Source of the DNA: Betaproteobacteria bacterium
GTDB lineage: Bacteria; Pseudomonadota; Gammaproteobacteria; Burkholderiales; Thiobacillaceae
DNA length: 46,905 bases
NCBI GenBank assembly: GCA_020049415.1
Contig: JAIFKV010000013.1
Span: 1-46,905, forward strand
Direction of reading: 5' to 3'
The position numbers and the translations under genes were made by a program. Position 1 is the first letter of the stretch. Every line of letters begins with the position of its first letter. This document shows positions 1-46,905 of this stretch, one piece after another. The notes below the pieces were generated by a model. The model saw only the letters and a list, made by a program, of their open reading frames with translations. It made no database searches and had not been told where the DNA came from.

Positions 1-803
1 GAAGCCACCGTGCTGATCCAGGGCGAAAGCGGCGTCGGCAAGGAACTGGTGGCGCACGCCATCCATGAACGCAGCCCGCGCGCGGTGCGCAATTTCGTCG
101 CCGTCGATTGCTGCACCTTGCAGGAGAAGTTATTCGAGTCGGAACTGTTCGGCCATGAGAAAGGCGCCTTCACCGGCGCCGACCGGCAGAAGCCCGGCTT
201 GATCGAGGCCGCGCAGGGCGGCACCCTGTTTCTCGATGAAATCGGCGAGATCGAACCGATCATTCAGGCCAAGCTGCTGCGCGTGCTGGAAAGCGGCGAA
301 TACCGCCGCCTGGGCGGGGTCAAGGACTTGCAGGCCAACGTGCGCATCGTCGCCGCCACCAACCGCAACCTGGCGCAGATGAGCAAGGACGGCAAGTTTC
401 GGACATCCCGGCGCTGGTCGGGCATTTCCTCGCCCACCATAATTTTTCCCGCCGTCTGAACAAACGCCTGAACCCGACGGCGCTGCGCCTGCTGATGGGC
501 TACGGTTTTCCCGGCAACATTCGCGAACTGCGCAACATGGTCGAACGCGCCATCATCGTCGGCGGCGGCAGCGACGAAATCCGCCCGGAACACTTCTCCT
601 TCGAAGCGCTGGGCGAACAGCCGGGGCAGTTCAGCATGGGCTTCCAGCACGAACCGACGCTGGAAGAAATCGAACGCCGCTACCTGGAACTCCTGGTCGC
701 CAAGTACGCCGGCCACCGTGGCCAGATCGCCGCCATCCTCGGCGTCAGCGAACGCAGCATCTACCGCTTGCTGGAAAAACATGGCTTCAAGGATGAGCGA
801 TGA
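1..803 (+). pseudogene. sigma-54-dependent activator (AAA+ domain plus Fis-type HTH), 5'-truncated by window and frameshifted
   Basis: The reading frame is open from base 1, so the N-terminal sensory part lies outside the window. Visible are the Walker A motif GESGVGKE, the sigma-54 contact loop GAFTGA, Walker [11 protein letters not shown] and sensor I around VAATNRN. After GKFR near base 400 the homology jumps to [10 protein letters not shown] in another frame (GAC at 402), then continues through the sensor II region GNIRELRN and a C-terminal Fis-like helix-turn-helix, stopping at 801-803. In this family the missing stretch is the FRxDLYYRL...LPPLRER segment, about 22 residues, which carries the arginine fingers. 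The loss is not a multiple of three, so the downstream frame is disconnected. A protein from the first frame would end at base 459. An assembly collapse is the main alternative to a true pseudogene. Confidence 0.88.
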
Positions 804-925
804 GCCAGTCCGCCAAGACCATAACCGGCGACAAACAGAATCCAGGACATACCAAGGTTTGTCCTCAAGCAAGCGGTCTGCACGCTATCGAGTTGTTTTC
901 CGGTCTGATCAACCTTGAACCTTGA
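800..925 (+). CDS. possible 41-aa ORF overlapping the activator stop
   Basis: An ATG at 800-802 overlaps the TGA of the broken activator (ATGA arrangement) and opens a 41-codon frame ending LINLEP. The overlap is the only support; the peptide matches no family I recognise. It could be the start of a lost downstream gene or chance. Beyond it, up to 1001, nothing is recognisable. Confidence 0.2.
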   Translation: MSQSAKTITGDKQNPGHTKVCPQASGLHAIELFSGLINLEP

Positions 926-1001
926 TCCCTCCGTTAAGCGCCTTCGAGTGTGGGTCTGCCGCATCGCATCGAGCGTTTTTATCCACGCTGCATAAGCCCG
1001 A

Positions 1002-4000
1002 TTAAACGTCGCTGACCGGCGTCAACGGGTCGGCGCCGATGGTGCCGATAAACTCCCGCCACGACTCTGGGTCGGCCAGCTTGTCGAAGCGGGCTTGGGC
1101 ATAGGCGATACGCTTGTCCAGGTCGAGGCGGCGAGATTCTTCAACGTTGTTCGGATTTTGCTTGAAGCGGATGAGTTCGTTCAGGTTGCGCGTCCACAGC
1201 GCCAGGTCGCGCTCGCGTTTGATTTGCAGGCGTTGCCGGTACCAGTCGGAGGCAAGCAGGTTGTCGCGGGTGAACAGGGCGCGAATTGCCGGCGCGTGGA
1301 TGTCCATGCCCCGGTAGTTTCCATCGGCCATGATGGCCAGCAGCGCTTGCAGCGGCGGGCAGGCTTCTTCGATGCTGCCGTCGTCGAAATACTGCCTGGC
1401 GACCCGCTCCTGCGCTTCAACAATGTTGTCGATGCCATCGGCGAAATCGTCCAGGTTCTGCGTTTCTGGCTTGAGGAGGGCCTCGGTGAATACCGCGCGC
1501 GGGTTGTCGAAAATCTTGCCCATGAAGTGGGCGACGAAGCGCTCGGTGATGCGGTAGCCGAGCCGACTGGCGAGGACGCGCCGGCCGTCGTGGTCGAAAT
1601 CTTCCAGCGCTTCCATGTAACCCTGCGCGATCAGCCATTCCGCCTTGCGCTGCGCCGGGCTGAGTCGCACCCAGATTTCCGGCGCCAGCAAGCTGATGTC
1701 GTGGTCCACCCGCACCTGCGGGCCGACATGACCGGCGGAGGTGGAAAAGCCATCATGGCCGGTGAGAATCATCGAAACCAGTGCGTTGTTGACATCGGCG
1801 GTGGGCCGCAGCGCGTTGAACGGCCCTTTGGTCAGCGCGCCTTCAGAGCCGGCGCCGGTAGTGGACGGCGATTTGCCGGTCAGGGAACAGATGTAGTCCA
1901 TGAACAATTCCGGCAGGGCCTGGTAGTGAATCGGGTTGTACACCGCCAAGGAGCGAATGCCGGTGTCGGGCGGGTTGTTGCGCCGCCCGGACAACACTGC
2001 GTCGACATTGACGCAGACGGCCGAATCGGCGGCCAGTTTGCGATGGAAGCGCATGCCCATTTCGGCCGCGTATTTGCGTATCGGGTTGGCGATGTCGGGG
2101 CGCAATTGCAGGTAACGCGGGTTCTTCGATGGTTTGCCATCAACCAGCCGAGGCAGCGCTGATGACACCACCATTTGCCCGGCGCGTGCGGCGCCCAGAA
2201 GCAGGTCGCGCATCGGCGGCGTGTAGGCGTGCAGGCGCATGACGTTGTCGACTTCGGCATCCAGCGACGGGCCGCTCAGTGGCTCGAAATTGGCGAGGAA
2301 GTTGCCAGGCTGCGCCATATCGATTTCGGTCTGCTTGTCGTAGCCCGGGATGACTGCGTCGTCCGGCCGTTGGAACAAACGCAGTTCGCAGTTATGGGTG
2401 AGCTTGACGCTGCTGGCATCATCCAGTCCCGGCTTGCAGCCGATCAGCTGGTTGACCGGCGCGACCACCGAGGCGGTGATGTCGTCTTCCATCTGCACTT
2501 TTTCGGCGGGGATGAAATCCTGCCGCAACTTGAACGTGCGCCAATGTTCGTTGGCGTCAAAACCGACGCGCAGATAACTGGCGATGATGCGCCGGCCGAA
2601 CATTTTGAGTTCGTGTCCGGGCGCGCCATCCACCACATCAACGGCGAGCTGTTCGTCCCAATGCTCGCCCCAGTCCGGGCGGTAAAAACGCTTGATCAGA
2701 AACACCAGCGCCAGGATGCGCGGCGGGATGCTGTCGAGCCAGGCGTTGAATTCGGTGGTGTAGCTCGACGACGGCGTCAACAGCTTGATGAGCGAACCCA
2801 GGCTGCGTTCCATACACAGCGGCTTGCGCTCTGCATCACGTTCCTCATGCTCGAAGCCGGGGCGGAAGCGGTGGCTGAAATCGTGCTCGAAAATGCCGCG
2901 CACGCGGGCCAGGTCGTTTTCCATGTGGTCGATGAACAACGGCCCGTAGATCACCGCGTCCTCCAGCGACTTGGAGATTTCCGACTTGCCCCCGCCTGAT
3001 ACGGTGCAGGGTTTGTGGCAGAACGTGCCCTCCGGATCAATGCCGATCAGACGCCACGACGGCGCTCCGGGATGCGCGCGCATCTCGACCTTGTAACCGT
3101 TTGGCTGCATGTAGATTTTTCCCGGCATCAGGCGAATCTGATGCGTCTTGCCATCACGTTCCCAGGTGATGCTCTGTGCGTTCAGGTCGAAGCGCACCGC
3201 CTGCGGCACATAAATGATGTCTGGAAAGTGGATGTCGACCGCATGGCCTTCAGGCATCTGGCGCATGAATTTACCGTATCGCGCCAGCATGTCCTGATAC
3301 CAATAGCCGGGTTCGCGGGTGCGTCCATCGACGCCATATTCTTCGCCGTGATTGCGACAATGAAACAGCAGCGCACCACCGGCATGTTCTTCTTCGGCCA
3401 GGCCATATAGGTTGGCGGCAAAACCGATCTGGGTTTTGATCTCTTTTTTGCAGTAGCCGAAATAATTGTCGGCCAGGATGGTGACCATGACACCGCTGGC
3501 ATCGCGCGCGGTGAGCTTGAAGGCCTGGCCGTCGTTGTAACGTTCGTCGGGCTGCCGCCAGCACATGCCCTCGCGGCGTTGGCGCGCGTTTGCGTCATCC
3601 CAGTGCGGCAGGCCAAGTTCGCGCTTGCTCAGGTTGACCAGGTGCGGCGCCAGCACAACGAAACCACTGTGCCCGCTCCAATGTTCCACATCCAGGCTGG
3701 CGTCGTATTCCGGCAAGGACGGATTGCCGCCATTGCCGAAGACGGTTTCGACGAAGTCCAGATTGCTGACCAGATTGCCCGGCGCGAAAAAACGGATTTC
3801 CATGCTCTTGTAGGGCGCTACACCGGGAATCGCCGGACAGATCACTGGCCGCATCAGCAGCGACACGAACATGCGCGAGGGCGTTGGCTGATTCACCGTG
3901 TACGGCAGCGTGAGCAATTCCTGCGGCGGATCGAAGGCGCGCCCGAGCATGCGCGCGAACACCTCGCGCGGCACCGCTTTCTTGTCGCCGGGAATCGGCA

Positions 4001-4457
4001 AGCCGCCCTCGGCGATGTGGAACAAACCCTGCGTGGTTCTACGATCACTCGCCGGGTTGTGCAACACGCCCTGGCGCACGCGATAGCTGGAGACGATGTC
4101 CGAGCGGAAGACATCCGCGTCGACCGGCAACGACAATTCGCGCGCCAGTCCTTCGTGGTCGAGGATGAACGACTGGCCGGGCAGTTGCGGAATCGCGTCG
4201 ACGCCTTTCAGGTAGCGATCGAGAAAGTCTTGAATGCGCCGATCAGGCGGGTTGAGGTAATTCGACAGCAGCCAGTTCTTGGCGCGGTAGGTCATCAGCA
4301 GATCATGCGCCACCGCCATGAACTCATCGCTTTCCTGTCCGCGCACCGGCGGCTGGCCGGAAGAGGCCAGCTTCAGGTTGATGTACAAGCGCAGGTTATC
4401 TTGCTCACGTTGTGTTTGATGCAGCGTGTCTGAAACGAACTCGTTGAGCTTATTCAT
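1002..4457 (-). CDS. probable PPi-type phosphoenolpyruvate carboxykinase (1151 aa)
   Basis: A single very long cytoplasmic protein without signal peptide or membrane segment, starting ATG at 4457. Its length fits the diphosphate-dependent PEP carboxykinases (about 1,150 aa, known from Entamoeba and Propionibacterium), which interconvert PEP + CO2 + phosphate and oxaloacetate + PPi and are about twice the size of ATP/GTP enzymes. Near residues 483-495 is a phosphate-loop-like motif, TVSGGGKSEISKS, resembling the kinase loop of PEPCKs; no other standard domain is evident. It starts 57 bp after the glycogen phosphorylase stop on the same strand, so co-transcription is likely. Glycogen synthesis through ADP-glucose releases PPi, which would suit this partner (inference). 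The family name is from memory of size and motif, not from an alignment; otherwise it is a conserved giant protein of unknown function. Confidence 0.6.
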   Translation of the reverse strand: MNKLNEFVSDTLHQTQREQDNLRLYINLKLASSGQPPVRGQESDEFMAVAHDLLMTYRAKNWLLSNYLNPPDRRIQDFLDRYLKGVDAIPQLPGQSFILDHEGLARELSLPVDADVFRSDIVSSYRVRQGVLHNPASDRRTTQGLFHIAEGGLPIPGDKKAVPREVFARMLGRAFDPPQELLTLPYTVNQPTPSRMFVSLLMRPVICPAIPGVAPYKSMEIRFFAPGNLVSNLDFVETVFGNGGNPSLPEYDASLDVEHWSGHSGFVVLAPHLVNLSKRELGLPHWDDANARQRREGMCWRQPDERYNDGQAFKLTARDASGVMVTILADNYFGYCKKEIKTQIGFAANLYGLAEEEHAGGALLFHCRNHGEEYGVDGRTREPGYWYQDMLARYGKFMRQMPEGHAVDIHFPDIIYVPQAVRFDLNAQSITWERDGKTHQIRLMPGKIYMQPNGYKVEMRAHPGAPSWRLIGIDPEGTFCHKPCTVSGGGKSEISKSLEDAVIYGPLFIDHMENDLARVRGIFEHDFSHRFRPGFEHEERDAERKPLCMERSLGSLIKLLTPSSSYTTEFNAWLDSIPPRILALVFLIKRFYRPDWGEHWDEQLAVDVVDGAPGHELKMFGRRIIASYLRVGFDANEHWRTFKLRQDFIPAEKVQMEDDITASVVAPVNQLIGCKPGLDDASSVKLTHNCELRLFQRPDDAVIPGYDKQTEIDMAQPGNFLANFEPLSGPSLDAEVDNVMRLHAYTPPMRDLLLGAARAGQMVVSSALPRLVDGKPSKNPRYLQLRPDIANPIRKYAAEMGMRFHRKLAADSAVCVNVDAVLSGRRNNPPDTGIRSLAVYNPIHYQALPELFMDYICSLTGKSPSTTGAGSEGALTKGPFNALRPTADVNNALVSMILTGHDGFSTSAGHVGPQVRVDHDISLLAPEIWVRLSPAQRKAEWLIAQGYMEALEDFDHDGRRVLASRLGYRITERFVAHFMGKIFDNPRAVFTEALLKPETQNLDDFADGIDNIVEAQERVARQYFDDGSIEEACPPLQALLAIMADGNYRGMDIHAPAIRALFTRDNLLASDWYRQRLQIKRERDLALWTRNLNELIRFKQNPNNVEESRRLDLDKRIAYAQARFDKLADPESWREFIGTIGADPLTPVSDV

Positions 4458-4514
4458 GAATGTGTCCTGATTAACGCCTGATTTTCAGTTGCAGCGAGAA
4501 GTCGGTTCGCGCGC

Positions 4515-7040
4515 TCAAGTCGAACTGGACTTGACCCGCGACAGCCGGATATCTCGAATGATGGGTACCGACTTCACCCGCCAGATTTCATCACAATATT
4601 CGCGAATGCTGCGGTCGGACGAGAATTTGCCGCTGCGCGCGGTATTCAGAATGCTCATCCGGGTCCAGTGTTCGGTATCGAGATAGGCCTCGTCAACCGC
4701 CGTCTGGCAATCGACATAACTCTGAAAATCGGCGCACAACATATACGGATCGTGATGTAGCAGATTTTCCACCAGCGGGCGGAACAGGTCACCATCACCG
4801 CGCGAGAAAAAACCGCTGCGGATCAAATCGAGCGCGGCATGCAGGTCTGGATTGGTCTGGTAATGCAGCATCGGGTCGTAGCCATCGCGCTTGCGCTGCA
4901 CAACTTCCTCGGTGGTCAGTCCGAACAGGAAAAAGTTTTCCGCCCCGGCTTCCTCGCGGATCTCGATATTGGCGCCATCCAGCGTGCCGATGGTGAGTGC
5001 GCCATTCATCATGAACTTCATGTTGCCGGTGCCGGAGGCTTCCTTGCCGGCGGTCGAAATCTGCTCCGACAACTCGGCTGCGGCATACAGCAACTGGCCG
5101 GTGCGGACGTTGAAGTTGGGGACGAAGACAACGCGCATGCGCCGATTCACTACCGGGTCGCGGTTGATGACTTCGGCCACCGCGGTAATCAGACGAATCA
5201 TCAACTTGGCCATGGCGTAACCCGGCGCGGTCTTGCCACCGAAAATGAACGTGCGCGGCGGCAGATCGAGCTCGGGATGGGTGCGCAGACGGTGGTAGCG
5301 CGCCACGATGTGCAACAGGTTGAGATGCTGCCGCTTGTATTCGTGGATGCGCTTCACCTGCACATCGAACAGCGTGTCCGGGTCGAGCGCGATGCCGGTG
5401 ACCCGCCGCACATAGTCGGCGTAGCGGGCTTTGTTGGCGCGTTTGATGTCGCGCCACTCGGCGCGGAAATCGGCATCCGCCGCCAGCGGCTCAATCTCGC
5501 GCAAACGCGTCAGGTCGGTCAGCCAGCCTTCGCCCAGGCGCCGATCGAATAACGACGCGAGTCGCGGGTTGGCCAGCGCAATCCAGCGTCGCGGCGTTAC
5601 GCCATTGGTCTTGTTGGTGAACTTCTCCGGCATGAAGGCATGAAAGTCGGCCAGTACATCCTGTTTCAGCAGATCGGTATGCAGCGCCGCGACGCCATTG
5701 ATCGCATGGCTGCCGACGCAAGCCAGATGCGCCATCCGGACATGCTTCTCGTGGCCCTCGCTGATCAGGGACATGCGCGCGACGGTGGCGGTGTCGCCAA
5801 GACAAATCCAGCGAATGCCATCGAGAAAACTGGCGTTGATCTCGTAGATGATTTCCAGATGGCGCGGCAGCAGGCGCGCGAACAATGTCGCCGGCCACTG
5901 CTCCAGCGCCTCCGGCAGCAGCGTGTGGTTGGTGTAGGAAAAGGTGCGCCGGGTGACGTCCCAGGCGGTGCTCCAGGCCATGCCGTGCTGATCGACCAGC
6001 AGCCGCATCAGTTCGGCCACTGCGATAGCCGGATGCGTATCGTTGAGCTGCACTGCGAATTTTTCATGAAAACTTGTCAGTGGAATGCCCTGCATACGCA
6101 TGATGCGCAGCATGTCCTGTAGCGAGCAGGAGACGAAGAAGTACTGCTGCGCCAGACGCAACTCCTTGCCCTGAATCTGCTCATCGTTCGGATACAGCAC
6201 TTTGGTCAGATTTTCCGATTCGATCTTGCGGTGTACCGCGCCCCAGTAATCGCCGCGATTGAAGGTAGTCAGATCAAACGAATCGACCGCCTCGGCGCAC
6301 CACAAACGCAATGTATTGGCGGTCTGGTTGCGAAAACCGAGGATTGGCGTGTCGTAAGGCACGCCGAGTACGCTGCGGGCGGGAATCCAGCGCACATGTT
6401 GACGTCCGTGCGCATCCTCGACCCGTTCGGTATGCCCGCCCAGGCGCACCTCCACCGCCCATTCCGGACGCACGATTTCCCACGGATTGCCGTGGCGCAG
6501 CCAGGTATCGGTCTTCTCGACTTGCCAGCCATCGACGATTTCCTGCGCGAAGATGCCGTGTTCGTAGCGAATGCCATAGCCCAGGCTGGGAATCTCCAGC
6601 GTCGCCAGCGAGTCCAGAAAACATGCCGCCAGCCTCCCGAGACCGCCGTTGCCCAGACCCGGTTCGACTTCCTCGTCGATCAGTGCGCGATAGTTCAAGC
6701 CGAGTTCGGTGACCGCCTCGCGTACCGGCTTTTCGATGCCCAGATTAAGGATGTTGTTGCCCAGGTGCGGGCCGAGCAGATATTCGGCGGACAGATAAGA
6801 AACCGTGCGCGAGCCCTTGCGCATGTAGGTTTCTGCGGTATCGACCCAACGCGCCAGCAACCGGTCGCGCACGGTGTAGGCCAGCGCCAGGTAGTAATCG
6901 TGCTGACTCGCCAAACCGGGAAACTTGCCCAGCACGAAAAACAGATTATTGAGAAAGTCGCGCTGCAAACTTGTTTTGGACATACCGGTGCGACTTGTAT
7001 CAAGGTGAGCGGCTTGTTCGAGTTCTACCGGTGTGTTCAT
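4515..7040 (-). CDS. glgP: glycogen/alpha-glucan phosphorylase
   Basis: Releases glucose-1-phosphate from alpha-1,4-glucan using phosphate and pyridoxal phosphate. The family's N-terminal landmarks YLSAEYLLG and GLGNGGLGRLAACF are present, as is the C-terminal PLP site EASGTGNMKFMMNGA with its Schiff-base lysine, followed by TLDGANIEI. With the ATG at 7040 the protein is 841 aa, the usual family length. An in-frame start at 7175 would add 45 residues (MRLMRRFDRR...) not typical of the family, so 7040 is preferred. It is first in a minus-strand pair with the putative PPi-PEPCK. The 261 bp upstream, to the lipB end, hold no gene; the promoter should be there but no clear -35/-10 was identified. 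Confidence 0.95.
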   Translation of the reverse strand: MNTPVELEQAAHLDTSRTGMSKTSLQRDFLNNLFFVLGKFPGLASQHDYYLALAYTVRDRLLARWVDTAETYMRKGSRTVSYLSAEYLLGPHLGNNILNLGIEKPVREAVTELGLNYRALIDEEVEPGLGNGGLGRLAACFLDSLATLEIPSLGYGIRYEHGIFAQEIVDGWQVEKTDTWLRHGNPWEIVRPEWAVEVRLGGHTERVEDAHGRQHVRWIPARSVLGVPYDTPILGFRNQTANTLRLWCAEAVDSFDLTTFNRGDYWGAVHRKIESENLTKVLYPNDEQIQGKELRLAQQYFFVSCSLQDMLRIMRMQGIPLTSFHEKFAVQLNDTHPAIAVAELMRLLVDQHGMAWSTAWDVTRRTFSYTNHTLLPEALEQWPATLFARLLPRHLEIIYEINASFLDGIRWICLGDTATVARMSLISEGHEKHVRMAHLACVGSHAINGVAALHTDLLKQDVLADFHAFMPEKFTNKTNGVTPRRWIALANPRLASLFDRRLGEGWLTDLTRLREIEPLAADADFRAEWRDIKRANKARYADYVRRVTGIALDPDTLFDVQVKRIHEYKRQHLNLLHIVARYHRLRTHPELDLPPRTFIFGGKTAPGYAMAKLMIRLITAVAEVINRDPVVNRRMRVVFVPNFNVRTGQLLYAAAELSEQISTAGKEASGTGNMKFMMNGALTIGTLDGANIEIREEAGAENFFLFGLTTEEVVQRKRDGYDPMLHYQTNPDLHAALDLIRSGFFSRGDGDLFRPLVENLLHHDPYMLCADFQSYVDCQTAVDEAYLDTEHWTRMSILNTARSGKFSSDRSIREYCDEIWRVKSVPIIRDIRLSRVKSSST

Positions 7041-7301
7041 GGCATCGCCATCCAAAATTTTCAAATTGACTAGCAATCTCGATGCCAGCTCGTCGCTCCC
7101 CCTGGATTGATGGTGTATGCCCAGAATTGCGCGGATTGCAGAAATGCGGCGATCAAATCGGCGCATCAGCCGCACTATCCGGATGCATCACCGCACTAGT
7201 CTGTAGCGTCAGCGGAGAATCAACCTGGCCGGCGCGGGCCCATCCTGCTTTTATGCGCTATCGAATTTTCCGCTGCTACCGCCAATAAGGTGGGTTCGGA
7301 T

Positions 7302-7949
7302 TCAAACTTGCGGCGCGCCGCCGGGTGGGATGGGGTTGGCGTAAATCTGTCGCCGCAGATGCATCAGCAAATCTTCCGCTATCACATTCAAATGCGCCCC
7401 CTCGGCGAGTGCGCGCATCTGCGTGACCGCCATGCCGGCGTATCCGCAAGGGTTGATCGCCTGGTACGGCGTGAGGTCCATGTCGACATTCAAACTGAGG
7501 CCGTGATAGGTGCAGCCATTTTTGACGCGCAGGCCGAGTGCCGCGATCTTGGCGCCGGCAACGTAAACCCCCGGCGCCCCGCTCCGCCGCTCCGCCGTGA
7601 TGCCATTTTCGGATAGCAAGTCGATGATGGCCTGTTCGATGTGACTCACCAGCGCCTTGATGCCATAACCCAGTCGTTTCAGGTCGAGCAACAGATAAAT
7701 CACGATCTGGCCGGGGCCGTGGTAGGTCACCTGGCCGCCGCGATCAATGCCGACAATCGGAATGCCGATATCGGCAAGCAAATGTTCGCGCTTTCCGGCC
7801 ATGCCCAGGGTGAAGATGGGCGGATGTTGCAACAACCAGAATTCATCCGCCGTGGCGGCCGTGCGCTCGGCGGTGAAATTCTGCATTGCGCGCCAGGTCG
7901 ATTCGTATTCGACCAAGCCGAGACGTTTGACTACAGGCTCGCCCGGCAT
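7302..7949 (-). CDS. lipB: octanoyl-[acyl-carrier-protein]:protein N-octanoyltransferase
   Basis: Transfers octanoyl from acyl carrier protein to lipoyl domains, the first step of endogenous lipoate synthesis. The 215-aa protein has the signature RGGQVTYHGPGQ, the conserved lysine in GAKIAALGL and the catalytic cysteine in NPCGYAG, so it looks active. The ATG at 7949 lies 4 bp after the ybeD stop, consistent with the operon dacA-dat-ybeD-lipB. In many betaproteobacteria lipA follows immediately; here it does not, and glgP is the next gene downstream. Confidence 0.95.
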   Translation of the reverse strand: MPGEPVVKRLGLVEYESTWRAMQNFTAERTAATADEFWLLQHPPIFTLGMAGKREHLLADIGIPIVGIDRGGQVTYHGPGQIVIYLLLDLKRLGYGIKALVSHIEQAIIDLLSENGITAERRSGAPGVYVAGAKIAALGLRVKNGCTYHGLSLNVDMDLTPYQAINPCGYAGMAVTQMRALAEGAHLNVIAEDLLMHLRRQIYANPIPPGGAPQV

Positions 7950-7953
7950 CGCT

Positions 7954-8229
7954 TCAAAGCGCTACTTTTACCAGCGGATGCGCGGTCAGTTCGCGGTAAA
8001 GATTGTCCAGTTGCGGTTTTGACGTGGCGCGAATGGTGCAGGTGATGGATAGATACTTGCCACCGGAAGAAGTGCGCATCTCGACGTTCTCCGCCAAAAA
8101 GTCGGGCGCATGCCGGGTTACGATGGCGACCATCGACTGGGTGAAGTCGTCCCGCATCAATCCCATGATCTTGATCGGAAAGTCACAGGGAAATTCCAGC
8201 AAGGTGTCTTGATCCCCGGCTTCACTCAT
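7954..8229 (-). CDS. ybeD: YbeD/DUF493 family protein
   Basis: A 91-aa protein of the DUF493 family, a small ferredoxin-like fold often encoded between PBP5-type genes and lipB. Family-like features are FPCDFPIKIMG near the start, SSGGKYLSITCTI in the middle and the final LTAHPLVKVAL. Its ATG at 8229 overlaps the dat stop as ATGA, implying translational coupling. The molecular role is unsettled; a regulatory (ACT-like) part in lipoate or peptidoglycan metabolism has been suggested from the fold and context. Confidence 0.9.
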   Translation of the reverse strand: MSEAGDQDTLLEFPCDFPIKIMGLMRDDFTQSMVAIVTRHAPDFLAENVEMRTSSGGKYLSITCTIRATSKPQLDNLYRELTAHPLVKVAL

Positions 8230-9092
8230 GCTTCCGCCTTTCTGCGCATGACGCTGTGTTTGTAGGTTTGATACAGCGCATGCATGCGGCGAAACAATGG
8301 CCCGGGCCGCCCCGATCCAACATCGTTGCCATCCAGACGGGTAACCGCCAGCACTTCCTTGGTCGACGAGGTGATCCAGATTTCGTCGGCATGGCGTAAC
8401 TCGGTCTCTGAAACCGGGCGAATCTCATGTTCGATTGCCGCCGCCCTGGCCAACTCAAGCACAACGTCGTAGGTAATGCCGGGCAACATCAGATTCGATT
8501 TGGGCACCGCCCGCAAAACGCCTGCCACCACAATGAACACGCTGCTCACCGAACCTTCGATAAGCTCACCGTCGCGAAGGAGGAGGGTTTCGGCGCAATC
8601 GGCATCGACTGAAAGCTGACGCAGCATCACGTTAGGCAGCAGTGAAGTGACTTTCAGGTCGCAGCGCGACCAACGCGTGTCCGTCGCGGTGATGGCGTTG
8701 ACGCCCTTCTCGACCGCTTCGGCGGAAGGCGGCGTAAGCGCCATCGGCAGAATGAAAACCGTCGGTTTTACTTGCGCGGGGAAGGCATGATCGCGCGGTC
8801 CCGTGCCACGGGTAACTTGCAGGTAGACGCCTTGGTCTTTCCAAGCCGTCCGGGCGATCACCTGCGCGATCAGGTTTTCCCACTCGTCAACGCGATGCGG
8901 ATTGACGAGGCGAATGCCATCCAGGCTGGATTGCAATCGCGCTAGATGCTCATGCAATCGAAACGGCTGTTGGTCGTAAACCGGGATCACTTCGTACACC
9001 CCATCGCCGAACAGGAAGCCGCGGTCCATTACCGATATTTGCGCTTCTTCCTGCGGCAGAAATACGCCATTCAAATAGACGATCGTCGTCAT
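8226..9092 (-). CDS. dat: D-amino-acid aminotransferase (branched-chain/D-Ala class IV family)
   Basis: PLP enzyme of fold type IV, expected to interconvert D-alanine and D-glutamate via 2-oxo acids, supplying cell-wall precursors. The 288-aa protein begins MTTIVYLNG, carries the early SVMDRGFLFGDGVYE motif, the lysine region CDLKVTSLLPNV and the PLP-phosphate region EGSVSSVFIV. The ATG at 9092 is chosen over an upstream start at 9158 because the extra 22 residues overlap the dacA coding end and are not family-like. It sits 4 bp after dacA and overlaps ybeD by 4 bp. A branched-chain aminotransferase specificity is the alternative, but the neighbours favour D-amino acids. Confidence 0.9.
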   Translation of the reverse strand: MTTIVYLNGVFLPQEEAQISVMDRGFLFGDGVYEVIPVYDQQPFRLHEHLARLQSSLDGIRLVNPHRVDEWENLIAQVIARTAWKDQGVYLQVTRGTGPRDHAFPAQVKPTVFILPMALTPPSAEAVEKGVNAITATDTRWSRCDLKVTSLLPNVMLRQLSVDADCAETLLLRDGELIEGSVSSVFIVVAGVLRAVPKSNLMLPGITYDVVLELARAAAIEHEIRPVSETELRHADEIWITSSTKEVLAVTRLDGNDVGSGRPGPLFRRMHALYQTYKHSVMRRKAEA

Positions 9093-9096
9093 GCGC

Positions 9097-10227
9097 TTAT
9101 TTGAACAGCAGCAGGATGCTGTCCCAGCCACGACCGAGGATGCCGGATACCGCAACATTTTCTAGGGCCAGAAGCGGATAGTCGCCAAGCGGTTCGGCAT
9201 CGATACTGAGCCGGAGAGTGCCGAGTTTCTGGCCGCGGGCAATCGGCGCCAGCAAGGGTTGCTGGGTGATCATTTGCGCCTTGATGCGCTTACTCGCTCC
9301 GCGCGGGACAGTGACGTAAAAATCGCGGGTAAAGCCAGCTTTGACCTCACTGCTTCCGCCTTTGTACAGGCGTAACTTGGCGACGCTCTGATTGGCGGGA
9401 TAAAGCTTCACTGTTTCAAAAAACTGAAAGCCATAGTTGAGCAGCTTCTGGCTTTCCATTGCCCGCGCCTGGTCCGACTTTGCTCCGAGCACGACCGAGA
9501 CCAGGCGTCGATCATCACGTTTGGCCGAGGTGATCAAACAATAACCGGCGCTGTTGGTGTGCCCGGTTTTAACGCCGTCAACACTCGGATCGATGAACAG
9601 CAATCGGTTCCGGTTCGGCTGGGTAATGCCGTTGTAGGCAAATTCCTTCAAGGAATAAATTTTGTAAAATTCGGGAAAATCTTTAATCAAAGCGCTGGCC
9701 AGCAGCGCCAGATCGCGTGCGGTGGTGGTATGGCTCGGATCAGGCAGACCTGTGGAGTTGACGAAATGGGTCCGCTTCATGCCCAGTTGTTTTGCCATAT
9801 CGTTCATCATCGAGGCAAAAGCCTCTTCTGTGCCGGCGATTGCCTCGGCGACCACGATACAAGCGTCATTACCCGATTGCACGATGATGCCTCTGAGCAA
9901 GTCCTCTACCTTGGCGGGGTTGCGCGGCTCAAGAAACATGCGCGACCCTTCGGTGCGCCAGGCTTTTTCGGATATCGGCAAGGTCTGATCAAGCTTCAAA
10001 CGGCCTTCCTTGACCGCGCTGAAGGCAAGGTAGGCGGTCATGATTTTCGTCAATGAGGCCGGCTCGACACGACTATCCGGATTTTTTTGCGACAGCGCCA
10101 ATCCACTGGCGCTATCGATCAGCAGCCAAGCGCGCGCATCAATCTCAGGCGGGGGCGCAACCGGCAGAGCGGCTTGGGCGGAAAAAACAAAACCAACAAA
10201 CAATAGAATGAAACGAAAAATCGGCAT
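9097..10227 (-). CDS. dacA: D-alanyl-D-alanine carboxypeptidase (PBP5/6 type)
   Basis: Periplasmic penicillin-binding protein that trims the terminal D-Ala from peptidoglycan stem peptides. With ATG at 10227 the 376-aa protein has a signal peptide (about residues 1-19, ending SAQA) and the three active-site motifs SLTK (58-61), SGN and KTGHT. A C-terminal beta-rich domain and a final hydrophobic tail (ILGRGWDSILLLFK) fit the membrane-anchoring helix of PBP5. The longer in-frame start at 10329 would put 34 residues before the signal peptide and overlap the terminator, so it is rejected. First gene of dacA-dat-ybeD-lipB; the released D-Ala is a substrate of the next enzyme. Confidence 0.95.
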   Translation of the reverse strand: MPIFRFILLFVGFVFSAQAALPVAPPPEIDARAWLLIDSASGLALSQKNPDSRVEPASLTKIMTAYLAFSAVKEGRLKLDQTLPISEKAWRTEGSRMFLEPRNPAKVEDLLRGIIVQSGNDACIVVAEAIAGTEEAFASMMNDMAKQLGMKRTHFVNSTGLPDPSHTTTARDLALLASALIKDFPEFYKIYSLKEFAYNGITQPNRNRLLFIDPSVDGVKTGHTNSAGYCLITSAKRDDRRLVSVVLGAKSDQARAMESQKLLNYGFQFFETVKLYPANQSVAKLRLYKGGSSEVKAGFTRDFYVTVPRGASKRIKAQMITQQPLLAPIARGQKLGTLRLSIDAEPLGDYPLLALENVAVSGILGRGWDSILLLFK

Positions 10228-10293
10228 GGATGAATAACTCGGTAAAAAACGCGGGGAGCAACACTGCGGTATTAGGATAAGCGAAGAATGCAG

Positions 10294-10333
10294 AAAAATG
10301 CGCCAGTCTTGTATCTTGGCTTGGCGCATTTTT
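10294..10333 (-). terminator. Rho-independent terminator after the mre-rlpA operon
   Basis: AAAAATGCGCCA (10294-10305) pairs perfectly with TGGCGCATTTTT (10322-10333) around a 16-nt loop. Read on the minus strand the stem ends in a T run. It lies between the rlpA stop (10558) and the dacA start (10227), separating the shape operon from the dacA operon. It is symmetrical enough to work in both directions. Confidence 0.8.
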
Positions 10334-10503
10334 TACTGACAAAAATGATCGCGCCTGGACGCGTTAAGTTCCGCCGCAGGCGATCAAAAGAAGACTAAGG
10401 GATGCGGAAACAGCCAATACCCCATTTTTTTGCAGTACTAACGGGCGCATTGCGTTGTTGTACCTAGCTTATGTGGCTTGCCACACGGCACTCGGCACGA
10501 CTA

Positions 10504-10559
10504 GCACCGCATCCCGCCCGCACACGCATCACTGCCCAGATTATTCATGGGCAGTCACT
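10504..10559 (-). repeat. 56-bp dispersed hairpin repeat, copy 1 (after rlpA)
   Basis: This segment matches 28253-28308 in opposite orientation at 49 of 56 positions by hand alignment. It contains a perfect 7-bp stem, CTGCCCA/TGGGCAG, around a 9-nt loop (TGAATAATC in the rlpA sense). It overlaps the rlpA stop by 2 bp and lies immediately downstream in the sense of that gene. There is no T run, so it is not a standard terminator. The loop motif recurs in the elements at 15056 and 16694. Confidence 0.75.
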
Positions 10560-11922
10560 AACGTGTGACGCGATACGGCTTGATGCCGAAATTTTGCTGA
10601 CACGCCAAGGCAATGTTGGCGGCAGCTTCCGGCGTGGCAAACGGCCCCGCCTGAACTTTGAACAGGGTGCCGACATTGACTTGATCCAGTCCGGGCAATT
10701 CGTCACCGAAGTGATTTTTCACCCGATCAGCCAAGGCGCTCGCGGCCTCCGGACTGGAAACGGCGGCGAGTTGCAGATAAAGACCGCCGCTAGGCGCCTT
10801 GCTGGTTTCGACCGGAGCAACTGGGGCAACTGGAGCAACCTGGACCGGTTCCGCCTGGACAACCGGCGCAATCTGGGCGACTGGCGGAGCTGCCGGGGCT
10901 GTCGGGGCCAAAGCAAGAACCTTGAAGGATTTGATGCCAAGATCGCGTTGAATCGAGTGGGCGGCGTGGTCGGCCGCATCGGCGCTGGCGAAGGGGCCGG
11001 CCTGAATTTTGTGCAGGCCGTTGAATTCCTGACGCGAGACGCCGGGGAAATCTTTCGATAGGCGGGTACTGACGCGGGCTAACAGATTCTCCGCTGAAGC
11101 CTGGTTGCCAAATGCGCCAAGCTGCAAGTAGATGGCCGCGCCGGGATTGCCGGGCTTCGGCTCAGCCACCGCAACCGGTGTTACAGGCTCAACCGGTTCG
11201 TTCACCGATTGCTCGGCAAATGAAGTTGGCGCGCTATCGGGTAATACGGATTCCACCTCGACTGGCGTGACACCTTTCAGAATGTCCAATTTATAGGCTG
11301 CGGTGTAGGACAGATCGATGATGCGCCCGGGGTGAAACGGCCCGCGATCATTCACCCGCACTACCACACTTTTGCCGTTTTCCAGATTGGTCACCCGGGC
11401 ATAACTCGGCAATGGCAAAGTGGCGTGAGCCGCCGACATCGCATACATGTCATAGACTTCTCCCGTTGCGGTGGCTTTGCCATGGAATTTGCGGCCATAC
11501 CAAGAGGCCAGGCCGCGTGACTTGTATTCGGATTTATCGGCTATCGGCACATATCGGCGACCAAACACTTTGTAAGTATTGTTCGCATATCGGTGCAGTT
11601 CCTCCTGCTTTGGCACCGCATCCGGAATCGCCGCAAGATTGTCCGGCGGATTGGCGCCTGGGCCATCGTTTTTGTAATAACCCCCACCGGTATAGGGTGG
11701 CGTGACCGCCTTGCCGGCATCGGCAGTGTTGTCTTCAGTACTGGTTCGACCGCCCGGCAGCGTTTCGGCGGTCTTGTTGTTGACACTGGCGCATCCACCA
11801 AGGGCCAGCCCAAGCGCCAGAATCAGCAGGGTCGAATGCGTACACACGCCATCTCTTGCGGCGGTGGAATGATTTGCAACGGTGGTGCGGTGATTGGTGC
11901 GCATAGCAGCCTCTATCCACAT
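10558..11922 (-). CDS. rlpA: RlpA-like septal ring lipoprotein with two SPOR domains
   Basis: An outer-membrane lipoprotein of the RlpA family (in Pseudomonas a lytic transglycosylase acting on denuded glycan at septa). The signal peptide ends in a lipobox LGGC, after which comes a low-complexity linker, then the double-psi beta-barrel from GLASWYGRKFHG to NDRGPFHPGRIIDLS (about 135-215) with the conserved Asp and His region. Two C-terminal SPOR domains follow, about 265-340 and 375-454, separated by a Pro/Ala/Val linker; one SPOR is usual. Both contain the KxQAGPF signature. Start may be 11922 or the internal ATG at 11904, which gives a shorter pre-lipobox segment. It lies 31 bp after rodA. 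Confidence 0.92.
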   Translation of the reverse strand: MWIEAAMRTNHRTTVANHSTAARDGVCTHSTLLILALGLALGGCASVNNKTAETLPGGRTSTEDNTADAGKAVTPPYTGGGYYKNDGPGANPPDNLAAIPDAVPKQEELHRYANNTYKVFGRRYVPIADKSEYKSRGLASWYGRKFHGKATATGEVYDMYAMSAAHATLPLPSYARVTNLENGKSVVVRVNDRGPFHPGRIIDLSYTAAYKLDILKGVTPVEVESVLPDSAPTSFAEQSVNEPVEPVTPVAVAEPKPGNPGAAIYLQLGAFGNQASAENLLARVSTRLSKDFPGVSRQEFNGLHKIQAGPFASADAADHAAHSIQRDLGIKSFKVLALAPTAPAAPPVAQIAPVVQAEPVQVAPVAPVAPVETSKAPSGGLYLQLAAVSSPEAASALADRVKNHFGDELPGLDQVNVGTLFKVQAGPFATPEAAANIALACQQNFGIKPYRVTR

Positions 11923-11953
11923 AAGAAACTGCTGTAAGTTTAGACCTGTTCGG

Positions 11954-13051
11954 CTATGTTTTTACAAGCTTTTTATGTGTTGCCGCACTCATCACAATAC
12001 CAAAACCCAACATCACCGTAAGCATTGAGGTGCCGCCATAGCTGATCAACGGCAGCGGCACTCCCACCACGGGAAGGATGCCGGAGACCATGCCCATGTT
12101 GACGAAGGCATAAGTGAAGAAGGTCAGCACGATGGATCCCGACAGCAAGCGTCCGAACAGTGAGGGCGCACCGGCCGCCAGCCAGAGGCTGCGCCAGATG
12201 ATGGCGGCGTAGAGCAACAGCAGGAACAGGTTGCCGATCAGACCGAATTCTTCCGAGAACACCGCGAAGATGAAGTCGGTGCTGCGTTCTGGCAGAAAAT
12301 CGAGATGCGTCTGCGTACCCACCATCCAGCCCTTGCCGGCAACACCGCCGGAGCCGACGGCGATGGTCGACTGGATGATGTGATAGCCGGCGCCGAGCGG
12401 ATCCGATGCCGGATCGATCAACGTCAATACGCGCTGGCGCTGGTAGTCATGCAGCAGATAATTCCAGGCCAGAGGCAAGGCGGAAGCAGCCACGGTGGCG
12501 ACGCCGGCGATAATCTTCCAGGACAATCCGCCGAGGAACAGTACATAAAAGCCGGAAGCGGTAATCAGCAATGAGGTTCCTAAATCAGGCTGCTTGGCGA
12601 TAAAACCTACGGGTAGCGCCAGAAGCAGGCCAGCCAGAACAAAATCACGACCGCGCTGCGTTTCCTGTTTGTAATGGAAATACCACGCCAACATCATCGG
12701 CGCAGCCAGACGCATCAATTCAGAAGGTTGTACACGCGTTACGCCAAGCTCCAGCCAGCGCCGAGAGCCATTCACGACGACCCCGAACAGGGCCACGCCA
12801 AGCAACAGAAAAACACCGACGATATAGACCGGCAAGGCGAACTGCATCAGTCGTTGCGGTGGAATATGTGAAATCAGCAGCATCGCGACCAACGCCACGC
12901 CGATATTGCTCAAGTGCGAAACAACCCGTTCCCCATTCTCCCCGGAAGCGCTGAACACCACTGCCACGCTCAACATCAGCAACAACAGCAGAAGGCCGAT
13001 CAGCGGCCCGTCAAGATGGCTCACTGTGCGACGAATCATGCGCAGGATCAT
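11954..13051 (-). CDS. mrdB: rod shape-determining peptidoglycan glycosyltransferase RodA (SEDS)
   Basis: Integral-membrane SEDS polymerase that works with PBP2 in the elongasome. The 365-aa protein has about ten hydrophobic segments and family motifs including LGVTRVQPSELMRLA, KQPDLGTSLL, and the C-terminal PLISYGGTSMLT. Its ATG at 13051 overlaps the mrdA stop as ATGA, so the polymerase and its transpeptidase partner are translationally coupled. Confidence 0.96.
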   Translation of the reverse strand: MILRMIRRTVSHLDGPLIGLLLLLLMLSVAVVFSASGENGERVVSHLSNIGVALVAMLLISHIPPQRLMQFALPVYIVGVFLLLGVALFGVVVNGSRRWLELGVTRVQPSELMRLAAPMMLAWYFHYKQETQRGRDFVLAGLLLALPVGFIAKQPDLGTSLLITASGFYVLFLGGLSWKIIAGVATVAASALPLAWNYLLHDYQRQRVLTLIDPASDPLGAGYHIIQSTIAVGSGGVAGKGWMVGTQTHLDFLPERSTDFIFAVFSEEFGLIGNLFLLLLYAAIIWRSLWLAAGAPSLFGRLLSGSIVLTFFTYAFVNMGMVSGILPVVGVPLPLISYGGTSMLTVMLGFGIVMSAATHKKLVKT

Positions 13052-15036
13052 TCCGGAGTCTCCGTCGCAAGCGGGGGGGGCAGGGCGGGCGAGGCGATCT
13101 CTTCCGCCGGCCCGCTATCCTCGTTCTCTTCAACTTGTTCAGCTGCGGCCGCCGCTTTCAATTGTTGCGCCGCCGATTGACTCGGCAGTTTGCCCAGCAA
13201 CCAGTAATCGATCACTTTGCGGGCAATCGGCGCGGCGGTAGAACCGCCGTGGCCGCCGTTTTCAACCATCACCGCAACCACAATCCTGGGTGCGTCGGCG
13301 GGTGCAAAAGCGATGAATAATGCGTGATCGCGGTTTCGCGCCGCGACCTGGCCTTCAACATAGCGCTGCCCCTGCTTGATGCCGATAACCTGCGCCGTGC
13401 CGGTCTTGCCGGCAAACTGGTAAGGCGTGTTGGCGCCGGCGATGGAGGCGGTGCCGCCGGGCAGGGTGACATCAACCATGGCTTCCTTGACCAGACGCAC
13501 ATATTCCGGATTCAACTTGATCTTGTTCAAGACCTGCGGCGCGGCATAACCCAGTTTGCCGTCGGCGGGATTACGCCAGGCGCGAATCAACTGGGGTTTG
13601 TAAACCACGCCATCATTGGCGAGGGCCATGGTGGCGACGGCCAATTGCATCGGGGTGGTCAGCACATAGCCCTGACCGATGCCGGCAATAACGCTTTCAC
13701 CCGGATACCAAGGCTGCTTGAAGCGCTTGTTCTTCCATTCAGGGGTTGGCATCAGACCAGGCAACTCCCCATCCAGATCGATCCCGGATTTTTTCCCGAA
13801 ACCAAATTGCGAAAGAAAAGCCGACATCCGTTCGATTCCCATCTTGTGCGCCAGACCGTAGTAATAGGTATCGCAAGAGATAACGATAGAACGCTTCAGA
13901 TCGACGATGCCGTGACCGTCTTTCTTCCAGTCTCGGTAACGATGGCTGCTGCCGGGCAAACTGAAATACCCCGGATCGGAGATGCTGTCACTGGGTTTGC
14001 GTACCCCCAACTCCAGTCCGGCCAGGCCCATGAACGGCTTGATGGTTGAACCGGGCGGATAGACACCGCGTAACGCTCGGTTGATCAGTGGCCGATCGGG
14101 CGAGTCATTCAGCTCGCGCCAGGAGGCGATATCGATGCCATCGACGAACAGATTGGGATCAAACCCGGGCTTGGAGACCAGCGTCAGCACGCCGCCATTA
14201 CGTGGATCCAACGCAACCAGCGCGCCTCGATAGTCGCCAAAAACACTTTCCGCAACCTGCTGCAATTTGGCGTCCAGGTGCAGGTAAATGTTATAGCCCG
14301 CCACCGGCGGGGTACGGGAGAGCAAACGCACGGCGCGGCCGCCGGAATCGGTTTCCACCTTTTCGATGCCGGTTCGACCGTGCAGCCATTTTTCGTAGGC
14401 GGCTTCAATACCCAGTTTGCCGATGTGATCCGAGCCTTTGTAGTTGGCCAGCAGACCCTCTTCATTCAGGTGTTGCTGGTCTTGTTCGTTAATTCGACCG
14501 ATATAGCCAACAACGTGCGAAAAGCTGCTGCCCAGGGGATATTGTCGAAATTGGCGCGCCTTCATTTCCACACCAGGAAAACGATAACGATTCACCGCAA
14601 AGCGAGCGCTCTCCTCTTCGGTGAGCAGATTTCGTATCGGCAGGCTCTCGAAATTTTTACTCTCCGCCAGCAGTTTCTTGAAGCGCTTGCGGTCACCCGA
14701 ACCGATCTCCACGATTTCGCTCAGTTGATCTATGGTCGCCTCAAGTTTGCCGGCTTTGGCGGGCGTGATTTCAAGCGTGTGGGCGGAATAATTGTGCGCC
14801 AGTACAACGCTATGGCGGTCATAGACAACGCCACGAGGCGGCGGTGCCGGAACCAGGGAAATCCGATTGTTTTCCGCCAGCGCGTGGTAGTGATCGTACT
14901 GCACGACCTGGAGCCAGGCAAAACGTGCAAACAAACCCAGAAAAAGGATGCCGGCGATAATTCCGGCGATTTCCATACGCCGACGGTAGCGCATGAACTC
15001 CTGCTCTGGATTGATAAGCCGCAGTTTTTTGGCCAC
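13048..15036 (-). CDS. mrdA: penicillin-binding protein 2 (elongation transpeptidase)
   Basis: Inner-membrane DD-transpeptidase for lateral wall growth. One N-terminal membrane helix (about 24-46) is followed by the dimerisation domain and the transpeptidase motifs: STIK within YPPGSTIKPFMG, SCD in VISCDTYYYG, and KTG in FAGKTGTAQV. The C-terminal tail is Ala/Glu/Pro-rich. The 662-aa frame starts with GTG at 15036, for which no good ribosome site is visible; the ATG 14 codons later (14994) follows AGGAG at a short distance and is an alternative start. Upstream, only 19 bp separate the GTG from the palindromic element at 15056-15217. Confidence 0.95.
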   Translation of the reverse strand: MAKKLRLINPEQEFMRYRRRMEIAGIIAGILFLGLFARFAWLQVVQYDHYHALAENNRISLVPAPPPRGVVYDRHSVVLAHNYSAHTLEITPAKAGKLEATIDQLSEIVEIGSGDRKRFKKLLAESKNFESLPIRNLLTEEESARFAVNRYRFPGVEMKARQFRQYPLGSSFSHVVGYIGRINEQDQQHLNEEGLLANYKGSDHIGKLGIEAAYEKWLHGRTGIEKVETDSGGRAVRLLSRTPPVAGYNIYLHLDAKLQQVAESVFGDYRGALVALDPRNGGVLTLVSKPGFDPNLFVDGIDIASWRELNDSPDRPLINRALRGVYPPGSTIKPFMGLAGLELGVRKPSDSISDPGYFSLPGSSHRYRDWKKDGHGIVDLKRSIVISCDTYYYGLAHKMGIERMSAFLSQFGFGKKSGIDLDGELPGLMPTPEWKNKRFKQPWYPGESVIAGIGQGYVLTTPMQLAVATMALANDGVVYKPQLIRAWRNPADGKLGYAAPQVLNKIKLNPEYVRLVKEAMVDVTLPGGTASIAGANTPYQFAGKTGTAQVIGIKQGQRYVEGQVAARNRDHALFIAFAPADAPRIVVAVMVENGGHGGSTAAPIARKVIDYWLLGKLPSQSAAQQLKAAAAAEQVEENEDSGPAEEIASPALPPPLATETPE

Positions 15037-15055
15037 AACGGAATCGCGTTATTAG

Positions 15056-15217
15056 CCCGGATATTTCATAAATTCGCGTGATGATCGCGCTGGACCTTGT
15101 CGGCAATGGGAATTTTCCGAAGGAGTGGCGTAATTATTCATACGCCCGACCGAGGAAAATTTTCCAGTGCGGACAAGGGAGCCGCGAGGGCACGTGAGCA
15201 TTTATAAAATATCCGGG
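15056..15217 (-). repeat. 162-bp near-palindromic element between mreD and mrdA (copy A)
   Basis: The ends are inverted repeats: CCCGGATATTTCATAAAT on the left and ATTTATAAAATATCCGGG on the right (17 of 18 pair). Pairing continues inward in blocks: CGTG/CACG, CGCG/CGCG, CCTTGTC/GACAAGG, GGGAATTTTCC/GGAAAATTTTCC with wobble, and a central GGCGTA-TGAATAAT-TACGCC hairpin in mre sense. It fills nearly the whole mreD-mrdA gap and has a diverged sister at 16694-16854. No transposase or coding frame is inside. It resembles a MITE or REP/BIME-like element, but I cannot assign it to a named family. Confidence 0.85.
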
Positions 15218-15223
15218 TTAGGG

Positions 15224-15766
15224 TTAATACGACGCTTGCTGACCAACCGCCGCACTGGCTCGGCCGGTAATACGATCCACCAACCAGGCCAATGGCGACC
15301 AAAGCAAGGTCGCAACAACGCCAGCGGCGAGCCAACGCCAGTCGACCATGCCGCGTCCGATCGCCAGTCCAATCGCCAGCACCAGCAATTCCTTGCCCAG
15401 CAGAATGGGGGCAAGTTGCAGTGTCTGTCGCGTCGCGTCGAAGCCGGCAAGGCGGCGCTGCACCAGCAACACCACAAAGGTGGCGGCGCAAAAGGCGAGT
15501 GCGTTGAGACCAATCAGCACGCCGCGCGCAACGTCGGAAAGCAGGCCAAAACCAAATGCCGCGCCCAAGCCTGCCAGACGCGGCGCACGAATGTTCCAGT
15601 ACAGCAAGGCCATCAGAGTGAAGTCTGGCACCAGCCAGCGGTAAGTCTCTGACCAAGGCAACAAAGTCAACGCAAAAGCGAGAATCAGGCTGACATAGAC
15701 TTTGATGCGTGTTGGCGGGTGCGTCAGCTCAGCGCCTTGCGGCAACAGGGGCTTGTGCATATTCAT
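15224..15766 (-). CDS. mreD: rod shape-determining protein MreD
   Basis: A 180-aa integral membrane protein with several hydrophobic helices, linking MreC and the MreB filament to the wall synthases. The start MNMHKPLL at 15766 is chosen because it overlaps the mreC stop as ATGA; the frame extends upstream to 15886 but that part lies inside mreC. After its stop, 6 bp remain before the palindromic element. Confidence 0.9.
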   Translation of the reverse strand: MNMHKPLLPQGAELTHPPTRIKVYVSLILAFALTLLPWSETYRWLVPDFTLMALLYWNIRAPRLAGLGAAFGFGLLSDVARGVLIGLNALAFCAATFVVLLVQRRLAGFDATRQTLQLAPILLGKELLVLAIGLAIGRGMVDWRWLAAGVVATLLWSPLAWLVDRITGRASAAVGQQASY

Positions 15767-16659
15767 GGACGCGCTCCAGGCGATTTTGCCGGCGCGAGGA
15801 TTTTCGTGGTCGGCTTGGCGGCGGTCTCGGCGGGAACGAGGATCACAACGTGACGATACTTGCCAACCCCGCCGAGCGGCTGGCACAGCGCACGTGCAAA
15901 AGGCGTATGGCGCGGTTGCTCGACTTTGATTACCCGCGCAACCGGTACGCCGGCAGGATAAACGCCGTCGATACCGGAGGTGTAGAGAAGATCGCCTGGT
16001 TGCAAGTCGGCGTGCATGTCGAGAAAACGGACCTCAAGTTGATTATCTGAACCTTGACCGGAAACGATAGAACGTAAACCGTTGCGTAAATTTTGCACGG
16101 GCGCGCCTTGATCCCGGTCGGTCAACAAGGTGACCTCGGCGGTCCAGGCATAGACGCGCGTGACCTGGCCCACCAGCCCGATCGCGTCAACCACCGGCAC
16201 CCCCGCGACAACGCCTTGACTGCTGCCCCGATTGATAATGACTTTTCGGGTAAATGGATTGGGTGCAGCCTCGATCACTTCACCTGTCAGCGTGTTGAAA
16301 CCAGGTCGTGGCGGCAACGCCAGCAGCGCGCGCAGTTGTGCATTTTCCTTGGCGACAGCGGCGTGTTCGCGCACGCTGGCGCCCAGGATGTCCTGTTGTT
16401 GCTTGAGCCGGGTGTTTTCGGCCACCAGCTCGCCATGTCCAACAAAGAAGTGGCCGACGTTTTGCAGCCATTCCCAAGGTTGCGCCAGCACCATCTGAGC
16501 GGGATGAATGATCGCGTTGAGACCGGCGCGCAGACCGAACAGCGTCGAATAACGCGCATCCAGCGCCAGCAGAAACAGGCAGACGAGCACGTACAGACTG
16601 AAACGGGCTGGCAGCCCCATCTCCCGAATGAACAATGGCGCACTAGGGGCGGGAGACAT
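15763..16659 (-). CDS. mreC: rod shape-determining protein MreC
   Basis: Periplasmic elongasome scaffold anchored by one N-terminal membrane helix (about residues 15-36). The 298-aa protein continues with a predicted coiled coil (LVAENTRLKQQQDILG...KENAQLRALL, about 78-118) and the MreC beta domains (VINRGSSQGVVAGVPV, LLTDRDQGAPVQ, GDLLYTSGIDGVYPAGVPV). The tail is Ala/Pro/Lys-rich. It precedes mreD with a 4-bp overlap and is separated from mreB by element B. Confidence 0.95.
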   Translation of the reverse strand: MSPAPSAPLFIREMGLPARFSLYVLVCLFLLALDARYSTLFGLRAGLNAIIHPAQMVLAQPWEWLQNVGHFFVGHGELVAENTRLKQQQDILGASVREHAAVAKENAQLRALLALPPRPGFNTLTGEVIEAAPNPFTRKVIINRGSSQGVVAGVPVVDAIGLVGQVTRVYAWTAEVTLLTDRDQGAPVQNLRNGLRSIVSGQGSDNQLEVRFLDMHADLQPGDLLYTSGIDGVYPAGVPVARVIKVEQPRHTPFARALCQPLGGVGKYRHVVILVPAETAAKPTTKILAPAKSPGARP

Positions 16660-16693
16660 GAGAAATTAAAGTACGCAAGGTTGAAGTGACTCG

Positions 16694-16854
16694 CCCGGAT
16701 ATTTCATGAATTCACGCGATGATCGCGCAGAACATTGTTTGCACAGGGAATTCCGAGAAGGCGTGACGTAGTTATTCATACCCCCGACTGAGCGGAATTT
16801 CCTGTGCGGACAAGGGACAAGCGAGGGCGCGTGAGGATTCATGAAACATCCGGG
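16694..16854 (-). repeat. 161-bp near-palindromic element between mreB and mreC (copy B)
   Basis: It is homologous along its full length to the element at 15056-15217 but substantially diverged. The ends CCCGGATATTTCATGAATTC and GGATTCATGAAACATCCGGG pair at 18 of 20. Inward pairing includes CACGCG/CGCGTG and GCACAGGGAATTCC/GGAATTTCCTGTGC (13 of 14). The centre has GTATGAATAACTAC in mre sense. Where the copies differ in the arms, changes often occur in both partners (for example CATAAAT/ATTTATA in A versus CATGAAT/ATTCATG here), so the palindrome is kept. Confidence 0.85.
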
Positions 16855-16912
16855 CTGGGCGCAAGGTGCAAGGCGAACCTTGAACCGTGCTCCCCCGCCC
16901 CTTGTGCCGGCC

Positions 16913-18034
<1,122 letters not shown>

Positions 18035-18046
18035 TCAAGGTATCTC

Positions 18047-18334
18047 ATGTCGCTTTCCACAGAAGACGTTGCACGTATCGCTAAATTGGCCCGTATTCGG
18101 GTCACCCAGGACGAAATTGTCGCCTATCAAAGTCAATTGAACGGCATCTTCGGTTTGATCGAAGCCATGCAAGCGGTCGATACCGCCGGCATCGAGCCGA
18201 TGTCGCACGCTCAGGACCTGTTCCAGCGTCTGCGTGCCGACGAGGTCACCGAACCAGATCGCAAAGCGGCATTCCAGGCGATAGCGCCGCAGACCGAAAA
18301 CGGTCTTTATCTGGTGCCGAAAGTGATTGAGTGA
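18047..18334 (+). CDS. gatC: Asp-tRNA(Asn)/Glu-tRNA(Gln) amidotransferase subunit C
   Basis: A 95-aa subunit that stabilises the GatA-GatB complex, which converts misacylated Glu-tRNA(Gln)/Asp-tRNA(Asn) to the amidated forms. Family motifs are [11 protein letters not shown] near the start, the middle [16 protein letters not shown], and the C-terminal LVPKVIE. First gene of gatCAB, divergent from mreB. Confidence 0.95.
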
Positions 18335-18395
18335 ATCACCTCGGCAGACGCAAAGCCCCGCTCGCGCTTGACGCCTCACTGCTTGAATAAATTAC

Positions 18396-19847
18396 ATGAC
18401 CCACGCAACTCTCAAATCCCTCTCCGCCTCGCTCAGCGAGGGCACGGTTTCCAGTCTTGAGCTGTGCCAGGACTACCTGGCCCGCATCCAGACGCTGAAC
18501 GTCTCCTTGAATGCTTTCATCACGGTCGATGCCGACAAGACCCTTGCCGAAGCGCGCGCCGCGGATGCCTTGCGCGCAGCCGGACAAGGCGGCTTGCTGA
18601 CCGGCGTGCCGATCGCGCACAAGGATATTTTCTGCGCCGAAGGCTGGCTGACCACTTGCGGCTCGAAGATGTTGTCCAACTTCGTTTCGCCTTACGACGC
18701 CCACGTCATCGAGCAATTCAAAGCCGCCGGTATGCCCTGTCTGGGCAAAACCAATATGGACGAGTTCGCGATGGGCTCGTCGAATGAAACCAGTTTCTAC
18801 GGGCCGGTGCGCAACCCATGGGACACCGAGCGCGTGCCCGGCGGTTCATCCGGCGGCAGCGCGGCTTGCGTCGCGGCGCGGATGGCGCCCGCTGCCACCG
18901 GCACCGACACCGGCGGTTCGATCCGTCAGCCGGCGGCGTTATGCGGCATTACCGGCTTGAAGCCGACCTATGGCGTGGTGTCGCGCTACGGCATGATTGC
19001 TTTCGCTTCCTCGCTGGATCAGGGCGGCCCGATGGCGCAGACCGCCGAGGATTGCGGGCTGCTGCTCAACGTCATGGCTGGTTTTGACCGACGTGATTCC
19101 ACCAGTCTGGAACGCCCGCAAGAAGATTACACACGCTTGCTTGGCCAACCGCTTGCCGGTCTGAAGATCGGCCTGCCGCGCGAATTTTTCGGCGCTGGTC
19201 TGCTCGGCGATACGGCGAAAGCCGTCGAAGCGGCGATCGACCAATTCCGCAAGATGGGCGCTGAAACGGTGGAAGTCGGCCTGCCCAATTCCGGCCTTTC
19301 GGTGGCGGCTTATTACGTGCTCGCGCCGGCGGAAGCCTCCAGCAACCTGTCGCGTTTCGACGGTGTGCGTTACGGCTATCGCTCATCCGAATACCGCGAT
19401 CTCACCGACATGTACGAAAAGACGCGCGCCGAAGGCTTTGGCAACGAAGTCAAACGTCGCATCATGATCGGCGCTTATGTGCTGTCGCACGGTTACTACG
19501 ACGCTTATTACATCCAGGCCCAACGTCTTCGCCGCCTGATCGCCAACGACTTCACCGCCGCGTTCCAGCAATGCGACGTCATCCTCAGTCCGACCGCGCC
19601 GACCACCGCCTTCAAGCTGGGCGAAAAAACCGCCGACCCGGTCGAGATGTACCTGTCCGATATCTACACCATCGCCGTCAACCTGGCCGGCCTGCCCGGC
19701 ATGTCGCTGCCGTGCGGCTTCGATGCGCGCGGGCTGCCGATTGGCCTGCAACTGATCGGCAATTATTTTGACGAAGCCAGAATGCTGGGCGTGGCGCATC
19801 AATATCAGTTGGCAACCGACTGGCACATCCGCGCACCGACACTGTGA
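18396..19847 (+). CDS. gatA: Asp-tRNA(Asn)/Glu-tRNA(Gln) amidotransferase subunit A
   Basis: Glutaminase subunit of GatCAB and a member of the amidase-signature family. The 483-aa protein has the catalytic Ser-cisSer-Lys elements: lysine in AHKDIFC, the loop [13 protein letters not shown], and the nucleophile region [13 protein letters not shown]. Length is normal. It starts 61 bp after gatC. In the usual arrangement gatB follows at once; here two unrelated genes intervene. Confidence 0.97.
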
Positions 19848-19859
19848 AGGACATTCGAC

Positions 19860-20483
19860 ATGGGTTTCGCACTGCGCACGAACGAGCGTTACACGGTTGA
19901 GCAATACATGGCCTGGCAAGAAGACGGGGCGCGTTACGAGTTGCTGGAGGGCATTCCTTATGAACTGAATGCCCCAACTGTTGAACACCAGGAGTTGGTT
20001 GGCGGGTTACATTACGCGCTCCAGCACTATCAGCGGGAACGCAGCAAAAATGGCAGCGGCGATGGAGTCGCCTGCTTGATTTTGTTTGCACCGGTTGACG
20101 TCATCCTTTCCGATATCACCGTGGTGCAGCCTGACTTGATCGTGGTGTGCAACCGAGCCATGGTTGTCGATGGTCGCGTGCGTGGCGCGCCCGATCTGGT
20201 TGTCGAGGTGCTTTCACCCAGTACCGCATCGAGGGATATGAAGCAGAAACATCGGCTCTACCAGATGGCCGGCGTACCTCAATATCTGCTGATCTACCCG
20301 TCTTATCGTTGCGCCGAGCTATACAGCCTGGGCGCCGATGGCCGCTACGCCGCACCGGAGGTGTTGGATGTCGGCGATACACTGAGCGTGCAGGTTGCGC
20401 CTGATTTCATTCTCACCCTGGCAGACATCTTCGGTTGGCCGCTGCCTTTGGTGGTAGAAGAACACCGGGTTGCCTACGGATAA
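19860..20483 (+). CDS. Uma2-family (DUF820) restriction-endonuclease-like protein
   Basis: A 207-aa protein of the Uma2/DUF820 family, with a PD-(D/E)XK nuclease-like fold and no firm cellular role. Visible family features: [21 protein letters not shown] at the start, [10 protein letters not shown] (the catalytic Asp strand), and [21 protein letters not shown] with the E and K positions, then YLLIYP. A good ribosome site (AAGGA) sits before the ATG. It begins 12 bp after gatA and splits the gatCAB operon. Such genes are scattered and mobile, so acquisition is likely. Confidence 0.85.
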
Positions 20484-20500
20484 ATCAACGGCAAAACGCT

Positions 20501-20605
20501 ATGCAATGGAAAACTGTCATCGGGCTGGAAGTGCATACCCAGCTCACCACGCAATCGAAAATTTTCTCCGGCCTCGCCAACCCCGAATCACCGCAAACAC
20601 GTTAG
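20501..20605 (+). pseudogene. duplicated 5' stub of gatB
   Basis: The first 72 bases from this ATG match the start of the intact gatB at 21014 with four differences (for example MQWKTV here, MQWETV there). After the codons for KIFSG the sequence becomes unrelated and stops at TAG, giving a 34-aa dead-end peptide. The sequences upstream of the two ATGs differ. It marks a junction left when the segment carrying the small gene at 20622 was inserted or duplicated within the operon. Confidence 0.88.
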
Positions 20606-20621
20606 AACACGAAGGGTCTTG

Positions 20622-20957
20622 ATGATTGATTCTCTGCAAACACGGCTTAGTAATGAACAACTTCACCAGATCATCAACGAGGGGTTTATTTATATGTGCG
20701 CCTGCCCCGCCGCGGTGGCAAAAGAAATGATGAAATTGCGCGAGTTGTACGACTACCAGCGAGACTGTGTCAGCAGCGGCGCATTGATGGATCAGGTGCA
20801 TATTCGCATCGCCGAAGCGACTCAATTAGCCCACGCCGAGATGGAGCGCTGCCTTGAAGCGGTACTGGAGATGGAAGGCTGGGACAAGACCACGCTGATC
20901 ATGCCGGAAGGTTTGCGGCAATTGCGGGCCGACATCATCGACAAAGAATTGGGCTGA
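20622..20957 (+). CDS. small protein of unknown function inserted in the gat operon
   Basis: A 111-aa predicted soluble protein starting MIDSLQTRLS, with GAAGGG a few bases before the ATG (a TTG one codon earlier is also possible). It is mostly helical in character, has a Cys-containing segment (YMCACPAAVAKEMMKLREL, residues about 24-42) and a further Cys later. I do not recognise the family with certainty. It lies between the gatB stub and intact gatB and is not part of the amidotransferase. Confidence 0.65.
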   Translation: MIDSLQTRLSNEQLHQIINEGFIYMCACPAAVAKEMMKLRELYDYQRDCVSSGALMDQVHIRIAEATQLAHAEMERCLEAVLEMEGWDKTTLIMPEGLRQLRADIIDKELG

Positions 20958-21013
20958 CCGCCCTGGAACCACGCGCTTAACACCATATCGTCGACAGCAA
21001 AGGGATAGTCAAC

Positions 21014-22462
21014 ATGCAATGGGAAACCGTCATCGGGCTGGAAGTACATACCCAGCTCACCACGCAATCGAAAATCTTCTCCGGCGCTTCCATCGCCTTC
21101 GGTGCCGCACCCAATACACAGGCCTGCCAGGTCGATATTGCGCTGCCCGGCGTGTTGCCGGTGCTGAACAAAGGGGCGGTGGAACGCGGCATTCGTTTCG
21201 GCTTGGCGATCGGCGCCAAGCTGAACCGCATCAACAGCTTCGACCGCAAGAATTACTTTTATCCCGACTTGCCCAAGGGTTATCAGATCAGCCAGTTCGC
21301 ACTGCCCATCGTTGAAGGTGGCGAACTGACGGTGCAGGTTGGTAGTGGCAACGAACTTTACGAGAAGACGATTCATATCACCCGCGCTCACCTGGAAGAG
21401 GACGCCGGCAAATCGCTGCATGAAGACTTCCACGGCATGACCGGCATCGACCTTAACCGCGCCGGCACGCCGCTGCTGGAAATCGTTTCCGAGCCGGACA
21501 TGCGCTCCGCCAAAGAAGCAGTGGCCTATGCCAAGGCGTTGCACACGCTGGTGACCTGGATTGGCATCTGCGACGGCAATATGCAGGAAGGCAGTTTCCG
21601 GGTCGATGCCAACGTCTCGGTCCGGCCAGTTGGGCAAAATGAATTTGGCACCCGGCGCGAGATCAAGAATCTCAACTCGTTCCGTTTCATGGAGCAAGCC
21701 ATCAACTACGAAATTCGCTGGCAGATCGAGCAGATCGAAGACGGCCACAAAATTCAGCAAGCCACCGTACTGTTCGACCCGGACACCGGTGAGACGCGCG
21801 CCATGCGCAGCAAGGAAGATGCGCACGATTACCGTTATTTCCCCGATCCCGACCTGTTGCCGGTGAAGTTGGACGAAGACTGGATCGAGCAGGTGCGTGG
21901 CGGCCTACCCGAGTTGCCGCAACAAAAGCAGGCGCGTTATCAGGCCGACTGGCATCTTTCTCCCTATGATGCAGCGACGCTGACCGGGTCGCGGGCGCTG
22001 GCCGAATACTTCGAGGCGGTGATCGCGGGGCTGGCCAAACCCGATGCCAAACTGGTCGCCAACTGGGTGATGGGCGATCTGTCCGCGACGCTGAACAAGG
22101 AAAACCAGGACATTGCCGCCAGCCGCATCAGCGCCGCGCAACTGGCGGGGCTGCTGGCGCGGATTCAGGACGGCACGCTGTCCGGCAAGCTGGCCAAGCA
22201 AGTGTTCGAGGCGATGTGGACTGAAGGCGGTGAAGCCGATGCGATCATCGAAGCCAAGGGCCTGAAGCAGGTTTCCGACAGCGGCGCGATCGAAAAAATC
22301 ATCGACGAAGTCATGGCCGCCAATGCCAAATCGGTCGATGAATTCCGCTCCGGCAAGGAAAAGGCGTTCAACGCGCTGGTCGGCCAAGTCATGAAAGCCA
22401 GCAAAGGCAAAGCCAATCCGCAACAGGTCAACGACTTGCTGCGCCAGAAGCTCAACGCATAG
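21014..22462 (+). CDS. gatB: Asp-tRNA(Asn)/Glu-tRNA(Gln) amidotransferase subunit B
   Basis: Kinase and tRNA-binding subunit of GatCAB. The 482-aa protein has family motifs [10 protein letters not shown] at the start, [34 protein letters not shown] and [17 protein letters not shown], followed by the helical YqeY-like tail domain. Length is normal and the gene looks intact despite the upstream disruption. An AAAGGGA-type ribosome site precedes the ATG. Its stop overlaps the convergent DUF4124 gene by 11 bp. Confidence 0.97.
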
Positions 22463-23084
22463 ACGCTTTCAACTCGATAAACCGTTTGACGTCTTCATCG
22501 AAGCGTAGCTGGATGTCTTTGATCGCCTGATTACGCTGACGAAGCAATTCACTGATCTGCGTCAATTCGCCCTGCGCTTCGTCGCGCATCTGTAGATGCC
22601 CGGATGGCGCTTTGCCACCCGCCGCCTGGGCCTGGCGTAGCAGGGTGTTGGCGGCGGCGAGCTTCGCTGCCGACGCATCCAGCCGGGTTTGCAGGCCACG
22701 AATATTCAAATTTTCCAGTTCGATGGCTCGCTTTCGCGCCAGCTCGATTTCTTCTTCGCTGGTATAGGTTGCCAACAACGCTTTGTCACGCCTGTACAGC
22801 ACTTCCTGCTTGCGCTTTTCTTCCGCTTCCCGCGCCGTCAACGCCTGTTGATGTTCGAGTTCATCGGCGGTCAAACGGCTGCGCTTGATCTGTTTGATTA
22901 CCCGGCCATGCTTGTCGAGTTCGCTATGCCCGCGTCCGGCTTGTGCGGGCGGCATGACATCGCCGTATTGCACCTTGCCATTTTCGTCGACCCATCGGTA
23001 AGTCACCGCCATGGCCGAGCCATAGACCAGCATGGCGGCGAGAGCGAGGCAGAAAACCTGGATGGAAAACTTCAATTTAGGCAC
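22452..23084 (-). CDS. secreted DUF4124-domain protein with coiled coil
   Basis: A 210-aa protein beginning with GTG at 23084 and a signal peptide (about residues 1-26, ending SAMA). The DUF4124 motif follows at once: [18 protein letters not shown]. The rest is a charged helical region rich in Glu, Lys and Ala, probably coiled coil (about 70-205). DUF4124 proteins are common periplasmic proteins of beta- and gammaproteobacteria without known function. It converges on gatB. Confidence 0.85.
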
Positions 23085-23179
23085 GGTGAAGACTGATTCG
23101 GATTCGACAAGTAAACGAGTTCTGCATTAAAACCGATAACTACCCATAAATATCGATCAGCCCCTGTTCTGCACCTGCA

Positions 23180-23824
23180 TCAGGCTTGCACGCCGTATTG
23201 ATCGCGGTAAGCCTGTATCGCTGCCAAGGTAGTGCGCCACTCCGGCTTGCCATCGAGATGCAGGGCCAGATCATCCAGATTGACGATGCCGATTACCGGT
23301 ATGCCGTAATCTCGGCTGACTTCCTGCACCGCTGAAAGTTCGCTCAAGCCGCGCTCCATGCGATCCAGCGCAATGGCGACGCCACAGGGTGTAGCGCCCG
23401 CCGCGCGGATCAGTTCGACTGATTCGCGCACCGACGTGCCGGCGGAAATGACGTCATCGACAATCAGCACCCGGTCCGCCAGCTTGGCGCCAACGATACT
23501 GCCGCCCTCGCCATGATCCTTGGCTTCCTTGCGGTTGTAGCTGAATGGAACGTTGCGACCGGCTGCGGCAAAGGCGATGGCGACCGAAGCCGCCAGGGGA
23601 ATGCCTTTATAGGCCGGTCCGAACAGTCCATCAAAGGCCAGACCCGAAGCCGAAATGGCGCTGACGTAGAACTCGCCGAGTTTCTTCAGCGAGTCACCAT
23701 CGTTGAACAGCCCGGCATTGAAGAAATACGGACTCATCCGCCCGGCCTTGGTCTTGAATTCGCCAAACAGCAACACCTGTTGCCGGATGGCGAAATCAAG
23801 AAATTCCCCTTTAAAGCTTTGCAC
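23180..23824 (-). CDS. pyrE: orotate phosphoribosyltransferase
   Basis: Makes orotidine 5'-phosphate from orotate and PRPP in pyrimidine synthesis. The 214-aa protein has FDGLFGPAYKGIPLA, the loop YNRKEAKDHGEGG and the PRPP-binding motif RVLIVDDVISAGTS. Length is normal. It is transcribed away from the stub at 23842. Confidence 0.97.
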   Translation of the reverse strand: MQSFKGEFLDFAIRQQVLLFGEFKTKAGRMSPYFFNAGLFNDGDSLKKLGEFYVSAISASGLAFDGLFGPAYKGIPLAASVAIAFAAAGRNVPFSYNRKEAKDHGEGGSIVGAKLADRVLIVDDVISAGTSVRESVELIRAAGATPCGVAIALDRMERGLSELSAVQEVSRDYGIPVIGIVNLDDLALHLDGKPEWRTTLAAIQAYRDQYGVQA

Positions 23825-23841
23825 CAGAAAACCCTTTTCAA

Positions 23842-23898
23842 ATGCGTGTCATCAACCTGAATCTTAACGGAATATGGTTTCATCCCCATCATCGGTAA
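23842..23898 (+). pseudogene. 5' stub of an exonuclease III-type gene divergent from pyrE
   Basis: The 18-aa frame begins MRVINLNLNGI, which matches the typical start of ExoA/Xth proteins (compare MLKVITANLNGI of the intact copy at 24669), then runs into unrelated sequence and stops. An exoA-like gene divergent from pyrE would be a normal arrangement in betaproteobacteria. The remainder of such a gene is absent from the 48 bp before the exoA stop. Confidence 0.4.
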
Positions 23899-23946
23899 TT
23901 TAAGCGGTCGTTAGCGTGGTGCAGTGATCCAACCCGTAATTCCCGC

Positions 23947-24669
23947 TCAAAATGGCCAGTCGTAATCAACAGTCAGCGGTGCATGGTCGGAGAAACGCAG
24001 ATCTTTGAACACGCTGGCCCGCTTCGCCTCGGCGGCAATGGCTGACGTCGCAACCTGATAGTCAATTCTCCAACCCACATTCTTGGCCCAGGCCTGACCC
24101 CGGTTGCTCCACCACGTATAGGCCTCGCCTTCATGCTCTGGGTAAAGCCCGGGCAGAAAACCGGAATTCTTCCGATTGCCTTTCCAGTTCTTAAGGTCGA
24201 TTTCCTTGTGCGCGATGTTCCAGTCGCCGCACAGAATGAATTCCCGGCCGCTGTTCGCCAGGGCTTCCAGGCGCGGCAGGAAGCGCGCCATAAAGGAAAA
24301 CTTGGCTGCCTGGCGTTCCTCGCCGGAGGAACCCGAGGGCAGATAAAGCGATACCACAGAAAGGTTGCCGAACATGGCTTCGATGTAGCGGCCTTCGGCA
24401 TCAATATCTGGGATACCCAGACCTTCTATGATCTGGTCAGGCTGACGGCGTGAGTAGATGCCCACGCCGCTATAGCCTTTCTTCTCGGCATAGTGGAAAT
24501 AGCCGAAATAGCCGGGGGGATTGAGCATCTCGACACTCATATCGGTGGTCTGAGCCTTTAATTCTTGCAGGCAGACCACATCCGCATTCTGCTGTTGCAG
24601 CCAGTCCAAAAAGCCTTTGTTGGTGGCGGATCGAATACCGTTCAGGTTTGCTGTGATTACTTTGAGCAT
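23947..24669 (-). CDS. exoA: exodeoxyribonuclease III family AP endonuclease with internal deletion
   Basis: AP endonuclease/3'-5' exonuclease of the ExoA family. Catalytic motifs are present: ITANLNGIRS, VCLQELKAQ (metal-binding Glu), YSGVGIYSR, CGDWNIAHKEIDL (Asp, Asn), GWRIDYQ and FSDHAPLTVDY (Asp-His). The 240-aa length is short. After NRKNSGFLP the family normally has about 20 residues (EERAW...VDVFR-like) that are missing here; the sequence goes straight to GLYPEHEGEAYTWWSNRG. The loss is in frame. It removes a helix near the DNA-binding face, so activity is uncertain. Confidence 0.88.
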   Translation of the reverse strand: MLKVITANLNGIRSATNKGFLDWLQQQNADVVCLQELKAQTTDMSVEMLNPPGYFGYFHYAEKKGYSGVGIYSRRQPDQIIEGLGIPDIDAEGRYIEAMFGNLSVVSLYLPSGSSGEERQAAKFSFMARFLPRLEALANSGREFILCGDWNIAHKEIDLKNWKGNRKNSGFLPGLYPEHEGEAYTWWSNRGQAWAKNVGWRIDYQVATSAIAAEAKRASVFKDLRFSDHAPLTVDYDWPF

Positions 24670-24707
24670 TGGGCTACTCGTTCGGATTGATATTGTGGAA
24701 AAGAGCC

Positions 24708-24923
24708 TTATGCCGATAAGCGGGCAAACATCTTCTTGAGATAGCTTTCACCGCCGTATTCCATGAAGTCAAAACTCACGCCTCTATCGTGTCAGCCATC
24801 ATGGCGCATGCACCATGTAGGCTGCCGTTTGTTGGCGTGATGTTGACTTTCCTGTCGCTTTCAATTTGTCGCAAGCATTCGCGCAGTAGAGACAATTTAT
24901 GCGGAGGAATTTCTTGACCCCCG
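24708..24923 (-). pseudogene. unidentified degraded coding remnant between argH and exoA
   Basis: On the minus strand one frame reads as protein-like sequence (...PHKLSLLREC...SLHGACAMMADTIEA) and ends at TGA. A neighbouring frame takes over with GVSFDFMEYGGESYLKKMF and ends at TAA (24708). The two together look like the C-terminal part of a single protein broken by a small indel. I do not recognise the family and there is no start. It could be chance. Confidence 0.3.
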
Positions 24924-24932
24924 CCATTGAAG

Positions 24933-26399
24933 TCACGCCAATACGGATGGCGGCGTATTCAGACGTGCCCGCGCCCGCGCTACGGCTGCCCGCACCTGAT
25001 TCGGCGCGGTGCCGCCCAGGTGATCGCGGGCGGCGAGCGAGCCTTCCAGCGTCAATACGGCATAGATATCGGCTTCGATCAATGCCGAGAAGGCTTGCAG
25101 TTCCGCCAGGCTTAAATCCGCCAGATCGCAGCCCTTGGTTTCTGCCGAACGCACCGCCAGCGCCACCGCTTCATGCGCCTCGCGGAACGGCAGGCCTTTC
25201 TTGACCAGGTAATCGGCCAGATCGGTCGCAGTGGCGAACCCCTCCACCGCTGCCTGGCGCATGCGTTCCGCCTTCACCGTGACGTGGAACACGCGCTCGC
25301 CGGTTTTTTCGTCAATGTGGCTGCCCATCATCTCGGCGAAGATCGCCAAGGTGTCGACCAGCGTATCGACGGCGTCGAAAAGGGGTTCCTTGTCTTCCTG
25401 ATTGTCTTTGTTGTAAGCCAACGGCTGGCCTTTCATCAGGGTCAGCAGGGCGATCAGGTGGCCGTTCATGCGGCCGGTCTTGCCGCGCATGAGCTCGGGC
25501 ACATCCGGGTTTTTCTTTTGCGGCATGATGCTGGAGCCGGTGCAGAAACGATCAGCCAAGTCGATGAAGCCGAAACGCGGCGTCATCCAGATCACCAGTT
25601 CTTCCGCCATGCGCGAGAAGTGGGTCATGATCAACGCCCCGGCGGCGAGGAATTCGATGGCGAAGTCGCGATCCGACACCGCATCCAGCGAGTTCTCGCA
25701 GACGCCTTCAAAACCAAGTTCGCGCGCCACCATTTCACGGTCGATCGGGAAACTGGTGCCGGCCAGCGCCGCCGCGCCCAACGGCAGGCGATTGACCCGG
25801 CGGCGGCAATCGACCAGACGCTCATGGTCGCGCGCCAGCATTTCTTGCCAGGCCAGCATGTGGTGGCCGAAGGTGACCGGTTGCGCCGCCTGCAAATGGG
25901 TGAAGCCGGGCATCACTGTCGCGGCGTGATGTTCGGCCAGATCGATCAGCGCGCTGCGCGCTTGAACATTCAGTTGCAGGATGCGGTCGATCGCGTCGCG
26001 CAGCCAGAGGCGCACATCGGTGGCAACCTGGTCGTTGCGCGAACGGCCGGTATGCAAGCGTTTTCCGGCGTCGCCGACCTTGCGCGTCAGCGCCCGTTCG
26101 ATGTTGAAATGGATGTCTTCATCATCCAGATTCCAGGTAAAACGCCCGCCCTCGAAGTCGGCCAGGATTTCGCCCAGACCCCGCTGGATGTCGGCCAGAT
26201 CTTGCGCTGTCAGCACGTCCACCTGATGCAGCATGGCGGCATGCGCCAGCGAACCTTGAATATCGAACGGCGCCAGACGCCAGTCGAACGGAATAGAAGC
26301 GGTGTAGCGTTTTACCCGTTCGGACACCGGTTCGGAAAAGCGTCCGGACCAGACGGCCGGGCTGGTTTGATTGGCGACGGGAGTTTCGGCTTGGCTCAT
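24933..26399 (-). CDS. argH: argininosuccinate lyase
   Basis: Cleaves argininosuccinate to arginine and fumarate, the last step of arginine synthesis. The 488-aa protein has the superfamily signature [16 protein letters not shown] with the catalytic serine, plus [16 protein letters not shown] and the helix carrying [16 protein letters not shown]. The ATG at 26399 (MSQAETPVA) is preferred to an in-frame start at 26492 that would overlap algZ. Its start is 43 bp from the divergent algZ, the arrangement also seen in Pseudomonas. Confidence 0.97.
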
Positions 26400-26442
26400 G
26401 GAGTGATAGCTTGCGGGCTGAAGTTTTTGTAAGGTCAGGATT

Positions 26443-27495
26443 ATGACAAAGGAGACCCAGATCACCCTGCCGGATTTCCGTAATCTCGGCATTTTGCTGC
26501 GCGCGGCGTTGGCGTTGCAGGTGCTCGGATTGCTCGCCGCCTTGACGCATGCCTCCGATCTGGGGGGGGCGCTGGCGTTGTTTTTCAGCTATGCCGCCTA
26601 TCTGGAGCCGCCGCTGCTGAGTGTCATGCTGATTTTGTTCCTGTTGGCGCCCAGGCTGACCGCGATGCCGAAGCGGCTGGCGCTGGCGATCTGCGTGGCA
26701 ACGAGCATGCTCATTGCCTTGCTCTGGCATCTGCTGTTGCAACGCCAGGCCCCCGAGCCGGACAGCGCCAGCTTGCTGCGCACGCTGTTGCTGGCAAGCA
26801 TCGCCGCCAGCTTCATTCTCGTTTGGCTGGATTGGCGCGCGCGGCGGCTTTCTCCGGCCTTGGCGGAGGCGCGTTTGCAGGCGCTGCAGGCGCGGATTCG
26901 GCCTCACTTTCTGTTCAACAGCATCAACAGCGTGCTGTCGTTGATGCGTTCCAATCCGGCGCGGGCGGAAACCGCGTTGGAAAACCTGGCCGAACTGTAT
27001 CGCGCGTTGATGGCCGACAACCGCCAGCTTTCCTCGCTTGAGCGTGAGATTGAATTGGCGCGCGCTTATCTCGATCTCGAAGCTCTGCGGCTGGGCGAAC
27101 GGTTGCACGTCGATTGGCGCATCGATGCCGGGGTCGATGCCACGCCCCGACGTATCTCGATGCCATCTCTGGTGTTGCAACCCTTGCTTGAAAATGCCGT
27201 TTGCCACGGTATCGAGCCGCATTCGGAAGGCGGCCGCATCGGCATTGATATATTCACCAGTGGCGACCAGCTCAACGTAGTGGTGCGCAACCCCAGTCGC
27301 CCCGATGCACCGGCGCGGCCTGGAAATCGCATGGCGCTGTCCAATATTCGCGAGCGTCTGGCGCTGCATTTCGACGCCGAGGCGCGCTTGTCCGCACGTC
27401 AGGTTGGCGATGAATTCGTCGTCCAGATGGCGATCCCGTTGCACGCCGAAGAACCATTGATTTCGAGGGAGCCGAAACATGCCCGTCCCGCTTAG
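26443..27495 (+). CDS. algZ: AlgZ/LytS-type membrane sensor histidine kinase
   Basis: A 350-aa sensor with four or so N-terminal membrane helices (about residues 15-125) and no large periplasmic domain. The cytoplasmic part is the His_kinase family (LytS/AlgZ type) with the phosphoacceptor in [11 protein letters not shown], then a compact ATP-binding domain with [15 protein letters not shown] (N box) and [10 protein letters not shown]. It overlaps algR by 17 bp. In Pseudomonas AlgZ/FimS acts with AlgR on alginate and twitching; the target here is unknown. Confidence 0.92.
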
Positions 27496-28225
27496 AGTCA
27501 TTCTGGCCGACGATGAAGCGCTGGCGCGCGCGCGTCTGGCCGATTTGTTGAACGACTTGGCCGCCGACTTCACGGTTGAAATCGTCGCCCAGGCCAACAG
27601 TGGCGAAAGCGCGCTTGAACGCGCGGCGGAGATCCCCGCCGAGGTGATCTTGCTCGATATCCAGATGCCCGGCATGAGCGGCTTGGAAGCGGCGCGCCAC
27701 ATCGTTCAACTGCCCCACGCGCCCGCCATCATTTTTGTCACCGCCTTCGATGCGCATGCTCTGCAGGCTTTCGAATTGCGCGCCGTGGATTACTTGCTCA
27801 AGCCGGTTCGACTCGCCCGTTTGCGTGAGGCGCTGTCACGCATCAAGCCGCTGATGCCGGTGGATGCTGAAGCATTCGCCCCCCGCCGCACGCATTTTTC
27901 ATTATTCGAACGCGGCCGCATCTGGCGCGTGCCGGTCAACGATGTGCTCTATCTGCGCGCGGAATTGCGCTACGTCACCGCCCGCACGCGTGAGCGCGAG
28001 TATTTGCTGGATGAATCGCTGATCAAACTGGAAGAAGAATTCGGCGAAGAATTCTTGCGCATTCATCGTAACTGCCTGATCAGCCGCCGGCATCTGGCTG
28101 GCTTCCAGCGGCAATCCGACGACAGCGACGGTCATTGGTTGGCGGTGCTGAAAGAATGGTCGGAAAAATTGCCGGTATCGCGGCGGCAAATACACGTGGT
28201 GCGGGAGTTTGTAAAAAACGCTTGA
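27479..28225 (+). CDS. algR: AlgR/LytTR-family response regulator
   Basis: A 248-aa regulator with an N-terminal receiver domain (acidic DDE near residue 11, phosphoacceptor in ILLDIQMPGMSG, Thr in FVTAFDAHALQAF, Lys in DYLLKPVRL) and a C-terminal LytTR DNA-binding domain (about 140-245, with FLRIHRNCLISRRHLAGF). The start overlaps algZ, so they form one transcription unit. The downstream gene hemC of the Pseudomonas arrangement is absent; a degraded region follows. Confidence 0.94.
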   Translation: MPVPLRVILADDEALARARLADLLNDLAADFTVEIVAQANSGESALERAAEIPAEVILLDIQMPGMSGLEAARHIVQLPHAPAIIFVTAFDAHALQAFELRAVDYLLKPVRLARLREALSRIKPLMPVDAEAFAPRRTHFSLFERGRIWRVPVNDVLYLRAELRYVTARTREREYLLDESLIKLEEEFGEEFLRIHRNCLISRRHLAGFQRQSDDSDGHWLAVLKEWSEKLPVSRRQIHVVREFVKNA

Positions 28226-28252
28226 GAACAGTTGTTACCGCAGTTACCACCA

Positions 28253-28308
28253 AGCGACTGTCCATGAATAATCTGGGCGGTTATGGGTGTGCTGGTGGGA
28301 TGCGGTGC
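28253..28308 (+). repeat. 56-bp dispersed hairpin repeat, copy 2 (after algR)
   Basis: Inverted copy of 10504-10559, with seven differences over 56 bases. In the algR sense it carries the hairpin CTGTCCA-TGAATAATC-TGGGCGG. It begins 27 bp after the algR stop, in the same relation to its upstream gene as copy 1 has to rlpA. Confidence 0.75.
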
Positions 28309-28361
28309 AAGGCGCCGGTCGCGCAGCATGGTCATTCCCTTCAAGCGACCGGCAACGCAGC

Positions 28362-28541
28362 ACCGTGCCCACCCGTGCAGGTGATGTCGCATTGCGTTTT
28401 GGTGGTAAAGAATTTGTCGATATTTCGCCTGAAATGGATGCCGAGAAGGCGCTTTGTCCTGCCGCTGAAATCTGTCAAAGCGTTTCAGACCTCAATCATC
28501 CTCACAGCGAAAAAGGCGGACAGGTTGGAGTGACGGTCTGA
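28362..28541 (+). pseudogene. remnant of a GGDEF (diguanylate cyclase) domain
   Basis: The translated frame ...RAGDVALRFGGKEFV...PEMDAEKAL..AAEICQSVS aligns by eye with the core of GGDEF domains (R-GD--AR-GGEEF----P-----A---AE-IR--). The signature is GGKEF instead of GG(D/E)EF, and both the N-terminal half and the C-terminal ADxALYxAK region are missing. The frame ends at a TGA. It belongs to the 507-bp stretch between algR and the rhodanese gene, which otherwise holds only the hairpin repeat; nothing else is recognisable in it. Confidence 0.7.
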
Positions 28542-28732
28542 AAAGATCGACTATGCAACGGTTGCGTTGCTCGTCTTCCGCGGCTCATTCAGACGGCGGA
28601 ATCGGCTGGAACGATGTCGGCTCCTTCGACCTATACTGTTCATCTGGCACAACGGCCGCGAAGAAATCCGGTGATCATTTCGCATGGGGCGTTGAATAGA
28701 TTTTCCTTTTCATTCCTTGGGAGGCATGCATC

Positions 28733-30232
28733 ATGTCGAACCGAATTCGGTTGATTCTTGTTGGCGTCATTGCCGCCGCGTTGCCGCTGGCCGCGTTGCC
28801 CCAGGACGGCGCCAGACCCGGGCCGCAACATATGCGTGACGGCCCGAATCTCGATCAGATGATGCAGATTGAGCGGCAGGACTTCGGCGTGCCGCCAACG
28901 AAGCAACTCCATGACGGTCCGATGCACGGGCCGACTCCCGCAAGTATTCCCGGTGGGCAGGTCATTACGACCAAAGGCCTTGCTGCGCTGGTCCATGGCC
29001 GGCAGGTGCCCTACATCATTTATGACGTTCTCGGTCAACCGGAGATGTTGCCGGACGCGGTGCCGGCGGTGTGGCTGTCTCAGCCTGGATCGTTCAAAGA
29101 CCCCGTCCAGCGGCAGGTTGGCCAGATGCTAGGGGAGCAAACACAAGGCCGCAAAGACGTTGCGCTGGTCTTCTATTGCCTGTCGCGAGAATGCTGGATG
29201 TCTTACAACGCGGCGCTGCGGGCAATCCATGCCGGCTACACCAACGTGCTGTGGTATCGCGGCGGCATCGAGGCTTGGAAATGGGCCGGTCTGCCCACCC
29301 AACAAGGCCCGCATGGGCAATCGCAGCAAACGGCTAATCCAGCGCAGAAGCAAACGAGCACTGCATCGGCCAAGTTTGTGCCGGTGAAGCCGCTGCTGCG
29401 AGAGGGCGTGGGCGGTGCTCACCCGGCGCGGCCGACCGGGGAGTTGCGCATTGGGCAGGGGCGGTTCTTTTCGTTTGCGTTGCCACCCGACTGGCGCGTG
29501 GGTGAGGACGGACAGTTCGCGCTGACCCTGCAGGCACCTGACAACAAAGCGTTGACGGTCATGGTAGGCAATGCCGGCATGCCGCTGAACCATTCTCCAG
29601 CGCAATTCGCCTACGACAAGTTGTCCGCCATGCAGCCGCAGAACCTACGGTTAGGTGCTCCGCGCCAGGCCAGGCCAGCGTCAGGGTTCCGCCAGGCGGT
29701 GGAGTTCGACGTAAGCTATTCGGCGCGAGGAGTTGCCTATCGCGGCGTTGCCAAGGTATCTGTAGCGCCAGCCTATGACTCAGCCACCATGGCGGTGACG
29801 GCGGCCCTGTCGGCGGCCGACCAGTGGGGTGGGTATGCGTCCTGGCTGCCTCAGGTGGCGGACCAGGTTTCGGCGATGAACGGCGCCGCATTCGGCATGC
29901 GTGGAATCATGCAGCAAAACTTGCAGAATTCCGAAGCGTATGGAGAGGCTGCGCGGCAGTATCGAAACTGGTCGCAGAAAAATTGGCAGCAAGTCACGGA
30001 CGCGCGTAACAAGAGCCAGGACCAGAAGAACTTCGCCGTTCGGGAGAACCTGGGCGGCGTCCAGACTTTTGCCAATCCGTTCGGAACCGGCCAGCCTGTG
30101 GAGTTACCTGTGACGAACAAGTATTTCTGGACAGATGGGCAAGGGGGCTATGTTGGGACGGATGATCCGAGTGCCAATCCAAACGTTGGCTCGACCGGTG
30201 ATTGGCGCAGAATGAAACGGTTGGGGAATTAG
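28733..30232 (+). CDS. secreted rhodanese-like protein with C-terminal DUF1795-like region
   Basis: A 499-aa protein with a signal peptide (about residues 1-22) and GGGAGG before the ATG. Residues about 75-190 form a rhodanese-like domain whose active-site loop reads YCLSRECWMSYNAALRA, then WYRGGIEAWKWAGLP. This resembles the CXXCW-type rhodaneses of PQQ-dependent pathways, but the cysteines are spaced CX4CW. After a Gln/Pro-rich linker comes a region like PsbP/DUF1795 proteins (FFSFALPPDWRVGEDGQF, about 250-390), a Gln/Asn-rich helical part, and a conserved-looking tail (KYFWTDGQGGYVGTDDPS). Overall function unknown; likely periplasmic or exported, with a thiol role (inference). The gene is intact among pseudogenes. 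Confidence 0.75.
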   Translation: MSNRIRLILVGVIAAALPLAALPQDGARPGPQHMRDGPNLDQMMQIERQDFGVPPTKQLHDGPMHGPTPASIPGGQVITTKGLAALVHGRQVPYIIYDVLGQPEMLPDAVPAVWLSQPGSFKDPVQRQVGQMLGEQTQGRKDVALVFYCLSRECWMSYNAALRAIHAGYTNVLWYRGGIEAWKWAGLPTQQGPHGQSQQTANPAQKQTSTASAKFVPVKPLLREGVGGAHPARPTGELRIGQGRFFSFALPPDWRVGEDGQFALTLQAPDNKALTVMVGNAGMPLNHSPAQFAYDKLSAMQPQNLRLGAPRQARPASGFRQAVEFDVSYSARGVAYRGVAKVSVAPAYDSATMAVTAALSAADQWGGYASWLPQVADQVSAMNGAAFGMRGIMQQNLQNSEAYGEAARQYRNWSQKNWQQVTDARNKSQDQKNFAVRENLGGVQTFANPFGTGQPVELPVTNKYFWTDGQGGYVGTDDPSANPNVGSTGDWRRMKRLGN

Positions 30233-30309
30233 GGGCAAAGCGGATAGGTAATCACAAACCATGTGGCACAACCTTCCCCTCACTGTCACTATTCTGAAGG
30301 GGCGGCGCG

Positions 30310-30815
30310 TTGATCGACGCCGCCCGCAGCATCGTCATCAGCCACCACGAACGCTATGACGGCGAGGTCTGCCTGCTTCGGCTGGCGGGTGAAGCCATTC
30401 CCCTGTTCGGACGTATCTGCGCCATTGCCGATGTGTTTGATGCGCTGACCATGAGCCGCCTGTACAAACCAGCCTGGGGCGTCGAGAAGGTGCGTACGTA
30501 CATTGTTGAAAAGCCGGCAGTTAGTTCGATCCGGCTCTGGTCCTGGCATTTGAAGCCGGTTTCGACGAAATCCTGCACATCAAGGCGCTTTTTGCCGACG
30601 AAACCATTGATCCCCATGGCCTCCTCAATCTTCCACAATTCGAGCCGCGTCCAGGCGAAAACGTCCTCCGGGACGAAGCCTATTCGGTGGGTATCGACAC
30701 CATCGACGAACATCATCGTTATCTGCTGCAACTCATCGCCAAGTTGGAATATTCGGTCGTCAATGCCGAGGGGATTTTTGCGGTCAACCGGGCCATGAAT
30801 GCCCTCTATTGCTAT
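30310..30815 (+). pseudogene. degraded HD-GYP phosphodiesterase fused to bacteriohaemerythrin
   Basis: The first frame reads IVISHHERYDG...LAGEAIPLFGRICAIADVFDALTMSR, the second half of an HD-GYP domain (c-di-GMP hydrolase), but the GYP residues are replaced. Near 30510-30527 the homology moves to another frame (DPALVLAFEAGFDEIL...), with a TAG at 30522-30524 where a Glu codon is expected. The second frame continues with SVGIDTIDEHHRYLLQLI, the start of a haemerythrin domain (H-(x)3-E type metal site), then dissolves after MNALYCYA. The N-terminus is missing. From here to 31111 I see no gene or clear promoter. Confidence 0.8.
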
Positions 30816-31125
30816 GCCGTGGCCGTGGCCGTCGCTGTCGATTCGGCCCTAAGCGGGCGAGCAGGCGTTGAAGCAAACAGTCTGACAAGGTGCATTTTGT
30901 CGTCACGATCAAGTTTCAGCACCCAATCAATTCTTCCTCAAATTCTGCGTGGAGACGCATGTTTGCTTGTTTGCTGGCTTGTTATCTTGCTGAGCGGACT
31001 TTTAGTTACAATCGCCGCTAATGATTCACATTGGTAGGCGCTAGGTGTATTAGCCGAACAGCAATTTTTTGCATAATTCTCGCCCTACCTATAAAGCAAC
31101 TATTTTTAAAACAGGAGCAAATTTA

Positions 31126-31716
31126 ATGTCGGAAGATAAACCCAAAGTAACCAAGCAGCCCGCTAAAAAACCTGTCGCGGCAGTCGAAGCGGATAAACCC
31201 AAAAAGGCGGCGCCAGCCACAAAAGCAGTCAGCAAAGCGCCCGTCGCAAAAGCAGAGGAAGCCGCCAAACCGACGCCGGTGAAAGCGGTTGCCAAAGCAG
31301 CACCGAAAGCAGCCCCCAAGGCGGAACCTAAAGCAGCGCCTAAAGCAGCGCCTAAAGCAGCGCCTAAGGCTGCAGCCAAAGCGGCCGCCCCCGAAGTCGC
31401 CGCTGCGAAAGTCGTCGCCCCCAAGGCAGCAAGCCCGGCGGCCGCAAAACCTGCCGCTCCGGTGAAAGCTGCCGCGCCGGCAAAGCCGGTTGCCAAAGAA
31501 CCGGCTGCAAGCAAGGCTGTCGCCACCCCGAAAAAAGCGCCCGCTGCCACGAAGGCTGTTGACAAGCCTGCCGCGCCATCGGCGGAAGAGCGTCAACGTT
31601 GGGTTGAGACGGCGGCTTATCATCGCGCTGAAAAACGCGGCTTCGCACCCGGATATGAAGAGCAGGATTGGTTCGATGCGGTAGCGGAAATCGATGCATT
31701 GATTGGTAAAGCCTGA
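31126..31716 (+). CDS. Ala/Lys/Pro-rich histone-like protein with C-terminal DUF2934 domain
   Basis: A 196-aa highly basic protein starting MSEDKPKV, with AGGAG 8 bases before the ATG. Residues about 5-150 are low complexity, with repeats such as KAAPKAAPKAEPKAAPK, similar in style to histone H1-like AlgP of Pseudomonas. The last 45 residues (EERQRWVETAAYHRAEKRG...QDWFDAVAEIDALI) match DUF2934, a short domain of unknown role. DNA or polyanion binding is likely from charge. It is followed by a strong terminator. Confidence 0.82.
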   Translation: MSEDKPKVTKQPAKKPVAAVEADKPKKAAPATKAVSKAPVAKAEEAAKPTPVKAVAKAAPKAAPKAEPKAAPKAAPKAAPKAAAKAAAPEVAAAKVVAPKAASPAAAKPAAPVKAAAPAKPVAKEPAASKAVATPKKAPAATKAVDKPAAPSAEERQRWVETAAYHRAEKRGFAPGYEEQDWFDAVAEIDALIGKA

Positions 31717-31730
31717 TCGTACTGAGGTTT

Positions 31731-31778
31731 GTCCGCGCGTAAAAAAACCGGCCGAGGCCGGTTTTTTTACGCGCGGAC
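31731..31778. terminator. bidirectional Rho-independent terminator
   Basis: Perfect 23-bp arms (31731-31753 and 31756-31778) around a GA loop, with a GC core CCGGCC/GGCCGG flanked by seven A on the left and seven T on the right. It lies between the convergent DUF2934 and ahpF genes and should end transcripts from both sides. Confidence 0.93.
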
Positions 31779-31783
31779 TTGGT

Positions 31784-33355
31784 TCAAGCCGGCGCGGAAC
31801 TGCGAATCAGGTAATCAAACGCCGACAGACTGGCTTTCGCGCCTTCGCTCATGGCGATGACAATCTGCTTGTAGGGCACCGTGGTGCAGTCGCCGGCGGC
31901 GAGGATGCCGGGCACATTGGTCTGGCCCTTGGCGTCAATTTCGATTTCACCGAAGCGGGACAGATTGATCACACCTTTCAGCCAATCGGTATTCGGCAGC
32001 AGGCCGATCTGCACAAATACGCCATCCAGCGCGACATGCTGGCTTTGGCCGGTGGTGCGGTCGGTGTAGGACAAGCCGTTTACTTTTCCACCCGCGCCGG
32101 TCACCTCGGTGGTCTGCGCACTCTTGATCACGGTGGCGTTGGGCAGGCTGTAGAGCTTCTTTTGCAACACCGCATCAGCGCGCAGAGTGTCGCCGAATTC
32201 GAGCAGGGTGACGTGGCCGACAATACCGGCGAGGTCGATTGCGGCTTCGACGCCGGAGTTGCCACCGCCAACCACGGCGACGTGTTTGCCTTTGAAAAGT
32301 GGGCCGTCGCAGTGCGGGCAGTAGGCCACGCCCTTGCCGCGGTACTCCAGTTCGCCCGGCACGTTGAGTTCGCGCCAGCGCGCGCCAGTGGCGATGATGA
32401 CGCTCTTCGATTTCATCACCGCACCGTTGGCCAGGCGCACTTCATGCAGGCCGCCCGCTTCGCCGGGAATCAATGCCTCGACACGCTGCAGATTCATGAT
32501 GTCGACTTCGTATTCCTTGACATGCTCTTCCAGCGCCCGCGCCAGTTTGGGGCCGTCGGTCTGTGGCACGGAAATCAGGTTTTCGATGGCTTGAGTATCC
32601 AGCACCTGGCCGCCGAATCGCTCCGCCAGCACGCCGGTGCGAATGCCTTTGCGCGCCGCGTAAATCGCCGCCGATGCGCCGGCCGGGCCGCCGCCAACCA
32701 CCAACACGTCAAACGGCGCTTTCTCGGCCAATTTGGCGGCATCGCGCGCCGCCGCGCCGGTGTCGAGGCGGGCGAGGATCTGTTCAAGGCTCATGCGGCC
32801 GTCGTCGAACGGCTCGCCATTCAGCCAGACGCTGGGAACCGCCATGATCTGGCGGGTATTGACCTCATCCTGATAAAGCGCGCCGTCGATCATGACGTGC
32901 TGCACGTTCGGGTTCAGCGCGGCCAGCGTGTTGAGCGCCTGCACCACATCCGGGCAATTGTGGCAGGACAGCGAGATATAGGTCTCGAAACGGTAGCTGC
33001 CCTCGATAGCCTTGGCCTGCTCGATCTTGTCCGCATCGATCTTCGGCGCGTAGCCGCTGCTCTGTAGCAGCGCCAGAATCAGCGAGGTAAATTCGTGGCC
33101 CATCGGCAAGCCGGCGAATCGGATGCGGGCTGCCTTGTCACCCTCGCCCACCTTGCCAATGCTGAACGACGGGCGGCGGGCGTCGACACCATTCTCCAGC
33201 AGCGAAACCTTGTCCGACAGGCTGGCAATATCTTCCAACAGGCCGCGCATCTCGACCGATTTCGGGCCGTCGTCGAGCGAGGCGATCAGTTCGATCGGAG
33301 CGACAAGCTTCTCCAGGTAAGCCTTGAGTTGGGTCTTGATGTTGGCATCCAGCAT
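31784..33355 (-). CDS. ahpF: alkyl hydroperoxide reductase subunit F
   Basis: Flavoprotein disulfide reductase that recharges AhpC with NAD(P)H electrons. The 523-aa protein has an N-terminal double-thioredoxin-fold domain with CHNC (in LSCHNCPDV) and a thioredoxin-reductase-like part with [14 protein letters not shown], the redox pair in [28 protein letters not shown] and the final [14 protein letters not shown]. The ATG at 33355 follows AGGAG at good spacing; an in-frame extension to 33547 runs back over the intergenic hairpin and into ahpC and is rejected. Partner of ahpC upstream. Confidence 0.97.
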
Positions 33356-33442
33356 GGTGATTCTCCTGAAACAGTGGGCAATACGAAGGCATCTGCGGAC
33401 AGATATGCAGGTGACTTGGTGTTGCGAACTGGGTGGCCTCCC

Positions 33443-33469
33443 GGCAGGGTGCGCCGCGCGCACCCTGCC
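33443..33469 (-). promoter_or_regulatory. strong hairpin in the ahpC-ahpF spacer
   Basis: GGCAGGGTGCGC and GCGCACCCTGCC form a perfect 12-bp stem with a 3-nt loop, 20 bp after the ahpC stop. No T run follows on the minus strand, so it is more likely an mRNA-stabilising or partial-attenuation structure that would give more AhpC than AhpF. Confidence 0.65.
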
Positions 33470-33489
33470 AAGGAAGGTGATTGGGCAGC

Positions 33490-34056
33490 TTAGATCTTGC
33501 CGACCAGATCCAGCGACGGGGTCAGAGTGGCGTCGCCATCTTTCCACTTGGCCGGGCAGACTTCGTTCGGGTGGGAAGCGACATACTGGGCAGCCTTCAG
33601 CTTGCGCAGCGTTTCCTTGACGTCGCGGGCGATGGCGTTGTCATGCACTTCCATAGTCTTGATGAAGCCGTCCGGATTGATGATGAAGGTGCCGCGCAGC
33701 GCCAGGCCTTCTTCCGGGATGTGCACGCCAAAGGCGTTGGTCAACTTGTGGGTGGGGTCGCCAACCAGCGGGAAGCGGGCCTTGCCTACGGCGGCGGAGG
33801 TTTCATGCCACACCTTGTGCGAAAAGTGGGTGTCGGTGGTGACGATGTACACCTCGGCGCCGGCCTTCTCGAACTCGGCGTAGTTGTCAGCGGCGTCTTC
33901 GATCTCGGTCGGGCAGTTGAAGGTGAAGGCGGCCGGCATGAAGATCAGCACGGACCACTTGCCGTGCAGGCTCTTCTCGGTCACCTCGATAAACTTGCCG
34001 TTGTGGAAGGCCTGGGCGGTGAAGGGTTGAACCTGGGTGTTGATCAGGGATTGCAT
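33490..34056 (-). CDS. ahpC: alkyl hydroperoxide reductase subunit C (2-Cys peroxiredoxin)
   Basis: Peroxide-reducing partner of AhpF. The 188-aa protein has the peroxidatic cysteine in [14 protein letters not shown] and the resolving cysteine in [10 protein letters not shown], with the family motifs [15 protein letters not shown] and [19 protein letters not shown] precedes the ATG at 34056. The 297 bp upstream, to the leader ORF, contain a 13-bp direct repeat but no OxyR site that I can call with confidence. Confidence 0.97.
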
Positions 34057-34170
34057 TTTCGATCTCCTTAGTGGGTTGGGTGCTGCTGGGGTAAAAGGTC
34101 ATTCGACGGACCGAACTTTATGCGCCGTCCAAATATTCATCCAATTGATTTATTCAAAACGGTCTATCTA

Positions 34171-34196
34171 GATCGTCAATCAGGATCGTCAATCAG
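34171..34196. repeat. 13-bp tandem direct repeat upstream of ahpC
   Basis: GATCGTCAATCAG occurs twice in a row, followed by GATG. It lies in the divergent region between ahpC and the substrate-binding protein gene and could be regulatory or a replication slip. Confidence 0.5.
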
Positions 34197-34353
34197 GATG
34201 GGACGTTACCGAACATTACGCCCTTTCCAGCCGGCGGTTTGCGGGCGGTCTTGTTCAGGGTTTTATGCGGGGATATTGACCCTGTCAGGCAGGCCATGTG
34301 CATTAGAATTTATCCTCATGTCATATCAGCAAAAGAAGGGTGAACTTTTAACG

Positions 34354-34425
34354 ATGAAATCCGCAGCTTGCGCGCGCAAAAATTGCCCAGCCAAACTCTC
34401 CATTTCCCCGCAGTGCAACGCGTGA
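34354..34425 (+). CDS. possible 23-aa leader peptide before the substrate-binding protein
   Basis: A short frame MKSAACARKNCPAKL... with GAAGGG upstream ends at TGA 34423-34425, overlapping the next ATG as TGATG. The arrangement suits translational coupling or a leader, but the peptide has no known match. Confidence 0.3.
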   Translation: MKSAACARKNCPAKLSISPQCNA

Positions 34426-35318
34426 TGATCGCTTGCCTGCGTGGCGGGTTTTGCTGCCTCGCTATTGTTGCGTGCGTGTCGGCTTGGGCGGATGACGTCT
34501 GGGTGGCGCTGAGCGGTAAACATGAGGCTTATGTGGAAGCAGCGCGTGCTTTGCAAGCCACGTTGCCCAACGCGGAAGTGCGGGTTGGCGTGTGGAGCGA
34601 ATTCGACTTCAATACTCCACTCCCCAAGCTATTGGTGACGGTCGGCGGCGAGGCGCTGTCGCGGTTGCGGGCAACGGCGGATAAAACCCGCATCGTTGCC
34701 GTACTGGCGCCGCGCAGCCAGTTGGATGAAGTATTCGATGCGGCGGATGGCCGTATCACCGGGGTGTATTACGAACAATCTTTCAGCCGCCTGGCCAGTT
34801 TGCTGCATAACGCCTTCCCCAAAATTAAACGCGTCGGCATCGTGCTTGGTCCAGCGTCATCGCGTTATCGCAATGAACTGTCGAGCGCTTTCCGCAAAGT
34901 CGGCATGGAAGGCGTTTTTGCGACCATTGAGAAACAGTCCGAGTTGTCCTCGGCGATGAATGATGTGCTTGCCGATGCCAGTCTGTTTCTGGCTTTACCC
35001 GATGCGGCGGTGATCAATGCCCAGACGGCAAAATTTGTTCTGCTTGCCACCTATCGTCGCGGCATTCCGGTAGCCGGGTATTCGGCGGCATTTGTGAAAT
35101 CCGGAGCGGCAATTGCAATGGTCAGTTCGCCGACGCAGATCGGCAAGGAAGCCGGGCGCATGGTTGCCGAGGCGATGACGGCCAGAACCCTGCCGGCGCC
35201 GCGTCCGGCGGAAGATTTCGATGTCTTGGTGAACAGCAGTGTTTCACGTTCCATGAACCTGAATCTGGATGCGAGTCAGCTGGAAAAATTCATGCGTGAT
35301 GAAGGCCGCAGACGTTGA
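34425..35318 (+). CDS. ABC-type substrate-binding protein (ABC_sub_bind family)
   Basis: A 297-aa exported protein starting MIACLRGGFCC with a signal peptide ending near SAWADD. The body resembles the TrpX/YtfQ-like ABC_sub_bind family: LLVTVGGEAL, ITGVYYEQSFSRLASLL, KRVGIVLGPASSRY, LFLALPDAAVINAQTAKF and PVAGYSAAFVKSGA. No permease or ATPase gene is next to it, so it may act as an orphan binding or sensing component. A GTG one codon earlier and a TTG at 34368 are alternative starts; the ATG overlapping the leader stop is preferred. Confidence 0.8.
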   Translation: MIACLRGGFCCLAIVACVSAWADDVWVALSGKHEAYVEAARALQATLPNAEVRVGVWSEFDFNTPLPKLLVTVGGEALSRLRATADKTRIVAVLAPRSQLDEVFDAADGRITGVYYEQSFSRLASLLHNAFPKIKRVGIVLGPASSRYRNELSSAFRKVGMEGVFATIEKQSELSSAMNDVLADASLFLALPDAAVINAQTAKFVLLATYRRGIPVAGYSAAFVKSGAAIAMVSSPTQIGKEAGRMVAEAMTARTLPAPRPAEDFDVLVNSSVSRSMNLNLDASQLEKFMRDEGRRR

Positions 35319-35336
35319 ACTTAACCGGTGATGTTT

Positions 35337-36239
35337 TTATAACGCCGGACGGCTGGAGACGGCGGAACTGATCGGAGCCAGGCTGAACCCGGCGCATGGA
35401 TCTTCGCGTTCGGCCGGCGGGGTAATCCAGATGTAATCGTAGGCGCCGCGCAGTTCGACCAGGCGCTGTTCCAGAGCCGGCCCGGACTCATAAAACCCGA
35501 TGCTGATAATGCGGCGCTGCGGCGCTGATTCGAGCAGCAGTCGGGCGACGCCGTAATCGCGCCTGACATGGCCGTTTCCCGCCAGCAGGATGACCGGGGC
35601 GGTCTCTGCCGCCAACAGGGTCGACGCCAAGGCGGCGTCACGCGCGCGTTGAGCCAGCCGCATGTTGGGCAGGCGAGATGGCGGCAGGTGGCCGCAATGA
35701 CCGCTATTCAGGTCCTCATCCAGTTGTTGTTGCGCGATGGTGGTCAAGGGCGCGCGCTGTAGTTGCGCGGCCAATGCGGCATCGAGCGCCGACTCGCCTT
35801 GCATCGCCACGCGACGCGCATCGGCACGGCTCAAATTGCCGCCGAGGATAGGCAAACCGGCAGCGCGCGCCGCTGCAAACAGCGGTTCGTGCAGCGGCCA
35901 GTTCCATCCTGTGAGGCTGAAACCAGCTTGCTCCATTTCTTCCAGCAGCGGCAGCGCCGGATCAACTCGATGGCCGCGTTGAAGATACTCCATGACGATG
36001 GTCGGCTGGCGCGGCGCGTTTGGAGTGGCCAAGGCGCTGATCAGTTCGGCGCGCTGAATGTGGTGCTGCGGGTTGTCGTGATGCTCCCCCAGCAGAATGA
36101 AGTCGGCCTTGGCCAGTTCAACCTGGATTTCACTTCGCGTCAGCGTCCGCCCCGCATCGCTGCGGATGGACTCGGCATGCGTCAGCTGATGGGCGAAGAG
36201 CAGCGTCAACAGCAATGGCAAGATTTTCATCGGGGTCAT
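35337..36239 (-). CDS. chaN: ChaN family haem-binding lipoprotein-like protein
   Basis: A 300-aa protein of the ChaN/DUF399 family, which binds haem in Campylobacter. The signal peptide (MKILPLLLTLLFAHQLTHA) follows either the ATG at 36239 or the one at 36230; no lipobox Cys is evident, so it may be soluble periplasmic. Family motifs are FILLGEHHDNPQHHIQ, VMEYLQRGHR and VILLAGNGHVRRDYG. It is last in the minus-strand iron run. Confidence 0.85.
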   Translation of the reverse strand: MTPMKILPLLLTLLFAHQLTHAESIRSDAGRTLTRSEIQVELAKADFILLGEHHDNPQHHIQRAELISALATPNAPRQPTIVMEYLQRGHRVDPALPLLEEMEQAGFSLTGWNWPLHEPLFAAARAAGLPILGGNLSRADARRVAMQGESALDAALAAQLQRAPLTTIAQQQLDEDLNSGHCGHLPPSRLPNMRLAQRARDAALASTLLAAETAPVILLAGNGHVRRDYGVARLLLESAPQRRIISIGFYESGPALEQRLVELRGAYDYIWITPPAEREDPCAGFSLAPISSAVSSRPAL

Positions 36240-36303
36240 GTTTTCGCGATTAAGGCAGGACAACAGGCTGGCATTGTCCTGTTTTGTTCCTGCTTTAAGC
36301 GCG

Positions 36304-36603
36304 CTAACTTGATGCAATCCAATGATTGTCGAGCCGGATAGCCGGCAAGCGCAGCGCCGGCGCTTCATACTCGCCGGAGGACAGGTCCAGCGCCGCCAAA
36401 CGACCGCCCGCCCAGAGCCGCGCTGGCGATGCCGCCAGCGCACAGGCTTCGTCGAGTGGCACGAAGCCGCGCCAACTTCCGCTGGCGCTGAATATCGCCA
36501 CCCCGTGAGCGCGCGGGCAACTCACCGCAAACCCCGCGCCTGTGGCACGCGGAACGGACCAGGCATTGTGCAGATCGGCGCTCAGGTTGGCCGCGCCGGC
36601 CAC
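36304..36603 (-). pseudogene. C-terminal remnant of a DUF1513 protein
   Basis: The 99-aa frame (HGVAIFSASGSW..., DEACALAASPARLWAGG..., ending RLDNHWIASS) matches the end of DUF1513 beta-propeller-like proteins, which are normally about 350-370 aa and follow an imelysin and dihaem oxidoreductase gene. Here it begins with GTG one base after the dihaem gene's stop, with no signal peptide. The N-terminal three quarters, and the second imelysin gene often present at this point, have been lost. Confidence 0.7.
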
Positions 36604-36604
36604 G

Positions 36605-38011
36605 CTAGCGATGGCGAACGCGCAAGCGCCTATCCACGAACTTCACCAGCGCAGCGCGCTCCGGCTGACTCATCTTCAATACACGATCCCGGCTGGTTTC
36701 GGCTTCACCACCATGCCACAAAACCGCTTCCAGCACGCCGCGCGCACGGCCGTCGTGGAGCAAACGCTGATGGTTGTTGACCTCCTTGATCAAGCCGACA
36801 CCCCACAGCGGCGGCGTCTTCCATTGGCGTCCATTCGCCAGCCCGTCGGGTCGGCCATCGGCCAGCGCGTCGCCCATGTCATGCAGCAGCAGGTCGGTGT
36901 AGGGCCAAATGCGTTGACCATTCAACGCGGTACTGCTGAATTGTGGGTTCGGGCTGGCTTGAGTGACGTAGCTCGGCCGATGGCAGGTGCTGCATTGCGC
37001 CTCGGCGAACAGCTTCTGGCCGCGCAGCACTTCCGCGTCGTTGGGGGCGCGGCGGGCGGGCGGAGCCAAGGTGGCTTGATAGAACACTACATCGCCCAAG
37101 GTTTTGTCATCGATCTCCGGCGCTTTGCCTTGCCCACCGCGCGGGGCAGCAACGCAATCGGTTTGCGCGCGGGTGCAGGTTTCATCCGGGAAGACGCTGG
37201 AGGTGATGCCGATATCGCCCTGAAACGCGCCGGCAGTCTGGTGCGCGATGGTCGCGACGTTGGCTTTCCAGCCGAAGCGGCCTGGCAGCATCTTGCCGGC
37301 GGGGGCATCCCAGACCCGGTTGATCATGCCTTTGATCGGGCCTTTTTCCGCCGCTTGTTGACGTGCGTTGCGCTCCAGTTCAGCTTCGTCGATGGCTTCC
37401 AGCATGCCGACGCCAATGAGCTGTGGCGCGATGCGCGGGCTGACCAGTACCTCATTCGCCAGCGGACCGTAGCCAAGTTCGTGCAAGCTGTAGCTCGGTT
37501 GCAGCAGCGTATAGGCGGCGCCGTCGGCGAAGTTGCCATGCAGTTCGGTATAGGCGATATCGACCTTGCCTTCCGCTTTGACGCCCTGCACGGCAGCATT
37601 GTTGAATTGGTCACCGTAAGTCGGTTCCGGCATTACGCCGCCGTGTGCGCCAAGGCCCGAGATCGACAGTCGTATCAGCAGACCGACCGGCTGCTGTCCC
37701 ACCGCCGGCGGCGCGCCACGCCCATCGTTGACGTGGCAACCGCCGCAGGAACGGGCGATGAAATGCGGCCCGAGCCCGTCGCGTGCCTTGGTCGAGGCGG
37801 GCGCTTGCACCCAGTTGCGTTTGAAGAACGAGTTGCCAATGACAAAACGGGATTGTTCGGCGTCGGTCAGGTTGGCGGCGGGAAACGAGAAGGCGTTGCG
37901 GCCGGTGGCGAAGACAGTGGTGTTGCCACCCGTTGTTTCGCCGAGCAGGTCGTCTGCGGCCTGGGCAAGACTGGAAAGCAGGACGAGAGGGACAAGTATT
38001 TTTGGGTGCAT
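36605..38011 (-). CDS. dihaem oxidoreductase (DHOR family, c-type)
   Basis: A 468-aa periplasmic protein with a signal peptide (about 1-18) and two haem-c motifs, CGGCH (near 90) and CSTCH (near 340). Family motifs include FIARSCGGCHVNDGRG, GRFGWKANVATIAHQTAGAF and TPPLWGVGLI. DHOR proteins are found beside imelysins and DUF1513 in iron-regulated clusters; the substrate is not established. Confidence 0.9.
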   Translation of the reverse strand: MHPKILVPLVLLSSLAQAADDLLGETTGGNTTVFATGRNAFSFPAANLTDAEQSRFVIGNSFFKRNWVQAPASTKARDGLGPHFIARSCGGCHVNDGRGAPPAVGQQPVGLLIRLSISGLGAHGGVMPEPTYGDQFNNAAVQGVKAEGKVDIAYTELHGNFADGAAYTLLQPSYSLHELGYGPLANEVLVSPRIAPQLIGVGMLEAIDEAELERNARQQAAEKGPIKGMINRVWDAPAGKMLPGRFGWKANVATIAHQTAGAFQGDIGITSSVFPDETCTRAQTDCVAAPRGGQGKAPEIDDKTLGDVVFYQATLAPPARRAPNDAEVLRGQKLFAEAQCSTCHRPSYVTQASPNPQFSSTALNGQRIWPYTDLLLHDMGDALADGRPDGLANGRQWKTPPLWGVGLIKEVNNHQRLLHDGRARGVLEAVLWHGGEAETSRDRVLKMSQPERAALVKFVDRRLRVRHR

Positions 38012-38083
38012 GGTTTGGTGTTTTGGCTGGCTATGGGCTGGCTAAAGTTGGCTGTGCCGGGCGCGGCACAGCCAACGGCTTCA

Positions 38084-39238
38084 TCAAGGCTGCACCAGCG
38101 TCAACTTGCTGATGCCAACGGCATTCGCTGCGGCGACCAGATCCTTGCTCTGCTGCACCAGGCTGTTGACGGTGGCCTGGATGCGTTGGCGGCTGGGGGC
38201 GTCCTTGGCGCCGACAATTTCGCGGTCGAATGGCGCCTGGATGGCGTTGGCTTTGGCGACCGAGTTGGCGATCTGAGCACTGGTGCGCGCGGCCAGCGCG
38301 GCATCTTTTGCGGCGACCAGATCACGCGGCGCGGGGCCTTGCAGCAGGCTGCCGTCGGCGCGTTTGTAGCGACCGAGCCAGACATTCTCGATGCCGATGG
38401 CGTTGAGTGCGGCATCGCGGTGGGTGTTGTCGGAGAAGCAGGAGTGCTCGTCTTCTTGATCCTGGCTGTTGAGCGCGACTTCCAGCCGCTCGCCGGCCAG
38501 TTCGCCCCGCGATAGCGAACCCATGGCGACGAATATCTTGCGCAAGGATTCGTTGCCTTCACCCTCGAAGCGGGCGCGGTAATTCAGTTTGCTGCCGGGA
38601 CGCCAGGCGGTGACGAGCGAATTCAGATCGTCGATCAGCAATTCGGTGACCACGCTGAGGTACTGACGTCGGCGGTCGGCGTTGGGGGCTTTGCCATCAA
38701 CGAAGTCGCTGAAGGCCCGATTGCCGGGGCCGCTTTCGCTCAGATCCTGGCCCCACAACAAGAATTCGATGGCGTGATAGCCCGTGGCGATGTTCTCTTC
38801 GCCACCGCGTTCGTTCTGCCCGGAGATCGCTTCTTTGGTGATGGCGAAGGCGCGGTCGTTGATCAGGCCGCTGGTCGAATCCTCCGCTACTGAATCAACA
38901 AAGGATTCGTCCATCGGCCAGGCGTTGAGCCGGCCTTCCGGGCCATCCTCGTCATCGATCGGGCCGCCGTAGAAACGGAACGCTTCGGTGGTGCCGTAGA
39001 ACTCGCGCGCATTGCGCCAGGCCTGCTGCGCCGCTTGCTGGGTTGCCGAATTCGGGCTGGTGAGGAAGGCGCTGATCGCGCTTTGCAACAGCTTGGCGGC
39101 GTTCAGGGTGTCTTCGTAGTTGGCATGCACCAGATTGGCGTAGTGTTTGACCGCCGGCGTGACATCAAGCTCGGCGGAGAGGGCGGGGTGTGAACCCAAT
39201 GCAGCAGCCAGGGCGAGGAAGAGGATCCGTTTTTTCAT
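38084..39238 (-). CDS. imelysin family protein (M75)
   Basis: A 384-aa periplasmic or outer-membrane-associated protein with a signal peptide (MKKRILFLALAAALGSHPALSA). The imelysin motif GxHxxE is present in GYHAIEFLLWGQD. AAGGAAAG lies at good distance before the ATG at 39238; an in-frame extension to 39313 is not signal-peptide-like. Imelysins such as IcmP and EfeO-like proteins bind iron or haem rather than being proven peptidases. Confidence 0.93.
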   Translation of the reverse strand: MKKRILFLALAAALGSHPALSAELDVTPAVKHYANLVHANYEDTLNAAKLLQSAISAFLTSPNSATQQAAQQAWRNAREFYGTTEAFRFYGGPIDDEDGPEGRLNAWPMDESFVDSVAEDSTSGLINDRAFAITKEAISGQNERGGEENIATGYHAIEFLLWGQDLSESGPGNRAFSDFVDGKAPNADRRRQYLSVVTELLIDDLNSLVTAWRPGSKLNYRARFEGEGNESLRKIFVAMGSLSRGELAGERLEVALNSQDQEDEHSCFSDNTHRDAALNAIGIENVWLGRYKRADGSLLQGPAPRDLVAAKDAALAARTSAQIANSVAKANAIQAPFDREIVGAKDAPSRQRIQATVNSLVQQSKDLVAAANAVGISKLTLVQP

Positions 39239-39267
39239 GGTTTGGGCTTTCCTTAAAAGAGGGGAAT

Positions 39268-39435
39268 TCATGCTGTCAAAATCAATTTGCCGGAATGGGT
39301 GATGCGCAGCCAATACTCACGGCCCGCGTGAATGATCAAGATGACTTTGCCGCCTTGAAACAAGTCACCGGACTGGTAACTGGGTGGCGTCTTCGGCAAC
39401 GTCGCGGTGGATTCGTAAGTTGGGGTTGGGGGCAT
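39268..39435 (-). CDS. hemP: HemP family haemin uptake protein (copy 1)
   Basis: A 55-aa protein ending GREYWLRITHSGKLILTA, the HemP signature (G-x-Y-x-LR-T---KLILTK). The ATG at 39435 lies 10 bp after the DUF2325 stop; the GTG at 39477 would overlap that gene. HemP proteins are small Fur-controlled factors for haem uptake gene expression. Confidence 0.88.
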   Translation of the reverse strand: MPPTPTYESTATLPKTPPSYQSGDLFQGGKVILIIHAGREYWLRITHSGKLILTA

Positions 39436-39445
39436 GTCGGCAGAC

Positions 39446-40771
39446 TCAAATCTGGGTTTGAATGTCGGCACGGCCACTTGCCAGCCGGGTCAGCGCGGCG
39501 GCAAAACCGGCGACGCCGGAACTGCGAGTCAGCACACAGGGTTTGCCGTTTTGCTTACAGTGTTTCTTCAGTTGGTAATAAGCCAGATGGCCGACGCAAT
39601 CGGTCGGGCAGATCACCGCGTCGGAGGCGTTGAGCAGGTCCGGCAACCGCGCCAGCGTTTCTTCCTTGCCGCCATCGTGATGAATCAGGCGTACGCCAAG
39701 CCGCTCCGCCAGCACCCGGTATTGCGGCAACAGCGGGGTACGTCCGCCAACGCAGAGCACACAGCGGCCGCGCAGGCTGCCGGGGCAGGCGGCGCAATCG
39801 CCATTGCAACTAGCGGCCGGGGTGTCCTCGGCGGTCCACAGTTGTTCCAGCGCATCGCGTTGTTCTTGCAGTTCGTCACGCTCGCGGCTCAGTCGTGTTT
39901 TTTCAACCCGGAGTGCGCCGACTTTGTGTTCCAGCGCCTGCATGCGCGTCTCGGCTTCTCGCGCCCGCGCCGCTTGCGCTTGCGCCAGCAGCAATTGACG
40001 ACCGATAGCGATCATCGCCTGGCCCGATTCCAGTTCGCGGACCCGCTTCAGTAAAGGTTCCAGACAGGCGGTCTGGTCTTTTTCCGCCGCCAGCGCCTGA
40101 CGTAAGGCAGTGATCTGTTCTCTTTGCCGACGCAGTTCTTCGCTCAGGCGGTTGTTTTCATCGGCCGTCTCGTCACGTTGTCGTTGCAGCCATTCCAGCC
40201 GGCGCAAGTCGGCCGCCTGGCCGGCGCCAATCTGGTGGCTGAGCATGTGAACATCACCATAAACCTGATTTCGCGTCTCCCGGCTGGCGGCTTTATGGGT
40301 GAGCGTGGCCCACATCGCGCCGGCAACTTCGCCGCGTTCCAGGGCTTCTTTCCACCGTGCAAGCACTTCCGTGTCGGTCTTTGCTCGCTGGAATAGAGTG
40401 ATGGCGAGGCCATGCTTTTTCTCCAGCATGCGCTGCATGGCTTCAGCGGCCTGGTTGCGCGAGCAAGACAAGGAAACCGCCTCGACATGTAGCCGATAGG
40501 AATCGGTCGGCGCGCCGGTGAAACCGGATTTCCGCGCGATCCGAGCCAGTTCATCCAGACTCAGGCAGGTGCCTATGAGCGGACAGTGATGCTTTTCTTC
40601 CAGCTCCCACAGCTTCGGCCGACGGCTGGCGGGCAAGGCATTCGCCTTTGTCGTCTGGTGTACCGTTGCTTGAGCAAGGACGGCGGATTGCTCCAGCGTG
40701 GGCGCGGCGACGACGCCTGCGCGTTCGAACAATCCAGCCAGTAAGCGCTTGTTGTCGCAACGATCACACAT
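39446..40771 (-). CDS. DUF2325 protein with long coiled coil
   Basis: A 441-aa cytoplasmic protein. The N-terminal region has Cys and His residues (MCDRCDNKR; HHCPLIGTC), the middle (about 185-325) is coiled coil, and the C-terminal DUF2325 domain reads VLCVGGRTPLLPQYRVLAE, HHDGGKEETLARLPDLL and AVICPTDCVGHLAYYQLKK. A Cys cluster (CNGDCAACPG..CVLC) precedes that domain, suggesting metal or redox sensing (inference). It overlaps the preceding small gene by 8 bp and precedes hemP. Confidence 0.85.
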   Translation of the reverse strand: MCDRCDNKRLLAGLFERAGVVAAPTLEQSAVLAQATVHQTTKANALPASRRPKLWELEEKHHCPLIGTCLSLDELARIARKSGFTGAPTDSYRLHVEAVSLSCSRNQAAEAMQRMLEKKHGLAITLFQRAKTDTEVLARWKEALERGEVAGAMWATLTHKAASRETRNQVYGDVHMLSHQIGAGQAADLRRLEWLQRQRDETADENNRLSEELRRQREQITALRQALAAEKDQTACLEPLLKRVRELESGQAMIAIGRQLLLAQAQAARAREAETRMQALEHKVGALRVEKTRLSRERDELQEQRDALEQLWTAEDTPAASCNGDCAACPGSLRGRCVLCVGGRTPLLPQYRVLAERLGVRLIHHDGGKEETLARLPDLLNASDAVICPTDCVGHLAYYQLKKHCKQNGKPCVLTRSSGVAGFAAALTRLASGRADIQTQI

Positions 40772-40955
40772 GGCCGGCCGCCAGTTCTTCGCTCATCCGA
40801 CCACATAGTTCGCGGGTTTCCGAGTCCAACTCCGACTGTTCCGCCAGTAAGTCCAGCAGTCGCGATGCCTGATGCGCGGCGCGGCCGCATCCGGTAAGAG
40901 TGTGGCGCATCAACTGGTCGAGTGCGCCGGTGAGCAGAGCGGTGTTGTGATCCAT
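40764..40955 (-). CDS. small helical protein upstream of DUF2325
   Basis: A 63-aa soluble helical protein (MDHNTALLTGALDQLMRH...EELAAGHV) with AGGAG well placed before its ATG and an 8-bp overlap with the DUF2325 gene. The tight coupling supports it as a real gene; no family is recognised. Confidence 0.7.
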   Translation of the reverse strand: MDHNTALLTGALDQLMRHTLTGCGRAAHQASRLLDLLAEQSELDSETRELCGRMSEELAAGHV

Positions 40956-40979
40956 GATGGACTCCTGGTTGGCGTTGAA

Positions 40980-42356
40980 TCAGTAAGAAAGTTTGGCCCG
41001 CAGACCCACCACGATGATGTTATCCGCCGTCGAATCTCCGGCCGGGCGGGAAATCCACTGCACGCTGGGTGAAAGCTGGAACGGGTCGTTGGCCTGCCAG
41101 GCGTAGAACAGTTCGTAGATCTTTTCGCTGCCGGAGCCGTTTCCTGCATTGCGATATTCGGAACTGGTCGACAACGCGCCATAGGCAAGGCCGATGCGAT
41201 CGCCTGCTCGACCCCAGGCGCCGCCATCGATCTGAGCGCCCAGCGTGTAGGCGCGATCAAAGTTCAGATTGCCTTTGGAAGAGTCGCCATAACGGGCGAA
41301 CAGCGTGGTGTGCGAAGTGACCTGCTGATCGAGTGAAATTCCCCAGCCGGCGTGCTTTTCCTCGCCGGTGTTGATTTGATCCTCGGAACGTGCGTTGTTC
41401 CAGGCATAGATTCGATACGTGCCATCCAGGCCGGGCCAGGTCTTGCCGGCATATTCCAGTTGCGCGATGGTCAGCGGCTTGCTGAAGGTATCCAGATAAT
41501 CCGCACCGGCGCTTATGCCAGAGCTCGCGCCGAACACGCCGAGCGAAGCGGTGATGTTGTTGCCGCCGTTGACGTCGCTGACATAGGCCACGCGCAGACC
41601 CGGGCTGGCGCCATGCGAGCCGACGCCGATGTCGCCGCCGGCATCGAGCAGCGGGTTGTGCACGAAGGCCAGATTCATCAAACCTTCCGATTCGTCATCG
41701 GCAATGTTGTTGCCGTCAAAGAAACCGAACGGATCGATCTTGCCAGCGGTCAATTCGATTCGGCCCAGGTTGCCGCTGGCAGCGCCGACCGGAATGTCGA
41801 GCTGATACCAGGCCTGCATCAGTACCGGGCTGGCCTGGTTGCCGAACACCGTGGCGTTGGCGGTAGCAAAAGTCCCCGGCGGTGTGGACGCACCATCAAC
41901 ACCGTCACCATCACCAGCGCGGAAATGGGCAAAAATCCTGCCTTCGGCCGGGCCGATTGAACCGCCCGGCAACTCGACTTCGACATCGGCGCGGGTGCTC
42001 AACTCTGTTGCGGAAACCGTACCGCCCTTGGCTTGTTGCGCCACCATGATCAGGCTGGCGCCCACGCTGACACCTTCAAATTTATCCAGCGGGTCTGGCT
42101 TCCTGGTCAGCGCCAGAACTTCATTTTCCACCTCGTCCAGACGTGCGCCGACCACTTCGGGCAGTTTGGCCGGCTCGGCCAGACGCCGCTCCAGTTCGGC
42201 ATTGCGCGCTTCAAGGCGACTCAGGCGTTCCTGCATGGCTTGCAGTAGATATGCCACGTCGACGGCGGCGGGCTGGGTTGTTTCGGTGGCAACGGCGGGG
42301 CTGGCGGCAAGGCTTGCAACAACCGCCAACAAAGGCAGGGCGCGGGGATTGCGCAT
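40980..42356 (-). CDS. outer-membrane porin, OprB-like, with N-terminal coiled coil
   Basis: A 458-aa protein with a signal peptide ending near AVATE, a short coiled coil (about 33-62, LLQAMQERLSRLEARNAELERRL) and a beta-rich body with many aromatic-girdle strands, ending in KLSY, a typical C-terminal beta-signal. It resembles carbohydrate-selective OprB-type and cyanobacterial iron-uptake-type porins. Position in the haem/iron run suggests an iron-linked role, but substrate is unknown. Confidence 0.75.
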   Translation of the reverse strand: MRNPRALPLLAVVASLAASPAVATETTQPAAVDVAYLLQAMQERLSRLEARNAELERRLAEPAKLPEVVGARLDEVENEVLALTRKPDPLDKFEGVSVGASLIMVAQQAKGGTVSATELSTRADVEVELPGGSIGPAEGRIFAHFRAGDGDGVDGASTPPGTFATANATVFGNQASPVLMQAWYQLDIPVGAASGNLGRIELTAGKIDPFGFFDGNNIADDESEGLMNLAFVHNPLLDAGGDIGVGSHGASPGLRVAYVSDVNGGNNITASLGVFGASSGISAGADYLDTFSKPLTIAQLEYAGKTWPGLDGTYRIYAWNNARSEDQINTGEEKHAGWGISLDQQVTSHTTLFARYGDSSKGNLNFDRAYTLGAQIDGGAWGRAGDRIGLAYGALSTSSEYRNAGNGSGSEKIYELFYAWQANDPFQLSPSVQWISRPAGDSTADNIIVVGLRAKLSY

Positions 42357-42377
42357 GGGACGACTCCATTCAGTTTG

Positions 42378-42492
42378 CTAGGAGCCTGTCGTGCTTTCGC
42401 CTCGTCGGTTGCAAAGTCCCCGGGGGAGCGGGAAATCGACCACGCCGAGGCCGATTTTCGCTATCGACGACAAAAGTCCGACAGGTTCCTGG
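42378..42492. repeat. 115-bp element with terminal inverted repeats between hemP and the porin gene
   Basis: CTAGGAGCCTGTCG (42378-42391) faces CGACAGGTTCCTGG (42479-42492); AGGAgCCTGTCG pairs with CGACAGGtTCCT with one mismatch. No coding frame is inside. It looks like a small non-autonomous or REP-type element and differs in sequence from the mre elements. Confidence 0.65.
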
Positions 42493-42554
42493 TCATGTCT
42501 GGCTGGCTACTGGGGTCGCTGGAATCGCCCTTTGGCTGGCTGCGGTTTGGGAAT

Positions 42555-42719
42555 TTATTTGGTCAAGATCAACTTGCCGTTCCTGGTCAAGCTCAGTCGG
42601 TAACGTTCACCGCGATGCTCAATCACCAGTTCGCGCCGGTCGCGTAACAATTCGGCAGCGTTGATGACCCCCGTCGGCGGGGTTTGGGCAACAGGCTTGG
42701 GAAGGTTGTTTTGATGCAT
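42555..42719 (-). CDS. hemP: HemP family haemin uptake protein (copy 2)
   Basis: A 54-aa protein ending GERYRLSLTRNGKLILTK, the full HemP signature. The ATG at 42719 (MHQNNLPKP) is chosen; the frame upstream to 42821 passes through the Fur-like site. First gene of the iron run. It and the copy at 39268 differ clearly outside the signature. Confidence 0.88.
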   Translation of the reverse strand: MHQNNLPKPVAQTPPTGVINAAELLRDRRELVIEHRGERYRLSLTRNGKLILTK

Positions 42720-42749
42720 GGGATGGATGCTACATGAGATCCGTTCGCA

Positions 42750-42768
42750 AATGCAATCGGTTCTCATT
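42750..42768. promoter_or_regulatory. candidate Fur box upstream of hemP
   Basis: Read on the minus strand, AATGAGAACCGATTGCATT agrees with the 19-bp Fur pattern AATGATAATCATTATCATT at 13 of 19 positions and keeps the outer AATG/CATT symmetry. It is 31 bp from the hemP start, the expected place for iron repression. Confidence 0.5.
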
Positions 42769-42849
42769 TGAATATCAAGATTTTCTCGATGCTCAGACTC
42801 GGGCACACTGTCGACCTTCAAGCTTTTTACTTTCTTGAGCCATCAAACG

Positions 42850-43701
42850 ATGAAATTCAGCCCTGAATCCTTCCGCGCCTGGGAGCACAAAAAGATCACC
42901 CTGCTGGGTATGTCCGGTGTCGGAAAAACCTACATTTCCAGCCTGCTGCGCCGCCATGACTGGTTCCACTTCTCCGGCGATTACCGCATCGGCACGCGCT
43001 ATCTGGACGAACCCATCCTCGATTTGATCAAGCAGCAAGCGATGCAGGTGCCGTTCCTGCGCGAGTTGCTGCGCAACGACTGGATCGACATTCGCAACAA
43101 CATCAAGATTCAAGACCTGGGTCCAGTGCTTTCTTTTGTCGGCAAGCTCGGCGATCCGAATTTCTCCGGCTTGTCATTGCCGGAATTCAGCCGCCGCCAG
43201 GCGATGTATCGCGAGGCCGAAATCGCCGCCATGAAGGATGTGCCCGAGTTCATCCGTAAAGCGCAGGAAATCTACGGTTACGACCATTTTGTAAATGACG
43301 TCGGCGGCAGTCTGTGTGAACTGGAAGACGATTCCGTGATCGATCTGCTGGCCGAGCACACGCTGATTCTCTACATCAAGGTCACCACCAAAGACGAGGA
43401 AGAGACCCTGATTCGCCGCGCCCAGTCTGACCCCAAGCCGCTGTATTACCGACCCGCATTCTTGAGCGAAAACCTGCCCATTTATATGGCGGAAAAAAAC
43501 CTTGAGTTTGTTGCCCAAGTCGAGCCTAACGATTTCACGCGCTGGGTTTTCCCGCGCCTGTTCCACTCGCGCGTACCGCGCTACGAAGCCATCGCCGGCC
43601 CGCATGGTTATACCGTCACCTCCCAGGAAGTGGCGCAGGTCAAAAATCAGGCAGACTTTCTGGCGCTGGTAGAAACCGCCATCGCTCGCACGCCGCGCTA
43701 A
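42850..43701 (+). CDS. conserved P-loop ATPase of unknown role
   Basis: A 283-aa cytoplasmic protein with a Walker A motif GMSGVGKT at residues 20-27. The rest has no domain I can name; possible nucleotide-binding features include FVNDVGGSLCEL and LILYIKVTTKDEEE. An ATG at 42850 is preferred to a TTG five codons earlier. It is followed after 21 bp by the psiE-like gene, so they may be co-transcribed. Confidence 0.75.
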   Translation: MKFSPESFRAWEHKKITLLGMSGVGKTYISSLLRRHDWFHFSGDYRIGTRYLDEPILDLIKQQAMQVPFLRELLRNDWIDIRNNIKIQDLGPVLSFVGKLGDPNFSGLSLPEFSRRQAMYREAEIAAMKDVPEFIRKAQEIYGYDHFVNDVGGSLCELEDDSVIDLLAEHTLILYIKVTTKDEEETLIRRAQSDPKPLYYRPAFLSENLPIYMAEKNLEFVAQVEPNDFTRWVFPRLFHSRVPRYEAIAGPHGYTVTSQEVAQVKNQADFLALVETAIARTPR

Positions 43702-43722
43702 ACCAATCCGGAGAAAATACCC

Positions 43723-44121
43723 ATGCGCCAGAACAAGTTCACCCATCACGCCATTTCTGTTCTCGGCATCATCGAATATATCGGCTTGGCGATCATCACC
43801 GTCGCCACCATCATCGCCGGCTATCACGAAGTCGGGGTCATGATCACGGCCGGCACCGTCAACCTGGGCGACCTGCTGTTGCTGTTCCTCTACCTGGAAA
43901 TTCTCGCCATGGTTGGCTTGTACTTTCAATCCGGTCGTTTACCGGTGCGCTTCCCGATCTACATCGCCATCGTCGCGCTATCCCGCTATCTGGTGCTGGA
44001 CATGAAGAACCTCGACGAATACCGCATCATGGGCGTTACCGCAGCAATACTGCTGCTGACCTTGGCGGTGCTGGCGATTCGCTACGGACATATTCGTTTC
44101 TCCTACGGCGATCACGAATAA
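43723..44121 (+). CDS. PsiE-family (phosphate-starvation-inducible) membrane protein
   Basis: A 132-aa protein with four membrane helices. The PsiE-like pattern is LGDLLLLFLYLEILAMVGLYF, PVRFPIYIAIVALSRYLVL and ILLLTLAVLAIRY. Function of the family is unknown beyond phosphate-starvation induction in E. coli. A terminator follows. Confidence 0.85.
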   Translation: MRQNKFTHHAISVLGIIEYIGLAIITVATIIAGYHEVGVMITAGTVNLGDLLLLFLYLEILAMVGLYFQSGRLPVRFPIYIAIVALSRYLVLDMKNLDEYRIMGVTAAILLLTLAVLAIRYGHIRFSYGDHE

Positions 44122-44142
44122 CCCGACAACCCGACCTACCCC

Positions 44143-44171
44143 GAAAACGCCCTGCTTGCCAGGGCGTTTTC
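44143..44171 (+). terminator. Rho-independent terminator after the psiE-like gene
   Basis: GAAAACGCCCTG and CAGGGCGTTTTC form a perfect 12-bp stem around CTTGC, 21 bp after the stop codon, ending in TTTTCT. Confidence 0.92.
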
Positions 44172-44249
44172 TATTGTGCTTAAGGCAAAGTGTTAGCCGG
44201 ACTGCCAAGCTGTGATGCGTGACTTCGACTGCGGAGCAATCTCAGGATT

Positions 44250-44489
44250 TCAGGCCTGATCATTGGGCCGCCCGTCCAGTCGCTTGATCTCGTCAACCCG
44301 CATGCTGTGCACCTGCTGCAACGGTGAATGGGCATCGCTGCTTTGCCTCGGTTGAACGCCGCACCTGCCGCTTCTGCAGCTTCCCGGGGCCGCCGCTTCT
44401 ATACCGTCTCGCCCCATGCTCCTCAGCAACAGATAGATTGCCACCACACACAGGGCAAGCAATGTGACGGCTACGAGAATCGCTAACAT
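44250..44489 (-). CDS. small single-pass membrane protein with Cys pair, divergent from chrB
   Basis: A 79-aa frame with one N-terminal membrane helix (MLAILVAVTLLALCVVAIYLLL), a short motif SCRSGRCG and a polar tail. GGAG at 7 bases before the ATG supports translation. No family is recognised. The 158 bp to chrB contain the chrB promoter and dyad. Confidence 0.55.
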   Translation of the reverse strand: MLAILVAVTLLALCVVAIYLLLRSMGRDGIEAAAPGSCRSGRCGVQPRQSSDAHSPLQQVHSMRVDEIKRLDGRPNDQA

Positions 44490-44584
44490 GAATTGGCTCC
44501 AGATTTGTTTGGCTTGAAATGTAGTAAATGTAGCTCAAGCGCTGTCGCGCAGTTGATCGGCTGCCGGCATCGCTCGGGTTGGAA

Positions 44585-44615
44585 TTGAACTTCAATTCAC
44601 ATTGATGACTATAAT
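44585..44615 (+). promoter_or_regulatory. putative chrB promoter
   Basis: TATAAT at 44610-44615 is preceded by TTGAAC at 44585-44590, a 19-bp spacing. The -10 overlaps the left arm of the dyad described next. Confidence 0.45.
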
Positions 44616-44657
44616 CTGTCACATATATTTCAATAAATGACATAGATATGACAGATT
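44613..44657 (+). promoter_or_regulatory. inverted repeat over the chrB start, possible operator
   Basis: AATCTGTCA (44613-44621) and TGACAGATT (44649-44657) are perfect 9-bp arms. The left arm overlaps the -10 and the right arm covers the chrB start codon, so binding would block both transcription and initiation. ChrB proteins are chromate-responsive regulators in some species, which makes autoregulation plausible. Confidence 0.5.
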
Positions 44658-45574
44658 GGATAACGCTGATTCTTGCCTTGCCGAGCGAAAACGCCACTGC
44701 GCGCACCCGCATCTGGCGTGCGCTGAAATCGCTTGGCGCAGCCTCGCTGCGTGATGGTGTCTGGCTGCTGCCGCAACGTAGCGAACTTGAATCGCTGTTT
44801 GCCGCACAGGTACGTGAAGCGGAAGTCGCCGGCGGCCAGGCCTGGTTGCTTCGGGTGTCCGGTTCGGCGGAGCATGAAAATACGTTCATGGCCTTGTTCG
44901 ACCGCTCAGCCGAATACGCCGGTCTCGATGCCGAACTGAGCGAACTGAGCGGGCAAACCGATGACGCACTGCTTCGACGTGGCTTGCGTCAGGCGCGCAA
45001 GCATCTGGATGGTGTGATCGGCATCGACTATTTCCCCAACCCGGCGCGGGCCGAAACCGAGCGCCGCCTGCACGGCATGGAAGCGGAGTTGCGCCAACGC
45101 CAGATGGCCAGCGAACCAGGCTTCATCGAAGGCGAGCCGGAACGGGTCGATAGTGCCCTGTATCAGAACCGGTTATGGGCGACGCGGCACAATCTCTGGG
45201 TGGATCGTCTGGCTTCCGCCTGGCTGATCCGCCGTCGCATCGACAAGCAGGCCCACTTCCTCTGGTTGGCACAGCCGCAGGATTGCCCGGACGACGCGCT
45301 CGGTTTCGATTACGACGGTGCGCATTTCAGCCACATCGGCCGCCGTGTCACGTTTGAAACGCTGCTGGCGAGTTTCGGCCTGGAAGGCGATGTGGCGCTG
45401 AAACGACTCGGCGCACTGGTGCATACGTTGGATGTCGGCGGCACAGCCCCCGAAGCGGCCGGCTTTGAAGCGATGCTGAAAGGCCTGAAAAGCCGCATCA
45501 ATGATGACGATCAGTTGCTCGCGGAAGGCGGTCAACTGCTGGATGACCTGTATGCGGCATTCAACGCAACCTGA
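44648..45574 (+). CDS. chrB: chromate resistance protein ChrB
   Basis: A 308-aa cytoplasmic protein, the usual partner of ChrA, with an N-terminal ChrB_N domain (ARTRIWRALKSLGAASLRDGVWLLP) and a C-terminal ChrB_C domain (TRHNLWVDRLASAWLIRRRIDKQAHFLW, FDYDGAHFSHIGRRVTFETLL). In Ortrobactrum-type loci ChrB regulates chrA and senses chromate. It is followed after 17 bp by chrA. Confidence 0.93.
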   Translation: MTDWITLILALPSENATARTRIWRALKSLGAASLRDGVWLLPQRSELESLFAAQVREAEVAGGQAWLLRVSGSAEHENTFMALFDRSAEYAGLDAELSELSGQTDDALLRRGLRQARKHLDGVIGIDYFPNPARAETERRLHGMEAELRQRQMASEPGFIEGEPERVDSALYQNRLWATRHNLWVDRLASAWLIRRRIDKQAHFLWLAQPQDCPDDALGFDYDGAHFSHIGRRVTFETLLASFGLEGDVALKRLGALVHTLDVGGTAPEAAGFEAMLKGLKSRINDDDQLLAEGGQLLDDLYAAFNAT

Positions 45575-45591
45575 TTTTCAGGAGAAGTAAA

Positions 45592-46905
45592 GTGACCAAT
45601 GACCAACAACGCCCCGTCCCACCCAGCCTCCGGGAAGCCTTCGTCTACTGGCTGAAACTCGGTTTCATCAGCTTCGGCGGCCCGGCCGGGCAGATTTCGA
45701 TGATGCATCAGGAGCTGGTGGAAAAACGCCGCTGGATTTCCGAACGCCGTTTTCTGCACGCGCTCAACTACGCCATGGTGCTGCCCGGCCCGGAAGCGCA
45801 GCAACTCGCCATCTACATCGGCTGGCTGATGCATCGCACCTGGGGCGGCATCATCGCCGGCACACTGTTCGTGTTGCCGTCGTTGTTCATCCTGTCGGCG
45901 CTGACCTACGTCTACATGGCGTTTGGCGACCTGACTTTCGTCCAGGGCGTATTCGCCGGCATCAAACCGGCTGTAGTCGCCATCGTCGTCTTTGCCGCCT
46001 GGCGCATCGGCTCGCGGGCGCTGAAAAACAGCGTGTTGTGGGGCTTCGCGGCGGCGTCGTTCATCGCCATCTTCGCGTTGCACATTGCCTTCCCGATCAT
46101 CGTATTGACCGCTGGCGTGCTCGGCTTCATCGGCAGCAAGATCGCGCCCGACAAATTCAAGGTCGGCGGCGGCCACGGTGCGTCGAACAAGGAATACGGC
46201 CCGGCGCTGATCGACGATGACACGCCGACGCCGGAACACGCCAAATTCAAGTTGTCGCGTCTTATTCTGATGACCGTCGCTTTCCTTGCGATCTGGGCGC
46301 TCGGTTTCTGGGCGACGCTTGAGGTGCCGGTGCTGAAGGACATGGGCGAGTTCTTCACCAAGGCCGCGCTGGTTACCTTCGGCGGCGCTTACGCGGTGTT
46401 GCCCTACGTCTATCAAGGCGGCGTTGAACACTACCAATGGCTGACCGGCCCGCAGATGATGGATGGCCTGGCGCTGGGCGAAACCACGCCGGGGCCGCTG
46501 ATCATGGTGGTGGCTTTCGTCGGCTTCATCGGTGGCTGGACGAAGGAAATATTCGGCGCAGACTCTTTGCTGCTGGCCGGATTTGCAGGCGCATGCGTCG
46601 CCACCTTCTTCACCTTTTTGCCTGGCTACCTGTTCATCCTGGCCGGCGGTCCACTGGTCGAATCCACCCACGGCGATCTCAAGTTCACCGCCCCGCTGAC
46701 CGGCATCACCGCCGCCGTAGTTGGCGTGATCCTCAACCTGGCGCTGTTCTTCGGCTTCCACGTCCTCTGGCCGACAGGCTTTGAGGGCACGTTCGAATGG
46801 TTCTACGCGCTGATGTCGATCGTCGCTTTCATCGCACTGTGGAAATACAAGCAGGACATCATGAAAGTCATCGCCGCCTGCGCGGCGGTGGGGCTGATAT
46901 ATACG
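45592..46905 (+). CDS. chrA: chromate transporter ChrA (3' end outside window)
   Basis: Inner-membrane CHR-family transporter exporting chromate. It starts with GTG at 45592, seven bases after AGGAG, and is open to the last base (438 codons), so only a short tail is missing. Two homologous halves are visible: KLGFISFGGPAGQISMMHQE with ALNYAMVLPGPEAQQLAIYIGW, and FFTKAALVTFGGAYAVLPYV with LGETTPGPLIMVVAFVGF. Many hydrophobic helices. Part of chrBA. Confidence 0.96.
   Translation, partial: MTNDQQRPVPPSLREAFVYWLKLGFISFGGPAGQISMMHQELVEKRRWISERRFLHALNYAMVLPGPEAQQLAIYIGWLMHRTWGGIIAGTLFVLPSLFILSALTYVYMAFGDLTFVQGVFAGIKPAVVAIVVFAAWRIGSRALKNSVLWGFAAASFIAIFALHIAFPIIVLTAGVLGFIGSKIAPDKFKVGGGHGASNKEYGPALIDDDTPTPEHAKFKLSRLILMTVAFLAIWALGFWATLEVPVLKDMGEFFTKAALVTFGGAYAVLPYVYQGGVEHYQWLTGPQMMDGLALGETTPGPLIMVVAFVGFIGGWTKEIFGADSLLLAGFAGACVATFFTFLPGYLFILAGGPLVESTHGDLKFTAPLTGITAAVVGVILNLALFFGFHVLWPTGFEGTFEWFYALMSIVAFIALWKYKQDIMKVIAACAAVGLIYT

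What the first reader, a model, noticed from the sequence alone, without database searches (positions are those of the whole stretch)
15056..16854. Two diverged, near-palindromic ~161-bp elements fill the two wide gaps of the mre/mrd operon
Copies at 15056-15217 and 16694-16854 lie between mreD/mrdA and mreB/mreC; elsewhere these genes overlap or nearly touch. Each folds end to end, and differences between copies often occur in both arms (CATAAAT/ATTTATA versus CATGAAT/ATTCATG), so pairing seems conserved over sequence. They are transcribed with the operon and would form long RNA hairpins, possibly processing sites that set separate levels of MreB, MreCD and PBP2/RodA. They could instead be old MITE/REP insertions that kept their symmetry.
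Basis: partly seen in the sequence, partly recalled or inferred. Interest (0 to 1): 0.78.

Follow-up and report, generated by a model that had tools for sequence, protein, structure and literature searches.

The report
Jumping hairpin elements in cell-shape operon
The two matching hairpin-shaped stretches in a bacterial cell-shape operon are most likely not dedicated switches of that operon but two of many copies of a small 'jumping' DNA element scattered through this genome and some relatives, whose hairpin shape is kept in the element's family tree but is decaying in this genome's own copies.

Summary
Elements of 162 bp (15056-15217) and 161 bp (16694-16854) sit in the mreD/mrdA and mreB/mreC gaps, are about 80% identical and fold end to end (z -9.6 and -8.6).

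They are dispersed transposon derivatives. The own genome gives 45 matches (33 distinct places in the stretches fetched); 19 of 61 genomes searched, own included, have matches. Ends are CCCGGATATTTCAT with a 4-bp YTAR duplication (TTAG/TTAG at element 1, decayed at element 2). An intact IS in the same genus has these ends and an IS1380-family (PF13701) transposase. The 29 relatives' mre loci examined all lack the elements. Best reading: a MITE (small non-autonomous transposon) moved by IS1380-type transposase.

'Pairing conserved over sequence' is true for the family (46 of 66 pairs change on both sides) but not at these sites: this genome's copies lose pairing at the unconstrained rate, and neither mre copy has a compensatory change on its own branch.

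Two leads suggest a strand-specific role of the hairpin: G.U-type mismatches are tolerated on one strand, and copies lie antisense to flanking genes 44:15. No promoter- or terminator-like site lies in the elements. RNA processing is untested.

The parts
15056..15217 (+). Element 1: 162-bp near-palindromic MITE between mreD and mrdA; family + strand is antisense to the operon
   Evidence: Sequence; copies elsewhere; fold z -9.58 in operon sense
15052..15055 (.). Left target-site duplication TTAG of element 1
   Evidence: sequence; one search lists L001 as TTAG/TTAG
15218..15221 (.). Right target-site duplication TTAG of element 1, 2 bp from the mreD stop codon (15224-15226)
16694..16854 (+). 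Element 2: 161-bp near-palindromic MITE between mreB and mreC; family + strand antisense to the operon
   Evidence: Sequence; one search match 16693-16854; fold z -8.55 in operon sense
16690..16693 (.). Left flank CTCG of element 2, taken as a decayed YTAR duplication
   Evidence: One search lists L186 as CTCG/CTGG
16855..16858 (.). Right flank CTGG of element 2, taken as a decayed YTAR duplication
15056..15073 (+). Left terminal inverted repeat of element 1 (CCCGGATATTTCATAAAT)
15200..15217 (-). Right terminal inverted repeat of element 1
16694..16711 (+). Left terminal inverted repeat of element 2 (CCCGGATATTTCATGAAT)
   Evidence: I1
16837..16854 (-). Right terminal inverted repeat of element 2
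   Evidence: I1
16913..18031 (-). mreB (upstream of element 2; the ORF's start codon is uncertain). Gene name recalled from the protein, consistent with the operon order
   Evidence: ORF; 88-98% identical in the 20 same-genus loci
15763..16659 (-). mreC
15224..15886 (-). mreD ORF (true start probably lies downstream of the listed one)
13048..15036 (-). mrdA (PBP2)

Best explanation
The two elements are copies of a non-autonomous IS1380-type transposon (a MITE of about 162 bp plus a 4-bp YTAR target duplication). Shown here: dispersal, shared ends, target duplications, an intact IS in the same genus with these ends and a PF13701 transposase, and absence from 29 relatives' mre loci. Inferred: an IS1380-family transposase acting in trans recognised the CCCGGATATTTCAT ends and inserted the element into two YTAR sites in short non-coding gaps of the mre operon, one 2 bp beyond the mreD stop codon, where it was tolerated. 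The hairpin is maintained, by selection or by arm-to-arm correction, in lineages that propagate; copies now sitting in this genome decay. In the operon mRNA the elements would form long hairpins; any effect on mre expression is more likely a by-product of insertion than a conserved device.
For: Dispersal: 45 matches in the own genome, 33 distinct places in the stretches fetched; 19 of 61 genomes and 7 of 36 genera, own included. Ends and duplication: left and right 4-mers identical in 40 of 85 copies against 14.1 (maximum 25) in 2000 shuffles; of 131 places CTAG 43, TTAA 24, TTAG 17, CTAA 12, mixed 8, decayed 27. Partner: L216, a 1574-bp element in the same genus with a perfect right end, a 3-mismatch left end, TTAG flanks and an open 462-aa frame covering PF13701 positions 3-432 of 435; L174, a 1640-bp element with both ends and a PF13701 frame (E 2.6e-80, positions 2-238 of 435, so probably interrupted); the two proteins are 57.6% identical over 245 aa. 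Absence: none of 29 relatives' mreB-mrdA loci has an inverted pair of ends at up to 3 mismatches in 14; their gaps are 32-196 and -16 to 148 nt, and taking element plus duplication away leaves 88 and 21 nt here. Decay: on the 18 own-genome terminal branches 104 pairs broken by single changes against 110 +/- 6 expected without constraint, 6 double changes against 3.7; mre copies 0 double changes, 7 of 8 single changes at paired columns breaking a pair.
Against: No PF13701 gene was found in the own genome, which is 84% complete in 228 contigs; and G008, which has the intact IS, has no MITE match. The partner rests on shared ends, not co-occurrence. Similarity between MITE and L216 is not apparent beyond the ends, so descent from that IS is not shown. 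The duplication of element 2 is decayed. Terminal branches of the 55 copies from other genomes do show constraint (42 double changes against 9.0, single breaks 117 against 202 +/- 8), so 'settled copies decay' is shown for this genome's copies only; young copies and lone representatives of long lineages are mixed in that group. Family covariation and orientation bias show the hairpin is not mere debris in every respect.
Confidence: 0.9

Rival explanations
1. Operon-specific RNA processing sites: the hairpins are cut (for instance by RNase III) and set different levels of MreB, MreCD and PBP2/RodA.
For: Both copies fold far better than shuffles in the operon's sense. Published precedent: RNase III cuts Correia-element transcripts, and ERIC changes mRNA stability in Yersinia (passages of PMC10969869 and PMC2229807).
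Against: Absent from the 29 relatives' mre loci examined; dispersed through the genome; no compensatory change on the mre copies' own branches, though these branches carry only 9 and 4 changed sites. No expression data.
Confidence: 0.07
2. The MITE carries a strand-specific hairpin (an RNA, or a single-stranded DNA fold, of the family + strand) that is needed while the element propagates. Copies that would put this strand into host mRNA are selected against. This adds to the MITE reading rather than replacing it.
For: 46 of 66 pairs change on both sides; 244 double-change cells against 73 in shuffles, 0 of 500. Internal branches: 19 double paired-to-paired changes against 2.1 expected, pair-breaking singles 48 against 120. 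G.T exceeds A.C on the + strand 408 to 118; internal changes to G.T against A.C 35:17 (p 0.018), own terminal 34:39, other terminal 63:48 (p 0.18); internal against own terminal Fisher p 0.029. No matching excess of + strand C>T and A>G changes at paired columns (56 against 61). + strand more stable in 72 of 73 copies. Between same-direction genes the + strand is antisense to the genes 44:15, p 2e-4, 40:13 with 2 ties after merging homologous flanks.
Against: Parsimony on a short, star-like alignment; four majority G.U columns, 199 of the 408 G.T cells, are shared by descent. Terminal copies of other genomes show no significant G.T excess. Genes were called by a simple codon-usage script. The orientation bias was noticed in the own genome first; newly fetched loci alone gave 18:8, p 0.08; G017 copies, many nearly identical, gave 4:3. 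The 180-bp Desulfobacterota family has no bias (20:18). Replication direction was not separated from gene direction. It is unexplained why a strand kept out of host mRNA would be the one selected to fold.
Confidence: 0.35
3. Covariation comes only from arm-to-arm copying (template switching within the palindrome) in active copies, with no selection on folding.
For: Would explain double changes along the whole stem.
Against: Predicts equal G.T and A.C mismatches; observed 35:17 on internal branches. This genome's copies do not show such repair: 6 double changes against 3.7 expected.
Confidence: 0.2

Closest known systems
IS1380-family insertion sequences (DDE_Tnp_1_4, PF13701; the family assignment of this domain is recalled)
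   Same: Same ends and 4-bp YTAR flanks as L216 and L174, which carry PF13701 frames
   Different: The element has no transposase gene and no evident similarity to those IS elements beyond the ends
Correia/NEMIS elements of Neisseria
   Same: Short inverted-repeat elements in transcribed regions, long stem-loops; RNase III cleavage reported (PMC10969869 and PMC2229807, passages)
   Different: Correia termini carry TA (table in PMC2229807) rather than YTAR; no cleavage shown here
ERIC/IRU elements of enterobacteria
   Same: Dispersed short repeats; orientation is crucial for their effect on mRNA in Yersinia (PMC2229807 passage)
   Different: 127 bp; here orientation is a count of positions, not an expression test
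Chunjie MITE of Geobacter uraniireducens
   Same: 178-235 bp; inserted in an operon (cited title: without disturbing the operon structure; the review's text says it disrupts one copy of a phosphate uptake operon; PMC10969869 passages)
   Different: Its ends and duplication could not be compared: the paper is not held
piggyBac elements of eukaryotes
   Same: TTAA 4-bp duplication, a few with TTAG or CTAA, ends mostly starting CCC; IS1380 transposases serve as outgroup (PMC10813416 passages)
   Different: Eukaryotic transposons with long transposase genes; no comparison was run here

Membership tests
MITE (non-autonomous IS derivative) | Multiple dispersed copies | tested here: met
   45 matches own genome, 33 distinct places in fetched stretches; 19 of 61 genomes
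MITE (non-autonomous IS derivative) | Terminal inverted repeats and target-site duplication | tested here: met
   CCCGGATATTTCAT ends; YTAR identical in 40 of 85 against 14.1 in shuffles; element 2's own duplication is decayed
MITE (non-autonomous IS derivative) | No transposase gene of its own | tested here: met
   161-162 bp; longest open frame in the consensus 49 codons on each strand; kept in 16 of 41 same-length copies against 21.8 expected (- strand) and 34 of 41 against 28.7 (+ strand)
MITE (non-autonomous IS derivative) | Insertion absent at the same locus in relatives | tested here: met
   29 of 29 relatives' loci examined (20 same genus, 2 same family, 7 same order) lack the ends; the exact empty target was not reconstructed
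MITE (non-autonomous IS derivative) | Moved in trans by a transposase | not testable with these tools
   Needs a transposition assay
IS1380-family origin | Ends shared with an IS encoding a PF13701 transposase | tested here: met
   L216, intact frame; L174, probably interrupted
IS1380-family origin | Transposase present in the same genome (usual, not required) | tested here: not met
   0 matches in G000, which is 84% complete
Described structured RNA (Rfam) | Match above a family's gathering score | tested here: not met
   14900-17000 scanned; two matches, 21.2 and 20.6 bits against gathering scores of 150 and 70
Intrinsic terminator or sigma-70 promoter element | Terminator- or promoter-like site inside the element | tested here: not met
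   No promoter-like site; none of 3 terminator-like sites lies in an element; none of either around a young copy. Simple consensus scans only
Correia- or ERIC-like processing site | Cleavage of transcripts at the element | not testable with these tools
   No RNA data available

The most novel reading that the evidence does not exclude
A bacterial MITE family whose hairpin on one strand is actively maintained as a single-strand fold, most simply an RNA, while the element propagates. It tolerates G.U better than A.C mismatches, and copies are retained mainly where that strand is kept out of host mRNA: a mobile hairpin that works as a strand-specific molecule rather than as passive debris.
Probability: 0.3. 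Interest if true: 0.6.

Novelty: new member of a known kind. Interest (0 to 1): 0.36.

Why it matters
It removes a false lead (a dedicated mre operon device) and describes a widespread element family with clear ends and target that the searches made here did not find in print. Because this genome's own copies and the propagating lineages can be compared, it shows that covariation in a repeat family does not imply function at a given locus, and it makes the question why bacterial MITEs are palindromic testable through the strand asymmetry.

Tried and rejected
Rejected: known RNA family; promoter- or terminator-like sites; a conserved small protein (49-codon frames exist on both strands of the consensus, but the - strand frame is kept in 16 of 41 same-length copies against 21.8 expected with random substitutions, the + strand frame in 34 of 41 against 28.7); a mutational strand bias as cause of the G.T excess (56 against 61).

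Led nowhere or not decisive: replication direction. GC skew in the window is weak, and a DnaA domain search in the genome of L077 gave a best match of 37.8 bits in a 328-aa frame, not a convincing dnaA, so orientation was not tested against replication, and the copies of the 180-bp family listed for that genome were not used further. RNAalifold gave a weak consensus (-35.5 on the + strand, -15.2 on the - strand), so I used the fold of the consensus sequence. L218 and L221 (PF13701 proteins in the genus) gave no blastp match to L216 at 1e-3, and their ends did not match.

Papers: PMC10813416, PMC10969869, PMC2229807, PMC9208149, PMC4853749, PMC2267715 and PMC3049150 were seen as found passages only. 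PMC9208149 says IS1380 elements are overrepresented between same-direction genes. Others were seen in search listings. Searches of the held library behind the novelty statement: IS1380 with MITE, MITE with RNase III, operon, Correia, the end sequence on both strands (0 papers), ERIC and orientation, MITE with Desulfo, IS1380, Chunjie, Chunjie, compensatory and orientation bias, ERIC with compensatory. No title or abstract start that I saw describes this family; the papers themselves were mostly not opened, and ISfinder was not available.

Rows dropped: of 87 full-length copies 73 entered the covariation set (length 165-171, and without L132). Desulfobacterota test: 89 of 113 pattern loci, 24 left out by title. 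In the orientation test 72 of 131 places were not between same-direction genes and gave no information. Loci were kept for 30 of the 40 genomes with an MreC match; the other 10 were not looked at.

Full report
What is there. They align in register at 78% over 115 nt and 82% over 62 nt. The operon runs on the minus strand: mreB, element 2, mreC, mreD, element 1, mrdA. In the operon's sense they fold at -76.5 and -74.6 kcal/mol, z -9.58 and -8.55, 0 of 200 shuffles as good.

It is a dispersed family. The own genome gives 45 matches at E <= 0.001 with element 1 as query; some are two pieces or the other strand of one copy. In the stretches fetched there are 33 distinct places. Matches occur in 19 of 61 genomes and 7 of 36 genera, own included. 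The end pattern is in at least 113 stretches of named contigs, mostly titled Deltaproteobacteria, Syntrophobacterales or Desulfobacterota, with some Gamma-, Beta- and Alphaproteobacteria and Acidobacteriota; that scan stopped at its limit. One same-genus genome, G002, has a contig of the same length (42731) as a contig of the MAG titled Tepidiphilus sp. J10, so the host is probably close to that record (inference).

Ends and target. Copies begin CCCGGATATTTCAT, end with its complement and are flanked by YTAR. Left and right 4-mers are identical in 40 of 85 copies; shuffling gives 14.1 on average and 25 at most in 2000. Of 131 places 43 have CTAG, 24 TTAA, 17 TTAG, 12 CTAA, 8 mixed and 27 decayed. 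Element 1 has TTAG on both sides; element 2 has CTCG and CTGG. YTAR contains a stop codon in either direction, which may make insertion at gene ends harmless (inference). Element 1 with its duplication lies 2 bp beyond the mreD stop.

The likely mobiliser. L216, in the same genus, holds a 1574-bp element with a perfect right end, a left end with 3 mismatches, TTAG flanks and an open 462-aa frame that covers 430 of 435 PF13701 positions. L174 holds a 1640-bp element with both ends and a PF13701 frame (E 2.6e-80) that covers only positions 2-238, so it is probably interrupted. The proteins are 57.6% identical over 245 aa. That PF13701 is the domain of IS1380-family transposases is general knowledge. 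Passages of PMC10813416 use IS1380 transposases as outgroup of a piggyBac tree and describe TTAA duplications, a few TTAG or CTAA. The own genome has no PF13701 match but is 84% complete; G008, which holds L216, has no MITE match.

Relatives lack the insertions. An MreC search matched 40 of 41 genomes; loci were kept for 30, own plus 29 relatives (20 of the same genus, 2 of the family, 7 of the order). None of the 29 has an inverted pair of ends at up to 3 mismatches in 14. Their gaps are 32 to 196 nt (mreB-mreC) and -16 to 148 nt (mreD-mrdA); own gaps are 253 and 187 nt, or 88 and 21 nt without element and duplication. Ten further loci reached through MreB, partly from the same genomes and covering the mreD-mrdA gap at best in part, also lack the ends.

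Is pairing conserved? At family level, yes. On 73 copies 46 of 66 pairs have a change on both sides, and 244 cells do against 73.2 in shuffles; all five measures exceed each of 500 shuffles, and sliding the partner by 1-3 columns lowers the 244 to 46-76. A tree separates regimes. Internal branches (71): 19 double paired-to-paired changes against 2.1 expected, 48 pair-breaking single changes against 120 +/- 6. Terminal branches of the 18 own-genome copies: 6 against 3.7, and 104 against 110 +/- 6. Terminal branches of the 55 other copies: 42 against 9.0, and 117 against 202 +/- 8. So the copies in this genome decay as if unconstrained, whereas the mixed group from other genomes, with young copies and lone representatives of long lineages, still shows constraint. 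The two mre copies have no double change on their own branches and 7 of their 8 single changes at paired columns break a pair, though the branches are short (9 and 4 changed sites).

A strand-specific signal. The family + strand folds better than its complement in 72 of 73 copies, by 18 kcal/mol on average; mismatches are more often G.T than A.C on that strand, 408 to 118, of which 199 G.T lie in four majority columns. New mismatches on internal branches are 35 G.T to 17 A.C (p 0.018); own terminal 34 to 39; other terminal 63 to 48 (p 0.18); internal against own, Fisher 0.029. There is no excess of C>T and A>G over G>A and T>C at paired columns that would explain it (56 to 61). This is what a folded single strand, RNA or DNA, would leave. 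The 180-bp Desulfobacterota family also folds better on one strand (40 of 41 copies; G.T 192, A.C 111), but those copies share ancestry.

Orientation. First seen in the own genome (13:5 antisense) and then in relatives (21:5). With more loci, a profile search and a simple codon-usage gene caller there are 131 distinct places: 59 between same-direction genes, 22 overlapping a called gene, 18 convergent, 17 divergent, 15 at contig edges. In the 59 the + strand is antisense 44:15 (p 2e-4): own 15:4, relatives 29:11 (p 0.006), newly fetched loci alone 18:8 (p 0.08), gaps under 350 nt 27:7, wider gaps 17:8 (p 0.11). Merging homologous flanks gives 40:13 with two ties. Symmetric targets only give 22:10, p 0.05; G017 copies 4:3. 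The Desulfobacterota family gives 20:18. Replication direction was not tested.

Reading. The elements are MITE copies, tolerated in short gaps of a cell-shape operon. They would be transcribed with it and fold, and may alter mRNA stability as Correia and ERIC elements are reported to do (passages), but nothing here shows that they are kept for it. The open and more interesting question is why the propagating lineages keep the hairpin, apparently on one strand, and why copies tend to keep that strand out of host mRNA.

Noticed in passing
L187 (mreB-mreC gap), L189 (mreB-mreC gap), L197 (mreD-mrdA gap): Some relatives carry other repeats in the same gaps: a long inverted repeat in L187, repeated GTGAAAGGTGA/GTTTCACC-like units in L189, and an inverted repeat with GTAGGAGCGGGCTTGCCCGCGA (REP-like, recalled) in L197. 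The gaps look tolerant of hairpins.
   Followed up: no
Element ends, e.g. minus strand of 15052-15073: In the family consensus the ends read outward as ATG AAA TAT CCG GGY TAR, closing a 49-codon frame on each strand that stops in the target duplication; the frames are not clearly conserved.
   Followed up: partly
G017 (L295-L314): G017 gives 57 matches, many 97-100% identical to the query and many at contig ends, including 197-bp copies with an insert after about 29 bases: probably a recent burst.
   Followed up: partly
L073-L185 and the genome of L077: A second palindromic family of about 180 bp with the same ends but a different interior is abundant in Desulfobacterota; one chromosome of about 3.6 Mb gave 212 first-look candidates, of which the 40 scored gave 77 matches counting both strands.
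   Followed up: partly
Stop-codon boundaries of upstream genes, list: In 13 of 59 same-direction gaps the element begins at the upstream gene's own stop codon (distance -3 or -4); 12 of these 13 are in the antisense orientation.
   Followed up: partly
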